A stretch of 64,000 bases of DNA, from assembly GCA_017853575.1 (NCBI GenBank), contig JAFMJI010000003.1, positions 62,001 to 126,000 on the forward strand. The letters run 5' to 3'. Every line of letters starts with the position of its first letter. The stretch's first letter is position 1. Both the position numbers and the translations under genes were made by a program. Positions 1-64,000 of this stretch are shown one piece after another. The notes under the pieces were generated by a model. The model was not told the DNA's origin. It saw only the letters and a list, made by a program, of their open reading frames with translations, and did no database searches. Origin of the DNA: Chitinophagaceae bacterium. Lineage in GTDB: Bacteria > Bacteroidota > Bacteroidia > Chitinophagales > Chitinophagaceae.

Positions 1-1207
1 GCACCATCACCCAATCATATGCATCTATGTACATTTCCATAAACCATTGGTAAACTTCATTTGGATCAATTTCACACAGCAGCATAAAATTTCCTAATAC
101 CATCAAACGTTCAATATGATGTGAATAGCCGGTTTTCAAAAGTTTATGTATGTTAAGATCAATCGGAGGAATTCCGGTAGATCCATCACAAAAACATTTC
201 GGCATTTTATGTGTGAATCCCCAGAAATTTTTTGTTCGTTGTATGGTTCCAATTTTTTGATAGGTCAACTGTACAAATTCTCTCCATCCCATCAGTTGCC
301 TGATGATTCCCTCTACACTGTTCAGCGGCGATTTTTTATTCTTATAATGTTTTTCAAGCGCTTGAATAAAATCAGTTACTGATAGCAGCCCAATATTGAT
401 CAGTGGACTTAATACGCTGTGAAAAAGTGTGCTTTCTTTGTAGAGCATCGCATCTTCATAGATGCCGAAATTTTCAAGTTTTTGCTCAAGGAAAATATTC
501 ATTGCTTTTTCTGCATCTCTATGTGTACATGGATAGTATTGAGGTAAAGCATTATTTCCAAAAGGAGCATCCGAACTACCATAATGATGGATGAAGTATT
601 TTTTTGTGTAGGTAATGGCTTCTTCAATAAATTGATTGCTTCCAAAAAAATGCAAATCAGGTATGACTATATTTTTTGGAATTTTTTTCCGGTTCTCTAC
701 ATCGTAAGTCCATTGCCCACCTTCAGGAAGCTGATTTTTATCAATCAAAATATTTCTTCTTTTTCTTTGATCAATGTAAAATCCTGTTTGATAAAATGGT
801 TTTCGAGAACCCAGCAGCGCAGTGTCTTCTATCTGATTGTTTATAAAATTGGGACTGGGCAGGTAGTGTAGTTCAATGCCACGGATTTCACATGCTTCTT
901 TGAGTTGTTTCTCTACCCAGTTATCATTGGGGCGGTAAAGGGATAATTTTTTAGATTTTAGATTTTTAATGAAATATGCGATGTTGCTTTCTTTGTCAAA
1001 GCTATTGATGTAACGAACCTTTATTTTATTGCGCAGAAGGGCATCTTCGTAATATTTCATCGAAGATCTATGTAAAATTATTTTCTGTTGATGGAATTTA
1101 TATTGTTTAAAGAATAGCTCATTCTCTATCAGGTATATCTCTGAAAATGACGATAGATGCTCGATTTGCAGGAAAAGCTGATGCGGGAATATCAGAAAGG
1201 GATTCAT
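1..1207 (-). CDS. Cryptochrome/photolyase-related protein of the FeS-BCP type, 3' end beyond window
   Basis: Reading the minus strand from the ATG at 1207 gives about 402 uninterrupted codons that run off the left edge without a stop. The N-terminus (NPFLIFPHQLF) resembles the start of the deoxyribodipyrimidine photolyase-related family (PhrB/CryB, FeS bacterial cryptochromes and photolyases). Further family-like stretches are WTYDVENRKKIP, GIIRQLMGWREFV and NFWGFTHKMP near the visible end, followed by HHIERLMVLGNFMLL and YQWFMEMYIDAYDWVM, which match the FAD-binding helical domain. Members of this family bind FAD and a 4Fe-4S cluster and either repair (6-4) photoproducts or act as blue-light receptors; the sequence cannot tell these apart. 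The C-terminal cluster cysteines are only partly visible because the end is missing. The family is clear; the exact activity is not. Confidence 0.88.
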   Translation of the reverse strand, partial: MNPFLIFPHQLFLQIEHLSSFSEIYLIENELFFKQYKFHQQKIILHRSSMKYYEDALLRNKIKVRYINSFDKESNIAYFIKNLKSKKLSLYRPNDNWVEKQLKEACEIRGIELHYLPSPNFINNQIEDTALLGSRKPFYQTGFYIDQRKRRNILIDKNQLPEGGQWTYDVENRKKIPKNIVIPDLHFFGSNQFIEEAITYTKKYFIHHYGSSDAPFGNNALPQYYPCTHRDAEKAMNIFLEQKLENFGIYEDAMLYKESTLFHSVLSPLINIGLLSVTDFIQALEKHYKNKKSPLNSVEGIIRQLMGWREFVQLTYQKIGTIQRTKNFWGFTHKMPKCFCDGSTGIPPIDLNIHKLLKTGYSHHIERLMVLGNFMLLCEIDPNEVYQWFMEMYIDAYDWVMV

Positions 1208-1245
1208 GTGTTCAGTAACAAATGAACAACATTTCTGTTCGCGGT

Positions 1246-1773
1246 TTACCAAACTATTTCAAACCGCACTTTCACCTCATTATCAACTTTGGTTAACATG
1301 AATGAGGGTCTTTCAATATTGAAATCTTCCAAAAGAAAAATTGTATTTCCAATGACAGATGTCTGGGTTCCTTTTTTCTTCACATCTGCTTCAAATGAAA
1401 TTTCTTTTTTCACACCATGAAAATCTAATATACCCTTAACTTGTAATTTTTCTTTGTTCGTCTCGGTTATGGAATTAGATTGAAATGAGATGTTAGGATA
1501 TTTGAGCGATTCCACCACTTCGAGCATATGGGCATCACGGTTGGAACTCTTGGAGTCGAATGAACTCACCTTTGCAAGAATGGCAACTTTTTCAATTTGA
1601 CCATTGGCATTTGTTTGTACAATGCCATTTAATTGATTTGATGTTCCTTCCCATGCATGCATGATATGATTCATGGCGTAGGTAATTGAAGAACTGCTTT
1701 TATTGATTGAAGTTTTTGTTTGTGAAAAACCAACAATGGGGAGTATTAATAAAAGAACTAAAAATGATTTCAT
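1246..1773 (-). CDS. YceI family periplasmic protein
   Basis: The protein has 175 residues with a signal peptide (MKSFLVLLLILPIVGFSQ). The mature part matches the YceI lipocalin-like barrel: an early ITYAMNHIMHAWEG strand, the family hallmark around FDSKSSNRDAHMLE, then a YPNISFQSNSI strand and a GVKKEISFEADV strand. YceI proteins bind polyisoprenoid or other amphiphilic ligands in the periplasm, and their physiological role is poorly defined. The start codon lies 3 nt from the end of the upstream membrane protein (1777-2367), so the two are probably co-transcribed. YceI genes are often found next to cytochrome b561-type membrane proteins, which fits the histidine pattern of that neighbour. 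The family assignment is firm; the ligand is unknown. Confidence 0.85.
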   Translation of the reverse strand: MKSFLVLLLILPIVGFSQTKTSINKSSSSITYAMNHIMHAWEGTSNQLNGIVQTNANGQIEKVAILAKVSSFDSKSSNRDAHMLEVVESLKYPNISFQSNSITETNKEKLQVKGILDFHGVKKEISFEADVKKKGTQTSVIGNTIFLLEDFNIERPSFMLTKVDNEVKVRFEIVW

Positions 1774-1776
1774 GGA

Positions 1777-2367
1777 CTAAAATTTTACACTGATGATGGC
1801 AGCACCAAAACTTGCAAATGTTGCAATGGCAGCTGCTCTGTGATATGCTTTCGGTGCGTTTTCGGCCAATACATTGGTGGTGATCATTCCTGCGAGGTGA
1901 ACAATTGAGAGTAGTTTGTGCAATCGAATTGCAGAAAGTTTTTTATCTCTGTTGATCAAAGGAGGTGGAGCAAAAAACGACATAGCAGCAGTGGCACCAT
2001 AGGTAAGATTTACAGTTGTGGCTAGACCCTCGTGCAGATCCTTGATGCGGGAGTCACCTTTATACAATTGTGATCCCGTTATTCCTTGTCCAACCATTCC
2101 GCCCAGCGTAACGAATCCAAGAATTTGATGTGCAACCAGCATTGCTCTTCTTACTTTGAGTTCTTTTTCTCTGTTGGCCATGTTTAATTGAACTATTGGT
2201 CTCATCAAACCTTTTTGACCCCACAAAATCCTTTGTGTAATCAACATTTTAGGTGGAAGCAATTGTGTTACTGAATCGCTCTTGTCTTTTAGTTCATCCA
2301 ATAAATCATTTTGTGCGAAGCAAATTTGAAATGATAGCAACGTAATGAGGAAAATATATATTTTCAT
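1777..2367 (-). CDS. Membrane protein with b561-like histidine pattern, upstream of YceI
   Basis: This 196-residue protein has a signal peptide (ends ICFAQ) and about four hydrophobic helices (roughly residues 75-97, 112-133, 148-168, 176-195). Histidines sit at or near the helix starts: H80, H112, H150, H157 and H176. That arrangement resembles di-haem b561-type four-helix membrane cytochromes, but I do not recognise a named family with certainty. It precedes YceI by 3 nt on the same strand, an association known for cytochrome b561 genes. A periplasmic stretch of about 50 residues (20-70) comes before the helices. The haem role is an inference from histidine placement and context. It could also be an uncharacterised Bacteroidota membrane family without haem. 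Confidence 0.55.
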   Translation of the reverse strand: MKIYIFLITLLSFQICFAQNDLLDELKDKSDSVTQLLPPKMLITQRILWGQKGLMRPIVQLNMANREKELKVRRAMLVAHQILGFVTLGGMVGQGITGSQLYKGDSRIKDLHEGLATTVNLTYGATAAMSFFAPPPLINRDKKLSAIRLHKLLSIVHLAGMITTNVLAENAPKAYHRAAAIATFASFGAAIISVKF

Positions 2368-2542
2368 TTTTGAAGAATTCGGGTGTAATTTACTGAAGAT
2401 TAGACTCTGAACTTGAAGAAAAGTTTATTTGTAATGCTATTTCTTATTGTATTTGACTGTTTTGACATGAAGACAATATCAAATTGGAAATTGGTTTAAT
2501 ATTTTTTCTTAAATTTCAGTTCTTAGGTTTCAATAAAAATTA

Positions 2543-3346
2543 ATGGAAGTCCATCATCACAGCAAAGAACATCCCAAAAACTGGAAAGAACATTTCAAAG
2601 AATTTTTTATGATGTTTCTTGCCGTTACACTTGGTTTTTTTGCTGAAAACCTGCGAGAAATATATGTTGAGAATGAACGATCCCATGAATATGTTTCCAG
2701 TTTCATGCGGGAAGTTGAAATCAATACTCATTTTATTGACTCTTTGATGGAAAGAGATCAATACTTGCTTGCATTGCATGATTCTGCCGCTATCTATGTA
2801 ATGGATGCAAAGCAAGAATTGGATCTATTTGAATTTTTTGATATTATCCCAACCTATACCATCAGGTATGTGAGCAACAATGATATATATGAGCAAATGA
2901 AAAGTGCTGGTGCATTGCGATATATAAAAGATACCACACTTCTTCATCTCATTATTGAATACAGCAATCAGTCGGAAGCAACTGAATTACGAAGCAGTTC
3001 TCAGGAAATGGATTTTTATTACAATGGATTTATTCCAGTAATGAACAAGTGGACGCTCCCTGGAATTGCAGCATATCGGCATAATGATCTGGTAGATCGT
3101 TTAACAGTCAAGGATCAAATTTTAGGCGAAAATGGAAGCATATTCAATAATCTTTCAAAAATCGTGAATGCTGATGCTGACTATAATATACGACATACTA
3201 AGTTGCAGCAATTTAAAACCGAAGTGATTCCAGTTCTTTTCCGAAGATCAAATAATATTGTTTCCTCTATGAGTTTTATGCTTAAAACAAAAAAGCAAGC
3301 AGAGGAATTATTGAGTTACTACCATAAGCATGGGAATCATGATTGA
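2543..3346 (+). CDS. Bacteroidota membrane protein with histidine-rich N-terminus (paralogue of 13046-13831)
   Basis: This 267-residue protein starts MEVHHHSKEHPKNWKEHFKE, followed by one hydrophobic helix (about residues 20-36, FFMMFLAVTLGFFAENLRE). The rest is a long, mainly helical soluble region. It shares layout and motifs with the gene at 13046-13831: an MEVHH start, a (E/L)F(x)MxF(x)AVxLGFxAEN(L/I)RE helix, an ERSHEY/HRSHEL motif just after it, and a later SAGALRYIKD/NSGSLRYFKN motif. No enzyme motif is visible. I know similar proteins only as uncharacterised Bacteroidota membrane proteins. It stands alone, divergent from the YceI pair and convergent with the TonB plug gene. The function is unknown; the N-terminal histidines could bind metal, but this is untested. 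Confidence 0.6.
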   Translation: MEVHHHSKEHPKNWKEHFKEFFMMFLAVTLGFFAENLREIYVENERSHEYVSSFMREVEINTHFIDSLMERDQYLLALHDSAAIYVMDAKQELDLFEFFDIIPTYTIRYVSNNDIYEQMKSAGALRYIKDTTLLHLIIEYSNQSEATELRSSSQEMDFYYNGFIPVMNKWTLPGIAAYRHNDLVDRLTVKDQILGENGSIFNNLSKIVNADADYNIRHTKLQQFKTEVIPVLFRRSNNIVSSMSFMLKTKKQAEELLSYYHKHGNHD

Positions 3347-3394
3347 TCAGGTAATTCTATACGTTCAACGTTTATAAATCTTAGTCTTTAAATT

Positions 3395-4258
3395 TTAAAG
3401 AAGTTGCGCCCTTTTCTTTAATAATTCAATTAGCTTTTTACTTTCAGGTGTCTCGTTGAATTTTTTTGCTTTCTCTCCGAATATCCAAAGTGTATAGGGA
3501 AGTTCTTTTTGAATTTTTAATTCATTGGGGATTACATCTTCATTGCCGCCTTTTTTGGTTTTGATGATCACAACTCCATTTGCACCTCTGACTCCATACA
3601 ACGCTGTTGCAGATGCATCTTTCAAAACATCTACTGAAGCTATGTCATCAGGGTTGATGGTACTAATGTTGTTGATGGGAACATCATCTACAATATAAAG
3701 TGGACTGCTGTTCGAATTCACCGAAGTGATGCCGCGTATTCTTACTTTCGGTACTCCACCAGGGTTGTTATCACTTCCCACAAAAACACCTGAAGCTTGT
3801 CCCTGCATTTTTTGAACGAGGGTTCCATTGGTTGAAGCCAATTGTTTATCAGTGATCTTGCTATTTCTTGCGTTGGATTCAACTTCTTTGTTTATCGAAT
3901 TTTTTAAAGGCACAAATTGAATACCTATACCATATTCATTATTTGCACCTTTCCCTCTTACAAGTTTCACTTTTCCAAGTTCATTCAAAGCTATAGCTGT
4001 TGTATCGTAAATAGGTTTACCTGTAATATAATCTGTTGGATCCGCATAGTATATGTACAGGCTATCATGTAGAATATGAAAAGATCTTTTGGCATTTGAT
4101 TCCTGGATACTGTTTTGCACCAAGGCCAACGATCCTAGTTTGGAAAAATGTTGATCAAGGATTGTGGTCAACGCTTTATCAATATCAGTGATATTTTGTT
4201 GGGCCCATGCCGGCACCCCAGCGCATACAAGCCATGTGGCAATCATCCAGGTTTTCAT
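3395..4258 (-). CDS. Stand-alone SusC-type TonB plug-domain protein
   Basis: I place the start at the ATG at 4258, where MKTWMIATWLVCAGVPAWAQ forms a clean signal peptide; an upstream in-frame start would add 33 residues without a signal. The mature protein (about 287 residues in total) has an N-terminal region of unknown fold, then a complete SusC-like plug: VQKMQGQASGV, PKVRIRGITSVNSNSSPLYI, DDVPINNI, NPDDIASVDVLKDASATALY and GVRGANGVVIIKTKKG. After it comes only a short charged tail with no beta-barrel. SusC proteins are normally about 1000 residues with a 22-strand barrel, so this is a plug without a pore. There is no SusD partner nearby. It may be an anti-sigma or TonB-interacting adaptor, or a gene remnant. 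The open frame and intact signal peptide argue against simple decay. Confidence 0.75.
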   Translation of the reverse strand: MKTWMIATWLVCAGVPAWAQQNITDIDKALTTILDQHFSKLGSLALVQNSIQESNAKRSFHILHDSLYIYYADPTDYITGKPIYDTTAIALNELGKVKLVRGKGANNEYGIGIQFVPLKNSINKEVESNARNSKITDKQLASTNGTLVQKMQGQASGVFVGSDNNPGGVPKVRIRGITSVNSNSSPLYIVDDVPINNISTINPDDIASVDVLKDASATALYGVRGANGVVIIKTKKGGNEDVIPNELKIQKELPYTLWIFGEKAKKFNETPESKKLIELLKKRAQLL

Positions 4259-4409
4259 ATTCGGTATTTCTAACATAAAATTAACCAAATAAGGCAGAAA
4301 AGAGTTGTTAAAACCGCATTCATATTGATTTTCCCGAATTTTGTTAAAACTAAACAACGTTTAAACTTTAGTATTAGTTTACAGTCAAATTAAGAACAAA
4401 ATTGGTCTG

Positions 4410-4850
4410 ATGAAAGCATTGATGCTCACGATTTTATTTCCTCTCCTGTTTTCAACTACTCCTCATTGGTTGAATGACTTGAAACAGGCAAAGCAGATTG
4501 CACAGCAAGAACACAAGTATATTTTACTGAATTTTTCCGGTTCTGATTGGTGCGGTCCTTGTATAAGAATGCACCAGGAAGTTTTTAATTCAGATGAATT
4601 TCAGAAGGTAGCAGACAAGAAACTGGTGATGGTCAATGCTGATTTCCCCCGTTTGAAAAAAAATCAGTTGCCAGTCTCACAACAGAAGATCAATGATGAA
4701 CTGGCAGAACAATATAATACAAAGGGACTTTTCCCTTTTACTTTATTGTTGGATGAAAATGGGAAAGTGATTAAAACCTGGGAAGGGTTTTATGTAAATG
4801 GTTCGGTTGAATTCAGCCAATTAATCAATCAACTTACTATTTCGAAATAA
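4410..4850 (+). CDS. Periplasmic thioredoxin-family protein of the ApbE/DUF4266/DUF3570 cluster
   Basis: This 146-residue protein has a short hydrophobic leader (MKALMLTILFPLLFS) and a thioredoxin fold. The active-site motif SGSDWCGPC places the redox cysteines at 48 and 51. A FPFTLLLDENG strand contains the cis-proline position. The pattern after the motif (IRMHQEVFNSDEF) is typical of the thioredoxin_7/DsbD-gamma-like group. The stop codon directly abuts the ATG of the ApbE gene, and DUF4266 and DUF3570 genes follow, so it is the first gene of a four-gene operon. It probably reduces a disulfide in a partner, and the cysteine pair at the tail of the DUF4266 lipoprotein is an obvious candidate. 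That partner assignment is inference. Confidence 0.82.
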   Translation: MKALMLTILFPLLFSTTPHWLNDLKQAKQIAQQEHKYILLNFSGSDWCGPCIRMHQEVFNSDEFQKVADKKLVMVNADFPRLKKNQLPVSQQKINDELAEQYNTKGLFPFTLLLDENGKVIKTWEGFYVNGSVEFSQLINQLTISK

Positions 4851-5780
4851 ATGCATCCACATCTTCATCAACGCGAACAATTGCTCATGGGCAATCGTTT
4901 TCAAATAACGGTTGTTGCAGAAAATGATGAGTTTGCTGCTGATTGCATTGACAAAGCCATAAAGGAAATTAAAAGAATTGAAGAGATTCTTTCAACGTAT
5001 CAATCAACCAGTGAAACAAATTTGATCAATCAATTTGCAGGTATACAACCTGTGAAAGTGTCTAGTGAAGTTTTTCAATTGGTGCAACGCAGTATAAAAA
5101 TTTCGAAATTAACCCAAGGCGCATTTGATATAACCTATGGATCAATTGATAAACGCTTGTGGAATTTTGATTGCAATATGACCGAATTACCAGATCCTGA
5201 AACAGCAAAAGAAATGACGCGGCTGATCAATTATAGAAATATCATATTGAATGAAATTGATTCAACTGTATTTCTAAAAGAAAAGGGAATGCGAATTGGG
5301 TTTGGGGGAATAGGTAAAGGTTATGCTGCAGAGATGGCTAAAAAAGTATTGATTCAATTAGGTGTACAAAGTGGGATTGTAAACGCTTCGGGAGATCTTA
5401 CTGTTTGGGGGACACAACCAAATGGTGAACCATGGACTGTTGGCATTGCACATCCAGATTTGACTGAAAAAGCATTTGCCATGATGGAATTAAAAGACAG
5501 TGCTGTAGCTACTTCCGGCAATTATGAAAAATTTGTAATGATCAATGGGAAAAAATATTCTCACACCATTGATCCCAAAACAGGATTGCCTGTAAGGGGT
5601 ATTAAAAGTGTAACCATTTTTTCTCCCAATGCTGAAATCTGCGATGCATTGGCAACGCCGGTAACTATCATGGGTATACAACCTTCACTCCACATGGTGA
5701 ATCAATTAAATGGAGTTGAGTGTGTAATCATTGATGATGAAAATAAATTATATACTTCTTCAAATATTCACTTATCATAA
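4851..5780 (+). CDS. apbE: FAD:protein FMN transferase (ApbE), no visible signal peptide
   Basis: This 309-residue protein carries the ApbE motifs in order: LLMGNRFQI near residue 12, GGIGKGYA (152-159), NASGD (178-182, metal site), SGNYE (222-226), HTIDPKTG (238-245) and CDALATPV. ApbE uses FAD to attach FMN covalently to a Thr or Ser of periplasmic redox proteins. The start immediately follows the thioredoxin stop, so there is no room for an upstream leader in this frame without crossing that gene. The N-terminus (MHPHLHQREQ) has no signal peptide or lipobox, which is odd because ApbE usually acts outside the cytoplasm and its neighbours are exported. No classical FMN_bind domain protein is encoded nearby, so its substrate is open. 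Confidence 0.88.
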   Translation: MHPHLHQREQLLMGNRFQITVVAENDEFAADCIDKAIKEIKRIEEILSTYQSTSETNLINQFAGIQPVKVSSEVFQLVQRSIKISKLTQGAFDITYGSIDKRLWNFDCNMTELPDPETAKEMTRLINYRNIILNEIDSTVFLKEKGMRIGFGGIGKGYAAEMAKKVLIQLGVQSGIVNASGDLTVWGTQPNGEPWTVGIAHPDLTEKAFAMMELKDSAVATSGNYEKFVMINGKKYSHTIDPKTGLPVRGIKSVTIFSPNAEICDALATPVTIMGIQPSLHMVNQLNGVECVIIDDENKLYTSSNIHLS

Positions 5781-5788
5781 TTCAACAC

Positions 5789-6013
5789 ATGAAACAGAAA
5801 ATTTTATTTCGGCTGGCAGCTATTTTGAGTATACCCCTGAGCTTATGGAGTTGTATGGCTGTGAAACCTTATCAAAAAGGAAAACTCAATGATGCAGAAA
5901 TGGAATTGTCTGCTCGAAAAGTAGAGAGGGGTGAAATGGGATTTATGAGTTACCGTGAGGGGGCGTCTGGCGCCAATGGTGGAAAAGCGGGTGGAGGTTG
6001 TGGTTGTAATTGA
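5789..6013 (+). CDS. DUF4266 small lipoprotein with Gly/Cys tail
   Basis: This 74-residue protein has a lipoprotein signal: hydrophobic stretch 9-20, then LWSC with Cys22 as the likely lipidation site, followed by MAVKPYQKGKLND, typical of DUF4266. The end is SYREGASGANGGKAGGGCGCN, with two cysteines at 71 and 73. The EGAS segment (57-60) partly resembles the G-A-(S/T) core of ApbE flavinylation sites, but the usual upstream Asp is missing. The family has no assigned biochemical function that I know of. The gene sits 8 nt after apbE and 20 nt before the DUF3570 gene, and the Trx-ApbE-DUF4266-DUF3570 order is a recurrent arrangement. A small outer-membrane or periplasmic redox carrier is plausible inference. 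Confidence 0.85.
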   Translation: MKQKILFRLAAILSIPLSLWSCMAVKPYQKGKLNDAEMELSARKVERGEMGFMSYREGASGANGGKAGGGCGCN

Positions 6014-6033
6014 TTCATTTTTAGAAAAAATTT

Positions 6034-7299
6034 ATGCGTAAAATATACCTCACGGTTATAGGAATGTATTTGTTGTTTTTGAATGCATTTTCTCAAGCAG
6101 CGAATGATACATCGGGAAATTATAAAAATCGAAAACTCAAATTGGAAGAGACCAATTTAATTTCAGGTTATTATCAACAGGATGGTTATCATTCTGCTAT
6201 TACTGGTGGCAATGGAACACAATATCTTACAGATGTATCCAACATTGTACAGTTGAAATTTATTCGTTGGGATATGTATGATAGAAAGCATACCCTAGAT
6301 TTTGAAGGTGCTGTTGATCATCATACTGCTGCATCATCAGCATACGTATCTAAAACTGGTGCATCCAACAAAGGTGGAACAAGAATTTATCCTTCAATTA
6401 CATGGAAAACAGAAAATGAAGAGAGAAAATCCATTGTTGGTTTTGGTTTATCTGTTTCTAGTGAATATAACTATCATTCATTAGGAGGGAATTTGAGTTA
6501 TGCAAAAACATCTCAAGATGGTAACCGTGAATTCAATGCCAAAGCCCAAATATTTTTAGATCAGGTAAAAATGATTCAACCCTCTGAGCTCGTACCACAG
6601 CGCTCTTACTCAACCATTGTAACCAATACCTCTGCGAGCGGCAGGGGTGGGGGGTCTACAAGTTTTCTGACTTTCTTTTCCGATGATAATGATAGAATAC
6701 CATCCAGTGCAAGAAATACATATATGACATCATTCTCGTTGTCACAAGTGATCAATAAAAATGCACAATTTTCTTTATTGGCTGATGGTGTTGCACAAAC
6801 TGGTTATCTCGGGTTGCCATTTCACAGGGTTTATTGGACAAATGGATCAGTGCATGTTGAAAAATTACCCACCAGCAGATTGAAGCTTCCTCTGGGTGCA
6901 AGATTTAATTATTTTATTGGCGACAAATTTATTGTCCGCACTTTTTATAGATTTTATACAGACACATGGGGGTTGAAGGCGCATAGTTTAAGTATTGAAC
7001 TTCCATATAAGATTACGTCATTTGTTTCTGTGAGTCCTATTTATAGATATTATCAGCAAACGGCTATAAAATATTTTGCCCCGTATGCTCAGCATACATC
7101 AACCGATTATTATTATACCAGCAACTATGATTATTCTGCTTTTTCTTCTAACTATGTTGGGATTAACTTCAGAATTGCACCTCCAAAAGGTGTGTTTGGG
7201 ATTAAATCATTTAATATGTTGGAAATAAGAGGCGGACGATATGTTCAAACAACTGGATTGAATGCAAATAATATTACTGTTAACTTGAGATTCAAATAG
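6034..7299 (+). CDS. DUF3570 outer-membrane beta-barrel protein
   Basis: This 421-residue protein has a signal peptide (ends LLFLNAFSQ) and an alternating, aromatic-rich beta-barrel pattern through to the C-terminus, which ends in NNITVNLRFK with a terminal hydrophobic/aromatic strand. The early stretches GNGTQYLTDVSNIVQ and RKHTLDFEGAVDHHTAASSA are characteristic of DUF3570. It probably inserts in the outer membrane and may form a platform or pore for the DUF4266 lipoprotein encoded just upstream. It is the last gene of the Trx-ApbE operon and ends 8 nt from the convergent LolA-like gene. The family assignment is good; transport or electron-transfer function is not established. Confidence 0.82.
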   Translation: MRKIYLTVIGMYLLFLNAFSQAANDTSGNYKNRKLKLEETNLISGYYQQDGYHSAITGGNGTQYLTDVSNIVQLKFIRWDMYDRKHTLDFEGAVDHHTAASSAYVSKTGASNKGGTRIYPSITWKTENEERKSIVGFGLSVSSEYNYHSLGGNLSYAKTSQDGNREFNAKAQIFLDQVKMIQPSELVPQRSYSTIVTNTSASGRGGGSTSFLTFFSDDNDRIPSSARNTYMTSFSLSQVINKNAQFSLLADGVAQTGYLGLPFHRVYWTNGSVHVEKLPTSRLKLPLGARFNYFIGDKFIVRTFYRFYTDTWGLKAHSLSIELPYKITSFVSVSPIYRYYQQTAIKYFAPYAQHTSTDYYYTSNYDYSAFSSNYVGINFRIAPPKGVFGIKSFNMLEIRGGRYVQTTGLNANNITVNLRFK

Positions 7300-7307
7300 C
7301 CAGTGGT

Positions 7308-7970
7308 CTAGTTGATCGTATATTTTTCAAAAACAATTTCAGCTGTTCCTTTACTGGATTTGGGCTGAGGTTGTTTTTTATTTTCCGGACTGCTGTTATC
7401 GAAGTCCAATGTTAACCCCTTTGGAATTTTATAGTCCTTCGCATTAAATGTAAATGTTAACTTATCTGGTAGTCCGTATTTTATATATTTACCATACTTC
7501 ATTTCAATTTCATACGTACCCTCTTCCTTGGTTGTTGTACTATTTTTTTCTACGACAAGGTCCGTTTCATTGATGTAAAGAGTTGATAAAACTATGTTTG
7601 AATTTTGTGAAACAGGCAATAGTTTTATGATTCGCAATGATTTGTCCTTTGTATTCAATTTCCCAGCATCAATAGCTGTGAATTCATTCGAAAAAATATT
7701 TTGAAGTGAAATTGCATTCACGCCCTTCGGGATGAACGTAACACCGCTGTTGCTCTGGATGCTTAGCTCATTGGGTTTTTTGAATTTTACTTTTACTTTG
7801 GCAATCGGAATCTTTAGATAGGCAATAGAAGTTTTCATCGTTGCCAATGCCTCATAGCTGTTGATTTTATCCAATTTGACTTTTATCAGATTCATCAAAG
7901 TATTGACATCTTGGGTTTTCCCAGTCGGATGAATAAAAAAGATTGATAGAATAATTAAAATATATTTCAT
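7308..7970 (-). CDS. LolA-like periplasmic protein
   Basis: This 220-residue protein has a signal sequence at the N-terminus (MKYILIILSIFFIHPTGKTQ). The mature part looks like the half-barrel LolA/LolB-type fold: KINSYEALATMKTSI, VKVKFKKPNELSIQSN, a middle stretch ending RIIKLLPVSQNS, and LVVEKNSTTTKEEGTYEIEM, then a proline- and lysine-rich loop (SSPENKKQPQPKSS) near the C-terminus. LolA carries lipoproteins to the outer membrane; many LolA-like proteins in Bacteroidota have other or unknown cargo. It is the last gene of an operon with an ABC-2 permease (gap 5 nt) and its ATPase. This suggests it receives or senses what that exporter handles. The fold call is by pattern, without a decisive motif. 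Confidence 0.55.
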   Translation of the reverse strand: MKYILIILSIFFIHPTGKTQDVNTLMNLIKVKLDKINSYEALATMKTSIAYLKIPIAKVKVKFKKPNELSIQSNSGVTFIPKGVNAISLQNIFSNEFTAIDAGKLNTKDKSLRIIKLLPVSQNSNIVLSTLYINETDLVVEKNSTTTKEEGTYEIEMKYGKYIKYGLPDKLTFTFNAKDYKIPKGLTLDFDNSSPENKKQPQPKSSKGTAEIVFEKYTIN

Positions 7971-7975
7971 AGTGA

Positions 7976-8869
7976 TCAGGATAAAATATCTTTTTTATTG
8001 AATAGGTAGGTGCTTAGCATAAATAATCCACCAATATGACCTACCAAAATGATGATGCTTTTTACAATCGAGTTCATGTTTTCTATACTCCCTCTAATTG
8101 GGACACCCTCTGCTGTTGTTGCGATATAGAAAAATCCTTTCCATCCAACCAGATAACTCGTAAAAAGATATGGTTTTATATGCTTATCGATCAATGGGAC
8201 GTTCATATTGGAAACAATCGTAAAAACCAATACGATACAAATGGTAGTAATAATCGGTCCTATTGAATTTTCGGCAAAAAGGGATAATAAAATTGCAACT
8301 GAAACGATAACGGTTAATGCGAGCGCTGCATATGCAAAGGCAGCTATATATCTCCATAGAATATCGTCGCTGGTAATTTGCATGATCTGTGATACTTCTC
8401 CAGATACACGGAATATCAACATATCGCCAGACCCAAATATGATCAAACTCAACCCAAGTGATAAAATTGCCATCCACAGCAATAGTATTATTGTATAAAT
8501 AATGGATGCATAGAATTTAGCAAGTAGAAGTTCCTGCCTGCTGATTGGTTTTGTGAGTACAAGTCTCAATGTACCCATGTTGGCCTCTCCGCTAATTGCA
8601 TCTCCTGCAATCAAGGCTACCAATATGGGAATTTGAACAAGGAGTGTATTCAAAATAATATAGCACATAAAATACCCATTCATGGCATTTTGTTTGTCAA
8701 GCTGGAAGCTGTCGTTGATACCTTGCAACATTAAATTCATATAATTTTCACCATCTGCCTTGAATGCAAATTGAAAAATCATCACAATGGCTAAGATGGC
8801 AGCAAATGAAATATAGGTTCTTGGCCTTTTGCTGATTTTAAACAATTCTATTTTGAGCAGGGTCCACAT
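7976..8869 (-). CDS. ABC-2 type transporter permease
   Basis: This 297-residue protein has about six membrane helices. It starts MWTLLKIELFKISKRPRTYI, the usual cytoplasmic start of ABC-2 permeases, and contains GDAISGEANMGTLRLVLTKP followed by ISRQELLLAKF, the conserved ABC-2 segment after helix 2. It is encoded 2 nt after the ATPase gene (8872-9780) and 5 nt before the LolA-like gene, so the three form one operon. Such permeases with one ATPase typically export drugs, lipids or polysaccharide precursors, or belong to bacteriocin immunity. The substrate cannot be read from the sequence. Confidence 0.85.
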   Translation of the reverse strand: MWTLLKIELFKISKRPRTYISFAAILAIVMIFQFAFKADGENYMNLMLQGINDSFQLDKQNAMNGYFMCYIILNTLLVQIPILVALIAGDAISGEANMGTLRLVLTKPISRQELLLAKFYASIIYTIILLLWMAILSLGLSLIIFGSGDMLIFRVSGEVSQIMQITSDDILWRYIAAFAYAALALTVIVSVAILLSLFAENSIGPIITTICIVLVFTIVSNMNVPLIDKHIKPYLFTSYLVGWKGFFYIATTAEGVPIRGSIENMNSIVKSIIILVGHIGGLFMLSTYLFNKKDILS

Positions 8870-8871
8870 AT

Positions 8872-9780
8872 TTATGAATTCGTGAGTTGCAGGAAGTAGT
8901 TTTCCAATGAATGATTGCTTTTTAAATTTTCAACCGGGATCTCATGCTCAACCAAAAATTTGATTAATAAAGGAATATCGTTCTTATTCATCTCAAATGA
9001 GAGTGAATCATTTGATACAAGATGTTGAACCCATTGACTCTCGGATATTATTTGGATAACGCTTTTGGTATTATTTGATTCAATCTTTACCAATGTACGA
9101 GCTGGATCAAGCAGCTCACTTACTTTTCCTTCTACAACTTTTTCACCCTTGTGCAAGATGATCATGCTGTCTGCAACCATCTCAATTTCGTTTATCAGGT
9201 GTGATGAAATTAAAATGGTCTTGCCCTCGTTTTTACTGAAATGAATTATGAGATTTCTAATATCTGCTATTCCCTGGGGGTCTAACCCATTTGTTGGTTC
9301 ATCTAAAATAATAAAGTCAGGATCATTTAACAATGCAATGGCAATGCCCAAGCGTTGCTTCATGCCCTGGCTGTATGATTTAACTTTATCATTGCCTCTT
9401 CCTGATAATCCAACCCTTTCCAGTAATTTATCCAATGTTGATTTCGTCGATGGAAGCTTGAAAATCTTAGAGAATATTTTCAAATTTTCATAACCGCTTA
9501 AATAATTATAGGTATCCGGCTTTTCAATGATTGCACCAATATTGCTTAGAATATATTTTTCATTTCCTTTTAGCGGTTTATTGAAAATATTGATTTCACC
9601 ATTGGTAGGTTCAATCAATGAAAGCAGCATTCTCATCGTAGTGCTCTTTCCTGCACCATTTTGACCTAAAAAACCATAAACACTTCCTTTGGCAATTTCA
9701 AATGAAATATTTTTAACCGCCTCGAAGTTTTTAAATGATTTTGAAAGATTCCTTACCTCTACAATTGTATCCTGCATCAC
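8872..9780 (-). CDS. ABC transporter ATP-binding protein (ABC-2 exporter)
   Basis: This 302-residue cytoplasmic ATPase has all nucleotide-binding motifs: Walker A GQNGAGKST near residue 40, signature YSQGMKQRLGIA, Walker B FIILDEPTNGLDPQG and switch histidine ILISSHL. The C-terminal 80 residues after the core (EGKVSELLDPARTLVKIESN onward) form the regulatory extension usual for ABC-2 exporter ATPases. It is the first gene of the operon with the permease (8872/8869, gap 2 nt). Initiation is either at the first or the second of two consecutive Met codons. It couples ATP hydrolysis to export of an unknown substrate. Confidence 0.9.
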   Translation of the reverse strand: MMQDTIVEVRNLSKSFKNFEAVKNISFEIAKGSVYGFLGQNGAGKSTTMRMLLSLIEPTNGEINIFNKPLKGNEKYILSNIGAIIEKPDTYNYLSGYENLKIFSKIFKLPSTKSTLDKLLERVGLSGRGNDKVKSYSQGMKQRLGIAIALLNDPDFIILDEPTNGLDPQGIADIRNLIIHFSKNEGKTILISSHLINEIEMVADSMIILHKGEKVVEGKVSELLDPARTLVKIESNNTKSVIQIISESQWVQHLVSNDSLSFEMNKNDIPLLIKFLVEHEIPVENLKSNHSLENYFLQLTNS

Positions 9781-9825
9781 AGTATTAACAACTCAGCAGT
9801 GATATGGTTTAGTACTCCTCAAGAA

Positions 9826-11373
9826 TCATTTAGCCATTTCAGCATTGCTTACAAAAGCTAAATGTCGGCTGTCGGGCGACCAGGAATTTACGTTGATGGT
9901 ACCCTGCCCACCATATAAATGTGCAATAACCCTGGGTGCTCCACCAGATGTGGGCATGATGCGCAACATTACTTTCTTATATGAAGGATGGCTGTTGGGA
10001 TCTATGTCTGTTGGGAAGGAAATAATTGACATCCATTTCCCATCGGGTGAAATATGTGGAAACCAATTATTGTATTCATCGAAAGTTAATTGCTCTTTCT
10101 CTGTTCCATCAGGCTTCATTCTCCAAATTTGCATCGTGCCTGATTGATTCCCGTTGTAATAAATATATTTTCCATCAGGTGAATATTCACATCCATCTAC
10201 ATGCCCAGTTGTATTTTTTGTTAGATCTTCTTCTTTCCCTGTTTCAACATCTACTTTATAAATATTGTACACTTTGCTTCCATTTCTTTGTGCAACAACA
10301 ACAACTTCTTTGTTGCCAGGAGCCCAACCATGCCAATAGGAAGGGGTTTCTTTGGTAATCAATTTTGGTGTCCCTCCTTCAATGGGTAAAACCCATACAG
10401 CCGAGCTATTTAATTTTTGTTCAACTCTTGAGCTGCTGATGGCCAGCATTTTCCCATCAAATGAAATACCATGATCGTTGTTGTTTTTATTTACTTGATC
10501 AGTATTTAATTTTTCAAGCGTACCACCGCTGATAGGAATTTTATACAAAAGGCCACCATCATTAAACAATAGTTTTTTCCCGTCCGGCATCCAGTTGGGT
10601 GCTTCAAATCGATGGGTTGCTTCATATATGATATTTCTTTCTCCAGTAAATGCATCAATGATTTCTAGCCTGCAGCTGAAAACTGGCTCTTTGGTGCTTA
10701 ATGTTTTTTGAACGATCGGATTGGGGTGATAGGTGTAGGGGACTGGCTTATCAATTCGCACATTCCATACTTTTATTGTGGAAGCTTCTTTTTCATTTAA
10801 TGAATGTGAAAATAAACCTGCATATACTTCATCTCCAAGTTCACTTAATTGAATAGATCCAACCACTTGAAGAGGCTCGCCAAAATTTGCAACACTCATT
10901 GTATATGTATTGCTCTTTCGCTCCAGTTGAATGGTTTGCATGTTCTTTTTGGGGAACATGATAATTTGCTCCGGATTTTTTATGACTTCATTTGTTGATT
11001 TTCTCCATTGCATGTACATCGTTCCTTTATGATCCTGACATGCACTTAATTGTTTGCTGTTATTGGATAGGGATGATCTGATCATCCATCCAAATTCTTT
11101 ATCTGCATTTTTGGAAGATGCTTCAACTGAAAAATCTGCTGTCAAAATAAAATCACCGGTTAATTTTTTGTGAGCGAAATGAAAATCTTCCTGATTACCA
11201 CTCGTGATTGATCCTCCACCAGTTATCAAATATGATTGTTCATTTACATTGTACACGACACTCCCTTTTTTAAAGGGATTCCCAATGTCATTGCTTTCAA
11301 AAAAAGTACCTGTTTTTTGCTGAGCTTTTAAAATGGTTGAAATCAGCATTAGCAAAAAAAGAATCTTTTTCAT
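9826..11373 (-). CDS. TolB-like beta-propeller protein with N-terminal lectin-like domain
   Basis: This 515-residue exported protein (signal MKKILFLLMLISTILKAQ) has two parts. Residues about 25-215 look like a concanavalin/DUF1349-type beta-sandwich (KKLTGDFILTADFSV, EFGWMIRSSL, IQLERKSNTYTMSV, VYAGLFSHSLNE). Residues about 235-515 contain PD40/WD40-like repeats as in TolB: APNWMPDGKKLLFNDGG, GISFDGKMLAISS, EYSPDGKYIYYNG, PHISPDGKWMSII and SWSPDSRHLAFVSN. It follows the CBM9-like gene by 24 nt on the same strand. The domain pair suggests a carbohydrate-related sensing or scaffold role rather than the Tol-Pal TolB itself. The function is unproven. Confidence 0.75.
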   Translation of the reverse strand: MKKILFLLMLISTILKAQQKTGTFFESNDIGNPFKKGSVVYNVNEQSYLITGGGSITSGNQEDFHFAHKKLTGDFILTADFSVEASSKNADKEFGWMIRSSLSNNSKQLSACQDHKGTMYMQWRKSTNEVIKNPEQIIMFPKKNMQTIQLERKSNTYTMSVANFGEPLQVVGSIQLSELGDEVYAGLFSHSLNEKEASTIKVWNVRIDKPVPYTYHPNPIVQKTLSTKEPVFSCRLEIIDAFTGERNIIYEATHRFEAPNWMPDGKKLLFNDGGLLYKIPISGGTLEKLNTDQVNKNNNDHGISFDGKMLAISSSRVEQKLNSSAVWVLPIEGGTPKLITKETPSYWHGWAPGNKEVVVVAQRNGSKVYNIYKVDVETGKEEDLTKNTTGHVDGCEYSPDGKYIYYNGNQSGTMQIWRMKPDGTEKEQLTFDEYNNWFPHISPDGKWMSIISFPTDIDPNSHPSYKKVMLRIMPTSGGAPRVIAHLYGGQGTINVNSWSPDSRHLAFVSNAEMAK

Positions 11374-11397
11374 AGTATATATTTTTTGATTAGACGG

Positions 11398-12099
11398 TTA
11401 ATCAAAAATGATCTTGCCGAATTTTTCATAATCATGAAAATTCTTTCTGGTAGCCATCCAGCTCCATTGGCTGGTTTTATCGTCGTAATCAATTCTGTAA
11501 AAATTTGCTCTCCACATAGTACCGCTTTTTGGGGGAACATTTTGGAGCGGAGCCAGCAGCTTATAGGGGATAAAAAATTCTGCGATCCACGAAGTGGTCT
11601 GTCCGTTTTTTGATTGGATGGATGCCGAATGCTTCGTCAGCCTATCACCCTCGTAGTGCCAGGGTCTCCAGCCCAAAAACTTTCCTTCATAATTAGGCAC
11701 TAATATTGGTAGTTCATAATTATATGGAGAGAGCTCATATTCAAAGTAAATATTAGATGCTTCATTTGGCCAAAAGAACACTTCAACTACATCTTCATTA
11801 TAAATATCTGCAAAATCTTCGCGTAGGGTAGAGGTGATCATACTGTCTTCTGAAACATATAAGCAGTAGACTCCATTCTCTGAATAGAGCATTTTAAATT
11901 TTGATGTGTAATGTTTGTTTCCTTTTCTATGTGTGAGATTTACAAACGATGTTTGTAACCAATTTTTCCCATCTCCCTTTCCATTGATTTCAAAGTCAGT
12001 AGTTTTTTTTATGTGGAGTACACCTGAATCTTGAAAGGCAGTTTCAGCAATTGCTGAAGTCGAAAGAAGAGAAAAGAAAATAAAGGGTAAAAATTTCAT
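11398..12099 (-). CDS. Exported CBM9-like domain protein
   Basis: This 233-residue protein has a signal peptide (ending TSAIAET) and a single family 9 carbohydrate-binding-like beta-sandwich. Supporting stretches are FEINGKGDGKNWLQTSFV at the start, ENGVYCLYVSEDSMI, the EDVVEVFFWPNE motif, YFEYELSP, WIAEFFIPYKLL and MWRANFYRID. The usual partner in similar genes is a larger enzyme; here it stands alone as a secreted domain between the PIG-L deacetylase gene (gap 6 nt) and the TolB-like gene (gap 24 nt). It probably binds a glycan or glycoconjugate in the periplasm or at the surface. The family call rests on the strand pattern and is fairly secure. Confidence 0.75.
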   Translation of the reverse strand: MKFLPFIFFSLLSTSAIAETAFQDSGVLHIKKTTDFEINGKGDGKNWLQTSFVNLTHRKGNKHYTSKFKMLYSENGVYCLYVSEDSMITSTLREDFADIYNEDVVEVFFWPNEASNIYFEYELSPYNYELPILVPNYEGKFLGWRPWHYEGDRLTKHSASIQSKNGQTTSWIAEFFIPYKLLAPLQNVPPKSGTMWRANFYRIDYDDKTSQWSWMATRKNFHDYEKFGKIIFD

Positions 12100-12105
12100 A
12101 GAAAA

Positions 12106-12975
12106 TTATTTATGAAGCATGGGGAATAATCTTCTGATATCCTCTTCTTTCGGTTGAGTTCCATATTCGCATACTTCAAACGCTTCAATATATTTTGCTT
12201 GTTTGGCTTTGTCCTCACCGTACCACTTTACCAATGAAGCCATAAATTCTGGTTTGATGGTTTCTTCATATCGCTTAGTCATCCATTGAATTTTTTCTTC
12301 TTTTCCTGCAGGAACTTCATTCTCATAGTGACCAATCCAAGGGTTCCATTCGTAGAATTGTGAAACATGCGCATCCAATCCGTAGATTTTTTTCTTATAT
12401 ACTGAAGTTATGTCAACCACAATGTCTGGTCTAAAGGGATTGGGTCTCTGAAAATTATCTCTGGTATATAGAAAAACAGGATTCTTCTTAAGTGCTGGAA
12501 CATCATATGCGATGTTTGGTACAGCTACCATGTATGCTGCATCTTGTACAAGAACACCTGTATAACGATGATCTGGATGATAATCATTTGGGCGTGGTGC
12601 AATGACTACATCTGCATTCCACTCTCTAATTTTTCTGATGATTTGTAAACGTACTTCCAAGCTTGGCATCAACATGCCATCATGATTGTCTAAGACATCA
12701 TATTTAATACCCAATCTTTTTGCAACTTCTTGTGTTTCGGAATATCTCCTTTCTGCAAGTGCTCTTCCTTGCATTTTATGATGTCCGGCATCACCATTGG
12801 TTACAGCAACAAATTTTACTGCATGCCCCATTTCTGCAAACATGGCTGCAATACCACCTGCATCTAAATCGCAATCGTCTGGGTGAGCTCCAATTACTAT
12901 GATCCTGCTTTTTTCCTGGGCTGAAACTGTAAATAAAAATGAAATGAATAGAGTTAACAAAAAGATCCTTTTCAT
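12106..12975 (-). CDS. PIG-L family deacetylase, exported
   Basis: This 289-residue protein starts with a signal peptide (MKRIFLLTLFISFLFTVSAQ). The zinc site of the LmbE/PIG-L family is complete: AHPDD at 30-34 and HPDHRYTG at 133-140. The family removes N-acetyl groups from GlcNAc-type sugars or related conjugates using a Zn ion and the motif Asp as general base. Export to the periplasm, together with the following CBM9-like and TolB-like proteins in the same direction, suggests processing of an extracellular N-acetylated glycan or secondary metabolite. It appears to be the first gene of this run, 70 nt from the divergent gene at 13046. Confidence 0.87.
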   Translation of the reverse strand: MKRIFLLTLFISFLFTVSAQEKSRIIVIGAHPDDCDLDAGGIAAMFAEMGHAVKFVAVTNGDAGHHKMQGRALAERRYSETQEVAKRLGIKYDVLDNHDGMLMPSLEVRLQIIRKIREWNADVVIAPRPNDYHPDHRYTGVLVQDAAYMVAVPNIAYDVPALKKNPVFLYTRDNFQRPNPFRPDIVVDITSVYKKKIYGLDAHVSQFYEWNPWIGHYENEVPAGKEEKIQWMTKRYEETIKPEFMASLVKWYGEDKAKQAKYIEAFEVCEYGTQPKEEDIRRLFPMLHK

Positions 12976-13045
12976 GGCAATAATTTGAATATGAACAATC
13001 GTATACTGTAAGTTATGAAATTCTTATATTCATGAAAACTTTAAA

Positions 13046-13831
13046 ATGGAAGTCCATCACCCACATGGTCATCATGGTCCAAAGAAGAGCAAAGAGTATT
13101 TGTTGGAGTTTCTCATGTTGTTTGCGGCGGTGAGCTTAGGATTCTTGGCAGAAAATATCCGTGAAGGTTTTATTGAAAGACACCGTTCTCATGAATTGGC
13201 CTTGGCCCTACGAACTGATATTGAACAAGATGTAGAAAAAATAAAAATTTTAAATGTTAGTCGAACTGATATTTTAAGAAAAGCGAAATTGGCGGTGTTT
13301 GATATTGAAAAAAATGGGTTTAAGCGATCTGATACAAATCAGTACAGATTGATGTTGAGGGCTGCTTATTATTGGCAATATTTCGAACCGACTACTGCCA
13401 ATCTTGATCAAATCATCAATTCTGGTTCTTTGCGTTATTTTAAAAACAGGGAGCTGGTAGAAGCAATTTCTACCTACAGAAATTTCATAAATATTATCGA
13501 ATCGCGCAATGAACGAGAGAAACAATTTTTTTATGATGTCATGCAACCCATCGTATTAGATCATTTGAATTTGTCTCCTATGGATACTACACATTTCAAT
13601 GGAGATATGATCAATAAAGACTTCTTCAATAAAATTGATTCTGGAATGATCAATATTAAAACAAAGGATCTTGTTTTATTTGACAATGATCCTAATACAA
13701 AATTTAAGGTGTTGAATGCGTATAGATCATTCAGCATCAATGTTACCAATACGATGCGAACTTACATTAAGCCTTATGTAATAGAAGCAGAGCATTTGAT
13801 TCAATTGCTCAATAAAGAGCTTGAAGATTAG
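13046..13831 (+). CDS. Bacteroidota membrane protein with histidine-rich N-terminus (paralogue of 2543-3346)
   Basis: This 261-residue protein starts MEVHHPHGHHGPKKSKEY, with five histidines in the first eleven residues, then one hydrophobic helix (about 18-36, LLEFLMLFAAVSLGFLAEN). The remainder is a helical soluble region with the family motifs HRSHELALAL after the helix and INSGSLRYFKN in the middle. It is a clear relative of the protein at 2543-3346, with the same length class and order of motifs. It is transcribed away from the PIG-L gene and ends 4 nt from the convergent serine hydrolase. No catalytic motif is seen. The function is unknown. Confidence 0.6.
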   Translation: MEVHHPHGHHGPKKSKEYLLEFLMLFAAVSLGFLAENIREGFIERHRSHELALALRTDIEQDVEKIKILNVSRTDILRKAKLAVFDIEKNGFKRSDTNQYRLMLRAAYYWQYFEPTTANLDQIINSGSLRYFKNRELVEAISTYRNFINIIESRNEREKQFFYDVMQPIVLDHLNLSPMDTTHFNGDMINKDFFNKIDSGMINIKTKDLVLFDNDPNTKFKVLNAYRSFSINVTNTMRTYIKPYVIEAEHLIQLLNKELED

Positions 13832-13835
13832 AAAA

Positions 13836-15053
13836 TCAATGCTTAACTGCAGATATGATTTTCCCGATAAGTTCATCCAGGTATTTATTTTCAACCCACC
13901 TGGCAACAACCACCAATTCGTTTTCTCGATCTACATAAATCATATTTGTTCCATTTCCTATATGCGCATAAGCAGATGCTGGCGCAGAGGGAAATTGTTT
14001 TTTACCAGTATTTAAAAAGTAATTCATAAACCCATATCCAGGGTTGGCATTGGTAGGAGTAGTTGATAAATTGATCCATGATTCGGGAATTAATTGTTGG
14101 TCATTCCATTTCCCTTTATTATAGGTTAGCCATCCAAATCTTGCCATATCCATCGCATTGATAAACATCCCCCCTCCAAAATGTCCACCACCACTCACCG
14201 ATTGAATCAATTTTCCATCTAATACAATCCAAGAATTTCTGTAACCCGTCCAATGCCAAAAATTACTTGCTCCTATTGGATCCATAATTTTTTCTCTGAG
14301 TACTTCCGGTAATGATTGGTGCCAAACTGTAGTCGCAGCCAATGCCAATGCATTTACTCTGGTATCATTGTATTTGTATACAGTTCCTGGTTCATGGCGT
14401 TTTCGGTTGATCCACGCTGAAGGTACATCATCCGGGCGATCAGCCCAGTCAGGCTTTCCCCAAAGTACTCCTTCCCAATCACTGGTCTGACGCAACATGT
14501 GGTCCCAGCTAATTTTTCTGTTGTGTTCAGAATCAAATGGTTTGATGAACTGCGGTTGACCTATTTGATCTCCTGTGCGATAAGGATTCGGATCATAGGG
14601 TTCAATCATTGGTACATAGTCAACAACTTTATCATGGATGGATTTAATCAATCCTTTTTCTACCGCTAGTCCTATCAACGTAGAAAGGAAACTTTTGGTA
14701 ACGCTATGAGTTTGTTCAGTATTGTTTACATCACCCCATGATCCAATGATATACCCCTTGTAGATGATGACTCCACTGCTTGACTTTCTTTCTGCAAATG
14801 GCCCAATTCCATCACTCAAAGGTTCTTTGTAAAAATTATAAATCTGTGCCAGCTCTTGATTTTTAGGCATCGATGTTTCGTGTGCCATTGCAAATGAAAT
14901 GGCCTCATTTAATGTAGACTCGCTAAGCCCCATGGAGCCTGGTGTTCTTGATTCCCAATTTCCTTTTGGTGGGAAGTAAGTTTGGAGTGGTACTAGTTTT
15001 TTTTGTGCAAATATGAATTGACAGGTCAATAGACAGAGCAGCAACTGTTTCAT
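13836..15053 (-). CDS. Serine hydrolase, class C beta-lactamase/esterase fold
   Basis: This 405-residue exported protein (signal MKQLLLCLLTCQFIFAQ) belongs to the beta-lactamase-related family. The nucleophile motif S-x-x-K is SVTK at 117-120 in HSVTKSFLSTLIGLAVEKG. The second motif lies around YKYNDTR (226-232), with the position after the Tyr taken by Asn-Asp rather than the usual x-Asn. GGGHFGGGMFIN and a late SAYAHIGNGTNMIYV segment complete the site. Such proteins are esterases, D-aminopeptidases or beta-lactamase-like hydrolases; true beta-lactamase activity cannot be assumed. The gene diverges from the DUF1080 gene across a 90-bp region. Confidence 0.85.
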   Translation of the reverse strand: MKQLLLCLLTCQFIFAQKKLVPLQTYFPPKGNWESRTPGSMGLSESTLNEAISFAMAHETSMPKNQELAQIYNFYKEPLSDGIGPFAERKSSSGVIIYKGYIIGSWGDVNNTEQTHSVTKSFLSTLIGLAVEKGLIKSIHDKVVDYVPMIEPYDPNPYRTGDQIGQPQFIKPFDSEHNRKISWDHMLRQTSDWEGVLWGKPDWADRPDDVPSAWINRKRHEPGTVYKYNDTRVNALALAATTVWHQSLPEVLREKIMDPIGASNFWHWTGYRNSWIVLDGKLIQSVSGGGHFGGGMFINAMDMARFGWLTYNKGKWNDQQLIPESWINLSTTPTNANPGYGFMNYFLNTGKKQFPSAPASAYAHIGNGTNMIYVDRENELVVVARWVENKYLDELIGKIISAVKH

Positions 15054-15081
15054 TCTATTAAAATTGATTTGAAGTTAATCA

Positions 15082-15099
15082 AGTTCACTAATTTGAACT
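15082..15099. promoter_or_regulatory. Short inverted repeat between divergent genes
   Basis: AGTTCA and TGAACT form perfect 6-bp arms separated by ctaatt. The site lies between the serine hydrolase start (15053, minus) and the DUF1080 gene start (15144, plus), where an operator could control both. Short dyads arise by chance in AT-rich DNA, so this is only a candidate. Confidence 0.25.
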
Positions 15100-15143
15100 C
15101 AATAAAATTCAATAATTTCAGGTAATCTCAATAAACAGATCTT

Positions 15144-16007
15144 ATGAAGATTTTATCAAGCCTCATGGTGTTGGCACTCGTATTGAATATTCAATTTGTA
15201 TTTGCACAAAAAAAATCAACTGAACACTGGGAATCCATGTTCAATGGGAAAGACTTGACGGGATGGACTCCCAAGGTCCGCAATTATCCTGCAGGAGAAA
15301 ATTTCGGAAATACATTCAGGGTGGAAGATGGCAAATTGGTTGTACGATACGATGCGTATGATAAATTCGATGAGCGATTTGGACATTTATTTTATAACAA
15401 GCCATATAATTATTATAGAATACGTTTGGAATATAGGTTTATCGGTGATCAAGCAAAAGACGGACCTGGATGGGCTTTCAGAAACAGCGGTATCATGGTA
15501 CATGGCCAAACTCCACAGAGCATGGGATTGAAACAGGATTTTCCTGTATCAATTGAAGTCCAATTGTTAGGCGGTGATGGAAAAAATAAAAGAACAACTT
15601 GTAACCTCTGTACACCAGGTACCAATGTAGAAATAAACGGAAAGTTAGAAAAGACACATTGTATCAATTCGACTTCTGAAACATATCATGGTGATCAATG
15701 GGTAAGAGCTGAAGTGTTGGTGTTGGGAGATTCGGTTGTGAAACATTATGCAAATGGACAGGAGGTGTTGGTGTATATGAAACCACAAGTAGGTGGTGGG
15801 AATGTAGATGGACAAGAAATTGTGTTTGGGACTCCCGGTCAGTTGTTAACGGGAGGAACAATATCCTTGCAAAGTGAGAGCCATCCTGTAGAATTCAAGA
15901 ACATTGAGATTTTAAACTTAGAAGGTTGCATGGATCCAAAGGCATCCAATTATAAATCGTATTATATCAAGTCAAAACCTTCTGATTGTAAGTACAATAA
16001 AAAGTAG
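15144..16007 (+). CDS. DUF1080 (3-keto-disaccharide hydrolase-like) protein
   Basis: This 287-residue exported protein (signal ending QFVFAQ) opens with WESMFNGKDLTGWTPK, the hallmark start of DUF1080, and continues with the concanavalin-like core (FGNTFRVEDGKLVVRYDAY, NSGIMVHGQTP, SIEVQLLGGDGK, ISLQSESHPVEFKNIEIL). The C-terminus carries a small tail with GCMDPKASNYKSYY and a CKYNKK end. Pfam now names the domain 3-keto-disaccharide hydrolase because some members cleave 3-keto-glycosides after oxidation by Gfo/Idh/MocA enzymes, four of which are encoded in this window. It is followed after 3 nt by the S10 peptidase gene. The substrate is not known. Confidence 0.85.
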   Translation: MKILSSLMVLALVLNIQFVFAQKKSTEHWESMFNGKDLTGWTPKVRNYPAGENFGNTFRVEDGKLVVRYDAYDKFDERFGHLFYNKPYNYYRIRLEYRFIGDQAKDGPGWAFRNSGIMVHGQTPQSMGLKQDFPVSIEVQLLGGDGKNKRTTCNLCTPGTNVEINGKLEKTHCINSTSETYHGDQWVRAEVLVLGDSVVKHYANGQEVLVYMKPQVGGGNVDGQEIVFGTPGQLLTGGTISLQSESHPVEFKNIEILNLEGCMDPKASNYKSYYIKSKPSDCKYNKK

Positions 16008-16010
16008 ATT

Positions 16011-17561
16011 ATGAAAAAATGTTTATTTGGTTTTTTTCTGATTGCATCATTTGTTTCAATTGCACAACAACGTCCACCTGCACCCCCGACTCCTCCTGTT
16101 GCACCAACGGCGCCTGCTGCAAGTGAGGCAAAACCCAATCCTGCAAACATTCCATTTAATCCTGATCATTCAATTACAGCTGATCATGAAGTGACCATTA
16201 AAGGTGTGAGGGTTCCTTACAAAACAACTACAGGTATGATGCCTGTCTGGGACATGGAAGGCAAAACCCAAGCTGGCGTATTTTTCACATACTATGAAAG
16301 ATCTGATGTGAAAGATCGTGCATCAAGGCCGCTGCTAATTTCATTCAATGGAGGTCCTGGTACAGCTTCTCTCTGGATGGAACTTGGTTATACCGGTCCA
16401 CGTATATTGAATATTGATGATGAAGGTTATCCAGTTCAACCATATGGATTGAGAGACAATCCTTATTCTTTATTGGATGTTGCTGATATTGTTTATGTAG
16501 ATCCAGTAAATACCGGATTTTCAAGAGCAGTGAGCAAAGATGTACCGACTTCAAGATTTTTTGGAGTAAATGCCGACATCAAGTATTTGGCTGAATGGAT
16601 CAACACATTTGTATCACGCATGAATCGTTGGGCTTCTCCAAAATATTTGATTGGTGAAAGTTATGGTACAGGAAGGGTTTCAGGATTGGCATTGGAATTA
16701 CAGAATGCACATTGGATGTTTTTCAATGGAGTGATTCTAGTTTCTCCAACAACGTTGGGGATTGAAAGAGATGGTCCACTTGCTGCAGCACTGCGCATAC
16801 CTTATTTTGCAGCAACTGCATGGTATCATAAAGCATTATCAAATGATCTTCAGCAAAAAGATTTGACAGCTATGTTGCCTGAGGTAGAAAAATTCACAGT
16901 CGATGAATTGATTCCTGCAATAACCAAGGGTGGATTTTTAGATGATGCAAAGCGCAAAGAAATTGCTGCACGTGTTTCAAAGTATATTGGAATTCCAGAA
17001 AAAGTTGTTTTGCAAAATAACTTAGACATTGCTCCTTCATTGTTTTGGAAAGAATTGTTGAGAGACAAAGGATTCACCGTTGGCAGATTGGATTCTCGAT
17101 ATAAGGGAATTGACCGAAGAGATGGCGGCGAGCAACCGGATTTTAATGCAGAATTGATTTCATGGGAACATTCTTTTACGCCAGCGATCAATATGTATTT
17201 GCGCGAAGAGTTGAAGTTCAAAACGGATTTAAAATATTACGTATTTGGCCCTGTGAATCCATGGGATCGAACAGGCGATAAGACCGGTGAGAATTTGCGT
17301 CAGGCGATGGCTGAGAATCCATACTTGCATGTATTGATTCAGTCAGGGTATTATGATGGAGCCTGTGATTATTTCAATGCCAAGTATAGCATGTGGCAAA
17401 TGGATCCTAGTGGGAAATTAAAAGACAGATTGAATTGGGAAGGATATAGAAGCGGACATATGATGTATTTGCGTCGTCCGGATTTAGAATCAAGCAATGA
17501 GAGTTTGAGGAATTTTATCAAAAAGACTACGCCGAAACCAGGCCAACCTGCTAAATATTAA
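16011..17561 (+). CDS. S10 family serine carboxypeptidase-like protein
   Basis: This 516-residue exported protein has a signal peptide (ends VSIAQQ), then a proline/alanine-rich linker (about residues 20-50). The alpha/beta-hydrolase domain has the S10 motifs: FNGGPGTASLWMELGYTGPR (oxyanion region), DPVNTGFS, nucleophile LIGESYGTGR (Ser217), the Asp in SGYYDGACDY and the His in YRSGHMMYLRRPDL. Family members remove C-terminal residues from peptides at acidic pH. The gene lies 3 nt after the DUF1080 gene and ends just before a long palindrome. Bacterial S10 proteins are less studied than yeast or plant enzymes. The catalytic triad looks intact. Confidence 0.9.
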   Translation: MKKCLFGFFLIASFVSIAQQRPPAPPTPPVAPTAPAASEAKPNPANIPFNPDHSITADHEVTIKGVRVPYKTTTGMMPVWDMEGKTQAGVFFTYYERSDVKDRASRPLLISFNGGPGTASLWMELGYTGPRILNIDDEGYPVQPYGLRDNPYSLLDVADIVYVDPVNTGFSRAVSKDVPTSRFFGVNADIKYLAEWINTFVSRMNRWASPKYLIGESYGTGRVSGLALELQNAHWMFFNGVILVSPTTLGIERDGPLAAALRIPYFAATAWYHKALSNDLQQKDLTAMLPEVEKFTVDELIPAITKGGFLDDAKRKEIAARVSKYIGIPEKVVLQNNLDIAPSLFWKELLRDKGFTVGRLDSRYKGIDRRDGGEQPDFNAELISWEHSFTPAINMYLREELKFKTDLKYYVFGPVNPWDRTGDKTGENLRQAMAENPYLHVLIQSGYYDGACDYFNAKYSMWQMDPSGKLKDRLNWEGYRSGHMMYLRRPDLESSNESLRNFIKKTTPKPGQPAKY

Positions 17562-17567
17562 ACCATC

Positions 17568-17602
17568 AACAGTCAACTGTTAACCGTTAACAGTTGACTG
17601 TT
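17568..17602. terminator. Perfect 16-bp palindrome between convergent genes
   Basis: AACAGTCAACTGTTAA (17568-17583) and its exact reverse complement (17587-17602) are separated by CCG. Each arm is itself a near-palindrome built of ACAGT/ACTGT units, so several foldings are possible. It lies between the convergent S10 and metallophosphoesterase genes and overlaps the stop codon of the latter. There is no T-tract, so it may act as a bidirectional transcription block, an mRNA 3'-end stabiliser or a REP-like element. Confidence 0.6.
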
Positions 17603-18410
17603 ATACTTCTGCCACATTTATTTTTTCTGTCGGATTCATGATGTAAGTCAACATCGATCCATTCTTGTAGAGTTCAACAATTCGGTAGCCTCTGTAGGAA
17701 GTTCCCCAGTTTCCACCGATGTGGCTGTCAAAAATATAGGGGATGTTATCTTGCCATTTGATTCCGTCCTGGTCATGCTCATGACCATGGAACACCGCTT
17801 TCAGATTTTTTTGTTTTTTGACGAGCGACTGAAACTCTGGTGAGTCAATGCCGTTGGCTGTCCACTTGATGGGTGGGATGTGAATGAAAAGAAATATATG
17901 TTTGGCTTTTTTATGCTCCTCAAATTTTTTAGTCAGCCAATCTATATCTGGAGGAAGATATTTCCCTTGCTTGTTGGAAGTGGTAGCAAACAACAACACA
18001 TTGTTCCCAATGACATGATCAAAGTTCAAAGGACTTTGCCATCCACTTTCCCATTCTTCCTTGGTTGCTGTATCGTGGTTACCTTGTGTAACAAAATATT
18101 TGAAAGGCAATTGATCAAAAGTTGTTTTTAAGGTTGGAATATGGCTGATGTCATCATGAACCAAATCACCATTGAAAACACAAAATTCAAATGGATCTGC
18201 AGCATGTGTTGCACGAATATGACTCAGCGCTGTATCCAGCATTTCTTGATAGGCTGTCTTGGGCTGTGCATAGTGAAAGTCAGAGGCAACTGCAAAGCGT
18301 AATACAGGTTTCTTGTTTTCAAAAATGCTCAGGTCTGTTGCAAGTACTGATTTGGTATTGAATACAACAACTGCGGTTGATATGCCTTGTAAAAACTTCC
18401 TGCGATTCAT
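17601..18410 (-). CDS. Tat-exported calcineurin-like metallophosphoesterase
   Basis: This 269-residue protein has a twin-arginine leader (MNRRKFLQGISTAVVVFN). The five metallophosphoesterase blocks are present: AVASDFHYAQ, FNGDLVHDD, FVTQGNHDT, FIHIPPIK and AVFHGHEHDQD. The enzymes use two metal ions to cleave phosphomonoesters or phosphodiesters. Tat export suggests the metal centre is loaded in the cytoplasm and the enzyme works in the periplasm. It is the last gene of the amino-sugar operon direction, 27 nt after the DUF4197 gene. The substrate is unknown. Confidence 0.87.
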   Translation of the reverse strand: MNRRKFLQGISTAVVVFNTKSVLATDLSIFENKKPVLRFAVASDFHYAQPKTAYQEMLDTALSHIRATHAADPFEFCVFNGDLVHDDISHIPTLKTTFDQLPFKYFVTQGNHDTATKEEWESGWQSPLNFDHVIGNNVLLFATTSNKQGKYLPPDIDWLTKKFEEHKKAKHIFLFIHIPPIKWTANGIDSPEFQSLVKKQKNLKAVFHGHEHDQDGIKWQDNIPYIFDSHIGGNWGTSYRGYRIVELYKNGSMLTYIMNPTEKINVAEV

Positions 18411-18437
18411 ATGAAATGATTGAATCGGAAAGTTAAT

Positions 18438-19163
18438 TTATTTTTTTGCGAAATTTCCAAATACTCTTTTAAGCAATTCTGATGTTCTGGCCAAAGGGTC
18501 TCTTCTTATTTTCCTCTCTTCTTCACCTACCTGATTAAAAATTCCTGCAACTGATTTCTCTGTAACATATGCAGTCAGATCGGGGTTGATCTTTTTTAAA
18601 CTCACTTTATTGTATGCGGTGATGATGGTTGTCCAATGTTTGGTCGCATTTACTTTATTCAAAGAATTTTCAATGACAGGCCTAAATTTATTCGTCAAAG
18701 CTACAGTGGTGGCCTGTCTCAAGTATTGTGTTCCTGCTGTATCACTGCCTTTCAAAATAGATACAACGTCTTCTACGTTCATTGATTTTACTGCTTCTAC
18801 AAATATTCCTGCAGCTTCTTTACATGCATCTTCTGCTCCTCTGTTCATCGACAAAATAGCTTCGTCTACTTGATTGCCCATCCCCAAATTTCTAAGTGTC
18901 TTTTCAACTTTTTCAGCTTCTGGAGGTAAGAGAATTTTTAAAAGATCATTTTTAAAAAATCCATCTTCTTTTGAAAGGGTAGCTGCTCCTTTTTGCACAC
19001 CAATGATCAATGCTTCTTTGACTGCAGCAATCATGTCATCTTTATCCGAACCCTTGGATTCAGTAATTCCCAATGCCTGATTTGCTTTTTGCAAAAGACC
19101 TTTTATTTGCGCATTGGTTGAAAATGTAATGGTCAATAAAACCAGTGTGATAAATGTTTTCAT
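18438..19163 (-). CDS. DUF4197 periplasmic protein
   Basis: This 241-residue protein has a signal peptide (MKTFITLVLLTITFSTNAQ) and a largely helical mature part of the usual DUF4197 length. Typical segments are AVKEALIIGVQKGAATLSKE, ILLPPEAEKVEKTLRNLGMG, MNRGAEDACKEAAGIFVEAV, DTAGTQYLRQAT and VTEKSVAGIFNQVGEEERKI. It lies 7 nt after nagA on the same strand. The family has no known activity. Its place behind nagA may reflect a cell-envelope role, but no motif supports a specific one. Confidence 0.85.
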   Translation of the reverse strand: MKTFITLVLLTITFSTNAQIKGLLQKANQALGITESKGSDKDDMIAAVKEALIIGVQKGAATLSKEDGFFKNDLLKILLPPEAEKVEKTLRNLGMGNQVDEAILSMNRGAEDACKEAAGIFVEAVKSMNVEDVVSILKGSDTAGTQYLRQATTVALTNKFRPVIENSLNKVNATKHWTTIITAYNKVSLKKINPDLTAYVTEKSVAGIFNQVGEEERKIRRDPLARTSELLKRVFGNFAKK

Positions 19164-19170
19164 GGTGAGC

Positions 19171-20370
19171 TTACTTTTCTGATGTGAAAATAGTGCTCCC
19201 TTTTGATATCGTTCTGTTAATTTCTATTTCCTTGTTAAAGATTACCAAATCTGCATCCATCCCCTTTTTGATGGTACCGGTATGTTGGTTTATTTTCATG
19301 ATTCTCGCCGGGGTGGCTGTAAGCATTTTAATAGCATCTATAAGTCGTACTTCAGCAATATTGACCATGGTACTGATTAATCTGTTGGCTGTAGCAGTGC
19401 TGCCTGCAAATGCAGATCCATCCATTAATTTAGCAACATCCCCTACAACTTTCACGTCCATTCCATTAACTGCATTACCAAGTTTATAAATACCATTTGG
19501 CATGGCAGCACCCCTCATTGCATCTGTGATAAGTGAAATTCGGTCTGCTCCCTTTATTTTATATATAAGTTTCAACAATGCTTCTGGCAAATGAATTCCA
19601 TCTGCGATGATTTCAACATCTAACTCATCATGTAAGTATCCTGCTTCAATAACTCCTGCATGTCGCATCGCATTTTTTCTGACTACACCCGACATGGCAG
19701 AGTAAAAATGTGTGAGGAGTGAAAAACCATTTTCAAATGCAAGTTTCGCCTCATCGTAAACTGCATCCGTATGTGCCATAGATGGGATGATGCCTTTTTT
19801 GCATAATATCTTACCTAACTCAATAGCACCTTTTTTTTCTGGCGCGATGCTCCATCTTTTTATATGTGGCGATCTCTCTAAAATTTCCATGTATTCTTTT
19901 GGATCGGGATCTCTGATATATTGCGGATCCTGAGCCCCGCGTTGATTCAAGGAAAAATATGGCCCTTCTAAATGAATGCCCAGAAATTTTGCTCCAGCAT
20001 GCGATCTTTCGTGAACACGGTTATAAACATCCAATGTTCTTAGAATACCTGGTTTGTCTGCAGTTAAGGTTGTCGCAAGCAATGAAGTTGTTCCAAATCT
20101 TGCATGCAATGAAGCAGTCTTTAAAAATGCTTCTTCTGTTTCATCCATAAAATCAAATCCACCACCACCATGAACATGTATGTCTATAAAGCCAGGAGAT
20201 ATATAGTTGCCTTTTGCATTGATCTCAGTAAAATCAGTCGATTCAATATTATCTTTTTCAACACCAAGAATCTTCCCATTATCAATCAACAGAGTGCCAT
20301 TGGCGATGATGGTATTTTCTGTTATGATATGTCCATTTGTTATTTTATACTTTCCGCTCACAATTTCCAT
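19171..20370 (-). CDS. nagA: N-acetylglucosamine-6-phosphate deacetylase
   Basis: This 399-residue cytoplasmic amidohydrolase has the metal-binding HVHGGGG at about 65-71, GIHLEGPYFSLNQRGAQ (family signature with the metal-binding Glu), MAHTDA, THFYSAMSG and LITDAM (catalytic Asp). It converts GlcNAc-6-P to GlcN-6-P and acetate. Its start codon lies inside the end of the upstream permease gene (13-bp overlap), showing translational coupling. NagB, encoded two genes upstream, takes the product to fructose-6-P. Confidence 0.93.
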   Translation of the reverse strand: MEIVSGKYKITNGHIITENTIIANGTLLIDNGKILGVEKDNIESTDFTEINAKGNYISPGFIDIHVHGGGGFDFMDETEEAFLKTASLHARFGTTSLLATTLTADKPGILRTLDVYNRVHERSHAGAKFLGIHLEGPYFSLNQRGAQDPQYIRDPDPKEYMEILERSPHIKRWSIAPEKKGAIELGKILCKKGIIPSMAHTDAVYDEAKLAFENGFSLLTHFYSAMSGVVRKNAMRHAGVIEAGYLHDELDVEIIADGIHLPEALLKLIYKIKGADRISLITDAMRGAAMPNGIYKLGNAVNGMDVKVVGDVAKLMDGSAFAGSTATANRLISTMVNIAEVRLIDAIKMLTATPARIMKINQHTGTIKKGMDADLVIFNKEIEINRTISKGSTIFTSEK

Positions 20371-21659
20371 TTTCTGATTTTATGTCCTTTGATTGCATAA
20401 AAGAAAAGATACGAATAGCAGGGCAATAAAATCCAATATGCCTGTTGCACTCCAAAATGATCCGCAATAGATCCATATACAAGCGGAATCAAAGCATTGC
20501 CACTCAGTCCCATGATCAACAATGATGCACCAAGCTTAGTAAATCTTCCCAATCCATCCAATGCCAATGGCCAGATCGCTGCCCATACTAGTGAATTGGC
20601 AAGTCCGAGCAATACAACAAACCAAATCGAGATGGAGGTATGATGACCGAGAATATTGACTTCCGTATGATTTGTTGTGATTAAAAAAGTAAGTGTAATC
20701 CCAAGTGTTGTGCAAAGCCTTAATGCATTTACCTGACTGATAAATTTTGGTATGGCGATGATCCCCATGATATATCCGATAATGGTTGCAGTTAATACAT
20801 ATGCCGGGAATGATTTCGCTTCCAGCAAAGGAATGTTCATCGAGATTGCGTAATTGATGATGGTATCAATTGAGATAATTTGTGTTCCTACATGCAGGAA
20901 AATAGCAAGGGCACCTAAGATTAGATGTGGGAAATCAAAAATGCTTTTCTTTTCAGCATTTGCATGGGCAACTTCTTCGGATTCTTTTTCTGTATCAATT
21001 TCTGGGAGTGGAGAAAATCTTACCAATAAACCTAATAGAAAAAGTACTGTACCAACAACCATGTATGGTTTAATCACTCTTCGAATTAGTTCATCAAGTA
21101 AAGGTGCTTTTTGATCTGCACTCATTGAACTCAATTGTGCAAACAAATCTGTGTCGGTTGCTTTGAGAACAACAGCTGCAAACAGCAGCGGAGCAACAAT
21201 CCCAGCGCCTTTATTAAAAATTCCCATGATGCTGATACGTTGTGCAGCACTTTCTTTCGGACCTAGTATGGTGATATATGGATTTGCTGCTGTTTGTAGT
21301 ATTGCCAATCCAACTCCAATGGTGAATAGTCCAAATAAAAATACTTCATAAGTTCTGCTATATGCTGCAGGGATAAATGTGAATGCACCTATCGACATTA
21401 CCCAGAATCCAAACATGATTCCTTTTTTGAATCCAACTTTTCTCAATAGATAGCTGGAAGGAACCGACATTACAAAATAAGAAATATAAAATGCAAACGT
21501 AACCAGATACGATTCGAAGTGATTTAATTCACATGCTATTTTGAAGTAAGGAATTAAAATTGAATTTACCCATGATACAAACCCGAAGATGAAAAAAAGT
21601 GTTCCAATAATAAGAATGGAAATGGTAGTATCTTTTTTTGAGAGAGTCGCGCTGCTCAT
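20358..21659 (-). CDS. FucP-family sugar MFS transporter, probably for GlcNAc
   Basis: This 433-residue membrane protein has about 12 helices. It has the FucP/NagP features FFIFGFVSWVNSILIPYFK in helix 1, LAILQTAANPYITILGP in helix 4 and ISIMGIFNKGAG in helix 5. The cytoplasmic loop after helix 6 is hydrophilic (ESEEVAHANAEKKS). The family imports fucose, glucose/galactose or GlcNAc by proton symport. Its position between nagB (gap 2 nt) and nagA (overlap) makes N-acetylglucosamine the best guess, as for NagP in other bacteria. The substrate is inferred from context. Confidence 0.85.
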   Translation of the reverse strand: MSSATLSKKDTTISILIIGTLFFIFGFVSWVNSILIPYFKIACELNHFESYLVTFAFYISYFVMSVPSSYLLRKVGFKKGIMFGFWVMSIGAFTFIPAAYSRTYEVFLFGLFTIGVGLAILQTAANPYITILGPKESAAQRISIMGIFNKGAGIVAPLLFAAVVLKATDTDLFAQLSSMSADQKAPLLDELIRRVIKPYMVVGTVLFLLGLLVRFSPLPEIDTEKESEEVAHANAEKKSIFDFPHLILGALAIFLHVGTQIISIDTIINYAISMNIPLLEAKSFPAYVLTATIIGYIMGIIAIPKFISQVNALRLCTTLGITLTFLITTNHTEVNILGHHTSISIWFVVLLGLANSLVWAAIWPLALDGLGRFTKLGASLLIMGLSGNALIPLVYGSIADHFGVQQAYWILLPCYSYLFFYAIKGHKIRKWKL

Positions 21660-21661
21660 GG

Positions 21662-22402
21662 TTAAGATTGTTTGAGTTTGGAGGCAGATGCATGATCAAG
21701 ATATATTGTACAGGCTGGATGAGATTGTAAAATGCTGGCAGGATGCAGGTTGCTGGTAGTACCATTCAAACAATTTTTTACTGCATCTGCTTTTCTTTCA
21801 TCTGGTACTGAACAAATTATTTTTTTTGATTTCATGATTTGACGAATCGACATGCTGATGGCTTTTTTGGGTACATGATCCATGGTCTTGAACCAACCCT
21901 CTCCCCATTGCTGTTTTCTGCATGCTTCATCAAGATCAACAACAATATATGGATCGGTAGTGTCAAAATCTGCAGGAGGATCGTTGAATGCTAAATGTCC
22001 ATTTTCGCCAATTCCAACCAACGCCAAATCTATCTCCACATCTCGAATGAGATGATTGAGTCTCTCGCATTCTTTTTCTGGATTATTTTCTCCATTAATT
22101 AAATGATAATTTTTGAGCTTGCTTACCTTTTCAATGAATCTTTCCATCAGATATTTCCTGAAACTGGCTTTGTGTGAGATAGGGATACCAATATATTCAT
22201 CTAGGTGAAACATGGTAACCTTGCTCCAGTCAATATCTTTGCAACTGGTAAGCTCTTCCAAAACAGGAAATTGACTGGTCCCGGTTGCCAATATGATATT
22301 GGCATATCCCTTATCTTGAATAACATTTCTTATAATTTCAACTGCTGATTTTCCGGCTGCTGTCCCTAGTTTTTTTGCATCTTCAAAAATCTCCAACTTC
22401 AT
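21662..22402 (-). CDS. nagB: Glucosamine-6-phosphate deaminase
   Basis: This 246-residue protein carries the NagB signatures: ATGTSQFPVLEEL (phosphate loop near residue 40), FHLDEYIGI (catalytic Asp about 68) and ALVGIGENGHLAFNDPPADF (second active-site segment). It deaminates and isomerises GlcN-6-P to fructose-6-P and ammonia. It lacks the long N-terminal extension seen in some Bacteroidota NagB proteins. It lies 10 nt after the NagX-like gene and 2 nt before the permease gene. Confidence 0.92.
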   Translation of the reverse strand: MKLEIFEDAKKLGTAAGKSAVEIIRNVIQDKGYANIILATGTSQFPVLEELTSCKDIDWSKVTMFHLDEYIGIPISHKASFRKYLMERFIEKVSKLKNYHLINGENNPEKECERLNHLIRDVEIDLALVGIGENGHLAFNDPPADFDTTDPYIVVDLDEACRKQQWGEGWFKTMDHVPKKAISMSIRQIMKSKKIICSVPDERKADAVKNCLNGTTSNLHPASILQSHPACTIYLDHASASKLKQS

Positions 22403-22412
22403 ATTCTTTCAA

Positions 22413-23507
22413 TTAAATTTTCAAAAAGAGTTTCTTGTTGTAAAGAAATTTTAGGAATATCCATTTTACTGCAACTGCAGTAATAGCAAATGCAACTGCG
22501 TTGTACGGGTCACCAATAAGATCACCCAACCATTGAAAAAGTGATTTGTTTGTATATCCCCATTGAATAAATTTACCCGACATGTATATCAAAATGGAAT
22601 TCATTCCAATTACTTTGAAGAAAAAAGCCCATCGCTGAATTCCATTGACATCAATAATAAAGTAAAATAACGCAAACAACAGCAGGTTCCACCCGGTTGT
22701 ATATAAGACAAATGAGCTCGACCACATATTTTTGTTGATGGGGAAATCAATGTTCCAAATCATTGCCAATCCAAGCGATGCTAATCCTGCAATTGCTATC
22801 CATTTTGTTTTTTCTACATCATTGGATCTTGAATTTTTCAAATAATTTCCAGTAAGTACTCCTGCCAGTGATGTTGCAACTGCTGCGATATTATTAAATA
22901 GTCCAACTGTATCATGTATCCCCCTCGATAATTTCCCAGGTAAAACTGTTCTATCAAAATAAGACGCAAAATTTCCAGGCTCTGTTAAATCGCCCATTGG
23001 AAAGCCAGGCGCAGATGTACATTTTAAAATAATCCAATAACCAATTAATAAAGCTGCAAACCAAATTGCCTGAAAGTTTTTACCTGCATACATATATATG
23101 ATGCATGAAAAAGTATAAGCAATGCCGATTCTTCCCAGTACACTCATGATTCTGAAATCTGTCAATGGCCTAATGGTAAGTCCATTATTATATATCATGC
23201 CAAGAATAAAAAGTATTAATCCTCTTTTAATCACTTTCCACAACAGGTTCTTTTTATTTTCATTATTAGAAAGTGATGCATCAATGGAGTATACACTCGA
23301 GATGCCAGAAACGAACATGAACAAAGGAAAGATTAAATCATAAGCATGAAAACCATCCCAGATGGGATGAGTAAACTGATTAGAAAGCGCATTCCAAAAA
23401 GGATGATGTGTTGCTTCAGACATGGTATGAAAAATTTCTTCTGCACCAATGATCCAAAACATATCAAATCCACGGAGTGCATCCAAAGAGTATAAACGCT
23501 TGTTCAT
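22413..23507 (-). CDS. NagX-like membrane protein (DUF5009)
   Basis: This 364-residue membrane protein has about ten helices. It opens with RLYSLDALRGFDMFWIIGAE, the acyltransferase-like start of DUF5009/NagX and of the lysosomal heparan-alpha-glucosaminide acetyltransferase. A histidine-bearing loop (HPIWDGFHAYDLIFPLFMFV) follows. NagX genes recur with nagA/nagB/nagP genes; a role in transmembrane acetylation or transport of amino sugars is proposed by homology. Gaps to both neighbours are small (3 and 10 nt), so it is part of this operon. Confidence 0.8.
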   Translation of the reverse strand: MNKRLYSLDALRGFDMFWIIGAEEIFHTMSEATHHPFWNALSNQFTHPIWDGFHAYDLIFPLFMFVSGISSVYSIDASLSNNENKKNLLWKVIKRGLILFILGMIYNNGLTIRPLTDFRIMSVLGRIGIAYTFSCIIYMYAGKNFQAIWFAALLIGYWIILKCTSAPGFPMGDLTEPGNFASYFDRTVLPGKLSRGIHDTVGLFNNIAAVATSLAGVLTGNYLKNSRSNDVEKTKWIAIAGLASLGLAMIWNIDFPINKNMWSSSFVLYTTGWNLLLFALFYFIIDVNGIQRWAFFFKVIGMNSILIYMSGKFIQWGYTNKSLFQWLGDLIGDPYNAVAFAITAVAVKWIFLKFLYNKKLFLKI

Positions 23508-23510
23508 GGT

Positions 23511-24854
23511 TTAAACTTTTGGTTCCCAGCCATTCTCATATTCTCTGCTCCATAGTTTTGATGCTTCCTTGTCATTCAAAATATGTCCATTGCTAGGATC
23601 TATTTTTAATGCTCGTCCTGTACGTTGAGAGATGTTTCCCAATTGAACCAACAATGTACTTTGATGTCCGCTGAGGATATCAGAGTTCAGTTTTGCACCA
23701 CGTTTGATAGCATCAAAAAAGTTTTGAATATGCAATGCATCCAACTCCATACCTGGGCCGGTTCGATCAAGTGCATTGGCTGTTATATCATTTTTAACTT
23801 CTTTGACCAATTTACTTTTCAAGTCGAAGATCTTATATGCATTACCGCTTTCAATTAACAATGATCCCGTCTCTCCATAAAAAATCACACCTACACTGCT
23901 GCCTTCTGTATTTTTTCCATTGCAAGATCTTCCTTCCCAGCTGATCAATGTATTGTTTGAAAATTCAAGATCGATTACTTGTGTATCGGGTGTTTCCCAA
24001 TCATCTTGATAGCGATATCTTCCACCTGCAGAGGTAACACGGGTTGGATAATCAACTCCGAGTCCCCAACGTGCAAGATCAACCATATGCGTTCCATTGT
24101 TCAATGCTTCACCTGTTCCCCAATGCCAGAACCAATGCCAGTTGTAGTGAATGAGGTTGTCTTTGTATTGTTTGCGCGGAGCTGGCCCTTGCCATAAATC
24201 ATAATTCAACCAGGATGGAACTTCTGTAGGTTTACCAACTCCAATTGATTCGCGGTTGTTTGTATACCATGTTTTTGCAAAATATGGTCTGCCAATTACA
24301 CCAGCTTTGAGTTCAGCAATGGCAGCCATTACATTGGGCCAAGACCTACGCTGGTTGCCCATTTGTAACAATTTGTTGTGTTTGGCAGCAGATTTCACGA
24401 GCATCTCTCCTTCATTGGGATTGTGGCTGCATGGTTTTTCAAGATACACATGTTTGCCAGCAGCTACTGCCAACAAAGCTGCTGGAGCATGCCAATGGTC
24501 AGGAGCAGTTACAATCAATAAATCCAATTGCGGATCTTCCAATGCTTTTCTGAAATCACCTTCTGCTTTAGGTTTTTTCCCTTGTATTTTTTCAATTGCA
24601 GTTACACATTTGTCCATGGCTCGTACATCAACATCACATACATACATCATCTCACATTCTTTTTGTGAAGCAAAATTGCTTCCAACAGAAAATCCTCTGC
24701 TGTTCACTCCCATGACTGCTGCAGTAATTTTTTCATTTGATCCAATGATGCGGCGGTACTGACTTGCAGAAAATCCCGGTAATATTCCTCCAAATGCAAT
24801 AGCTGCGGAGGCTACAGAAGTGTTCTTGATGAAATTTCTTCTTGAGCGACTCAT
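23511..24854 (-). CDS. Tat-exported Gfo/Idh/MocA oxidoreductase, amino-sugar operon
   Basis: This 447-residue protein has a twin-arginine leader (MSRSRRNFIKNTSV, then a hydrophobic stretch to about residue 29). The Rossmann part includes ITAAVMGVNSRGF and LLIVTAPDHWHAPAA; the catalytic EKP is at 139-141 in YLEKPCSHNP. The C-terminal half has WHWFWHWGTGEALNNGTHMV and DLARWGLGVDYP, typical of the periplasmic subgroup. It is likely to bind NAD(H) tightly before export and act on a sugar. Its start overlaps the stop of the next upstream gene (ATGA), so both oxidoreductases are translationally coupled and tied to the nag genes. Confidence 0.88.
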   Translation of the reverse strand: MSRSRRNFIKNTSVASAAIAFGGILPGFSASQYRRIIGSNEKITAAVMGVNSRGFSVGSNFASQKECEMMYVCDVDVRAMDKCVTAIEKIQGKKPKAEGDFRKALEDPQLDLLIVTAPDHWHAPAALLAVAAGKHVYLEKPCSHNPNEGEMLVKSAAKHNKLLQMGNQRRSWPNVMAAIAELKAGVIGRPYFAKTWYTNNRESIGVGKPTEVPSWLNYDLWQGPAPRKQYKDNLIHYNWHWFWHWGTGEALNNGTHMVDLARWGLGVDYPTRVTSAGGRYRYQDDWETPDTQVIDLEFSNNTLISWEGRSCNGKNTEGSSVGVIFYGETGSLLIESGNAYKIFDLKSKLVKEVKNDITANALDRTGPGMELDALHIQNFFDAIKRGAKLNSDILSGHQSTLLVQLGNISQRTGRALKIDPSNGHILNDKEASKLWSREYENGWEPKV

Positions 24855-25903
24855 AATGATAGTTTTAGTGACTGAATAATTTGGTGAGCTTTTTTTGTAT
24901 GTGATGCTTTTGTTTTTTCTATTTCAATCAAAGCACCATTTTTTCTTTTGCTTTCATGTGCTGCTTCCATGAATGTATAAATCTCAATGGTCTCATCTGC
25001 AGATATTGGTGCTATGCCTGTTTGAAAAAATTGCAAAATAATTTGAAGCAGGTTGTCATACCCCTGAAATGGTCCCAATATCAAATTCCCATTTTCACCA
25101 TAAGCGGTTCCTCCGTAATCGTGTTTGCCATTGCGTGTTCCACGAAACGTACCAATCCTTCCATCATTCCATTCTCCAACTACTACATCAACATCATTGC
25201 TGGAGGTTCTTTTTACTTTCATACATCCCACGCCCATTACGGTATACAACAATTCAACTCCATGGATGCCATACCAGAAAAAATCAGGATGGGTTTTCTC
25301 TAACGTTGCAGGACTAAAACAATCAGCGCCCAACACTTTTCCGATTTTTCCTTTTGCAACTTGTTGTGCAGTTTCCATGTATCTCAGTGAAGAGCTTGAA
25401 AAAACTGGAACTTTGTATTCTTTTGCCAATTCATATATCGCAATCGTTGATGCTAGTGAATCTGCTACAGGTTTATCAATAAATACTGGTTTCCCGGCTT
25501 TGAAAACTTCTATCGCTTGCTGAAGATGAGGTCTTCCATCGTTGGTTTCCAAACAAACAAAATCAACTTTACTTAGTAGTTCAGCTATAGAACCAACAAT
25601 TTCAACTCCATATTTTTTCACTTCCTCCGTATATCCAGGAATTCTTTTTACAGATGATTCAATGTCTGCACTTCCATTCGGGTAAGCAGCAACTATTTTA
25701 AACGGAGATATATTGTTTGAATTGCCATTCAAGGCTTTTGTAAATGCAACACTGTGTGATGTATCCAATCCAATAATTCCAATTCTACCTGAGTGGACAG
25801 TTGAAGTCGCAAGCGCATTCAGGGGATTGTTGAATAGAACAGTTCCCATCATCAGTGTAGAAGAAGATAAAATAAAATCTCTCCGACCCAGATTTTTATT
25901 CAT
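24851..25903 (-). CDS. Tat-exported Gfo/Idh/MocA oxidoreductase, first gene of amino-sugar operon
   Basis: This 350-residue protein has an RR leader (MNKNLGRRDFILSSSTLMMG). The dinucleotide-binding start is GRIGIIGLDTSHSVAF, which has a GLDTSH in place of the usual glycine triad. The EKP position reads IDKP in FIDKPVADSL. The distal part contains FFWYGIHGVELLYTVMGVG. It ends in the ATGA overlap with the next oxidoreductase. As the first gene it follows a dyad (25932-25954) that could be an operator. The substrate is unknown; context suggests an amino sugar or a 3-keto derivative. Confidence 0.85.
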   Translation of the reverse strand: MNKNLGRRDFILSSSTLMMGTVLFNNPLNALATSTVHSGRIGIIGLDTSHSVAFTKALNGNSNNISPFKIVAAYPNGSADIESSVKRIPGYTEEVKKYGVEIVGSIAELLSKVDFVCLETNDGRPHLQQAIEVFKAGKPVFIDKPVADSLASTIAIYELAKEYKVPVFSSSSLRYMETAQQVAKGKIGKVLGADCFSPATLEKTHPDFFWYGIHGVELLYTVMGVGCMKVKRTSSNDVDVVVGEWNDGRIGTFRGTRNGKHDYGGTAYGENGNLILGPFQGYDNLLQIILQFFQTGIAPISADETIEIYTFMEAAHESKRKNGALIEIEKTKASHTKKAHQIIQSLKLSL

Positions 25904-25931
25904 AAGGCAAGCAAATTATTTTAAAAGCAAT

Positions 25932-25954
25932 CGATATTAAATTTAATCATATCG
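25932..25954. promoter_or_regulatory. Candidate operator dyad upstream of the amino-sugar operon
   Basis: The 23-bp element has outer arms CGATAT/ATATCG and an inner perfect 12-bp palindrome ATTAAATTTAAT. It ends 29 nt upstream of the first start codon (25903) of the oxidoreductase-nag operon. Symmetry and position suit a repressor site of LacI or GntR type. No regulator gene is adjacent, and AT-rich palindromes can be chance. Confidence 0.35.
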
Positions 25955-25986
25955 GTCCATACTTGATGCATGAACATCTATGATTT

Positions 25987-26006
25987 TTGGCTTTATAAAA
26001 AGCCAA
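25987..26006 (-). terminator. Hairpin directly after the orphan ABC ATPase gene
   Basis: TTGGCTTT and AAAGCCAA form an 8-bp perfect stem with loop ATAA, immediately after the stop codon at 26007-26009 (minus strand). On the minus strand it is followed by A-rich rather than T-rich sequence, so it is a weak intrinsic terminator at best, but it may define the mRNA 3' end before the nag operon. Confidence 0.4.
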
Positions 26007-26711
26007 TTATTCTTTTCCTATGATTTGAGCAACGTAAGAATTAACAGGGCTGGACTGAACAGATTGAGTTTCATCCATTTGAATGAGTTTACCCTCTTTT
26101 AAAATCATTAAACGGTCAGCCCAAGAAAGCAGCTCATCAGGATTGTGAGAAACCATGATGCAGGTCAACGAGGTTTCATTAAAAATATCTGCGAGCACCT
26201 GATGAATAATTTTTTTATTGATGCCGTCCAGGTTTGAAAACGGTTCATCCAATAGTAAGAGAGAAGGATTGCTGATCAAAGTTTTTGCAAGTGAAATACG
26301 TTGACGTTCTCCGCCTGAAAGTTGATTCGTCCTCCTTCTCAACAAATGATCAATCTTACAAAGTTTATATAAATGCCCTGCTGCTTCATCGCTGATTTTA
26401 TTATGCATCTCTAATATTTCTTCTACATAATAATTATTCAGCAACTCAAAGTGTTGTGACAAATAACCAATTTGCGGATGACCTGGAAGTAAAACTTCAT
26501 CCGGCCCTTTCACTCTTTTGTCTTGATAAGTTACCGATCCTGTTGTTGGCTGGATTAACCCGGCAATAATTTTCAGCAAAGTTGTTTTACCAGAACCAGT
26601 TTCGCCCATCAGTCCAAATTTCTCCCCCTTTTTCATGAAAAAACTTATTTCGTGCAGCGTCACACGTTCTTTTTCTGTTCTCGAAATCTGGTCTACAATC
26701 AGTTCGGCCAT
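26007..26711 (-). CDS. Orphan ABC transporter ATP-binding protein
   Basis: I place the start at the ATG at 26711 (MAELIVDQISRT), where homology to ABC ATPases begins; an in-frame start at 26774 would add 21 non-conserved residues. The protein (about 234 residues) has Walker A GETGSGKTT, signature QLSGGERQRISLAKTL, Walker B LLLLDEPFSNLDG and switch MVSHNPDE. All ATPase motifs are intact. No permease or binding protein is encoded next to it; downstream is the nag operon and upstream a divergent peptidase operon. It may serve a permease elsewhere. Confidence 0.85.
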   Translation of the reverse strand: MAELIVDQISRTEKERVTLHEISFFMKKGEKFGLMGETGSGKTTLLKIIAGLIQPTTGSVTYQDKRVKGPDEVLLPGHPQIGYLSQHFELLNNYYVEEILEMHNKISDEAAGHLYKLCKIDHLLRRRTNQLSGGERQRISLAKTLISNPSLLLLDEPFSNLDGINKKIIHQVLADIFNETSLTCIMVSHNPDELLSWADRLMILKEGKLIQMDETQSVQSSPVNSYVAQIIGKE

Positions 26712-26816
26712 TGGTTTTTGTTGGGACTGCAAAGCTACTTCCAATTTCAGTAAATAATGCCTGTTTCTCTTCAACTCTCATTAGAAATAAGTAAATTGAT
26801 TCATCAATATTTTAAT

Positions 26817-28433
26817 ATGAAAAAGTCTTTATTGTTATCTGTTTTAGTAGCAAGTTCACTGTTCTTTTATACAGTTTCTGTTCAAGCCCAAAAAAAGTAT
26901 GACGACAAACAATTGACAGCATTGAAAACCCAATTGTCAGAGTCTGTTGGCAAAAGAGCCAAGGATATTCAAGTGATGGTTGATCAGATTTTCAGTTATT
27001 CTGAGCTGGGATTTCAAGAGTGGGAGACCTCTGCTTTTATTACTTCTGTTTTGGAAAAAAATGGTTTTAGTGTTGAGAAAGGAATTTCAGGTGTGCCAAC
27101 TGCTTGGATGGCAAAGTGGGGAACAGGTTCACCAGTGATAGCACTGGGAAGTGATATTGATTGTATTCCGAAAGCATCTCAAAAACCAGGTGTTGCTTAC
27201 AAGTCGCCGATTGTTGAGGGTGCCCCTGGGCATGGTGAAGGACATAATTCAGGACAAGCGGTGATTATTTATGCAGCTATTGCCATGAAAGAATTGATGC
27301 AAAAAGAAAAAATTCCAGGAACCATTGTCATTTGGCCTGGAGTTGCTGAAGAGTTGGTTGGAACAAAAGCTTGGTATATAAGAGATGGATATTTTAAAAA
27401 CATCGACGCATGTATATTCACACATGTGAGTGGAGATTTTACTTGTGATTATGGTGATAATGGTGGAAACGGATTGGTAAGTGTGAGGTTTGATTTTGAT
27501 GGTGATGCTGCACACGCTGCAGGTGCACCATGGAGAGGGAAAAGTGCACTCGATGGAGTTGAATTGATGAACGTTGGATGGAATTACAAGCGCGAACATC
27601 TAAAACCCACCAACAGATCGCACTATGTTGTTGTAGATGGTGGTGATCAGCCCAATGTTGTTCCATCAAAAGCAAGTGTTTGGTATTATTTCAGGGAAAG
27701 AACATATGAAGACATCAAAGCCAATTATGATGCTGGAATCAAAATTGCGGATGGTGCAGCTATGATGTCTGGTACAACTGTTTCACATCAAATTTTGGGA
27801 ACCGCATGGCCAGGGCATTTCAACAAACCACTCGCTGAAGCGATGTATGCAAATATTAAAAAAGTTGGCATGCCTGTTTGGGATGATAAAGACCAAGCGA
27901 TGGCAAGAGCAGTTCAGAAATTAGTAGAAGCACCCAAAAAAGACAACAGTGGTAAACCAATTGATGGACTAAGAAAAGAAGTTGACAGTATAAAAGGGTC
28001 TGTAGCATTTTCATGGGGTGGAGGTTCAGATGATATCGCAGATATATCATGGAATGTTCCAACAATTGTTTTGCGTTTCCCAGCAAATATTCCAGGAACC
28101 AAAGGGCATCATTGGGCAGATGCAATCGCCATGGCTACTCCCATCGCACACAAGGGGTCTACTGCTGGTGCAAAAGCAACAGCGATGACCTTGTTGGATT
28201 GCTTTACCAATCCGCTTTTGATACCTGATGCAAAAAAATATTTTAAAGAGGTTCAAACAAAAGATGTTCAGTATAAACCATTCATCACTGAAAAAGATCC
28301 TCCTGCCATTCATTTAAATCAGGGAATCATGAATCAGTATAAGGATCAATTGAAAAAGTTTTATTATGATCCTTCTAAGTATGGAACATATTTGGAACAA
28401 TTGGGAATTGAATATCCAACTGTAAATAAATAA
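26817..28433 (+). CDS. Exported M20 family amidohydrolase (AbgB-like)
   Basis: The likely start is the ATG at 26817, giving MKKSLLLSVLVASSLFFYTV as a signal peptide. The protein (538 residues) resembles the AbgB branch of M20 amidohydrolases: SYSELGFQEWETSAFI near the start, ALGSDIDCIPKASQKPG, GEGHNSGQAVIIYAAIAMKE (metal-site region), GVAEELVGTKAW, the dimerisation domain FDFDGDAAHAAGAPWRGKSA and SWGGGSDDIADISWNVPT near the end. Such enzymes hydrolyse N-acyl amino acids or p-aminobenzoyl-glutamate-type amides. It is the first of three genes with gaps of about 10 nt, followed by an M24 peptidase and a serine hydrolase. Confidence 0.87.
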   Translation: MKKSLLLSVLVASSLFFYTVSVQAQKKYDDKQLTALKTQLSESVGKRAKDIQVMVDQIFSYSELGFQEWETSAFITSVLEKNGFSVEKGISGVPTAWMAKWGTGSPVIALGSDIDCIPKASQKPGVAYKSPIVEGAPGHGEGHNSGQAVIIYAAIAMKELMQKEKIPGTIVIWPGVAEELVGTKAWYIRDGYFKNIDACIFTHVSGDFTCDYGDNGGNGLVSVRFDFDGDAAHAAGAPWRGKSALDGVELMNVGWNYKREHLKPTNRSHYVVVDGGDQPNVVPSKASVWYYFRERTYEDIKANYDAGIKIADGAAMMSGTTVSHQILGTAWPGHFNKPLAEAMYANIKKVGMPVWDDKDQAMARAVQKLVEAPKKDNSGKPIDGLRKEVDSIKGSVAFSWGGGSDDIADISWNVPTIVLRFPANIPGTKGHHWADAIAMATPIAHKGSTAGAKATAMTLLDCFTNPLLIPDAKKYFKEVQTKDVQYKPFITEKDPPAIHLNQGIMNQYKDQLKKFYYDPSKYGTYLEQLGIEYPTVNK

Positions 28434-28443
28434 GTTGATCATC

Positions 28444-29715
28444 ATGAAAAATACATTTAACCGAAGAAATTTTTTAGGTTCGACAGCATTATTAACAGGA
28501 GGAATTGCATTGCCTTCTTTTCAAGTAGATGATGAACTTCCGCCTTCAATCCGTGATCTCAAGCCAATGATTGATGATGTTGTTCCAATTACCGTTGATG
28601 AAAGAAAACAACGGATCGCTAAAGCTCAGGAACTGATGGCGAAAGAAAAATTGGATGCAATTTTTATGGAGGGCACAACAACCTGTTTCTATTTTACTGG
28701 AATGAGATGGGGACAAAGTGAGCGAACGTTTGGTGTAGTCATTCCAGCAAAAGGTGAAATTGTTTATGTGTGTCCAAAGTTTGAAGATGATCGTGCCAAA
28801 GAATTAATCAATACTGCATTTGGATCTGAATTGCGTTGTTGGGAAGAACATGAGAGTCCTTATCAGGTTATATTAAATATTGTAAAAGACCGTGGTGTCA
28901 AATACAGAAGAATAGGGATGGAAGAGCGGGTGCGTTTTTTTATCGCAGATGGAGTGAGAAAAATTGCAAGCGGTTTTGAAGTAGTTGATGCAACACCGGT
29001 AACTGCAGGTTGCAGAATGTATAAAACCAAAGCTGAAATTGCATTGATGCAAAAAGCAAATGATGTAACGATTGAAGCATACAAAGCTGCATTTGCAACG
29101 ATTGTTCCTGGAATGTCTCAGTCGACTCTCTCAGTTAATATTGCAAGTGCATTCAGAAAATTAGGATACAGTGGTGGGGCAAGTGTTCAGGTAGGTAAAT
29201 ATTCAGCGCTGCCTCATGGTAGCATCACACCTCAGACCATTCGAGAAGGAGATGTTGTAATGGTAGATGGTGGTACAAGTTGTGAAGGCTATGCATCAGA
29301 TATTACACGCACCATTGTTGTTGGAAAGCCAACTCAACGACAAACGGATGTTTGGAATTTGGAAAAGAAAGCACAGGATGCTGCTCTTGCTGCTATGAAA
29401 ATTGGTGCACCATGTGAAGTGGTAGATGCAGCTGCAAGAAATGTTATCGAGGATGCAGGCTTTGGTAAAAATTATGGTTTGCCAGGCTTACCACACAGAA
29501 CAGGGCATGGTATTGGATTAGAAGGGCATGAATGGACAAACTTTGTTAAAGGGAATACCACCAAAATAGCACCTGGTATGTGCTTCAGTGATGAACCAAC
29601 TATTTCAATTCCTGGTGAATTTGGTATACGCCTCGAAGACTGTGTATATATTAGTGAGGATGGGCCTCACTTTTTTACCAAACAAAGCATTTCTATAGAA
29701 CAACCATTTGGATAA
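28444..29715 (+). CDS. Tat-type M24 family metallopeptidase
   Basis: I choose the ATG at 28444 (MKNTFNRRNFLGSTALLTGG), which puts the twin-arginine motif in its usual place. The pita-bread fold metal ligands are all present: VDGGTSCEGYASDITRT (two Asp), HRTGHGIGLEGHEW (His), SDEPTI (Glu) and GIRLEDCVYI (Glu). An N-terminal creatinase-like domain (KAQELMAKEKLDAIFM, YFTGMRWGQSERTFGV) precedes it. The family includes Xaa-Pro aminopeptidases and dipeptidases. With the M20 hydrolase in front (gap 10 nt) it suggests periplasmic peptide or N-acyl-peptide use. Confidence 0.88.
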   Translation: MKNTFNRRNFLGSTALLTGGIALPSFQVDDELPPSIRDLKPMIDDVVPITVDERKQRIAKAQELMAKEKLDAIFMEGTTTCFYFTGMRWGQSERTFGVVIPAKGEIVYVCPKFEDDRAKELINTAFGSELRCWEEHESPYQVILNIVKDRGVKYRRIGMEERVRFFIADGVRKIASGFEVVDATPVTAGCRMYKTKAEIALMQKANDVTIEAYKAAFATIVPGMSQSTLSVNIASAFRKLGYSGGASVQVGKYSALPHGSITPQTIREGDVVMVDGGTSCEGYASDITRTIVVGKPTQRQTDVWNLEKKAQDAALAAMKIGAPCEVVDAAARNVIEDAGFGKNYGLPGLPHRTGHGIGLEGHEWTNFVKGNTTKIAPGMCFSDEPTISIPGEFGIRLEDCVYISEDGPHFFTKQSISIEQPFG

Positions 29716-29724
29716 ATCAATTTT

Positions 29725-30873
29725 ATGATCAAGAAAATTTTATTGAGCTTTTTGGCAATCATTATGATTATCATAGGACTCACTTTTACAAGTCGTTTTT
29801 CACATTTAAGAAATTTTGCAGTATGGGGAGTGCATACCATCCATGATTACAAAACGCATCCTACCAGATTGGTAGCAAGTGGAGGTCATCCACAACCATG
29901 GTTGTTCGATTCTTCGTATAACAAAAAAGAAATACCAGCGAACTTGATGACCATCATCGACTCCAATGATACCCATGCTTTTCTCGTTCTTCAACATGGT
30001 AAGTTGGTATATGAAAAATATTGGGATGGATATGATACTGCCAGATTAAGCGGTTCATTTTCTGCTGCGAAAAGTATCATCTCTTTGTTGATTGGAATTG
30101 CCCTAGATGAAGGGAAAATAAAATCTCTCGAAGAACCAGTTTCAAATTATATACCCCATTTTAAAACAAATGGATTAGAAAAAATTCGCATCAAAGATTT
30201 ACTGACGATGAGTTCTGGCACCAATTATAATGAAGCAGACAAAGGATACTTTAGTCTTAATGCATATGGTTACTATGGAGATGACGAAGAATACATGGTT
30301 GGTAAAATGGAAAGAAAAGAAGAACCTGGAGTTTATTGGCAATATAGAAGCGGTGATACCCAAGTATTAGGCTTGATCGTTGAGAAAATATTTAATAAAT
30401 CCATCTCTGATTTGGTATCAGAAAGATTTATGCAACCCATGGGTGCAGAAGCAGATGCACTTTGGTTACTGGATGGATCAAAAAAACATGAAAAAGCTTT
30501 TTGCTGCTTCAACGCAGTTGCAAGAGATTATGCACGATTCGGACAACTGGTATTGAACAAGGGTAAATGGAATGACAAACAAATTGTTTCAGAGAAGTAT
30601 ATCAATGAGGCTACCACTCCTGCTAGCTATTTGAAGGATAGATATGAGAATGATAATCCTGTTGATTTTTATGGGTATCAATATTGGATCGTCAACCACA
30701 GTGGTGTTCATGCAATTGCTCAAAATGGACTCTTCGGACAATATGTGTACATCATACCAGAAAAAAATGCCGTTGTTGTTAGATTAGGTGAATCTAAAGT
30801 CATCAAACCAATTCATCACCACCAACCTGAAAATTATACATACATAGATGCAGCACTCTCCGTGTTGCAGTAG
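29725..30873 (+). CDS. Membrane-anchored serine hydrolase (beta-lactamase-related)
   Basis: This 382-residue protein has an N-terminal hydrophobic anchor (about residues 5-22) with no clear cleavage site. The S-x-x-K motif is SAAK at 113-116 in SGSFSAAKSIISLLIGIALDEGK. The second motif region is WQYRSGDTQVLGLIVEKIF, common in esterase-like members, and the late region has AIAQNGLFGQYVYIIPEKN. It is the last gene of the M20-M24 operon and ends 8 nt before a strong terminator hairpin. Likely a periplasmic peptidase or esterase. Confidence 0.85.
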   Translation: MIKKILLSFLAIIMIIIGLTFTSRFSHLRNFAVWGVHTIHDYKTHPTRLVASGGHPQPWLFDSSYNKKEIPANLMTIIDSNDTHAFLVLQHGKLVYEKYWDGYDTARLSGSFSAAKSIISLLIGIALDEGKIKSLEEPVSNYIPHFKTNGLEKIRIKDLLTMSSGTNYNEADKGYFSLNAYGYYGDDEEYMVGKMERKEEPGVYWQYRSGDTQVLGLIVEKIFNKSISDLVSERFMQPMGAEADALWLLDGSKKHEKAFCCFNAVARDYARFGQLVLNKGKWNDKQIVSEKYINEATTPASYLKDRYENDNPVDFYGYQYWIVNHSGVHAIAQNGLFGQYVYIIPEKNAVVVRLGESKVIKPIHHHQPENYTYIDAALSVLQ

Positions 30874-30881
30874 ATGAAAAT

Positions 30882-30912
30882 AAAAAGGCCAGATGTTGAT
30901 CTGGCCTTTTTT
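30882..30912. terminator. Intrinsic terminator, probably bidirectional
   Basis: GGCCAGAT / ATCTGGCC form a perfect 8-bp GC-rich stem with loop GTTG. Six T follow on the plus strand, and five A precede the stem, giving a T-run for the minus strand. It sits between the convergent serine hydrolase (ends 30873) and BNR protein (ends 30915) genes and can serve both. Confidence 0.9.
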
Positions 30913-30914
30913 AT

Positions 30915-33900
30915 TTAGAGGATAACAGCGTCTAACTGTTGCGACTTGTATAATTGATTGTAGTCCATAATGGATTTTCTTAGTGCCTCCAGATTTTTCT
31001 TCTGTGTATTCCACTCACTTTGTAAATCAGCAAGACGTGTTTTGATGCCTTGTGTAATGCGGGGATCTGGAGAATCTGCAAGTCCTTTGATATTGAAAAA
31101 TTCTGAATTGATCTTGCTTGGCCAGTTGATTACATCCTGTCCGTTTTGAATTCTGCTTTCAACAATGTTTGATTCCCATCCTTCAATGCTCTTCAATAAA
31201 TTTTTAGCTTCAGTCATAATTTTTTCTGCTCCAGTTTTATCCTTCAATACATCAACCTGATTTTGTAATTGCTTTTTAACTTTTCTTACTTCATTGACGG
31301 TTTTGTGAATCTCAGTGATGTTTGAAACAATGGTTTTCAAAATACTTTGCTGCTCATTCCATTCTGCTTCGGTTGCCTGAATACTTGGGTTACTCAACAA
31401 TGTAATTTCAGTTTCAACTGAACCATTTTTTGTCTCAAGTTTTGCTTTGTATTTTCCTGGTTTTACCGAATATCCATTGTAGGTTCCCCATACATATACG
31501 CCTTTCACATCAGGACTTACCTGGTCTACCCTGAAGTCCCACAGAAATCTGTTGTGTCCTTTTGCAACTGGAATGGTTGGAACAGGCAATGGACCTCCTG
31601 GATATTTACTGTATGATTCATCTTTTTTATTGCTGTAAGTTCTGATTACGTTGCCTGCTACATCACTGATGATCAGCTTCACAGTTTCACTGTCCAACGA
31701 TGCTGGAAGGAAATAATCAAGGATCACTCCTTCTGGTGCATTTTGACCTGCGGTATATTTTTCTTCTGGTAATCCATTACCACCTCCAAATTTGTAAGAT
31801 GGTTTTGGTGATACAATTTTTACTGTAGTTGCATCTACATATTGTTGAACAGCACCCAAATCATCCAAGATCCAAAATGCTCTTCCGGCTGTAGCTGCAA
31901 TCAGGTCATTGTCTCTGATAATTAAATCGGTTACTGGAACGATTGGTAGGTTTCTTTGGAAAGTCTCCCAAGTCAATCCTCCATCTTTAGACAAGTAAAA
32001 TCCTCTTTCACTGCCAGCGTATAATATATTTTTATTTTTCTTGTCTTCACGAATCACTTTTATAAAATCATCTGATTTTACACCATTAATGATTTTGGTC
32101 CATGTCTTTCCATAATCCGTGGTCTTGTATGAATAAGCGCCATAATCATTGAATTTGTATCTGGTGGCAGCAACATATGCAGTTCCTTTATCAAAAGATG
32201 ATAATTCAATGCTATTGATTTGTGATTCAGCCAAGTCTGGAGGCGTAACATTTGTCCATGTTTTTCCTCCATCCATAGTTACTTGTACAAAACCACAATC
32301 GCTTCCTGTCCAGATCACTCCTTTCTCCAATGGAGATTCCGCGATATAGAAAAGTGTATTGTAATTTTCTCCACCTGCTCCTTCGTTGGTGAATGGAATT
32401 CCACCGGGACCCTGTTTTGATTTTTCATTGCGTGTAAGATCCGGGCTGATCGCTTCCCAGCTCATTCCGCCATTGGTTGATTTCAATAAAACATTTCCTC
32501 CATGATAAATTGTTTTTGGATCATGGGGAGAAACAATGATGGGTGCATTCCAATTGAAACGGTATTTCATGTTGCGGGGTTCAATCGCAAGATTCATGGT
32601 TGGATATGCCTGAATATCTTTTGTTTCATTTGTTTTGGTATTCAATACTTCTATATAGCCTTGATAACATCCAGCATATATCAATGACGGATCGTTGATA
32701 TCAAATGCAGGAAATGCAGATTCACAACCTGGTCCGATGCTCCAATCTCTCTCTGTCAATGCTGGTCCGTTGCTTCTGCTAGCAACAATTACAGATGTAT
32801 TGTCTTGTTGACCTGCATATAATTTATATGGGAATACATTGTCTGCGTTCACTCTATAAAATTGTGCAGTTGGTTGATTCATGATGGATGACCATGATTT
32901 TGTATTGTCGTATGTAATCTCAGCACCTCCATCATCGGCCAATGCAATGATGCCTGAATAATTAGGGTGAATCCAGAGATCATGTGTATCTCCATGTTGT
33001 ACTTTAACGGGTGCAAATGTTCTTCCCCCATCAATGGATTTCATGACAGGTGCATTCAGCACATATACAAGATTTTCATTTTTAGGATCTGCAAATACTT
33101 CCATGTAATACCATGAGCGTGAACAGATGTCCTGGTTATTGGAAAGCATAGCCCAATTTTTTCCTCCATCATCAGATCTGTATAAACCTGATTTTGCTTT
33201 TTCAGTTTCAACAATTGCGAATACTCGGTTTGAGTTTGCACGAGAAACACTGATACCGATTTTACCCATTTGCTTTGGTAAACCATCTGTTAGTTTTGTC
33301 CAAGTATTTCCTTCATCGGTAGATTTCCAGATGGCAGATCCCGGTCCACCACTTGAAACTGTCCATGGAAATCTTCTGTGTTCCCATGATGCAGCATAAA
33401 GAATTCTTGGATTGTTCATGTCCATTGACAAAGAAGAAATACCAGTACTGTCATTGATGTATAAAACTTTTTTCCATGTTGCACCTCCATCGATTGATTT
33501 GTAAACGCCACGATCATTGTTAGGGCCATGAACTGTTCCCTGAGATGCTACAAAAACGATGTCTGAATTTTTTGGATGGATGGCGATATCAGAAATATGT
33601 CGGGTTTTTTCTAAACCAATATTCTTCCAAGTTTTACCTGCATCCGTAGATTTATAAACGCCGTTTCCATAACTCGTCATCACGCCTCTTACTGCGTGTT
33701 CACCTGTTCCAACATATATTACATTTGGATCAGACTCAGCAACAGCTATATCGCCGATACTTCCTACTGTAAAAAAACCATCAGAAATATTTTTCCAGCT
33801 GATGCCACCATCCTCTGTTGTCCATACTCCACCTCCGGTGTATCCTGCATAAAATTTCTGATCATTGTTGATGACTCCGCTTACTGCATTGGCGCGGCCT

Positions 33901-34049
33901 CCTCTGAATGGACCAACATTTCTCCATTTTAAATTTTTGAAAGTTGAGTCAGGACTCACCGTTGCAATTACATGAGCAACTTCTTTTTTCTTTTGTGCCG
34001 ATGCAAACAAGAGGCTGCAGGCAAACAATCCAAGGAGCAATTTTCTCAT
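30915..34049 (-). CDS. Large exported BNR/VPS10-like beta-propeller protein
   Basis: I take the ATG at 34049 (MRKLLLGLFACSLLFASAQ) because it gives a clean signal peptide; the protein has about 1044 residues. The N-terminal two thirds carry many Asp-box/BNR repeats, such as TTEDGGISWKNI, STDAGKTWKNI, SIDGGATWKKV, STDEGNTWTKL, SDDGGKNWAML and TMDGGKTWTNV, arranged as VPS10/sortilin-like or GH74-like propellers. The opening WRNVGPFRGGRANAVSGV is typical of a large Bacteroidota family annotated as glycosyl hydrolase, although catalysis is unproven. The C-terminal part has a beta domain (about 780-890) and a helical, coiled-coil-like end. It is a paralogue of 35711-38587. Confidence 0.82.
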   Translation of the reverse strand: MRKLLLGLFACSLLFASAQKKKEVAHVIATVSPDSTFKNLKWRNVGPFRGGRANAVSGVINNDQKFYAGYTGGGVWTTEDGGISWKNISDGFFTVGSIGDIAVAESDPNVIYVGTGEHAVRGVMTSYGNGVYKSTDAGKTWKNIGLEKTRHISDIAIHPKNSDIVFVASQGTVHGPNNDRGVYKSIDGGATWKKVLYINDSTGISSLSMDMNNPRILYAASWEHRRFPWTVSSGGPGSAIWKSTDEGNTWTKLTDGLPKQMGKIGISVSRANSNRVFAIVETEKAKSGLYRSDDGGKNWAMLSNNQDICSRSWYYMEVFADPKNENLVYVLNAPVMKSIDGGRTFAPVKVQHGDTHDLWIHPNYSGIIALADDGGAEITYDNTKSWSSIMNQPTAQFYRVNADNVFPYKLYAGQQDNTSVIVASRSNGPALTERDWSIGPGCESAFPAFDINDPSLIYAGCYQGYIEVLNTKTNETKDIQAYPTMNLAIEPRNMKYRFNWNAPIIVSPHDPKTIYHGGNVLLKSTNGGMSWEAISPDLTRNEKSKQGPGGIPFTNEGAGGENYNTLFYIAESPLEKGVIWTGSDCGFVQVTMDGGKTWTNVTPPDLAESQINSIELSSFDKGTAYVAATRYKFNDYGAYSYKTTDYGKTWTKIINGVKSDDFIKVIREDKKNKNILYAGSERGFYLSKDGGLTWETFQRNLPIVPVTDLIIRDNDLIAATAGRAFWILDDLGAVQQYVDATTVKIVSPKPSYKFGGGNGLPEEKYTAGQNAPEGVILDYFLPASLDSETVKLIISDVAGNVIRTYSNKKDESYSKYPGGPLPVPTIPVAKGHNRFLWDFRVDQVSPDVKGVYVWGTYNGYSVKPGKYKAKLETKNGSVETEITLLSNPSIQATEAEWNEQQSILKTIVSNITEIHKTVNEVRKVKKQLQNQVDVLKDKTGAEKIMTEAKNLLKSIEGWESNIVESRIQNGQDVINWPSKINSEFFNIKGLADSPDPRITQGIKTRLADLQSEWNTQKKNLEALRKSIMDYNQLYKSQQLDAVIL

Positions 34050-34096
34050 AAAGATGGTTTGAATAAATAATTTCAATTAAAGGGTATTGAAGATAT

Positions 34097-34123
34097 AAAA
34101 AAAGCTCCACCGAAGTGGAGCTT
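34097..34123 (-). terminator. Intrinsic terminator after the Gfo/Idh/MocA gene
   Basis: On the minus strand AAGCTCCAC / GTGGAGCTT form a perfect 9-bp stem closed by a C(TTCG)G tetraloop, which is unusually stable as RNA, followed by a run of T. It lies 27 nt after the stop of the gene ending at 34150 and before the BNR gene, so the two are probably separate transcripts. Confidence 0.9.
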
Positions 34124-34149
34124 AACACATAAAAGTGTGATGTGAAATC

Positions 34150-35625
34150 TTATTTCTTGATTTCCCAACCCGGACGATAATTTCTTGTCACAAATTGGTT
34201 GGCATCTTCGAAGTTGGTAATCTTCATGTTGGTGCCATCCCACAATAGTTTCTTTCTTCCATAGAATTCGAAACCATTTCTTCCGGCAGCATTTTTCACT
34301 TCTCTGCGCAACATGTAGCTTCTAATGGCAAGGTTACCCATCAGTACTGTTTCAGTCAACGGACCAGAATAATCGAATGATGAAGTCAGCGCTTTATGTT
34401 CCTTGCTGTTGAAACCTGCCTTACATGCTTCTGTCCATGCAACTTGATGTCCAAATTCAGGTAAACCTTTCGGAGCATTTGGATCTGGAGCTGGCATGGT
34501 GATTCTTTCGCCGTTGTTGAGATAGATCTTTGGATTGTTTCCATACATACCAATCACCATTACTCCTTTAGAACCATGTAAGTACACTCCATTGTCGCCA
34601 CCTGCATCTGGACTCAATGGTTCGTCTGCAGGAATCTGATCAGGGTGGAAAGGTTTCAAACCTCCATCCATCCAAACCATTTTCAATTGAGATTTATTTT
34701 TCTTTGTTTCAGGGAATTTGATTTCAACCAATGCAGAAGGAGGACATCCTTCAGGTATAAATTCAGGTGTCCAGTCTTTGATGAAAACCTGTCCCACACT
34801 GCATTCTACCTCGGTAGGATAACCCAATCCAAGAATTCTGAATGCAGAATCGATGGTATGACATCCGATATCTCCCAATGCACCTGTACCAAAATTCCAC
34901 CATCCTCTCCATTTGAATGGATGATACAATGGATTGTAATCTACATATTCAGCGGGGCCGAGCCATGTGTTCCAATCTTCAGGTGACATGGATGCAGGAA
35001 GTGCAGGCTTGTCTTTTGGAACTGGAATACCTTGTGGCCAAACAGGGCGGTTGGTCCAAATCTCCACTTTATGAACAGGTCCGATGATTCCTTTATTGAA
35101 CCAATCGATTGCAACTTGTTGTTGCGGGTTAGATGAACCTTGGTTACCCATTTGTGTAACCACTTTATATTTTCTTGCAGCTTCAGTCATCATGCGGGCC
35201 TCCGCAATGTTGTGTGTGAGCGGCTTTTGAACGTATACATGTTTACCCATTTGCATGCAGGCCATGGCAGCGAACGCGTGAAAATGGTCTGGTGTTGAAA
35301 TGGTAATTGCATCGATGTCTTTGCCGGATTCATCCAGCATTTTTCTGAAATCTTTGTAGCGCTTTGCATTCGGAAATTTTTCTACTGCAACTTTCGCTCT
35401 GTCAAAGTCAACATCCGTCAGCGCCACAACATTACACGCACCATTGTTGTATGCATTGATGATATCTGATTGGCCTTTGCCACCTGCACCAATTGCAGCA
35501 ATATTCAATTTATCGCTTGGGGCTGTATAACCCTTCCCAATAACATGACGGGGTACGATAAAGAATCCAGCTGCTGCAAGTGAACTTTCTTTGATGAAAT
35601 TTCTTCGATTTTTTTGTTTCGACAT
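34150..35625 (-). CDS. Tat-exported Gfo/Idh/MocA oxidoreductase between the two BNR genes
   Basis: This 491-residue protein has a Tat leader (MSKQKNRRNFIKESSLAAAG). The Rossmann fold shows LNIAAIGAGGKGQSDIINAY with the usual glycines, and AITISTPDHFHAFAAM. The EKP position is QKP in VYVQKPLTHNIAEARMM. The C-terminal domain includes WNTWLGPAEYVDYNPLYH, FKWRGWWNFGTGALGDIGCH and SAFRILGLGYPTEVECSVG. It follows the pattern of Bacteroidota periplasmic sugar oxidoreductases that keep NAD(P) bound. It has its own terminator and diverges from the second BNR gene across 85 bp. Confidence 0.88.
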   Translation of the reverse strand: MSKQKNRRNFIKESSLAAAGFFIVPRHVIGKGYTAPSDKLNIAAIGAGGKGQSDIINAYNNGACNVVALTDVDFDRAKVAVEKFPNAKRYKDFRKMLDESGKDIDAITISTPDHFHAFAAMACMQMGKHVYVQKPLTHNIAEARMMTEAARKYKVVTQMGNQGSSNPQQQVAIDWFNKGIIGPVHKVEIWTNRPVWPQGIPVPKDKPALPASMSPEDWNTWLGPAEYVDYNPLYHPFKWRGWWNFGTGALGDIGCHTIDSAFRILGLGYPTEVECSVGQVFIKDWTPEFIPEGCPPSALVEIKFPETKKNKSQLKMVWMDGGLKPFHPDQIPADEPLSPDAGGDNGVYLHGSKGVMVIGMYGNNPKIYLNNGERITMPAPDPNAPKGLPEFGHQVAWTEACKAGFNSKEHKALTSSFDYSGPLTETVLMGNLAIRSYMLRREVKNAAGRNGFEFYGRKKLLWDGTNMKITNFEDANQFVTRNYRPGWEIKK

Positions 35626-35710
35626 AGCAAGCTTTTTTAAATGAATGATGAATACCTAAGTTACAATTCGAGCGTAAGATTTATTACATTTAGTACTATA
35701 ATTTTTTCTT

Positions 35711-38587
35711 ATGCTCAAAATAACTTTTCGTTGGATGACTTTTTTAGGGATTATTTGCGTTGCCCAACTTACATCTGCTCAAATCATTCCTAAATCACAT
35801 CTATCACATCTTTCCTGGAGAATGATCGGTCCACATCGTGCTGGACGTACTGTTGGCATGTGCGGGGTTCCTTCTCAGCCCAATGTATTTTACATTGGTG
35901 TAAACAATGGAGGTGTTTGGAAAACAACAGATTATGGAAATACCTGGGCGCCTATTTTTGATGATCAGAATACCGGATCAGTTGGTGATGTGGTTGTTGC
36001 ACCTTCCAATCCCAACGTTATATATGTAGGAAGTGGGGAAGGCATTCAACGCCCTGACCTTTCAGTAGGCAATGGAGTTTATAAATCTACTGATGCTGGG
36101 AAGACATGGGTTAATTTAGGATTGCATGATGCTCAACAAATAGGAGGCATTGCAGTAGATGTACAAAATGAAAACAGAATTTTTGTAGCAGCCTTGGGGC
36201 ATCCTTATGGGCCCAACAAAGAGAGAGGTGTTTACCGCAGTTTGGATGGCGGAAAGACTTTTCAGCAAGTTTTATTTATCAATGAAAACACAGGCGCAGT
36301 GCAGGTTGCCATCGATCCAAATAATTCAAATATTATCATTGCAGATATTTGGGCTGCACGTCAGGGCCCTTGGGAAAATGGTGCTTGGAATGGAGTTGAA
36401 AGCGGATTGTTTAAATCTGAAGATGGTGGAAATACATGGAGAAAATTGACAAAAGGACTCCCAACAACTACTGAAGATGGATTAGGAAGAATTGGATTTA
36501 CGATCGCGCCAAGCAATTCAAAAAGAATGTATGCAACTGTTGATGCAGAAAAAAAAGGTGGGATATATAGGAGTGATGATGGCGGTGAATCTTGGTATAT
36601 GCTAACTGAAGATGGAAGGTTATGGGGAAGAGGATCTGATTTCGCGGAAGTAAAAGTTGATCCTAAAAATCAGGATATTGTTTATTCTGCCAATGTAGTT
36701 ACATGGAAATCGGTTGATGGAGGAAAAAGCTGGACCGGCATCAAAGGTGCACCTGGCGGAGATGATTATCATAGAATTTGGATCAATCCAAACAACCCCA
36801 ATATTATTGCACTGGGATTGGATCAGGGTGGAACCATCACTGTTAATGGCGGTGAAACATGGTCTTCATGGTACAATCAAGCCACAGCTCAATTCTATCA
36901 TGTGAGCACTGATAATGCTTTCCCGTATAATGTATATGGCGGACAACAGGAGAGCGGTTCAGTTGGAATTGCATCCCGTTCCAATGATGGAAATATTACT
37001 TTCAGAGAATGGCATCCTGTTGGTGTTGAGGAATATGGATATGTTGCAGCAGATCCATTGGATCCAAACATTATATATGGCGGAAAGATTACTAAATATG
37101 ATAAACGTAATGGGCAGGTTCAAAATATATCACCTGTTCCTGTTAGAGATGGGAAGGTTAGATTTATCAGAACAGCTCCAGTAATGTTTTCACCCGTTGA
37201 TCAAAAGACTTTATACTTCGCAGGAAATATCATTTTCAAAACTACAGATGGAGGAAACAGTTGGTCAACTATTAGTCCGGATTTAACACGTGCAACTTAT
37301 GATATTCCATCAAGCGTTGGTGTATTCACAGATGAGAAGATGAAGAATATGCCAAGAAGAGGCGTTGTATATGCATTGGCTCCATCTAATAAAAACATCA
37401 ATACAATTTGGGCTGGAACTGACGATGGATTGGTTCATATAACAAGAAATGGAGGATTGAATTGGAAAGATATTACACCAAGTGGTGTTACATCGTGGAG
37501 TAAAATATCACAAATTGATGCAAGTCATTTTGATGACAACACTGCTTATGTGGCTGTTAATAGAATACGATGTGATGATATGAAACCACATATTTATAGA
37601 ACACATGATGGTGGTGCATCTTGGAAAGAAGTGGTAAGTGGCTTACCCAATGAACCAATCAATACAGTCAGAGAGGATCCTGTTCGTAAAGGACTGTTGT
37701 ATGCGGGTTCTGAAAATGCAGTGTATGTTTCCTTTGATGATGGTGAACATTGGCAATCACTTCGTCAGAACATGCCTTGTACCTCAATTAGAGACTTGGT
37801 TGTGAAAGACGATGATTTGGTAATTGGAACACATGGTAGAAGCTTTTGGATCATGGATAACATCAGCTCTTTGAGACAATTGAATACTACAGCTGCATCA
37901 TCAACAAATATTTTATTCAAGCCACAAAAGGCTGTAAGGGTGCGATGGAATATGAATACAGATACACCTTTACCACCCGAAGAGCCTGCCGGACAAAATC
38001 CACCTGATGGTGCAATGATTGAATTTTTTCTGAGTGAAAAAGCCAATTCAGTAGAATTGGAAATTTTAGATCAATATGGAAAACTTGTAAGAAAATATTC
38101 CAGCAATGATACCATGTATAAAATTCCAGATGTAAATATTCCACTATACTGGATTAGGCCACAGCAGATGCTTTCAACCAATGCAGGTATGCAGAGATTT
38201 TTATGGGACTTTCATTATGAACCTTTGAATGAATCTCCAAGTTATCCGATTGCAGCTGTAAAAAACAATACTGCTCCAGATCCTACATCTCCCTGGGCGA
38301 TGCCTGGAACGTATACTGTTCGATTAAAAGTAAATGGACGGGTACAAGAGCAAACGTTTAATGTAGTGATGGACCCTCGTGTAAAAACTTCGTTGAAAGA
38401 TTTACAAAGACAACATGACCTATCAATGATTTGTTATGAAGGGAAGAAACTGACAGCTGGGAAGAATCCACCATTATATAGAAAGTTTAATGCTTTGTTT
38501 GAAGTAGTTTCTACTTCTGATATGGCGCCAACTTCTCAAACTGAGAAAGCGATTATTCAGGCACAACAGGAACTTTCAAAAAAATAA
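35711..38587 (+). CDS. Large exported BNR/VPS10-like beta-propeller protein, second copy
   Basis: This 958-residue protein has a leader ending AQLTSAQ. It opens with WRMIGPHRAGRTVGMCGVPS, matching the WRNVGPFRGGRANAVSGV start of the 30915-34049 protein. Repeated Asp-boxes follow: TTDYGNTWAPI, STDAGKTWVNL, SLDGGKTFQQV, SEDGGNTWRKL, SDDGGESWYML, SVDGGKSWTGI and TTDGGNSWSTI. A C-terminal beta domain includes PPEEPAGQNPPDGAMIEFFL, and a short helical end follows. The GH78 gene starts 13 nt downstream, suggesting a link to glycan recognition or breakdown. The catalytic status is unknown. Confidence 0.82.
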   Translation: MLKITFRWMTFLGIICVAQLTSAQIIPKSHLSHLSWRMIGPHRAGRTVGMCGVPSQPNVFYIGVNNGGVWKTTDYGNTWAPIFDDQNTGSVGDVVVAPSNPNVIYVGSGEGIQRPDLSVGNGVYKSTDAGKTWVNLGLHDAQQIGGIAVDVQNENRIFVAALGHPYGPNKERGVYRSLDGGKTFQQVLFINENTGAVQVAIDPNNSNIIIADIWAARQGPWENGAWNGVESGLFKSEDGGNTWRKLTKGLPTTTEDGLGRIGFTIAPSNSKRMYATVDAEKKGGIYRSDDGGESWYMLTEDGRLWGRGSDFAEVKVDPKNQDIVYSANVVTWKSVDGGKSWTGIKGAPGGDDYHRIWINPNNPNIIALGLDQGGTITVNGGETWSSWYNQATAQFYHVSTDNAFPYNVYGGQQESGSVGIASRSNDGNITFREWHPVGVEEYGYVAADPLDPNIIYGGKITKYDKRNGQVQNISPVPVRDGKVRFIRTAPVMFSPVDQKTLYFAGNIIFKTTDGGNSWSTISPDLTRATYDIPSSVGVFTDEKMKNMPRRGVVYALAPSNKNINTIWAGTDDGLVHITRNGGLNWKDITPSGVTSWSKISQIDASHFDDNTAYVAVNRIRCDDMKPHIYRTHDGGASWKEVVSGLPNEPINTVREDPVRKGLLYAGSENAVYVSFDDGEHWQSLRQNMPCTSIRDLVVKDDDLVIGTHGRSFWIMDNISSLRQLNTTAASSTNILFKPQKAVRVRWNMNTDTPLPPEEPAGQNPPDGAMIEFFLSEKANSVELEILDQYGKLVRKYSSNDTMYKIPDVNIPLYWIRPQQMLSTNAGMQRFLWDFHYEPLNESPSYPIAAVKNNTAPDPTSPWAMPGTYTVRLKVNGRVQEQTFNVVMDPRVKTSLKDLQRQHDLSMICYEGKKLTAGKNPPLYRKFNALFEVVSTSDMAPTSQTEKAIIQAQQELSKK

Positions 38588-38600
38588 AAATTCAATCAAC

Positions 38601-41018
38601 ATGAAATTGTTTTTCTGGTTTACCACTTTGATATACAGCGTAGGGGCATTTGCGCAAATTTCCATCAATCCTGCTTTGCTGAAAGGATCATGGAAGGCCA
38701 ACTGGATCAGTTGCCCTGGAATTCCCCAAAGAGATTATGGAGTATATCATTTTAGAAAAACATTTTCACTGGAAACCGTCAAAGAAAAATTCATTGTTCA
38801 TGTTAGTGCAGACAATAGATATCGATTGTTTGTAAATGGAACTGCTGTCTGCAGCGGTCCTGCGAGAGGGGATTTGTACAATTGGTATTTCGAATCAGTT
38901 GACATCGCACCTTATTTGCACAAGGGTCAAAATACAGTTGCTGCCTTGGTTTGGAACATGGGCGTACACGCACCGGTTGCACAAATTTCAAATCAAACTG
39001 CATTTGTATTGCAGGGAGACTCAGATTACGAAAGTGTTCTGAATACCAATCAGAGTTGGAAAGTTATAAATGATTTATCCTATGTTCCTTGTTCTCTTGA
39101 TAACGGTGCAAGGGTGAAATCGTATATGGTAGTTGGGCCTGGCGATCAGGTGGATGCAAAAAAATATCCTTGGGGCTGGGAGAAAGAAAATTATGATGAT
39201 ACTGCTTGGTTAAAAGCAAGTACCATTACAAACCCTGTTAATGTTGGATATGGTTCAGATAATTTGTGGAGTTTAAAAGAAAGAAATATTCCATTGATGT
39301 TTGAGCGGATGCAACGAATTCCATCTGTAAGAAGAAGTTCAGGCATGGAGGTATCTAATGGTTTTTTAGGGGGCAATTCAACATTGATTGTTCCTGCCAA
39401 TAAAACTGTTTCTATTTTGTTAGATCAATCTTATAATACTGTTGCGTATCCACAATTGGTAACAAGCAAAGGGAAAAATGCAGAGATTAAATTGAGTTAT
39501 ACCGAAGCGCTTTTGGTGGATACGAATTCAGTTAAATACAAAGGCATAAATGTAAATGGTCCACACCGAAGAAAAGATTTTCAAAAAGGAAACAGAAATG
39601 ATGTCGACAGTAAATTGGTGATTGGCAACTATGATATTTTCATAGCGGATGGAGGTGAAAAGAGAGTGTTCAGACCACTTTGGTTTAGAACGTATCGCTA
39701 CATGCAATTGGATATAACAACCAAAGACGAGCCATTGGAAATAAATGATTTGTATGGTATGGCTACTGGCTATCCATTCGAAGTGAAAGCATCTTTTGTA
39801 TCAAATGATTCATCGCTTCAGCAGATTTGGGATATTGGTTGGAGAACAGCCCAATTGTGCGCAGGTGAAACATATTTTGATTGTCCTTATTACGAGCAAT
39901 TGCAATATGAGGGAGATACAAGAATTCAATCACTAATCTCATTGTATGTAACTGGAGATGATCGATTGATGCGAAAAGCCATTCTGGATTTTTATCACTC
40001 AAGAGTTCCGGAGGGATTGACACAGGGGAGATATCCAAGCAGCAGACTGCAGGTAATACCACCTTTTTCATTGTATTGGGTAAGTATGTTGCATGATTAC
40101 TGGATGCACAGAAGTGATTTCAAATTTGTTGAACAGTTTCTAATGCCCGTCGCAGGCGTGTTGGATTGGTATGAAAAAAGAATTGATGCAGAGAAAAATA
40201 TGTTAGGCCCCATGAAGTGGTGGAACTTTGTAGATTGGAATCAGAAGTTTCCAGGAGGAACACCTGATGGTGCAAATGAAGGAAACTCTTCCGTAATTAC
40301 ATTTCAATATATATATACCTTAAAGCAAGCTGCAGACTTGTTCAATTATTTTGGAAAAACCTCAGCGGCAAGTCATTACAGGAGCCTGGCAGAAAAATTA
40401 GGAAAAGCAACTTTTGTAAAATGTTATGATGAGAAAAAAGGGGTGCTCGCAAATACTCCGTTGAAAAATACGTTTAGTCAGCATGCAAGCATCATGGGAA
40501 TTTTATCTGGAAGTGTACCAAAAGAACTCCAGCAAAAAATGATCATGAATGTTTTAACAGATACATCCATCAGTCAGGCTACTTTTTATTACAGATTTTA
40601 TTTAAACAGAGCTTTGAACTATACAGGAAATGCAGACAGGTATTATAAAGAGTTGAAACCTTGGAGAGATATGATAAATCTTGGGCTCACCACTTTTGCT
40701 GAAGAGCCAGATCCAACAAGATCGGATTGTCATGCATGGAGTTCTAGTCCGAATTACGATTTTTTTGCAACTATCTGTGGAATTAATCCCTCTAAACCAG
40801 GATTTGCATCTGTTAAAATTGCACCTGCTCTAGGCGAACTGAATCATGTTGTTGGTGAAATGCCCCATCCCAATGGCATGATCAAAGTTGAAATTCAAAA
40901 AGATGGAGCAAATGGTGTGATTGCCAATATTGAATTGCCATCCAATATTCCAGGGGTATTTTCTTGGAAGGGGAAGCAGGTATCACTTCACCCTGGAAAG
41001 CAACAGATAAAATTCTGA
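38601..41018 (+). CDS. GH78 alpha-L-rhamnosidase-like enzyme
   Basis: This 805-residue exported protein (signal ending SVGAFAQ) has N-terminal beta-sandwich domains (WKANWISCPGIPQRDYGVYH, FRKTFSLE, DNRYRLFVNGTAVCSGPARG, YDIFIADGGEKRVFRPLWFR) and a helical (alpha/alpha)6 barrel from about residue 400. The barrel contains ETYFDCPYYEQLQYEGDTRI, corresponding to the GH78 DCP(x)RDER(x)GWTGD region with the general acid Glu, and WNFVDWNQKF. The C-terminus has SPNYDFFATICGINPSKPGF and a final beta domain. It probably removes L-rhamnose or a related sugar from glycans or glycosides. It ends with no gap against the convergent oxidoreductase gene (stop codons adjoin). Confidence 0.85.
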   Translation: MKLFFWFTTLIYSVGAFAQISINPALLKGSWKANWISCPGIPQRDYGVYHFRKTFSLETVKEKFIVHVSADNRYRLFVNGTAVCSGPARGDLYNWYFESVDIAPYLHKGQNTVAALVWNMGVHAPVAQISNQTAFVLQGDSDYESVLNTNQSWKVINDLSYVPCSLDNGARVKSYMVVGPGDQVDAKKYPWGWEKENYDDTAWLKASTITNPVNVGYGSDNLWSLKERNIPLMFERMQRIPSVRRSSGMEVSNGFLGGNSTLIVPANKTVSILLDQSYNTVAYPQLVTSKGKNAEIKLSYTEALLVDTNSVKYKGINVNGPHRRKDFQKGNRNDVDSKLVIGNYDIFIADGGEKRVFRPLWFRTYRYMQLDITTKDEPLEINDLYGMATGYPFEVKASFVSNDSSLQQIWDIGWRTAQLCAGETYFDCPYYEQLQYEGDTRIQSLISLYVTGDDRLMRKAILDFYHSRVPEGLTQGRYPSSRLQVIPPFSLYWVSMLHDYWMHRSDFKFVEQFLMPVAGVLDWYEKRIDAEKNMLGPMKWWNFVDWNQKFPGGTPDGANEGNSSVITFQYIYTLKQAADLFNYFGKTSAASHYRSLAEKLGKATFVKCYDEKKGVLANTPLKNTFSQHASIMGILSGSVPKELQQKMIMNVLTDTSISQATFYYRFYLNRALNYTGNADRYYKELKPWRDMINLGLTTFAEEPDPTRSDCHAWSSSPNYDFFATICGINPSKPGFASVKIAPALGELNHVVGEMPHPNGMIKVEIQKDGANGVIANIELPSNIPGVFSWKGKQVSLHPGKQQIKF

Positions 41019-42122
41019 TTAAATTCTTTTGGCAAATTTTTGAGCCTTCAATGAAAGTTCAGTTGCAAGAAAGCAATGTGCTTGTGGCATCGCTGTTTCA
41101 GTTCTGTTCACAACATCATCAACAAATAACTTTCCAAAAGGCAGTTGTGTATCTCTACAGTCAATGTACTTGGTTTCTTTGTTGTTGGCGTAATACAAAT
41201 GATTGCCACTGTCGTATCGTGCGATGTCGATATTTTTTCTAATCTCTATGAATCCTTCTGTTCCAAGAATGGTTAGTCTTCCATCTCCCCATGTTTTTAA
41301 ACCATCCGGTGTGAACCAATCCACTCTGATGTATCCTTGTCCACCATTGCCTTTCAGCATTACATCGCCAAAGTCTTCAAAATCCGGTTTATCAGGATGA
41401 TTTACATTTCCAATTTGTGAGGCCACCACTTCTGCACTGGTGGAGCCAGTAAAATAAAGGAATTGATCAAACTGGTGGGATGCAATATCTGTGATGATTC
41501 CACCAAATTTCTTTTTGTCCCAAAACCACTCTGGTCTTGATTTTGGATTGATGCGGTGTGGGCCAAGTCCAATGGTTTGTATCACTTTTCCAATCAATCC
41601 CTGCTGAATCAACTCACCCGCTTTAATGGTTGCCTTGTTTTCAAAGCGCTCACTGAACATGATCGAATAGATGCGCTTGGTTTCTTTTTGAACTTTTCTT
41701 ACTTCAGCAAGTTGTTCCAAGGTTGTAATGCCCGGTTTATCAACCAGATAATCTTTACCATGTTTCATCACCTGAACGCCAAGTGGAGCTCTTTCAACTG
41801 GGATGCCAGAACTTAAAATGAGTTGAATTGAATTGTCTTCTAAAATTTCTTGTGCAGATGAAGCGACCTTAACCTGGGGGAAAGCTTTTGTAAAAGCTGC
41901 GATCAATTCAGGTTCTTTTGCATATACTGCAACTAGTTCGCCTCCGCCGTTGATGACGGAGTTGCACATACCATATATATGATTGTGGTTGATATTGATA
42001 ACTGAAAACCTGATTCGTTTTTCTACAACTATCTCTGTATTGCGATCTGAAGAAAAAGATGATAGCAAAGGCATACCGCTTGCTGCAATGGTTGATTTTA
42101 GAAAAGTTCTTCTTGGAAACAT
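41019..42122 (-). CDS. Tat-type Gfo/Idh/MocA oxidoreductase next to GntP
   Basis: This 367-residue protein begins MFPRRTFLKSTIAASGMPLL, a twin-arginine-like leader. The expected Rossmann start is replaced by RFSVININHNHIYGMCNSVI, without the normal GxGxxG, a variation also seen in some members of the family. The EKP position is DKP in YLVDKPGITTLEQL. The C-terminal domain has WFWDKKKFGGIITDIASHQF and DWFTPDGLKTWGDGRLTILG. It lies 79 nt after the GntP gene on the same strand. The likely substrate is a sugar or sugar acid. Confidence 0.83.
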   Translation of the reverse strand: MFPRRTFLKSTIAASGMPLLSSFSSDRNTEIVVEKRIRFSVININHNHIYGMCNSVINGGGELVAVYAKEPELIAAFTKAFPQVKVASSAQEILEDNSIQLILSSGIPVERAPLGVQVMKHGKDYLVDKPGITTLEQLAEVRKVQKETKRIYSIMFSERFENKATIKAGELIQQGLIGKVIQTIGLGPHRINPKSRPEWFWDKKKFGGIITDIASHQFDQFLYFTGSTSAEVVASQIGNVNHPDKPDFEDFGDVMLKGNGGQGYIRVDWFTPDGLKTWGDGRLTILGTEGFIEIRKNIDIARYDSGNHLYYANNKETKYIDCRDTQLPFGKLFVDDVVNRTETAMPQAHCFLATELSLKAQKFAKRI

Positions 42123-42201
42123 AGTATATGTTTTATGTTATAATTGCTTTATCGAATTTACTGAATCAGTTAGGCATATGCTGCAATTCTACGAAATCGA
42201 T

Positions 42202-43515
42202 TTATTTTATCAGATAATCAATAATCAGTACACCAAGGAGCCCCATGATAGATACAATCGTCTCCATGATGGTCCAAGATTTTAATGTTTGGCGAATGCT
42301 CAGGTTGAAATATTCTTTGAACAACCAGAATCCGCTATCATTAACATGCGAGAGCATGAGGCTTCCTGATCCAACTGCCAGCACCATCAAGCTGGGATCA
42401 GTATTGGTTGCAACAACAACAGGCGCAATGATGCCGGCTGTTGTTAAACCCGCTACGGTGGCAGATCCCATGGCAACTCGAATGATCGCACTGATCAGCC
42501 ATCCAAGCAAGAGTGGAGGCATTTGTAATTGATTGAAGGCATCACCCAGCTGTGCACTTACGCCGCTTTGAACATATACTTCTTTCAGTGCGCCAGCACC
42601 AGATACAATCAAAATGATCATCAATACATCTTTAATAGAATCGGCATAGGTATGCATGATGTTTGCAATAGAATTGCCCCTGGTAATTCCAAGTGCAACT
42701 GTGGCATATATCATTGAAATAAACATCAGCATGCTTGGATCTGATATAAACTGAATCAATGCTGGTGTAGTTGAAGAAGTTTTATTGAGGTTGAAATATG
42801 TGGTGATCAATAATATAAATACCGGTAGCAGGCAAGTGATGATGCTGTTGAAGAATCCTGGTAAAGATGCTTCTTTAATTTCTTTGGGTTTGAAAGTCTG
42901 AAGAGGTTCAACATCCATTTTTTTCAGGGTAGTTACAAACAATGGTCCAGCTACAGTGATTGTTGGGATGGCGATGCATATCCCATACAAGAGGGTTTTG
43001 CCCATATCTGCATGCAATTGATTAACAAGTGCAGCGGGTGAGGGGTGTGGCGGGAGGAGTCCGTGTGTTACAGAGAGTGCAGAGAGCATCGGAATGCCAA
43101 CATATACTGCCGGGAGTTTAAGTCGGTATACAATGGAGAAAATGAGGGGAACCAGGAGTACAAATCCAACATTATAAAAAAGTGGAATTCCAACTATAAA
43201 GCCTGTGAGTACCAGCGCCCAGGTGATCTTTTTTTCTCCGAATGCCTTCAAGAGCACATCGCTGATTCTCTGTGCAGCACCCGATTCAGCTACCATTTTG
43301 CCTATCATCGCTCCAAAGAGGATTACCATCAGCAATGAACCCAATGTGTCGCCAACTCCTTTCTGGATTGCACCCGGAATTTTCTCTAAGGGCATACCCA
43401 GCAGGAGCCCCCCCAAGAGGGAAACAATGATAAAGGAGATGAATGTATTGCACTTGGCCCATGAAATGAGCAAAATAAGTAGAACAATACAGATGGCAAT
43501 CGTTAAGAAAAGCAT
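42202..43515 (-). CDS. GntP family gluconate-type permease
   Basis: This 437-residue membrane protein has about 12 helices and the GntP features: SFIIVSLLGGLLLGMPLEKI, GVGDTLGSLLMVILFGAMIG, ALSVTHGLLPPHPSPAALVN (hallmark loop) and GSATVAGLTTAGIIAPV with GSLMLSHVNDSGFWLFKEYF near the end. GntP proteins import gluconate and related sugar acids with protons. No gluconate kinase is encoded here; the neighbouring oxidoreductase and the divergent Tat TIM-barrel isomerase suggest that a sugar acid or keto-sugar is taken up. Confidence 0.88.
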   Translation of the reverse strand: MLFLTIAICIVLLILLISWAKCNTFISFIIVSLLGGLLLGMPLEKIPGAIQKGVGDTLGSLLMVILFGAMIGKMVAESGAAQRISDVLLKAFGEKKITWALVLTGFIVGIPLFYNVGFVLLVPLIFSIVYRLKLPAVYVGIPMLSALSVTHGLLPPHPSPAALVNQLHADMGKTLLYGICIAIPTITVAGPLFVTTLKKMDVEPLQTFKPKEIKEASLPGFFNSIITCLLPVFILLITTYFNLNKTSSTTPALIQFISDPSMLMFISMIYATVALGITRGNSIANIMHTYADSIKDVLMIILIVSGAGALKEVYVQSGVSAQLGDAFNQLQMPPLLLGWLISAIIRVAMGSATVAGLTTAGIIAPVVVATNTDPSLMVLAVGSGSLMLSHVNDSGFWLFKEYFNLSIRQTLKSWTIMETIVSIMGLLGVLIIDYLIK

Positions 43516-43608
43516 TGCGTAATTTATTATGTCAAATATTATGTTGGATTAAAACTTTAAGTAATTTAAACATTCTATTTAATATAGTTAATCATTAAAA
43601 CCGCCATT

Positions 43609-44430
43609 ATGAAAAATAGAAGATCGTTCCTTCAGCTTTCTGCACTGGGTGTTGCAGGAGCCATTGCCAAGCCATCATTTGCGATGGAGCCATTTGAAAA
43701 ATCAACAGAGTTTCCTATTGGATTTGCAGGATATTCATTTGCAAAATTTGATATCGATAAAATGATATCCATGATGCAAAGACTTAATGTGAAGAATCTC
43801 TCTGTAAAAGAAATCCATTTGCCGCTTAACAGCACCAAAGAAGCCATTGAAGTTGCAAAGAAAAAATTTGTTGATGGAGGCATCAATGTATACACCGTTG
43901 GAGTAGTATACATGCGCTCGAAAGAAGCTGTAGATCAGGCTTTTGAATATGCAAAGATGGTTGGTGTTGAAATGATTGTAGGGGTGCCTAATCAGGATTT
44001 GCTTTCATACGCAGAAGCGAAGGTGAAAGAGACCAATATTCGCTTGGCAATTCATAACCACGGACCAGAAGATAAATTATATCCATCACCAAAAGATATT
44101 TATGATCGCATAAAAAATTTTGATAGCCGCGTTGGGCTTTGCATTGATATTGGGCACACACTTCGTGCAGGTGTATTACCTGAGAAAGCAGTCAAGGATT
44201 ACCGCGATCGTTTGTTTGATTTACATGTGAAGGATGTTACTGCCATGGCCAAAGATGCAAAGGTGCTTGAAATCGGAAGAGGTGCTATTAATTATCCAGC
44301 ATTTATGGAAGCACTCGATAAGATTAACTATAAGGGCATGTGCAGCATTGAATACGAAAAAGATATGTCTGATCCTTTGGTGGGAATGGCAGAATCTGTT
44401 GGTTTCGTTAAAGGGATCATGCGGGGATAA
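43609..44430 (+). CDS. Tat-type sugar phosphate isomerase/epimerase (TIM barrel)
   Basis: This 273-residue protein has a Tat leader (MKNRRSFLQLSALGVAGAIA) and an AP-endonuclease-2/xylose isomerase-like TIM barrel. Metal-binding elements are IRLAIHNHGPEDK, GLCIDIGHTLRAG, DLHVKDV and MCSIEYEKD. The family epimerises or isomerises sugars using a divalent metal. Some exported members work with periplasmic Gfo/Idh/MocA enzymes and DUF1080 hydrolases on 3-keto sugars. It is divergent from GntP (93 bp between starts) and 10 nt upstream of the SET-domain gene. Confidence 0.85.
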   Translation: MKNRRSFLQLSALGVAGAIAKPSFAMEPFEKSTEFPIGFAGYSFAKFDIDKMISMMQRLNVKNLSVKEIHLPLNSTKEAIEVAKKKFVDGGINVYTVGVVYMRSKEAVDQAFEYAKMVGVEMIVGVPNQDLLSYAEAKVKETNIRLAIHNHGPEDKLYPSPKDIYDRIKNFDSRVGLCIDIGHTLRAGVLPEKAVKDYRDRLFDLHVKDVTAMAKDAKVLEIGRGAINYPAFMEALDKINYKGMCSIEYEKDMSDPLVGMAESVGFVKGIMRG

Positions 44431-44440
44431 ATTCAATCCA

Positions 44441-44923
44441 GTGAAACTAAATGAGTATAAAATCTTTAATGATTACGGAATTGCAAAGTTGATTGAGGAT
44501 GCTTCTGGTACAAAGGCGTTGATATCAAACCAAAAGTTCGAAATGGGGCAAGTGATTGCCCCGTTTTTTGCTAGAGCAACATTCCAACAACCAACTTATC
44601 TCACTGTTCAGATAAGTGATGAAGAACATATTTTATTAGGGCCTGAATTTCTTCAATATACAAACCACAGTTGTGATCCGAATGCATTTTTTGATACAAC
44701 TGAGATGAAGTTGGTTGCATTGAAAGAGATCAAGCCCAACGAGGATATTACTTTTTTCTATCCTTCCACAGAATGGAAGATGGACCAGGCATTTGAATGC
44801 CTTTGTGGATCTCCTCATTGTTTGAAAATTATTCAAGGCGCTTATAAGTTGACAAAAGAACAACAGTTATCCTATAAACTAAATAACTTTATCATCCGTA
44901 AAATTCAAGAATCAGTTATTTAA
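44441..44923 (+). CDS. Small SET-domain protein (putative protein lysine methyltransferase)
   Basis: The likely start is the GTG at 44441, 10 nt after the previous stop, giving about 160 residues; an earlier start would overlap the isomerase gene heavily. The SET core is present: an N-terminal strand pair around TKALISNQKFEMGQVI, then LQYTNHSCDPNAFFD (the NHSC pseudoknot motif), ALKEIKPNEDITFFYPS (with the tyrosine position) and a post-SET-like cysteine cluster FECLCGSPHC. SET proteins transfer methyl groups from S-adenosylmethionine to lysines. They are common in eukaryotes and scattered in bacteria, where substrates are mostly unknown. No substrate candidate adjoins it. Confidence 0.8.
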   Translation: MKLNEYKIFNDYGIAKLIEDASGTKALISNQKFEMGQVIAPFFARATFQQPTYLTVQISDEEHILLGPEFLQYTNHSCDPNAFFDTTEMKLVALKEIKPNEDITFFYPSTEWKMDQAFECLCGSPHCLKIIQGAYKLTKEQQLSYKLNNFIIRKIQESVI

Positions 44924-44933
44924 ACTCAGTCAT

Positions 44934-45800
44934 TTGAAAAAAGTTTTAATTTATTTTATTTGTTTACTTCCTGTAATCAAAACTTTCGCTCAGCAAAAAG
45001 ACAAAAAATTAGAGGCTACTGTTTCTAAACTTATTGAGGGTTTTAATGGGCAGATTGGTGTATATGTAAAAAGTTTGAAAACGGGCAGGACCATTTCTAT
45101 CAATGGAGATACCGTTTTTCCTACTGCAAGTATTGTAAAAGTGCCGATACTTATTGGCATCATGGATCGAATCAATAAAAATGAACTGAACTATCACCAA
45201 AAGTTGGTATGGTATGATACATTGAATTATGATCCTGGTGAAGATATCGTCGCATATTTGAAGCCTCAAACCGAAATTGAATTGAGCAAAGTAATGATGT
45301 TGATGATGACCATTTCGGACAACACAGGAAGTTTGTGGTTGCAGCGTATTGCAGGTACTGGAACAAGGATTAATAATTTATTGGACAGCATGGGATATCA
45401 TGCAACCCGCGTCAACAGCAGAACTCCTGGCAGAGAAGCAACCAGAGCAGTGTTCGGTTGGGGGCAAACCACACCCAATGAAATGGGGAAAATTTTTGAA
45501 GACATCGTGAACGGTAAAATTATCAATAAGGAAGTTTCTGATAAAATGTTGCGTATCATGAGTCGACAATATTGGGATGAAGAAGCTTTATCATCTATTC
45601 CACCCACTGTTTTTGTTGCATCCAAAAATGGCGCAGTGAATGCCAGCAGAAGTGAGGTGCTTTATGTAAATGGCAAACATCCTTACATATTTAGTGTATT
45701 TACAAAAAACAACAAGGATATCAGTTGGGAGCATGACAATGAAGCATGGCAGCTGACAAGAAAATTATCAAAGTTGTTATGGAATTATTTTAATGAATAA
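44934..45800 (+). CDS. Class A beta-lactamase-like serine hydrolase (TTG start)
   Basis: This 288-residue protein starts at TTG (44934); the signal peptide KKVLIYFICLLPVIKTFAQ begins right there and no ATG lies in frame nearby, so the TTG start is well supported. Active-site motifs are S-x-x-K at 66-69 (TASIVKVPIL), SDN at 128-130 (MTISDNTGS) and a late SKNG in VASKNGAVNAS in place of KTG. The order and spacing match class A enzymes, but many Bacteroidota relatives are peptidoglycan or peptide hydrolases, and the usual Glu166 region (PGREATRAVF) would need checking. Resistance should not be assumed. Confidence 0.83.
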   Translation: MKKVLIYFICLLPVIKTFAQQKDKKLEATVSKLIEGFNGQIGVYVKSLKTGRTISINGDTVFPTASIVKVPILIGIMDRINKNELNYHQKLVWYDTLNYDPGEDIVAYLKPQTEIELSKVMMLMMTISDNTGSLWLQRIAGTGTRINNLLDSMGYHATRVNSRTPGREATRAVFGWGQTTPNEMGKIFEDIVNGKIINKEVSDKMLRIMSRQYWDEEALSSIPPTVFVASKNGAVNASRSEVLYVNGKHPYIFSVFTKNNKDISWEHDNEAWQLTRKLSKLLWNYFNE

Positions 45801-45809
45801 AAACTTATC

Positions 45810-47453
45810 ATGAGGTCATCATTTTTTCTTTTTGCAATTGTTGTTCTCTTTTCATGTAACAGAACAAACAGGGCAGATAAAGTGTATGTCAATGGAAATA
45901 TCTGGACAGGTGATTCATCCAATCCATCTGCAACCACTATTGCAATCAAAGGCGATAAAATAATTTATGTTGGGAATGATCCTTCAAAAGTTTCAGGAGG
46001 TGAGGTCATTGATTTGAAAGGTAAAATGATGGTGCCTGGATTTACAGACAACCACACCCATTTTCTTTCAGCAGGATATGGATTGTCTAGTGTTCATTTG
46101 AAAGATGCGATGACAAAAGCAGCGTTTATTCAACGCATCAGTGATTTCTGTAAAAGCCATCCAGGAAATTCATGGATCAAAGAAGGGGGTTGGGACAATG
46201 AAAATTGGGGAGGAGAATTGCCAAGCAAGGAGTGGATAGATTCAGTAACAGGAGATCATCCAATATTCATTTCACGTTATGATGGTCATATGGCATTTGC
46301 AAATTCAAAGGCTATGGAACTTGCAGGTGTGAATGCGAATACAGTTTCTCCTGATGGTGGCGTTGTTGTTAAAAATGCTAAAGGAGAATTGACAGGTTGT
46401 TTTAAGGATCAGGCCATGTCATTAATCGATAAAGTTATTCCTGAACCTACTGAAGCTGAGTTGGAGGAATATTACAAAGCTGCATCTCAACATGCTTTTG
46501 AAAGAGGTGTAACGCATGTCAATGACATGGGATCTTATGGTGGATGGATAGATTTGGCTACCTACCGTAGAGTTGCAGAAAAAAATAAATCTATGATTCG
46601 CATGTATGCGTTCATGCCTTTATCAACATGGAGCAAACTCGATTCATTTGTTCAAAAAAATGGCAGAGGTGATGATATGTTGAAGTGGGGAGGTTTAAAA
46701 GGATATGTTGATGGCTCATTGGGTTCAACCACTGCATGGTTTCATCTCCCTTACTTGGATGATCCAACATCAACAGGACTTACCATTACTGATACAACTG
46801 ATTTGAAAACTTGGGTAAAAGGTGCAGACAAAGCTGGTTTGCATGTTGCAGTGCATGCCATCGGAGATCGTGCAAATGATTTTATTTTGTCTGTTTATGA
46901 AGATGCAGATAAATCAAATGGATCAAGAGATAGAAGATTTCGTGTAGAGCACGCACAGCATGTTCGATTGGAATCTATTGAAAATTTTGCAAAACAACAT
47001 GTTATCGCATCCATGCATCCCTATCATTTGGTAGATGACGGGATCTGGGCGTATAAGCGACTTGATGAGAAAAGACTAAGAGGAACTTATGCATTCAGAG
47101 AAATGATGAACAAAGGTGTAGCTGTGACATTTGGATCTGACTGGCCAGTAGCGCCAGTTGACGCATTGTTTGGTATATATGCCGCAGTAACAAGACAAAC
47201 AGGCGATGGGAAAAATCCGGGCGGTTGGTATCCTGATCAAAAAATTTCTGTTGATGAAGCATTGACATCGTATACTGCAAACAATGCTTACGCCTCTTTT
47301 ATGGAAGGTAAATTAGGTGTTCTTAAAGCTGGCTATTATGCTGATTTTGCAGTGCTGGATCAAGACTTACATAAAATCGATCCTGTTAAAATCAAAGAAG
47401 TTAAAGTAGTGTTGACGGTATTGAATGGCGAGGAAGTGTATAAAAGAAATTGA
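45810..47453 (+). CDS. YtcJ-like amidohydrolase, probable lipoprotein
   Basis: This 547-residue protein has a lipoprotein-like leader (FAIVVLFSCNRTN, Cys at about 16). The amidohydrolase_3 core has the metal motif GFTDNHTHFLSAGYG, SLGSTTAWFHLPYLDD, AVHAIGDRANDF, RVEHAQHV and FGSDWPVAPVDALF. YtcJ-type enzymes hydrolyse cyclic or linear amides and carbamates; the natural substrate is usually unknown. It lies 9 nt after the beta-lactamase-like gene and is the last gene of the run from 43609. Confidence 0.87.
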   Translation: MRSSFFLFAIVVLFSCNRTNRADKVYVNGNIWTGDSSNPSATTIAIKGDKIIYVGNDPSKVSGGEVIDLKGKMMVPGFTDNHTHFLSAGYGLSSVHLKDAMTKAAFIQRISDFCKSHPGNSWIKEGGWDNENWGGELPSKEWIDSVTGDHPIFISRYDGHMAFANSKAMELAGVNANTVSPDGGVVVKNAKGELTGCFKDQAMSLIDKVIPEPTEAELEEYYKAASQHAFERGVTHVNDMGSYGGWIDLATYRRVAEKNKSMIRMYAFMPLSTWSKLDSFVQKNGRGDDMLKWGGLKGYVDGSLGSTTAWFHLPYLDDPTSTGLTITDTTDLKTWVKGADKAGLHVAVHAIGDRANDFILSVYEDADKSNGSRDRRFRVEHAQHVRLESIENFAKQHVIASMHPYHLVDDGIWAYKRLDEKRLRGTYAFREMMNKGVAVTFGSDWPVAPVDALFGIYAAVTRQTGDGKNPGGWYPDQKISVDEALTSYTANNAYASFMEGKLGVLKAGYYADFAVLDQDLHKIDPVKIKEVKVVLTVLNGEEVYKRN

Positions 47454-47463
47454 TTTGTAGCAA

Positions 47464-48849
47464 TCAATCTTGCATTACTCTTTCTGCCTCCTTGATCATA
47501 TCTTTTCTGATCATGTACTCAAAGTAGCGTTTGTCGTTTTCACTTCTAATGCTTTGAACGAGTGGTTCATCCCAATCGGATATCAATTTGAATTTTTCAT
47601 TCACTGCATTGAACACTTCACTTCTGACTTTTTTCTGGAGTCCAATGTTTTTGTCTTTCACCCCCAATACATAATTGATTTCATTGATGGTGGCTGTTTG
47701 ATTGGACTTAGATTTTTCCAAGAGCATGTGAATCAGACTTTTCTCAATGTCTGAAAATTCGAATTTGAAATTCTTGGTTTCTGGAGTTGTTGATTTGAGT
47801 TTTGCGATTCTTCGGTCGATGATCGTTTTGATCGAAAGGTAACTTAAGTATAAAAGTGCTATACCCCCTAATACAAATGCCCAGGTATAATCTTTTATCG
47901 GAGAATATATCTTCGCACCCATTTTCTTAAAATGTTGTAAGTCCAACTCAACTGAATCTATTGCAGCAGTGAACTTATCAACCGAATATAATTTATTACC
48001 TAAATGGAAAACAAAATTATTATCTGTGATTCTCATGTAGAGCTGAGCAAAAACATTGTCATCGTAATGAAGTATTTCATTATTGGAAAAATCAAATAAG
48101 TATAACTGTTCATATCCCAACAGCATTAATCCACTATTGGTACTTAAGCTCAGTCTTCCTGCTTTTAATAACTCAATCGCTTTTGAAGTAGATTTCCCTA
48201 AGACATTCCAATCTTTTTTCTTTAGGTCAAATACATATGAGATTGGAGTAATTTTTCCATACATCACTTCATTGTCTTTCAATGCAGCATTCACATCAAC
48301 CTGATAAGCAGTATATAATAATTTACTTTTATAATCAAACCAGGAATTTGTTGTTTCGAATAGTTGTTGAGGAACTTCGATATTGGTTTTAATAACACTC
48401 CATTCCCCACTTTTAGGATCAAATATTCTGATCAAGCCATTATTCTTCCAAAATCCATATCCACCATAATTGTAAATTTCATTTCCCGCATTAAAATTTA
48501 CAGCCCCATTACAGTAATTAAAATTGACGGTTTTGTCGAAGCGTTTGAACTTTGCAACGCTATCATTTAGCTCTATTAATTTGAAAAGAGTACCGGTATT
48601 GTCAAATTTCACGTAAATGTCCTCTCCAGCTTTTATGGCTGTTTGAACTTTTTCAGGGTAAATTCCATACGGTATGTTTATAAATATATTCTGAGTTCTC
48701 GATTCAATCGGATATACATATTCTTTTATGGACTTTAGTTTTTTGAAAAAAGCACTCTTATTACTGTATACAATGCTATCAGTACTCTGTGAAAAGGTTA
48801 TTTCCGAGCATATAAAAAATATCATCGAAAAGAAGGCAAAATATTTCAT
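47464..48849 (-). CDS. Single-pass membrane protein: beta-rich periplasmic region plus winged-helix-like cytoplasmic end
   Basis: I do not recognise this 461-residue protein by name. It has a signal peptide (to about residue 20) and a periplasmic region (21-318) with repeated Gly/Tyr/Trp strands such as NEIYNYGGYGFWKNNGLIRI, DPKSGEWSVIK and YVFDLKKKDWNVLG, resembling Kelch or other beta-propeller blades. One membrane helix follows (about 321-340, TWAFVLGGIALLYLSYL). The cytoplasmic end (362-447) has helices DIEKSLIHMLLEKSKS, TINEINYVLGV and NIGLQKKVRSEVFNAVNEKF, then a basic strand pair with SIRSENDKRYFEYMI. This pattern could be a winged helix, making the protein a one-component transmembrane regulator; that is inference. 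A perfect dyad touches its own start. Confidence 0.5.
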   Translation of the reverse strand: MKYFAFFSMIFFICSEITFSQSTDSIVYSNKSAFFKKLKSIKEYVYPIESRTQNIFINIPYGIYPEKVQTAIKAGEDIYVKFDNTGTLFKLIELNDSVAKFKRFDKTVNFNYCNGAVNFNAGNEIYNYGGYGFWKNNGLIRIFDPKSGEWSVIKTNIEVPQQLFETTNSWFDYKSKLLYTAYQVDVNAALKDNEVMYGKITPISYVFDLKKKDWNVLGKSTSKAIELLKAGRLSLSTNSGLMLLGYEQLYLFDFSNNEILHYDDNVFAQLYMRITDNNFVFHLGNKLYSVDKFTAAIDSVELDLQHFKKMGAKIYSPIKDYTWAFVLGGIALLYLSYLSIKTIIDRRIAKLKSTTPETKNFKFEFSDIEKSLIHMLLEKSKSNQTATINEINYVLGVKDKNIGLQKKVRSEVFNAVNEKFKLISDWDEPLVQSIRSENDKRYFEYMIRKDMIKEAERVMQD

Positions 48850-48851
48850 AT

Positions 48852-48870
48852 AATATTGAAAATCAATATT
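48852..48870. promoter_or_regulatory. Perfect dyad 2 nt upstream of the membrane-protein start codon
   Basis: AATATTGA and TCAATATT are 8-bp perfect arms with a 3-nt centre. The dyad ends 2 nt from the ATG at 48849 (minus), where ribosomes bind. It could be an autoregulatory operator or an mRNA hairpin that controls translation of the 47464-48849 gene. Confidence 0.45.
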
Positions 48871-48923
48871 TTAAAAGGTGATTTCCTATTTGGATTTTGG
48901 ACTTTACCTAATAAATGTAGGAA

Positions 48924-48958
48924 ATAACCTAGAAATTATCCCGTTCCATAACCTAGAA
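48924..48958. repeat. Two direct repeats of ATAACCTAGAA, 24 bp apart
   Basis: The 11-bp sequence ATAACCTAGAA occurs at 48924-48934 and again, identically, at 48948-48958, a period of 24 bp (just over two helical turns). It lies upstream of both the membrane protein (minus) and the M16 peptidase (plus). This layout fits paired binding sites of a transcription factor. Confidence 0.5.
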
Positions 48959-49058
48959 TCTTAATTATGAATACACAATATATCATTTTTGTGTTGCGAA
49001 CCCTGTTTATACCTGTACCTCAAAATACTCCTTGCTAATTTATAGTTAAGCACCTTAT

Positions 49059-49087
49059 AAAAACCCATGTTAAATCATGGGTTTTTT
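49059..49087. terminator. Terminator-like hairpin not behind any annotated gene
   Basis: AAAAACCCATG / CATGGGTTTTT form an 11-bp perfect stem with loop TTAAAT, flanked by A and T runs, so it could stop transcription in either direction. Both flanking genes are transcribed away from it. It therefore may end an unannotated short transcript, for example a small RNA starting near 48990 on the plus strand. The remaining gene-free sequence between 48850 and 49146 shows no convincing reading frame. Confidence 0.7.
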
Positions 49088-49146
49088 GATATACGGTAAT
49101 AGGGTAGTTGAATTCGTTGATTATTTTTAATCCCTCAAATTATTCT

Positions 49147-51963
49147 ATGATTAGGCTAAAATTCTTTGGACTGCTTCTTATTTCAATTTCATGCTTTTTA
49201 CAGACGTATTCCCAGGTAGATTTTAATGCAAGCTTACCGGTCGATCCAAAACTGACCAAGGGAAAACTTGCCAATGGACTCACTTTTTATATCCGTGAAA
49301 ATAAAAAGCCAGAAAAAAAAGTTGAATTAAGACTTGTTGTAAAAGTTGGTTCAATAGTTGAAGATGATGATCAGCAGGGTTTGGCGCACATGACTGAGCA
49401 CATGGCGTTCAATGGAACCAAAAATTTCAAAAAAAATGAAATTGTTTCGTATCTGCAATCAATTGGTGTAGAATTTGGCAATGATTTGAATGCCTTCACA
49501 TCCTTTGATGAAACAGTATACATCCTTCCAATTCCAACTGACCAACCATCGAATCTTGAAAAGGGATTTCAGATTCTTGAAGACTGGGCACACCAGGTTA
49601 CCTATTATGATGAAGACATTAACAATGAACGTGCGATCATTTTAGAAGAAAGTCGTTTGGGAAAGAGTGGTGAAGAAAGAATGTTTAAGAAAATTTATCC
49701 TGAATTATTTAAAGGGTCGCATTATGCAAATCGATTGCCCATCGGGGTGGATAGCATCATTAAAAATTTTAATCCTGATGCCAACAGAAGATTTTATAAA
49801 GATTGGTACCGTCCAGATTTGATGGCAGTCATTGTCACAGGTGATATTTCTAAAGACGATGCCATGAAATACATCACCAAACATTTTGGTGGAATTCAAG
49901 CTAATTCAACACGAACACGTACATATTTTGAAGTGCCGCCATATCAATCATCCAAAGCGATGATTGTGACAGACAAGGAAGCAACTGGATTTGAATTTGG
50001 AATTATTTATCCTGCCTTTAAATATCATCGACCAACAACAGTAAAGGAGTTTAAAGAAGAAATTGTTCAAATGCTCTATGCTGAAATGTTGTCAGATCGT
50101 TTAGAAGAGTTGATTAAAAAGGAAAATCCTCCGTTTGTATTTGCATATGCTGGATTTGGCGGATATGCAAAAAATTATAAATCTTTCATGGTTCAAGGTG
50201 GAACAGGTACGCAGGATGTGCAAAAAGGAATTGATGCAGCTTTGACTGAAATTGAGCGATTGAAACGATATGGATTTACGCTTGCAGAGCTCGAAAGGGC
50301 AAAGAAAAATTTCTTGAGCAATTATGAAAAAACCTGGAACAACAGAGACAAAACTGAATCAGAAAATTACGCGGAAGAATACATCAGCAATTTCACAAGT
50401 AATGAACCTGTTCCTGGTATCGAATATGAATTTGACTTGGTCAAAAAAATTATACCAACAATACAAATTGCTGAAATCAACGCTGTAACAGATGTGTACA
50501 AGAATGAAAAGAATAGATTCAGCTTTGTAATGGGTCCTGATGCGGCTGGTGTAAAGCTCCCATCCGAAAGTGAAATTGTAAAATTATTGGATTCAAAAGC
50601 AAACGATGCCAACATCAAGGCTTATGAAGAGAAAGCAGTTGCGACTTCATTATTATCGTCAGCTCCACAGTCTGGAAAAATATTGAGCACTACAAAAAAT
50701 TTAATACTTGGAACCACTGAATTAACACTTTCCAATGGAGTGAAAGTTACTTTGAAGCATACAGATTTTAAGGATGATCAAATTTTACTTTCTGCATCTC
50801 GTTATGGTGGCACATCACATTATGGTCTTCAAGATAAATACAGTGCAGAAAATGCTGTAGCAATTGTTTCAAATATGGGCATTGGCGCCTTCAGTCCGGT
50901 TGATTTGAACAAAGCCCTTGCTGGAAAAGTTGCATCTGTTCGTCCAAATATGAGTCAATATACTGCAGGCTTCTCTGGCAGTTCAAGCAACAAAGATGTT
51001 GAAACCATGTTTCAATTGTTGTATTTGAATGTTGCTGCTCCGAGAAAAGATAGTGCGCTGTATAATTCATTTCTTCAGCGCGCAAGAGCACAGGTTTCTA
51101 TGTTGAAATCAAATCCTCAGATTGCTTTTATTGATACACTTTACACAGAAATTTACAATGGGAATCCACTTGCACCAACTACTGTTCCGCGGATGGAGCA
51201 TTTTGATAAAATCAATTTAAGCAGGGTTCTTTCAATCTACAAAGAACGTCTTGGAGATATCGGAGGCATGCACTTTTCAATCGTAGGAAGTTTTGATGAA
51301 AAAACGATTCTTCCATTGCTTGAAAAATATATTGCATCATTGCCTGCTAAGGGAAGATCTCAATTTGTAGATAATAAAGTCAATATTTTTACTGGCAATA
51401 AAAGTTTTTCTTTCAAACGAGGTAAGGAAGATAAAAGTTTGATTATTGGAATTTCACATGGGGATCTTCCATACTCTGAATCCAATGCGCTTAAATTATT
51501 AGGATTGAGTGATGCCATGAATATTATCATCATCGAGGAGATGCGTGAAAAAATTCAAGGAATTTATGGAGGAGGAACCAGTGCATCACTGGATAAAATA
51601 CCAACAGGAAAATATCAGTTTGTTTTACAATTGCCTTGTGGTCCTGATAAGGTTGATACATTGATCAAAGCGTATCACTCAGAAATGAAAAAAATTGCAG
51701 AGAATGGGATAGACCAGTCATATGTAGATAAAATCAAAAAAGCCTGGGTTGAGAAACGAAAAGTAGATGTTAAGAAAAATGAATACTGGTTAGCCGTTCT
51801 CCAATCACTTTATATGGGTGAAAGAACGATTGATAGAATTGTGAACGGCGAAAAGTACCTAAATGCGTTTTCTGCAAAAGATATCCAAGCGGCTGCCCAA
51901 ATGCTTTTAACATCAAAGGGCAACATGATGGCTGTGCAACTTCCAGAAACACCTAATAAGTAA
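49147..51963 (+). CDS. M16 family zinc metallopeptidase, two-domain, exported
   Basis: The start is the ATG at 49147 (MIRLKFFGLLLISISCFLQT), giving a signal peptide; an in-frame TTG at 49108 would only add 13 residues ahead of it. The protein (938 residues) has the inverted zinc motif HMTEH at 81-85 in GLAHMTEHMAFNGTKNF, and the distal Glu in AIILEESRLGKSG. Two M16 halves follow, with HRFYKDWYRPD-type segments (FYKDWYRPDLMAVIVTGDIS) and a degenerate second half (residues about 520-930) including FSIVGSFDEKTILPLLEKYI. Such peptidases clear peptides in the periplasm. A terminator follows at 51973, so it is likely a single-gene transcript. Confidence 0.9.
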   Translation: MIRLKFFGLLLISISCFLQTYSQVDFNASLPVDPKLTKGKLANGLTFYIRENKKPEKKVELRLVVKVGSIVEDDDQQGLAHMTEHMAFNGTKNFKKNEIVSYLQSIGVEFGNDLNAFTSFDETVYILPIPTDQPSNLEKGFQILEDWAHQVTYYDEDINNERAIILEESRLGKSGEERMFKKIYPELFKGSHYANRLPIGVDSIIKNFNPDANRRFYKDWYRPDLMAVIVTGDISKDDAMKYITKHFGGIQANSTRTRTYFEVPPYQSSKAMIVTDKEATGFEFGIIYPAFKYHRPTTVKEFKEEIVQMLYAEMLSDRLEELIKKENPPFVFAYAGFGGYAKNYKSFMVQGGTGTQDVQKGIDAALTEIERLKRYGFTLAELERAKKNFLSNYEKTWNNRDKTESENYAEEYISNFTSNEPVPGIEYEFDLVKKIIPTIQIAEINAVTDVYKNEKNRFSFVMGPDAAGVKLPSESEIVKLLDSKANDANIKAYEEKAVATSLLSSAPQSGKILSTTKNLILGTTELTLSNGVKVTLKHTDFKDDQILLSASRYGGTSHYGLQDKYSAENAVAIVSNMGIGAFSPVDLNKALAGKVASVRPNMSQYTAGFSGSSSNKDVETMFQLLYLNVAAPRKDSALYNSFLQRARAQVSMLKSNPQIAFIDTLYTEIYNGNPLAPTTVPRMEHFDKINLSRVLSIYKERLGDIGGMHFSIVGSFDEKTILPLLEKYIASLPAKGRSQFVDNKVNIFTGNKSFSFKRGKEDKSLIIGISHGDLPYSESNALKLLGLSDAMNIIIIEEMREKIQGIYGGGTSASLDKIPTGKYQFVLQLPCGPDKVDTLIKAYHSEMKKIAENGIDQSYVDKIKKAWVEKRKVDVKKNEYWLAVLQSLYMGERTIDRIVNGEKYLNAFSAKDIQAAAQMLLTSKGNMMAVQLPETPNK

Positions 51964-51972
51964 TTGATAATC

Positions 51973-52003
51973 AAGGGGGTCTGCACGACCCTCTTTGTTT
52001 TTT
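51973..52003 (+). terminator. Intrinsic terminator of the M16 peptidase gene
   Basis: AAGGGGGTC / GACCCTCTT form a 9-bp stem with one G-U pair and loop TGCAC, followed by a T-rich tail (TGTTTTTT). It lies 10 nt after the stop codon at 51963. Confidence 0.85.
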
Positions 52004-52050
52004 GCACCCTTTCGATTTCAGGAATAAATTCTTAAAAAAGCGCAACTAAC

Positions 52051-52081
52051 TTGTTGAAGCTCAATGTGAAAATTAGTTTTG
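52051..52081 (+). promoter_or_regulatory. Bacteroidota-type promoter of the export operon
   Basis: TTGTTG at 52051-52056 and TAGTTTTG at 52074-52081 match the Bacteroidota consensus (TTG about 17-23 bp before TAnnTTTG) with a 17-bp spacer from the second TTG. The start point would be near 52087, leaving a leader of about 80 nt before the ATG at 52168. Confidence 0.6.
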
Positions 52082-52091
52082 TGCACTTGAA

Positions 52092-52133
52092 CAAATGACC
52101 GCAAACAATGTTATGTTATTGTTTATTCATTTG
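52092..52133 (+). promoter_or_regulatory. Nested inverted repeats at the 5' end of the export operon leader
   Basis: CAAATGA (52092-52098) pairs with TCATTTG (52127-52133), and AAACAAT (52103-52109) pairs with ATTGTTT (52118-52124), all perfectly, around an 8-nt loop. The structure begins a few bases after the predicted transcription start. It may be a dyad operator or an mRNA 5' hairpin that affects stability or translation. Confidence 0.5.
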
Positions 52134-52167
52134 ATCATTTTTACCGTTGTAGTTCTAAACCATTCAG

Positions 52168-53892
52168 ATGTCCAAAACCATGCAAAAGGTTTCCTTAAGC
52201 GGAGCTCTTAGGAAATTTTTCCAAGTAATCCGACTTGAAAAAAAAGAAGTATCCGCCATTTACTTTTATTCCATTCTGAGTGGCTTGCTTCAACTAACAC
52301 TTCCATTGGGCATTCAAGCCATCATCAATTTTACTCAGGCTGCTGCTGGAACCGGAAGACTTCCTATTTCAATTGGTGTTTTGATTGCATTGGTACTTGT
52401 CGGCGTATTGGTTTCCGGCATTTTGCAAGTGAACCAAATGAAGATTATAGAAAAAATTCAGCAAAGACTTTTCACCCGCTATGCATTTGAGTTCAGCTTT
52501 AAAATTCCCAGGGTTGATACCAAGGCCATCAATCATTATCATTTTCCTGAACTGGTCAATCGCTTTTTTGAAACAATCACGCTTCAAAAAGGTCTCTCTA
52601 AATTATTACTTGACATTCCTTTGGCAATCATTCAGATTATTTTTGGTCTGATCCTGCTTTCATTCTATAACCCCACTTTTATTTTCTTGGGATTGTTGTT
52701 GTTTTTGTTGCTGTACGTAGTTCTATACTTCACTGCTAAACGAGGTTTGATAGAATCCATCATTGAAAGCGATTTCAAATATAAGGTTGCTGCCTGGATG
52801 CAGGAAGTTGCTAGAGCATTCAAAAGTTTTAAAGTTTCTGGCATGCACAATCTCCATCTTAAAAAAACAGATGAGTATGTGGAGGGATATCTTGAATCAA
52901 AAACTGCTCATTTCAAAATATTGACATATCAATATTGGAGTTTAATCATATTTAAATTGTTGATCACTGCTGCGATGTTGATCATTGGTTCAATCTTATT
53001 GGTCAATCAGCAATTAAATATTGGTCAGTTTATTGCTGCTGAGATAGTGATCTTACTGGTTCTCAATGCAGTTGAAAAATTGATTTTGAATTTGGATACC
53101 GCGTATGATCTACTTACTGGACTTGAAAAAATAAGCAAAATTACAGATCAGCCGAGTGAGACAGAAGGCACCATGGTATTTACGCCAAATGAACAAGGTA
53201 TTGCCCTGGCTGCCCATGCAATTGATTTTTCCTTTGATGACGGCGTTCAGGTTTTGAAAAAAATAAATTTTGAAATCAAACATGGTCAGAAGGTTTGTAT
53301 CATGGGCGATGCTGCATCCGGTAAATCTACTTTGATGGAATTATTAACCGGATCTTTAAAATCATTTGAAGGCAATTTGCTTGTCAATGGTATTCCCATC
53401 AGCAATCTTGACATGGACTCCTACAGAAAACATATCGGAGTCTTCTATCATGAACAGGATATTTTTCATGCAAGCCTGCTTGATAATATATGCATGGGCA
53501 ATAATAATATTTCTCCGAATGAAATCATGCAACTTACGGATGTAATTGGACTAAAAGAATTTGTAAGTCAATTGCCTAACGGGTTGAATACTGTTTTAGA
53601 ACCAACGGGCAAAGGCTTAAGTACTATCATTGCAAAGAAAATTTTGTTGCTCAGAACATTTGTAAATCAACCTAAATTATTACTGTTGGATGAGCCGTTT
53701 GAACTGGCCGGGGCAGAATCCAGCAAGAGCATCAACGCATATTTGTTAGGACTCAAAAATATAACAACAGTAGTCATTACCGGTTATAGAGCCTTTGCAG
53801 AAAAAGCAGATTTGATCATTTGGATGGATCATGGTAAAATACTCCATATCGGATCGCCTGATGAAGTATTGATAAAAATGAAAAGTGCATGA
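52168..53892 (+). CDS. ABC exporter (permease-ATPase) of a type I-like export operon, degenerate ATPase motifs
   Basis: This 574-residue protein has a six-helix exporter domain (about 30-310) and an ATPase domain (about 345-574). Walker A is intact (GDAASGKST, 380-388), as are the Q-loop (YHEQDIF) and Walker B (LLLLDEPFE, 504-511). The signature that should read LSGGQ is KGLSTIIAKK (482-491), and the switch His region reads VITGYRAF (536-543) with no His. There is no C39 peptidase domain at the N-terminus. The HlyD gene overlaps by 4 nt (ATGA) and a TolC gene follows, so a complete trans-envelope exporter is encoded. Because only one ABC subunit exists here, both sites of a homodimer would be degenerate. 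Confidence 0.87.
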   Translation: MSKTMQKVSLSGALRKFFQVIRLEKKEVSAIYFYSILSGLLQLTLPLGIQAIINFTQAAAGTGRLPISIGVLIALVLVGVLVSGILQVNQMKIIEKIQQRLFTRYAFEFSFKIPRVDTKAINHYHFPELVNRFFETITLQKGLSKLLLDIPLAIIQIIFGLILLSFYNPTFIFLGLLLFLLLYVVLYFTAKRGLIESIIESDFKYKVAAWMQEVARAFKSFKVSGMHNLHLKKTDEYVEGYLESKTAHFKILTYQYWSLIIFKLLITAAMLIIGSILLVNQQLNIGQFIAAEIVILLVLNAVEKLILNLDTAYDLLTGLEKISKITDQPSETEGTMVFTPNEQGIALAAHAIDFSFDDGVQVLKKINFEIKHGQKVCIMGDAASGKSTLMELLTGSLKSFEGNLLVNGIPISNLDMDSYRKHIGVFYHEQDIFHASLLDNICMGNNNISPNEIMQLTDVIGLKEFVSQLPNGLNTVLEPTGKGLSTIIAKKILLLRTFVNQPKLLLLDEPFELAGAESSKSINAYLLGLKNITTVVITGYRAFAEKADLIIWMDHGKILHIGSPDEVLIKMKSA

Positions 53893-55235
53893 AAAAATTA
53901 TCAGATTCAATATTAAACCAAACAGGCTTTCTACCTCAATCTCCCGGTAAAATATACAGGGCAGAAAAAATCAGTAAAGTGCGTTATTGGTTTTTTGGTT
54001 CAATGCTCTTTTTGGTTGCATTTCTTTTTCTTCCATGGACTCAAAATATTTCTTCAAGCGGGCATGTTACAACTTTGTATCAAGACCAACGTCCACAGGA
54101 ATTGAATTCAATCATTCCGGGAAGAATTTTAAAATGGTGGGTGAAAGAAGGTGATTTTGTAAACAAAGGAGATACCATATTAGAGCTGGCAGATGTAAAA
54201 GATGAATACCTGGATACAAATCTTGTAAAAAGAACTGAAGCTCAATTGGAAGCGAAAGAGCAAAAGATTGTTTTTTACAATGAAAAAATCAATGCCATTG
54301 AAAGTCAGATCCAGGCGATAGAATCTTCACGAGACTTAAAATTAAGATCGCTCGAAAATAAACTTGAACAATTTAAGCGTAAGCTCATCAGTGACAGTGC
54401 TGAAGTTGTTGCTTCAGAGATGGAAAACAACATTGCAAATCAACAGTTGATAAGAGGTAAGCAACTATTTGCTCAAGGGGTTATTCCTCTTACAGAACTT
54501 GAAAAACGAACTGCACAGCATAACAAGACCATGGCTGTGCTTACAGAAAAACAACAAAAATATTTGAATACCAAGCAAGATATCAATATCACAAAGATTG
54601 ATATGAATGCTGCCCAACAGGATGCATCAGATAAAATATTTAAATCGAGAAGTGAAATCGCAACTTCGAGGAGTGAAATCGCTACAACTGGTGGTGAAGT
54701 TGCAAAAAATCAAAATCAACTTTCCAACTACATTACCAGAGGGAAACAGCGTTGGTTGATTGCACCGCAAAGTGGCCAAATCATCAAGGCAAGGAAATCA
54801 GGGATCAATGAAATTGTGAAAGAAGGAGAGATGATTGTTGAAATTGTCCCATCTAATGTCAATCATGCCGTAGAGCTTTTTGTTGATCCGATGGATCTCA
54901 TTCTTATCAATATTGGCCAACCAGTGCGTTTGATATTTGATGGTTTCCCCGCAATTGTTTTTTCTGGATGGCCTAAGAATAGCTATGGCACCTTTGTTGG
55001 TAAAGTTGTAGCTATTGAAACGAATCGAAATGAAAACGGAAAATTTAGAATCTTGGCAGTTCCTGATTCTAAAGAAAAGCCTTGGCCAACTGAATTGAAG
55101 ATTGGAGCAGGAGTAAAAGGATTTGCGTTGCTCAAAAATGTTAGTATTTGGTATGAGCTGTGGCGTCAGATCAATGGCTTTCCACCTGATTACTACAAGC
55201 CTGCTAATAATAATGTAGATGTAAAGAAAAAGTAG
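53889..55235 (+). CDS. HlyD-family periplasmic adaptor of the export operon
   Basis: This 448-residue protein has one membrane helix (about 34-51, FGSMLFLVAFLFLPWTQ), a biotinyl-lipoyl-like half (PGRILKWWVKEGDFVNKGDT), a long coiled coil (about 110-280) and the second lipoyl half (RWLIAPQSGQIIKARKSGIN), followed by a beta-barrel domain. Within the coiled coil, the seven-residue unit SRSEIAT occurs twice in a row (KSRSEIATSRSEIATTGGEV), a recent heptad duplication. It links the inner-membrane ABC protein to TolC. The start overlaps the ABC stop; the TolC gene begins 2 nt after its end. Confidence 0.88.
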   Translation: MKKLSDSILNQTGFLPQSPGKIYRAEKISKVRYWFFGSMLFLVAFLFLPWTQNISSSGHVTTLYQDQRPQELNSIIPGRILKWWVKEGDFVNKGDTILELADVKDEYLDTNLVKRTEAQLEAKEQKIVFYNEKINAIESQIQAIESSRDLKLRSLENKLEQFKRKLISDSAEVVASEMENNIANQQLIRGKQLFAQGVIPLTELEKRTAQHNKTMAVLTEKQQKYLNTKQDINITKIDMNAAQQDASDKIFKSRSEIATSRSEIATTGGEVAKNQNQLSNYITRGKQRWLIAPQSGQIIKARKSGINEIVKEGEMIVEIVPSNVNHAVELFVDPMDLILINIGQPVRLIFDGFPAIVFSGWPKNSYGTFVGKVVAIETNRNENGKFRILAVPDSKEKPWPTELKIGAGVKGFALLKNVSIWYELWRQINGFPPDYYKPANNNVDVKKK

Positions 55236-55237
55236 GC

Positions 55238-56641
55238 ATGAAAAATATCGGTTCCTTCATCATATTCATTTTTTTGTTTTTCTCCTTCAATGTATTTGCA
55301 CAAGAGAAAACCCTTTCGCTTGATAATACATTGGACATCGTCCGGAAATTTCATCCCATCATTCGCCAATCCAATCTTCAAATCAATCAAGCCAACAACG
55401 CCTTGCTTTCCTCACGAGGTGTGTTTGATCCTACTTTGGGAATTGTTGGAGAAAATAAAACGTTTGATAATAAACAATATTTCAATTACTATAATCCAGA
55501 GTTGAAGATTCCAACTTGGTATGGGATTGATTTTAAGGCCGGACTAGAAAACAACATCGGGCAACGACTGGATCCTTCTTTGACAGCAGATAAAAGTACA
55601 TATGTTGGCGTATCACTCGATCCTTTAAGAGGACTTATCTATGATAAACGAAGAGCTGCTGTTCAACAGGCAACTTCCATGGTTAAATTAACCAAGCAAG
55701 AACAATTGCTTGTTGTGAATGATCTGTTGTTTGAAGCCACAGAGGCCTACTGGACTTGGGTCAATACATATTTGCTGAATAATATTTTGCGAGATGTATT
55801 GAAAACCAATCAACAGAGATTTGAATTTGTAAAACAATCCTTCGAGCATGGAGACCGTGCATCAATAGATACCATTGAAGCACTTGCACAACTCCAGTTT
55901 GTACAATCGATGCAGTTACAGGCTGCATTGGACCTGCAAAAAGCAAGGTTTTTACTCAGTAATTATTTTTGGGATGATCAGGCACAACCATATGTATTTG
56001 GCGCTGAAATTATTCCGGATACCAGTAGTAGTCAGTTTGATTACAGCAAGATTGAGGTTCCTTCACTTAACAACTTATTGGATAAGGCTTTGTCATCACA
56101 TCCAAAACTATTTGCAATTGACAGCAAAAAAGACATGCTTGAAATTGATAGAAAAGTGAAAACACTTGATCTGCTTCCAAGTTTCAAATTCAATTATAAT
56201 TTTCTTGGCAAGGGATATGCAACGCCTGATCTCTTCAAGCAATCATTGTTTCAAAACAATTATAAGTATGGTGTTTCTTTTGGACTCCCATTATTGCAAA
56301 GACAAGCCAGGGGCGATCTTGCTAAAACAAAAAATAAAATTGCAGAAATTGATTACGCACGTAAATTAACGGAATTAGAGATACAAAATAAAGTAAAAAG
56401 CGCCTATGCTGAATCTGTTTCTCTTGTGAATCAGATCAATGTTTCCGAGCAAAATTATATCAACAATAAAAAATTGCTTGACGCTGAAAATGTAAAGTTT
56501 ACAATGGGTGAAAGTAGCATGTTTCTAGTTAACTCAAGAGAAATGAAACTTATTGAAACCCAGCAAAAGTTGATTGCATTGAAAACAAAGTTTTTCAAAA
56601 GCATTGTTGCAAATCAGTGGGCTGCAGGACTACTCAGGTAA
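55238..56641 (+). CDS. TolC-family outer-membrane channel of the export operon
   Basis: This 467-residue protein has a signal peptide (ends FNVFAQ) and the TolC pattern of two repeats of helix-strand: LSLDNTLDIVRKFHPIIRQS at the start, a strand-rich part, long helices (WTWVNTYLLNNILRDVLKTN, FVKQSFEHGDRASIDTIEAL) and a second half with KYGVSFGLPLLQRQARGDLA and late SVSEQNYINNK-type helices. It forms the outer-membrane exit of the exporter. Its last 8 bp overlap the end of the convergent sialidase-type gene. Confidence 0.87.
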   Translation: MKNIGSFIIFIFLFFSFNVFAQEKTLSLDNTLDIVRKFHPIIRQSNLQINQANNALLSSRGVFDPTLGIVGENKTFDNKQYFNYYNPELKIPTWYGIDFKAGLENNIGQRLDPSLTADKSTYVGVSLDPLRGLIYDKRRAAVQQATSMVKLTKQEQLLVVNDLLFEATEAYWTWVNTYLLNNILRDVLKTNQQRFEFVKQSFEHGDRASIDTIEALAQLQFVQSMQLQAALDLQKARFLLSNYFWDDQAQPYVFGAEIIPDTSSSQFDYSKIEVPSLNNLLDKALSSHPKLFAIDSKKDMLEIDRKVKTLDLLPSFKFNYNFLGKGYATPDLFKQSLFQNNYKYGVSFGLPLLQRQARGDLAKTKNKIAEIDYARKLTELEIQNKVKSAYAESVSLVNQINVSEQNYINNKKLLDAENVKFTMGESSMFLVNSREMKLIETQQKLIALKTKFFKSIVANQWAAGLLR

Positions 56642-57689
56642 GTTTGATAACTACGTGCTTGACTCTTTTTCTTTTCCAGGTATAGGTTACATGAATATTT
56701 CCATCGGATGATTGCATCACAGTTGGATAAGAAAATTCACCTTTCGGTTCATTCTCTAAAACTAGCAAAGGAGTCCAGTGAATGCCATCATTTGAAATGG
56801 AAACATTTAAAGGCGATCTGTCACTCCATCCATCTTCCTCATTTTTTCTTGGTTTAACATGATTATATACCAATACATGACGACCATCTTTTAAGGTAAT
56901 GGCATCAATACCTGAATTGGGATTAGGAATGGTTGTTTGAGAAAGATTGCTCCATGTTTTTCCATTGTCTTTGCTCCAGGTTTCATTGATTGTGCCATTG
57001 GTACTCCTGCACAATGCCTGCAATGTTTTACGATCATGTCTTAGTATAGATGGCTGTATACCTGAAATTGGATTTGCATCATTGAGGTCAGGTCCCTTTT
57101 CCCAAGTTCTGCCATTGTCATTGGTATATTCAAAATGCACTTTCCATCCATTTCTTTCAGTACTTGTTGGACAAACAAGTGTTTTACCAATGAGCATAGG
57201 TTTATTTTTGATGGGCCCAAGAATTCCATCTGGCAAACGCTCTGGTTTAGACCAGGTTGCTCCATTGTCATAACTTCTAACCAGCCAACCTGTCCAGTCA
57301 ATCACCTTAGGACCAATTTTGTAAAACAAGATTAACTCTCCTCCGGGAACCTGATACAAAACAGGGTTGTAACATGCATACCTGGTTGTTGAATCAATGA
57401 TTCCTTCCGCAGCGATTGAGGGTATTGTCCATTTATTATCAATAAACCTGCTCACATAAATATTTACATCATTGTTTCCTTCTCTTGTTCCTCCAAACCA
57501 AGCCGTAACCAATCCTTTTGGTGTTTCTTCTATGGTGGAAGCATGGCATTGAGGGAAAGGTGCATTCTCATAAATGAATTCATCTACGATAATTCCTTTT
57601 CTTAAGCTATCAGGAATTTCAGATCTTTTTACTTGAGAGAAAGATGTAAATGTAAATAGCAGTGCTATAAGTAATGAAATATATTTCAT
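56634..57689 (-). CDS. Exported sialidase-family (BNR) protein
   Basis: This 351-residue protein (signal MKYISLLIALLFTFTSFSQ) is a six-bladed BNR-type propeller of the sialidase superfamily. Stretches include PFPQCHASTIEETPKGLVTA, WFGGTREGNNDVNIYVSRF, SYDNGATWSKP, TNDNGRTWEKG, SKDNGKTWSNL and SNDGIHWTPL (Asp-boxes). It lacks the FRIP motif of classical sialidases, so it may be a different exo-hydrolase or a lyase-like enzyme on acidic or other glycans. It is 1 nt from the end of the Nramp gene on the same strand. Confidence 0.75.
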   Translation of the reverse strand: MKYISLLIALLFTFTSFSQVKRSEIPDSLRKGIIVDEFIYENAPFPQCHASTIEETPKGLVTAWFGGTREGNNDVNIYVSRFIDNKWTIPSIAAEGIIDSTTRYACYNPVLYQVPGGELILFYKIGPKVIDWTGWLVRSYDNGATWSKPERLPDGILGPIKNKPMLIGKTLVCPTSTERNGWKVHFEYTNDNGRTWEKGPDLNDANPISGIQPSILRHDRKTLQALCRSTNGTINETWSKDNGKTWSNLSQTTIPNPNSGIDAITLKDGRHVLVYNHVKPRKNEEDGWSDRSPLNVSISNDGIHWTPLLVLENEPKGEFSYPTVMQSSDGNIHVTYTWKRKRVKHVVIKLT

Positions 57690-57690
57690 A

Positions 57691-59571
57691 TTAAATATTG
57701 ATGACCAAAACTGGAATTTTTAAATTATGTCTTACCCCACTAACTGTTTGTCCGTATACTATGTCTTTTAAACCCTTATGTCCATGGGCACCAATCACCA
57801 GTAAATCAATCTTATTTTCCTCAACTATTCTTACAATTTCATTGACTCTGTCGTTGAAACCAAGTTTTGTTTTTACAGTAATATTATTTTTCGTCAGCTC
57901 ATCAGCATATTTATCAAGTCGTTCCTGATCAATTCTCGCCTCCATGTCATCTACAATATCACCCATGATTCTGGTAGCAGGACTCTCAACAACATGCATT
58001 AAAAAATAGGTTGATTGCGGGTTGCCCTGTCCCAAGGCATGTGCGATGAGTTTTTTATCATATTTACTGAATTCCAATGCAATACCAATATTTTGATATA
58101 CTGGAACTTTGATTTCAAATGATGCGTCTGCCTCTTCGTGTACCTTGACAGGGCTTTCCGCTTTCTTGTTCATCCGTGGATAAAAAATAGCAGCAAACAA
58201 CAATCCAATATAAACCAATCCGCCTAATATGATCAACAATTTGATCAAGACATTACCCGAATGATCAAAATAAGACATGGCCTGTTCAACAACCATTCGT
58301 ATGTTCAAATAAACAAGTATTGCAGTGATCAGTGATGCGAGTCCTATTATAATTGGCTTGATCGCGAACGCACCCATTTTCTTTTTATCACTTGTAAAAT
58401 GAATCAATGGAATTATGGCAAATCCAAGTTGTAGACTCAATAAAACCTGGCTAAAGATCAACAATCCATCAACATTGTCTTCTCCTTTTATTATAATTAC
58501 CAATAATGCAGGTATAACTGCAACAAGGCGGGTGATCAGTCTTCTGACCCATGGAGTAATTCTTAGATGAAGATATCCTTCCATTACGATTTGTCCTGCC
58601 AGTGTTCCTGTAATGGTTGAACTTTGTCCAGCCGCTATCAATGCTATGGCAAACAACATAGGAGCTAAATTAGATCCAAGCACAGGTGCCAACATTTCAT
58701 GTGCTTGTTTGATTTCAACAATGTTATTTCTCCCTGTTTTATAAAATGCGGTAGCAGACAGAATTAATATAAATGCATTTACAAAAAACGCAGCATTCAA
58801 AGCAATCGCACTGTCGATGAAATTTAATTTCAATGCTTTTTTAATGCCTTCTGGATTTCGTTTAATTTTTCTTGTTTGAACCAAAGCAGAATGCAGATAA
58901 AGGTTGTGGGGCATTACCGTGGCACCTATAATTCCAATGGCGATGTACAATGCTTCTTCATTGGGAATTCTTGGAATGAAACCATTTACTATTTCACCCA
59001 AATGAGGTTTTGCCAAAAACATTTCAGAGAGAAAGCTGAATCCAATGATTGCAACAAGGCAAATGATGAATGCTTCCATTTTTCTGATACCCAATCTCTG
59101 AAGCAACAGAAAAAGAAAAGTATCTGCTACAGTTAATAAAATACCCCATATCAATGACAGACCCGTAAGCAATTGTATTCCAATTGCCATTCCTAATATT
59201 TCTGCAAGGTCTGTTGCAGCTATTGCAATTTCCGCCAGTACATAAAATGCAAAATTGATATACCTCGGATAGGTTTCTCTATTTGCCTGTGCAAGATCTC
59301 TTCCCCTCACAATTCCTAAACGTGCTGATAGACTTTGAAGCAGCAAGGCCATCAGGTTGCTCATCAACAGTACCCATATCAACGTATATCCAAACTTGCT
59401 TCCTCCGGCGAGGTCGGTTGCCCAGTTGCCTGGGTCCATATAGCCCACACTCACGAGATAGGCAGGGCCAAAAAAAGCAAGTATGCGCTTGATCCCGTTT
59501 CTTTTACCGGTATCAACACTTTGATTGACTTCACCCAATGAAGTAAATTCTTCGTGAAATTTTCTTTTCAT
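57691..59571 (-). CDS. Nramp divalent metal transporter fused to a UspA domain
   Basis: This 626-residue protein has an Nramp core of about 11 helices with the metal site motifs DPGN (46-49) in YMDPGNWATDLAGG and MPH (220-222) in GATVMPHNLYLHSALVQTR. From about residue 485 a cytoplasmic universal stress protein domain follows: VYQNIGIALEFSKYDKKLIA, FLMHVVESPATRIMG and the ATP-loop-like LVIGAHGHKGLKDIVYGQTV with VRHNLKIPVLVINI. Typical MntH proteins have about 410-450 residues and no Usp domain. It probably imports Mn2+ (or Fe2+) with protons; the Usp part may regulate by nucleotide or stress. Such fusions are known in Bacteroidota. Confidence 0.9.
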   Translation of the reverse strand: MKRKFHEEFTSLGEVNQSVDTGKRNGIKRILAFFGPAYLVSVGYMDPGNWATDLAGGSKFGYTLIWVLLMSNLMALLLQSLSARLGIVRGRDLAQANRETYPRYINFAFYVLAEIAIAATDLAEILGMAIGIQLLTGLSLIWGILLTVADTFLFLLLQRLGIRKMEAFIICLVAIIGFSFLSEMFLAKPHLGEIVNGFIPRIPNEEALYIAIGIIGATVMPHNLYLHSALVQTRKIKRNPEGIKKALKLNFIDSAIALNAAFFVNAFILILSATAFYKTGRNNIVEIKQAHEMLAPVLGSNLAPMLFAIALIAAGQSSTITGTLAGQIVMEGYLHLRITPWVRRLITRLVAVIPALLVIIIKGEDNVDGLLIFSQVLLSLQLGFAIIPLIHFTSDKKKMGAFAIKPIIIGLASLITAILVYLNIRMVVEQAMSYFDHSGNVLIKLLIILGGLVYIGLLFAAIFYPRMNKKAESPVKVHEEADASFEIKVPVYQNIGIALEFSKYDKKLIAHALGQGNPQSTYFLMHVVESPATRIMGDIVDDMEARIDQERLDKYADELTKNNITVKTKLGFNDRVNEIVRIVEENKIDLLVIGAHGHKGLKDIVYGQTVSGVRHNLKIPVLVINI

Positions 59572-59648
59572 TCCGTATACGAATCTAAAAATTATTTAGT
59601 CTCTTTAGATAAATACGTACATTAACTTTAAAGAATTAAGCTTTCCAT

Positions 59649-60569
59649 ATGAAAATTGAAATTTTAGAGGGACTTATTCCAGCTACTTTCACTCCCATGC
59701 ATCAAAATGGGTCTCTGAACTTAGAGTTGATTGATGCATATTATGCAATGCTTTGCAAAAATGGTATGCAATCAATTTTTATATGCGGCACAACAGGCGA
59801 AGGTGAGCTCTTAACAATGGAAGAACGCAAGCGCCTGGCTGAAAAATGGCTCACTGTTTCAAAAAACAATCAATCGTTCAAAGTGATCACTGTTGTGGGA
59901 TCAAATAGAATTGTCGAAGCAATTGAGCTTGCAAAACATGCAGAAGCCAACGGTTCTTATGGCATATCCTATATCGCACCATATTATTATAAACCTGCTA
60001 CCATCGATGCTTTGGTTGACTGTTGTGTGCAGGTTTCTGAAGCAGTGCCCAATTTACCTTTCTATTATTATCATATTCCAATTCTCACCAACGTAAAATT
60101 TCCGATGATAGATTTTTTGGTTGCTGCAAAGTCAAGAATAAAAAATCTAGCAGGTGTGAAATACTCCGATGAAGATTTGGTGGATTATTCAAAATGCTTG
60201 GCGTTTGAAAATGGAACATTCAATGTGTTTTGGGGAAAGGATGAAACCTTGGTCAGCGCGCTATCAATGGGAGCAAAGGCTGCCATTGGAAGCACCTATA
60301 ATTATATGTCTCCTTTGTATGATGAAATAATAAAAGCTTATCAAACAAAAAACAATGAAACTGCAACATCACTTCAGTGGAAGTCTGTGCAAATCGTACA
60401 TCTATTGAGTAAATACACCGGACTTTCTACTGGAAAATATTTCATGAAAACCATCGGAATTGATTGCGGTCCAAGCAGGAATCCACTTCGAAATCTTTCT
60501 GAGAAAGAAATCGAGTTACTGGAAAAAGATTTAACTGCAGTAGGCTTTTCAAAATATAGCATGAAATGA
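59649..60569 (+). CDS. nanA: N-acetylneuraminate lyase (DHDPS family)
   Basis: This 306-residue TIM-barrel aldolase has the family motifs GTTGEGELL (47-55), FYYYHIPILTN with the catalytic Tyr (about 140) and AGVKYSDEDL with the Schiff-base Lys171. NanA cleaves N-acetylneuraminate to ManNAc and pyruvate. DHDPS-type relatives share these motifs, but the position upstream of an MFS transporter (ATGA overlap) and a classical sialidase strongly favours sialic acid. No NanE or NanK is in the window. Confidence 0.85.
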   Translation: MKIEILEGLIPATFTPMHQNGSLNLELIDAYYAMLCKNGMQSIFICGTTGEGELLTMEERKRLAEKWLTVSKNNQSFKVITVVGSNRIVEAIELAKHAEANGSYGISYIAPYYYKPATIDALVDCCVQVSEAVPNLPFYYYHIPILTNVKFPMIDFLVAAKSRIKNLAGVKYSDEDLVDYSKCLAFENGTFNVFWGKDETLVSALSMGAKAAIGSTYNYMSPLYDEIIKAYQTKNNETATSLQWKSVQIVHLLSKYTGLSTGKYFMKTIGIDCGPSRNPLRNLSEKEIELLEKDLTAVGFSKYSMK

Positions 60570-61762
60570 AATTGCATAAATCATACCCATGGGTCATCAC
60601 GGTGATGCTGGCATTTGTTGCCATGCTCAATTATATTGACCGCCAGATGATTTCAACCATGCGTCCTGCTATGCAAGTTGATATCAGTGAACTCACCCTT
60701 GCAGCAAATTTCGGCAGACTGATGGCAGTATTTCTATGGGTGTATGGAAGCATCAGTGCATTCTCTGGAGTAATCGCAGATAGAATCAATAGAAAATGGC
60801 TCATTGTTGCCAGCCTCTTTATCTGGTCTACTCTTACATTATTAAATGCATACGCTTTTACCTTCGAACAGCTTTACACACTAAGAGCATTGATGGGATT
60901 CAGTGAAGCCTTGTATTTTCCAGCAGCACTTTCTTTGATTGCAGATTACCACGACCATCGTACAAGGTCCAGAGCAGTAGGCATTCATGCAACAGGAATA
61001 TATTTAGGACAAGTATTTGGTGGATTTGGTGCAACCATTTCAAAGGCCTATTCATGGCATACAACATTTTTATTGTTTGGAGTTGTTGGAATGTTATATG
61101 CAATCGTTTTAATCTTCTTTGTGCATGAAAAAGAAAGAGAACAAAATGAAACAAGCTTTGAACTGGGCACTCATCTAAAATCTCTGTTCACTTCATTGCC
61201 TTTCTGGATCATACTGTTATATTTCGCAATTCCATCATTTCCAGGATGGGCCATCAAAAACTGGGCCCCCACTTTGATTGCAAACAGTTTACATTTAGAC
61301 ATGGCAGTTGCAGGTCCATTGACAACGATTTCAATTTCTCTCTCTTCATTTTTCGGAGTACTTATTGGTGGAGCCATGGCAGATAAATGGTATCTCACCA
61401 ATCCCAAAGGAAGAATATTTACAAGTGCATTGGGCTTGGCCTTGACAATTCCCGCATTGATTTTACTTGGGTTTGGTACAAGCTTTCTGCATATCATTAC
61501 TGCAGCAGTAATTTTTGGTTTGGGATTTGGCATGTTTGACACCAACAACATGCCAATTCTCTGTCAGTTTGTAAATAAAAACCAACGTGCAACCGGTTAT
61601 GGTTTTTTAAATATGGGTGGAATATTTGCAGGCGCTATAATTACCGATTTTTTAGGAAAGTCTACTGATGCCGGACATCTTGGAAGAGACCTTGCTTATT
61701 TATCAATAGTAGTTTTGATCATCATAATCGTTCAACTTAGTTTTTTACGTCCAAAACATTGA
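60566..61762 (+). CDS. MFS transporter, probably for sialic acid
   Basis: This 398-residue protein has about 12 helices. The first helix carries MLNYIDRQMISTMRPAMQVD; the loop 2-3 region is GVIADRINRKWLIVA; and helix 4-5 has LRALMGFSEALYFPAALSLI. It resembles the ACS family of MFS transporters that import organic anions such as hexuronates and sialic acid. Its start overlaps the end of nanA by 4 nt and the sialidase gene starts 4 nt after it, so sialic acid uptake is the best guess. Confidence 0.83.
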   Translation: MKLHKSYPWVITVMLAFVAMLNYIDRQMISTMRPAMQVDISELTLAANFGRLMAVFLWVYGSISAFSGVIADRINRKWLIVASLFIWSTLTLLNAYAFTFEQLYTLRALMGFSEALYFPAALSLIADYHDHRTRSRAVGIHATGIYLGQVFGGFGATISKAYSWHTTFLLFGVVGMLYAIVLIFFVHEKEREQNETSFELGTHLKSLFTSLPFWIILLYFAIPSFPGWAIKNWAPTLIANSLHLDMAVAGPLTTISISLSSFFGVLIGGAMADKWYLTNPKGRIFTSALGLALTIPALILLGFGTSFLHIITAAVIFGLGFGMFDTNNMPILCQFVNKNQRATGYGFLNMGGIFAGAIITDFLGKSTDAGHLGRDLAYLSIVVLIIIIVQLSFLRPKH

Positions 61763-61766
61763 TACT

Positions 61767-62930
61767 TTGAAAAGGGGATTGATCATTCTGTTGTTTTTGA
61801 ATCTTAAATCATTTTCACAGGAAACCATCGTTTTCTCAGCTAAAGAAGCCGGCTATGATATTTTCAGGATACCCGCTATTATTCAAATTTCAGAGAATCA
61901 ATTGATGGCATTTGCTGAAGGAAGAGTAAACGGGTCTAATGATTTTGGAAATATTGATATTGTATTTAAGAAATCCAATGATGGAGGAAGCACCTGGACT
62001 GCCTTGAGCATATTGGTTGACAATAAAAAGTTACAGGCGGGGAATCCTGCTCCGGTAGTTGACAACATGGACCCTGCTTATCCTTCGGGTGTTATTTATC
62101 TATTTTATAATACAGGCAACAATCATGAGTATGAAGTACGAAAAGGAAATGGAGTAAGAGAAGTATGGTTTGTAAAATCGGTTGATCAGGGAATAACTTG
62201 GTCTTCTCCAGTAAATATTACTGCTCAGGTGCATCGCCCAAACAATCCTTCATACAACAGTATATATCAATATTTAGAAGATTGGCGTAGCTATGCAAAT
62301 ACACCCGGACATGCCATTCAGTTAAAGTATGGAAAATATGCAGGCAGAATTTTCATCCCTGCCAATCATTCTTATGGCAATCCTCAGAATGGTTTTTTAG
62401 ATTATCGTGCACATGCATTTTATTCAGATGATCATGGAAAGACCTTTCAACTTTCATCAAATATTGACATTCCAGGATCAAATGAATCTACTGCTGCAGA
62501 AATTGCCAATGGAAAAGTATTGATGAATATCAGAAATCAACATGGCAACCCCCGAAAAAGAATTTTGGCGGTGAGCAGCAATGATGGTTTAAACTGGGAT
62601 AGGTCCTATTTTTCAAATGAACTGATTGATCCCGTATGTCAGGGCTCCATGTTGAATATTACCTATCATCGAAAAAAATATTTATTGTTTTCAAATTTAC
62701 ATTCAACAAATACGCGCGACAGTTTAAGAATAAAATTTAGTGTTGATGATGGCATGACATGGAAAAATTCAGTTTTTATTGAAACCGGTCCTTCAAATTA
62801 CAAAGGAGATTGGACTGCATACAGCGATTTGGTTGAAATCAATAAACAATCGATCGGAATTCTATACGAGCGAAAAAACTACAGCGAAATTGTTTTCAAA
62901 AAACTGGAGAGAAAGAAAATTATAAATTAA
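61767..62930 (+). CDS. GH33 exo-sialidase (TTG start)
   Basis: This 387-residue protein starts at TTG (61767), directly before a signal peptide (KRGLIILLFLNLKSFSQ); no in-frame ATG lies near. The classical FRIPA motif is at 33-37, with the first catalytic Arg. Five Asp-boxes follow: SNDGGSTWTAL, SVDQGITWSS, SDDHGKTFQL, SNDGLNWDRS and SVDDGMTWKNS. The acid Glu lies in the STAAEIANG region and another Arg in LMNIRNQHGNPRKRIL. It releases terminal sialic acid from glycoconjugates for the lyase and transporter encoded in front of it. Confidence 0.88.
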   Translation: MKRGLIILLFLNLKSFSQETIVFSAKEAGYDIFRIPAIIQISENQLMAFAEGRVNGSNDFGNIDIVFKKSNDGGSTWTALSILVDNKKLQAGNPAPVVDNMDPAYPSGVIYLFYNTGNNHEYEVRKGNGVREVWFVKSVDQGITWSSPVNITAQVHRPNNPSYNSIYQYLEDWRSYANTPGHAIQLKYGKYAGRIFIPANHSYGNPQNGFLDYRAHAFYSDDHGKTFQLSSNIDIPGSNESTAAEIANGKVLMNIRNQHGNPRKRILAVSSNDGLNWDRSYFSNELIDPVCQGSMLNITYHRKKYLLFSNLHSTNTRDSLRIKFSVDDGMTWKNSVFIETGPSNYKGDWTAYSDLVEINKQSIGILYERKNYSEIVFKKLERKKIIN

Positions 62931-64000
62931 ACCAATACGTTGCCTTTAATACCAGTGCGCTTCCTTTAGAGTGGTAATTATCCGCATAATAATTGTCAGT
63001 ATATACAATAAACAAATCTGATGCAGGTGCAAACCTCCATTGAAAACGAATGTTCATGTTAACATTGTTGATTTGGTTGTTGTATTGAACCAGTGTAGAT
63101 AGAAACAATGATCTGGTAAAAGTCAAATCAACTTTGGGTCCAATCAATATCAAATCTTTGCTGGTGTATGGCTGCGGGAATCGAAGTCTATTGTATGAGA
63201 GTACTGAAGAGATGCTACCGTGTGGCTGAATTCTGTAGTTTACTTCAGCATCTAGATTCACTCTTGATCCATTGAAATACTGCCCCACTTTAGATCCGAG
63301 TTTAGCACCAACTTTTCTTCTTTGATCTGTGGTTAAACTACAGATGAATGAATAGTAATTATAGTCGGTATTCGCTTTTAATTTTATACCTCCCGAATTT
63401 GTTGGATCAAAATCACTGGTCAGTTTAGTATAATCTTTTCTGAATCGAAGCAAGAGTGTTACATAATTTTTATACTGCACATTGTATAAAATATTAAGAT
63501 CATAATCTGTTATGCCCAATTTTGGGAAGATGGTGAAGTCATAATCAAACATCGGCCCCCACTTGTTTATTTTCCCGTTTTTAGGATAATATTTTGGAGA
63601 GAAATATCCTGCAAACTTATAAAAGCCTGCCCTGCGCAGGTAGCCAACCTCTGGATTAAAGTTTTTGCCTATATAATAGAGAGATTGTTTTGACTCGAAA
63701 TACCTCTTATTATAAAACATGGTTGATCCATAAGCAGAATTATCATTGCCCTTTAAAGGATCAAATGATTTCATGTAAAAGAATTTCCCATTCCAAACAT
63801 TGTTCCTGGATGCCAGATTATAATCCAGTCCTGTAACCCTGTTGAAATCTTTCACACCAATTGCATCTTTGTTGGTTAAAATAAAACCAAGATTGGATCT
63901 GCCAAAAACTCTCTGCTGTAAACTAAGCACTGAAAAATTATAAGCGGGCTCATTGATCGAAGGGATTGCCGCTGATTTCATATCCAATAAACCCATTCGA
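62920..64000 (-). CDS. DUF5916 outer-membrane protein, N-terminal part beyond window
   Basis: The visible 360 residues run in frame to the right edge, so this is the C-terminal part only; the apparent Met at 63996 is internal (the codon before it is an Arg). The stretch GLLDMKSAA, the FSVLSLQQRVFGRSNLGFIL block and DYNLASRNNVWNGKFFYMKS are typical of DUF5916, whose full members have about 700-850 residues and an N-terminal CBM9-like domain. The rest alternates polar and aromatic residues like a beta-barrel, ending LVLKATYWFNL. It overlaps the sialidase end by 11 bp. The function of the family is unknown. Confidence 0.8.
   Translation of the reverse strand, partial: RMGLLDMKSAAIPSINEPAYNFSVLSLQQRVFGRSNLGFILTNKDAIGVKDFNRVTGLDYNLASRNNVWNGKFFYMKSFDPLKGNDNSAYGSTMFYNKRYFESKQSLYYIGKNFNPEVGYLRRAGFYKFAGYFSPKYYPKNGKINKWGPMFDYDFTIFPKLGITDYDLNILYNVQYKNYVTLLLRFRKDYTKLTSDFDPTNSGGIKLKANTDYNYYSFICSLTTDQRRKVGAKLGSKVGQYFNGSRVNLDAEVNYRIQPHGSISSVLSYNRLRFPQPYTSKDLILIGPKVDLTFTRSLFLSTLVQYNNQINNVNMNIRFQWRFAPASDLFIVYTDNYYADNYHSKGSALVLKATYWFNL

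Follow-up and report, generated by a model that had tools for sequence, protein, structure and literature searches.

A conserved four-gene cluster

In the window, by which we mean the whole 64,000-nt stretch of a Chitinophagaceae genome that was analyzed, four co-directional open reading frames on the forward strand encode a thioredoxin-like protein, an ApbE flavin transferase, a DUF4266 lipoprotein, and a DUF3570 protein (Table 1). The tight packing of these genes described in an earlier note, with gaps of 0, 8, and 20 nt, was confirmed by the ORF coordinates and Pfam matches, with the ApbE scoring 276.8 bits against a PF02424 cut-off of 25.6.

Table 1. Genes and motifs of the cluster, with positions in the window.
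Feature	Position	Strand	Evidence
Thioredoxin-like protein, 146 aa, predicted to be exported	4410..4850	+	Pfam Thioredoxin_7 5.2e-14; signal-like N-terminal segment
CxxC of the thioredoxin-like protein, C48-G-P-C51	codons 4551-4562	+	
ApbE FMN transferase, 309 aa, without signal peptide	4851..5780	+	Pfam ApbE 2.6e-82
DUF4266 lipoprotein, 74 aa, lipobox Cys22, Gly-rich tail	5789..6013	+	Pfam DUF4266 2.7e-17
DUF4266 tail CGCN, candidate redox or metal-binding CXC	5999..6010	+	Conservation
DUF3570, predicted 16-strand outer-membrane barrel, ApbE substrate by analogy	6034..7299	+	Pfam 5.7e-28; AlphaFold2; C. luteolum homologue (PMC8238504)
DUF3570 predicted flavinylation site 1, T98-A-A-S101, start of loop L2	6325..6336	+	
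DUF3570 predicted flavinylation site 2, T108-G-A-S111, loop L2	6355..6366	+	
DUF3570 candidate third site, T199-S-A-S202, in loop L4 insertion	6628..6639	+	

All four genes were found on one strand in 100 of 110 distinct related loci and in identical order in 96/110, indicating that the arrangement is not due to chance. The thioredoxin gene was part of the cluster at 100/110 loci, and apbE was absent from the stretch read at four of the 110 DUF3570 loci (L051, L066, L093, and L116). These figures derive from 112 loci, of which L080 and L104 were left out as copies of L056 and L037; no further copies occurred between the two sets. Including the window, and after removal of rows truncated at contig ends and of ApbE rows below 200 bits, the alignments held 100 thioredoxin, 106 ApbE, 113 DUF4266, and 109 DUF3570 rows. 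The plasmid collection contained two matching records, both from Hymenobacter.

Clusters of ApbE, DUF3570, thioredoxin, and DUF4266 were described by Méheust et al. 2021 (PMC8238504), and ours shares with them the four families, the two DUF3570 motif sites, and the CXC of DUF4266; a local DsbD is missing from 316 published clusters and from the window cluster alike. The only DsbD (PF02683) of our genome is encoded on another contig (C15), and with this gene lying outside the cluster the locus falls beyond the strict published definition of a "DsbD system." Among the neighboring genes, a Rieske protein occurred at 47 and a VIT1 protein at 26 of the 110 loci, as counted from BLAST clusters with a Pfam check on two Rieske representatives and one VIT1 representative. 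Two Rieske matches were present in our own genome, one of which (L203), on a different contig, is of the same protein type as the operon-linked Rieske and 44% identical to one of these. The largest flank cluster (51/110 loci) was set aside as a spurious ORF, its most connected member being, by coordinates, antisense to apbE.

DUF3570 barrel and DUF4266 lipoprotein

The earlier note had found no obvious flavin acceptor at this locus. Its statement that no FMN_bind protein lies nearby proved stronger than claimed, since a profile search of the entire genome (2.32 Mb, 99.6% complete) returned no FMN_bind (PF04205); DUF2271 was likewise absent from this genome, and another known kind of acceptor elsewhere in it was thereby rejected. 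FMN_bind was also lacking in 26 of the 30 DUF4266-bearing genomes. The missing acceptor, however, is by analogy DUF3570, the product of the operon's last gene and the only DUF3570 of the genome, because its homologue in C. luteolum is a published ApbE substrate (PMC8238504). According to that paper, the C. luteolum protein, when coexpressed with ApbE, was flavinylated at two sites of the ApbE target motif [S/T]GA[S/T], and flavinylation was abolished only when both motif serines were changed; after cell lysis most of the protein was found in the pellet, and purification took place under denaturing conditions.

Site 1 ([ST]xAS) was present in 109/109 DUF3570 proteins, with A100 and S101 invariant, and site 2 in 105/109. 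In the window, TGAS of site 2 fits [S/T]GA[S/T], whereas TAAS of site 1 fits only the looser form [ST]xAS, as do the usual variants TSAS and SSAS; the sites here are mostly [ST]SAS, in contrast to the published [ST]GA[ST] (PMC8238504). A candidate third site, a further difference from the published clusters, lies in loop L4, where [ST]xA[ST] was found in 15/109 rows, including all 11 with a long insertion and two (L051 and L057) of the four rows that have lost site 2. All 228 motifs of the form [ST][GSATN]A[ST] in the 109 proteins fell in loops L2 and L4; shuffling predicted about 25 outside these loops and none was observed, a comparison confounded by common descent. In 24 DUF3570 copies from the phylum sample, 48 of 53 motifs lay in outer-side loops, and four of the remaining five were VSAAS or ISAAS just ahead of loop L2 (L244, L245, L247, and L248), possibly through misalignment. 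One copy (L252) has neither motif (ASAS and SSPSS in their place) and is accompanied by a signal-bearing ApbE.

The AlphaFold2 model of DUF3570 (pLDDT 81.3) is a 16-strand barrel, a strand number on which two models concur. The VIA Z scores were 21.2 to a BamA model and 19.8 to the polysaccharide secretin 4y25; many barrels fell at Z 15-21, none of them a distinctly closer relative. The fold thus resembles BamA, 4y25, and BcsC (Z 18 to 21), which presumably have 16 strands each, at 9 to 12% identity, a level that does not imply shared function. The motif loops are presumed to face outward, their side being assigned by strand parity in a model where residues 102-111 and 190-221 have a pLDDT below 50. 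Conservation was higher in loops L1 (0.84) and L2 (0.75) than in the strands (0.64) and the periplasmic-side turns (0.57). The window DUF3570 contains no cysteine.

DUF4266 ends in EGASGANGGKAGGGCGCN, and the two tail cysteines pointed out in the earlier note, C71 and C73, are its only ones besides lipobox Cys22. All three cysteines were kept in 113/113 homologues, and G72 and N74 in 112/113. The surface-lipoprotein export signal of Bacteroidota, defined in other genera, consists of at least two acidic residues directly after the lipid-bearing cysteine (PMC5080379); at most one acidic residue occurs among the next five in 112/113 rows, namely those fitting the search pattern, and Cys22 of the window protein is not followed by an acidic run.

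ApbE without a signal peptide

The ApbE residues H238, D265, T269, K156, and D182 were each kept in 106/106 operon enzymes, and we take the first three to be active-site residues. In the window, thioredoxin and apbE are read in the same frame and separated by one TAA, so that an in-frame stop codon directly precedes the ATG; the Pfam match starts at residue 13, and the 12 residues ahead of it, lacking any hydrophobic stretch, leave no signal peptide or lipobox. An N-terminal hydrophobic stretch was likewise absent in 99/106 operon ApbEs, and separately in 7/7 of the FMO-positive family f38, but present in 21 of 22 non-operon ApbEs from the same genomes; the one exception (L193) is truncated at its contig end. 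The partner proteins had signal-like starts almost throughout (thioredoxin 99/100, DUF4266 112/113, DUF3570 105/109). Signals were scored by the highest Kyte-Doolittle mean over 10 residues downstream of any ATG, GTG, or TTG, with a cut of 2.0, a measure of hydrophobicity only and not SignalP; among operon ApbEs, the signal-less maximum was 1.83 and the signal-bearing minimum 2.59. Little reliance is placed on the Fisher test for signal presence (p = 2e-18), which carries no weight in our argument because it ignores relatedness and because the signal states need at least four changes on the larger ApbE tree (FastTree). Signal-like starts in 7/106 operon ApbEs and in 8/16 ApbEs of the phylum sample, counting L248 (1.93, just below the cut), indicate that a periplasmic reaction works in some lineages.

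The signal-less operon ApbE was apparently unremarked before, as no mention of it was found in the main text of PMC8238504, and it sets our cluster apart from two known situations. Extracytosolic ApbEs with FMN_bind substrates (NqrC, RnfG, and PplA) share the enzyme family and a similar target motif; our genome, in contrast, encodes no FMN_bind, its operon ApbE is signal-less, and the protein to be modified is predicted to be an outer-membrane barrel. The cytosolic ApbE of Klebsiella pneumoniae is also signal-less and is known to act in the cytosol, but its substrate, a soluble fumarate reductase, stays there (PMC12052999), whereas DUF3570, with its signal peptide, has the outer membrane as its predicted destination.

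A proposed flavin relay and its alternatives

The gene set, the motifs, their conservation, and the missing ApbE signal peptide can be combined into an extracytoplasmic redox relay with DUF3570 as its flavoprotein, a reading to which we assign a probability of about 0.7 as a whole. ApbE would attach FMN to two, perhaps three, serines sharing one face of the DUF3570 chain prior to folding, and the flavinylated chain would be exported by Sec and become the 16-strand outer-membrane barrel, its flavin-bearing loops lying at what is presumed to be the outer opening. Electrons would reach the DUF3570 flavins from the exported thioredoxin, itself supplied by the DsbD from another contig, and from the CGC tail of the DUF4266 lipoprotein on the inner leaflet, and would continue to an onward acceptor, perhaps ferric iron. 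The side of the loops, the electron path, and the acceptor are what we infer here; that flavinylation takes place in the cytosol, also deduced, has about an even chance.

The earlier note had proposed that DUF4266 is flavinylated or redox-active and docks on the barrel. A flavinylated DUF4266 would be favored by its co-occurrence with apbE and by the G-A-S close to the C-terminal end of the window protein, but residue -3 is Glu in 113/113 homologues, which does not fit [S/T]GA[S/T], the serine is replaced in 15/113 (Ala in 12, otherwise Thr, Tyr, or Val) with apbE at all 15 loci, and the substrate demonstrated in print is DUF3570 (PMC8238504), leaving this possibility highly improbable. A redox-active DUF4266 is plausible, the invariant tail cysteines fitting the redox cycling already proposed for the CXC (PMC8238504), and docking of DUF4266 on DUF3570 as its putative barrel partner is plausible as well. 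Compatible with DUF3570 as the acceptor would be a tail that binds a metal ion instead of cycling thiols, giving a metal-to-flavin relay; invariant cysteines within a Gly-rich tail and the VIT1 iron transporter beside some loci accord with it, whereas the regular thioredoxin gene and the published redox proposal make it unlikely.

For ApbE, an alternative is that the signal-less enzyme still reaches the periplasm, for example together with the exported thioredoxin or along an uncommon path, and adds FMN to DUF3570 there before the barrel folds. Secretion seems to be the rule among bacterial ApbEs (PMC12052999), related clusters contain signal-bearing ApbEs, and thioredoxin-ApbE fusions with a signal-like start occur at two loci (L038 and L062), that of L062 nesting among signal-less ApbEs in the tree; the true ApbE start is also unsure in 18/96 loci, where only GTG or TTG starts are available near the thioredoxin end. 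Against this stand the near-uniform lack of a signal in the operon enzymes beside signal-bearing partners, and the gene junctions: the relative frame was +1 in 73, +2 in 16, and 0 in 7 of 96 loci, and an ATG overlapped the thioredoxin gene by 1-40 nt in 57/96 (by 14 nt in 32 of these). Read-through or frameshift fusion as a general export route was accordingly rejected, although it may apply in single cases given the 18/96 loci with GTG or TTG starts only, and we regard a periplasmic ApbE as doubtful here. Alternatively, the signal-less ApbE could modify another cytosolic protein, as the Klebsiella enzyme does with its fumarate reductase (PMC12052999), with DUF3570 left unmodified or served by the second ApbE of our genome (G000:C22), which has a hydrophobic start. 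The conserved gene order opposes this, as do 12 of the 30 DUF4266-bearing genomes, in which a signal-less ApbE is the only one; in four single-contig genomes from two lineages (G044 and the green sulfur genomes G207, G196, and G248), the sole ApbE, again signal-less, adjoins DUF3570. Such a division of labor appears quite improbable.

The class of cluster and its substrate are already published, and the acceptor puzzle is mostly solved in print; what is unexpected is a flavin-attaching enzyme that, judging from its sequence, gives no indication of being exported. We therefore propose, tentatively and at somewhat less than even odds, that the barrel is loaded before export: a cytosolic ApbE would place FMN on the unfolded precursor, and Sec and BAM would then bring the barrel with its two or three covalently bound flavins to the surface, forming a heme-free outer-membrane electron route in Bacteroidota and green sulfur bacteria. 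The signal-bearing ApbEs of other lineages and the two thioredoxin-ApbE fusions count against this proposal. If ApbE truly works in the cytosol on a protein destined for the outer membrane, flavin could be attached prior to Sec export, the system would need no export of flavin, and DUF3570 would represent a flavin-based counterpart of the porin-cytochrome conduits.

Flavin acceptor of the cluster

The thioredoxin-like (Trx), ApbE, DUF4266 and DUF3570 genes are packed on one strand with gaps of 0, 8 and 20 nt, as the earlier note had described. The four genes lie on one strand in 100 of 110 distinct related loci, and the window's order is kept in 96. The window's genome falls in a family that includes Chitinophagaceae: the cluster DNA of its relatives G028 (same genus) and G063 (same family) is identical to that of contigs RGVM01000351 (Chitinophagia) and DGDD01000105 (Chitinophagaceae), respectively. 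At L081, L129 and L132, a DUF4266-DUF3570 pair sits between the Trx gene and apbE, and L081 and L129 carry a further such pair after apbE. The operon belongs to a class that is already published: ApbE-DUF3570-thioredoxin-DUF4266 clusters were reported by Méheust et al. (2021, eLife, PMC8238504), and their finding that ApbE flavinylates DUF3570 of Chlorobium luteolum at two [S/T]GA[S/T] sites already answers the main part of the acceptor question, so that the earlier view of an operon without an obvious flavin acceptor was not borne out. The proposal that DUF4266 itself is flavinylated also fell: we rejected it as an ApbE substrate because it contains no ApbE target motif, with Glu at position -3 in 113/113 sequences, and because Ser60 of its GAS motif is replaced in 15/113 despite the presence of apbE in all 15 loci. 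The CGC motif fared better, with C71 and C73 invariant (113/113); the CXC end was remarked on in PMC8238504, where the text available to us suggests redox cycling. At most one acidic residue occurs within the five positions after the lipid-bearing cysteine of DUF4266 (112/113 rows), unlike the surface-export signals that the consulted part of PMC5080379 defines for lipoproteins of other Bacteroidota, and this start therefore suggests that DUF4266 faces the periplasm.

Candidate flavin sites on a predicted barrel

AlphaFold2 predicted 16 strands both for the window DUF3570 (39 sequences; pLDDT, 81.3) and for its homologue at L090 (pLDDT, 81.4), and the top structural matches of the model were outer-membrane barrels. 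As a rule, outer-membrane barrels have both chain ends in the periplasm. If this applies to DUF3570, the loops after odd strands, among them L1, L2 and L4, would lie outside, the loops themselves being modeled at low confidence. Conservation was 0.84 in L1 and 0.75 in L2, the highest among the long loops, versus 0.64 in the strands, a pattern uncommon in loops exposed at the surface and consistent with a cofactor site.

Coordinates of the operon and of the predicted DUF3570 loops
Feature	Position	Remark
Thioredoxin-like protein, ApbE, DUF4266 lipoprotein, DUF3570 protein	4410-7299	Co-directional
Loop L1	DUF3570 residues 51-64	Presumed outer side
Loop L2	DUF3570 residues 99-113	Presumed outer side; sites 1 and 2
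Loop L4	DUF3570 residues 180-223	Presumed outer side; candidate site 3

The window DUF3570 carries the motifs T98-A-A-S101 (site 1) and T108-G-A-S111 (site 2). Site 1 reads [ST]xAS in 109/109 sequences, window included, and site 2 is kept in 105; the commonest forms, TSAS and SSAS, are looser than the [S/T]GA[S/T] motif of PMC8238504. Loop L4 holds [ST]xA[ST] in 15/109 sequences, including all 11 with a long L4 insertion, to which the window protein belongs (T199-S-A-S202, candidate site 3). Among the four sequences that lost site 2, L051 and L057 have an L4 motif, and L109 and L123 have none. All 228 motifs in the 109 sequences fall within L2 (213) or L4 (15), and of the 53 motifs in 24 DUF3570 copies sampled more widely across the phylum, 48 lie in outer-side loops. 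Green sulfur paralogues lack the second L2 site and have SGAS or TGAS in L1 instead, a swap seen in three of the four copies at L243 (the fourth has one site) and in one of two at L234; the sites thus seem to shift between loops of one face. Family f38, comprising FMO-positive genomes, has up to nine DUF3570 matches per genome (G337, G463).

ApbE without a signal-like start

The window ApbE begins directly after the in-frame Trx stop, and 12 residues precede its Pfam domain. By a simple hydrophobicity measure (best 10-residue Kyte-Doolittle mean, cut 2.0), 99/106 operon ApbEs have no signal-like start from any start codon; such a start was present in Trx (99/100), DUF4266 (112/113) and DUF3570 (105/109), and in 21/22 ApbEs from other loci of these genomes, taken as controls. 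The phylum sample of 20 loci, 16 of them with ApbE, contained eight ApbEs without a signal-like start, seven of these in f38. FMO, a protein of green sulfur bacteria, is encoded in 12/12 f38 genomes tested, and C. luteolum probably belongs to this lineage. At least four changes between signal presence and absence were required on a larger ApbE tree. A lone ApbE, signal-less in every case, occurs in 12 of 30 DUF4266-bearing genomes, including the single-contig G044. Three green sulfur genomes that also consist of one contig (G207, G196, G248) each have a sole ApbE, signal-less and adjoining DUF3570 (G218 has two ApbEs). No exported ApbE was found in the single-ApbE genomes. The window's genome encodes a second ApbE with a hydrophobic start (G000:C22:264-1085; L067:171-1160), for which no FMN_bind or DUF2271 substrate was found in that genome.

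Proposed flavin loading and electron transfer

We propose that DUF3570 is flavinylated before export by the signal-less ApbE, which would act on the unfolded chain. The gene set and the single-ApbE genomes argue for this order, as do the presumed outer-face sites, which would be out of reach of a periplasmic ApbE once the barrel had assembled. According to PMC8238504, coexpression in E. coli, for which the strategy is said to resemble one based on signal-truncated genes, also gave flavinylated DUF3570, largely in the pellet. FMN might pass the Sec channel, for which the available part of a review (PMC5963308) reports evidence of expansion to about 22 Å; no report of such passage was found. Signal-bearing ApbEs of other lineages count against loading before export, as do two natural thioredoxin-ApbE fusions with a signal-like start (L038:4363-5808, L062:4368-5927). 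The terms "cytosolic ApbE," "barrel" and "Rieske" do not occur in the main text of PMC8238504, and the available portions of a 2024 paper and a 2025 ApbE review make no mention of a signal-less ApbE in such clusters, a DUF3570 barrel or a Rieske neighbor. A literature search returned no title or abstract reporting an outer-membrane barrel with attached flavin, or the attachment of flavin ahead of export. As a raw fact, the signal-less ApbE may already be recorded in the figures of PMC8238504 or in its supplement, which has a signal-peptide column.

Several neighbors of the window's operon were noted. A 320-aa ORF at 3395-4357 (-), in which a TonB plug domain is the sole Pfam match, is divergent from the operon and lies 52 nt from its first gene. 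Proteins at 2543-3346 (+), without a Pfam match, and 13046-13831 (+) appear related by eye and have His-rich starts (MEVHHHSKEH, MEVHHPHGHHG). At 1246-2367 (-), a YceI protein adjoins a 196-aa protein without a Pfam match. The latter may be a membrane protein, judging from hydrophobic stretches that contain His, and the two possibly form a small redox pair.

A Rieske [2Fe-2S] protein is encoded directly upstream of the first cluster gene on the same strand in 47/110 loci (e.g., L091:4138-4611), with a lipoprotein-like start in the copies read. A protein of this type is also encoded in the window's genome, on a different contig (L203:1459-1869, -). VIT1 adjoins the cluster in 26/110 loci. Electrons may pass from DsbD, encoded on contig C15 of the window's genome, through Trx, DUF4266 and the flavin to an outside acceptor. 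The Rieske and VIT1 neighbors fit electron or iron traffic.
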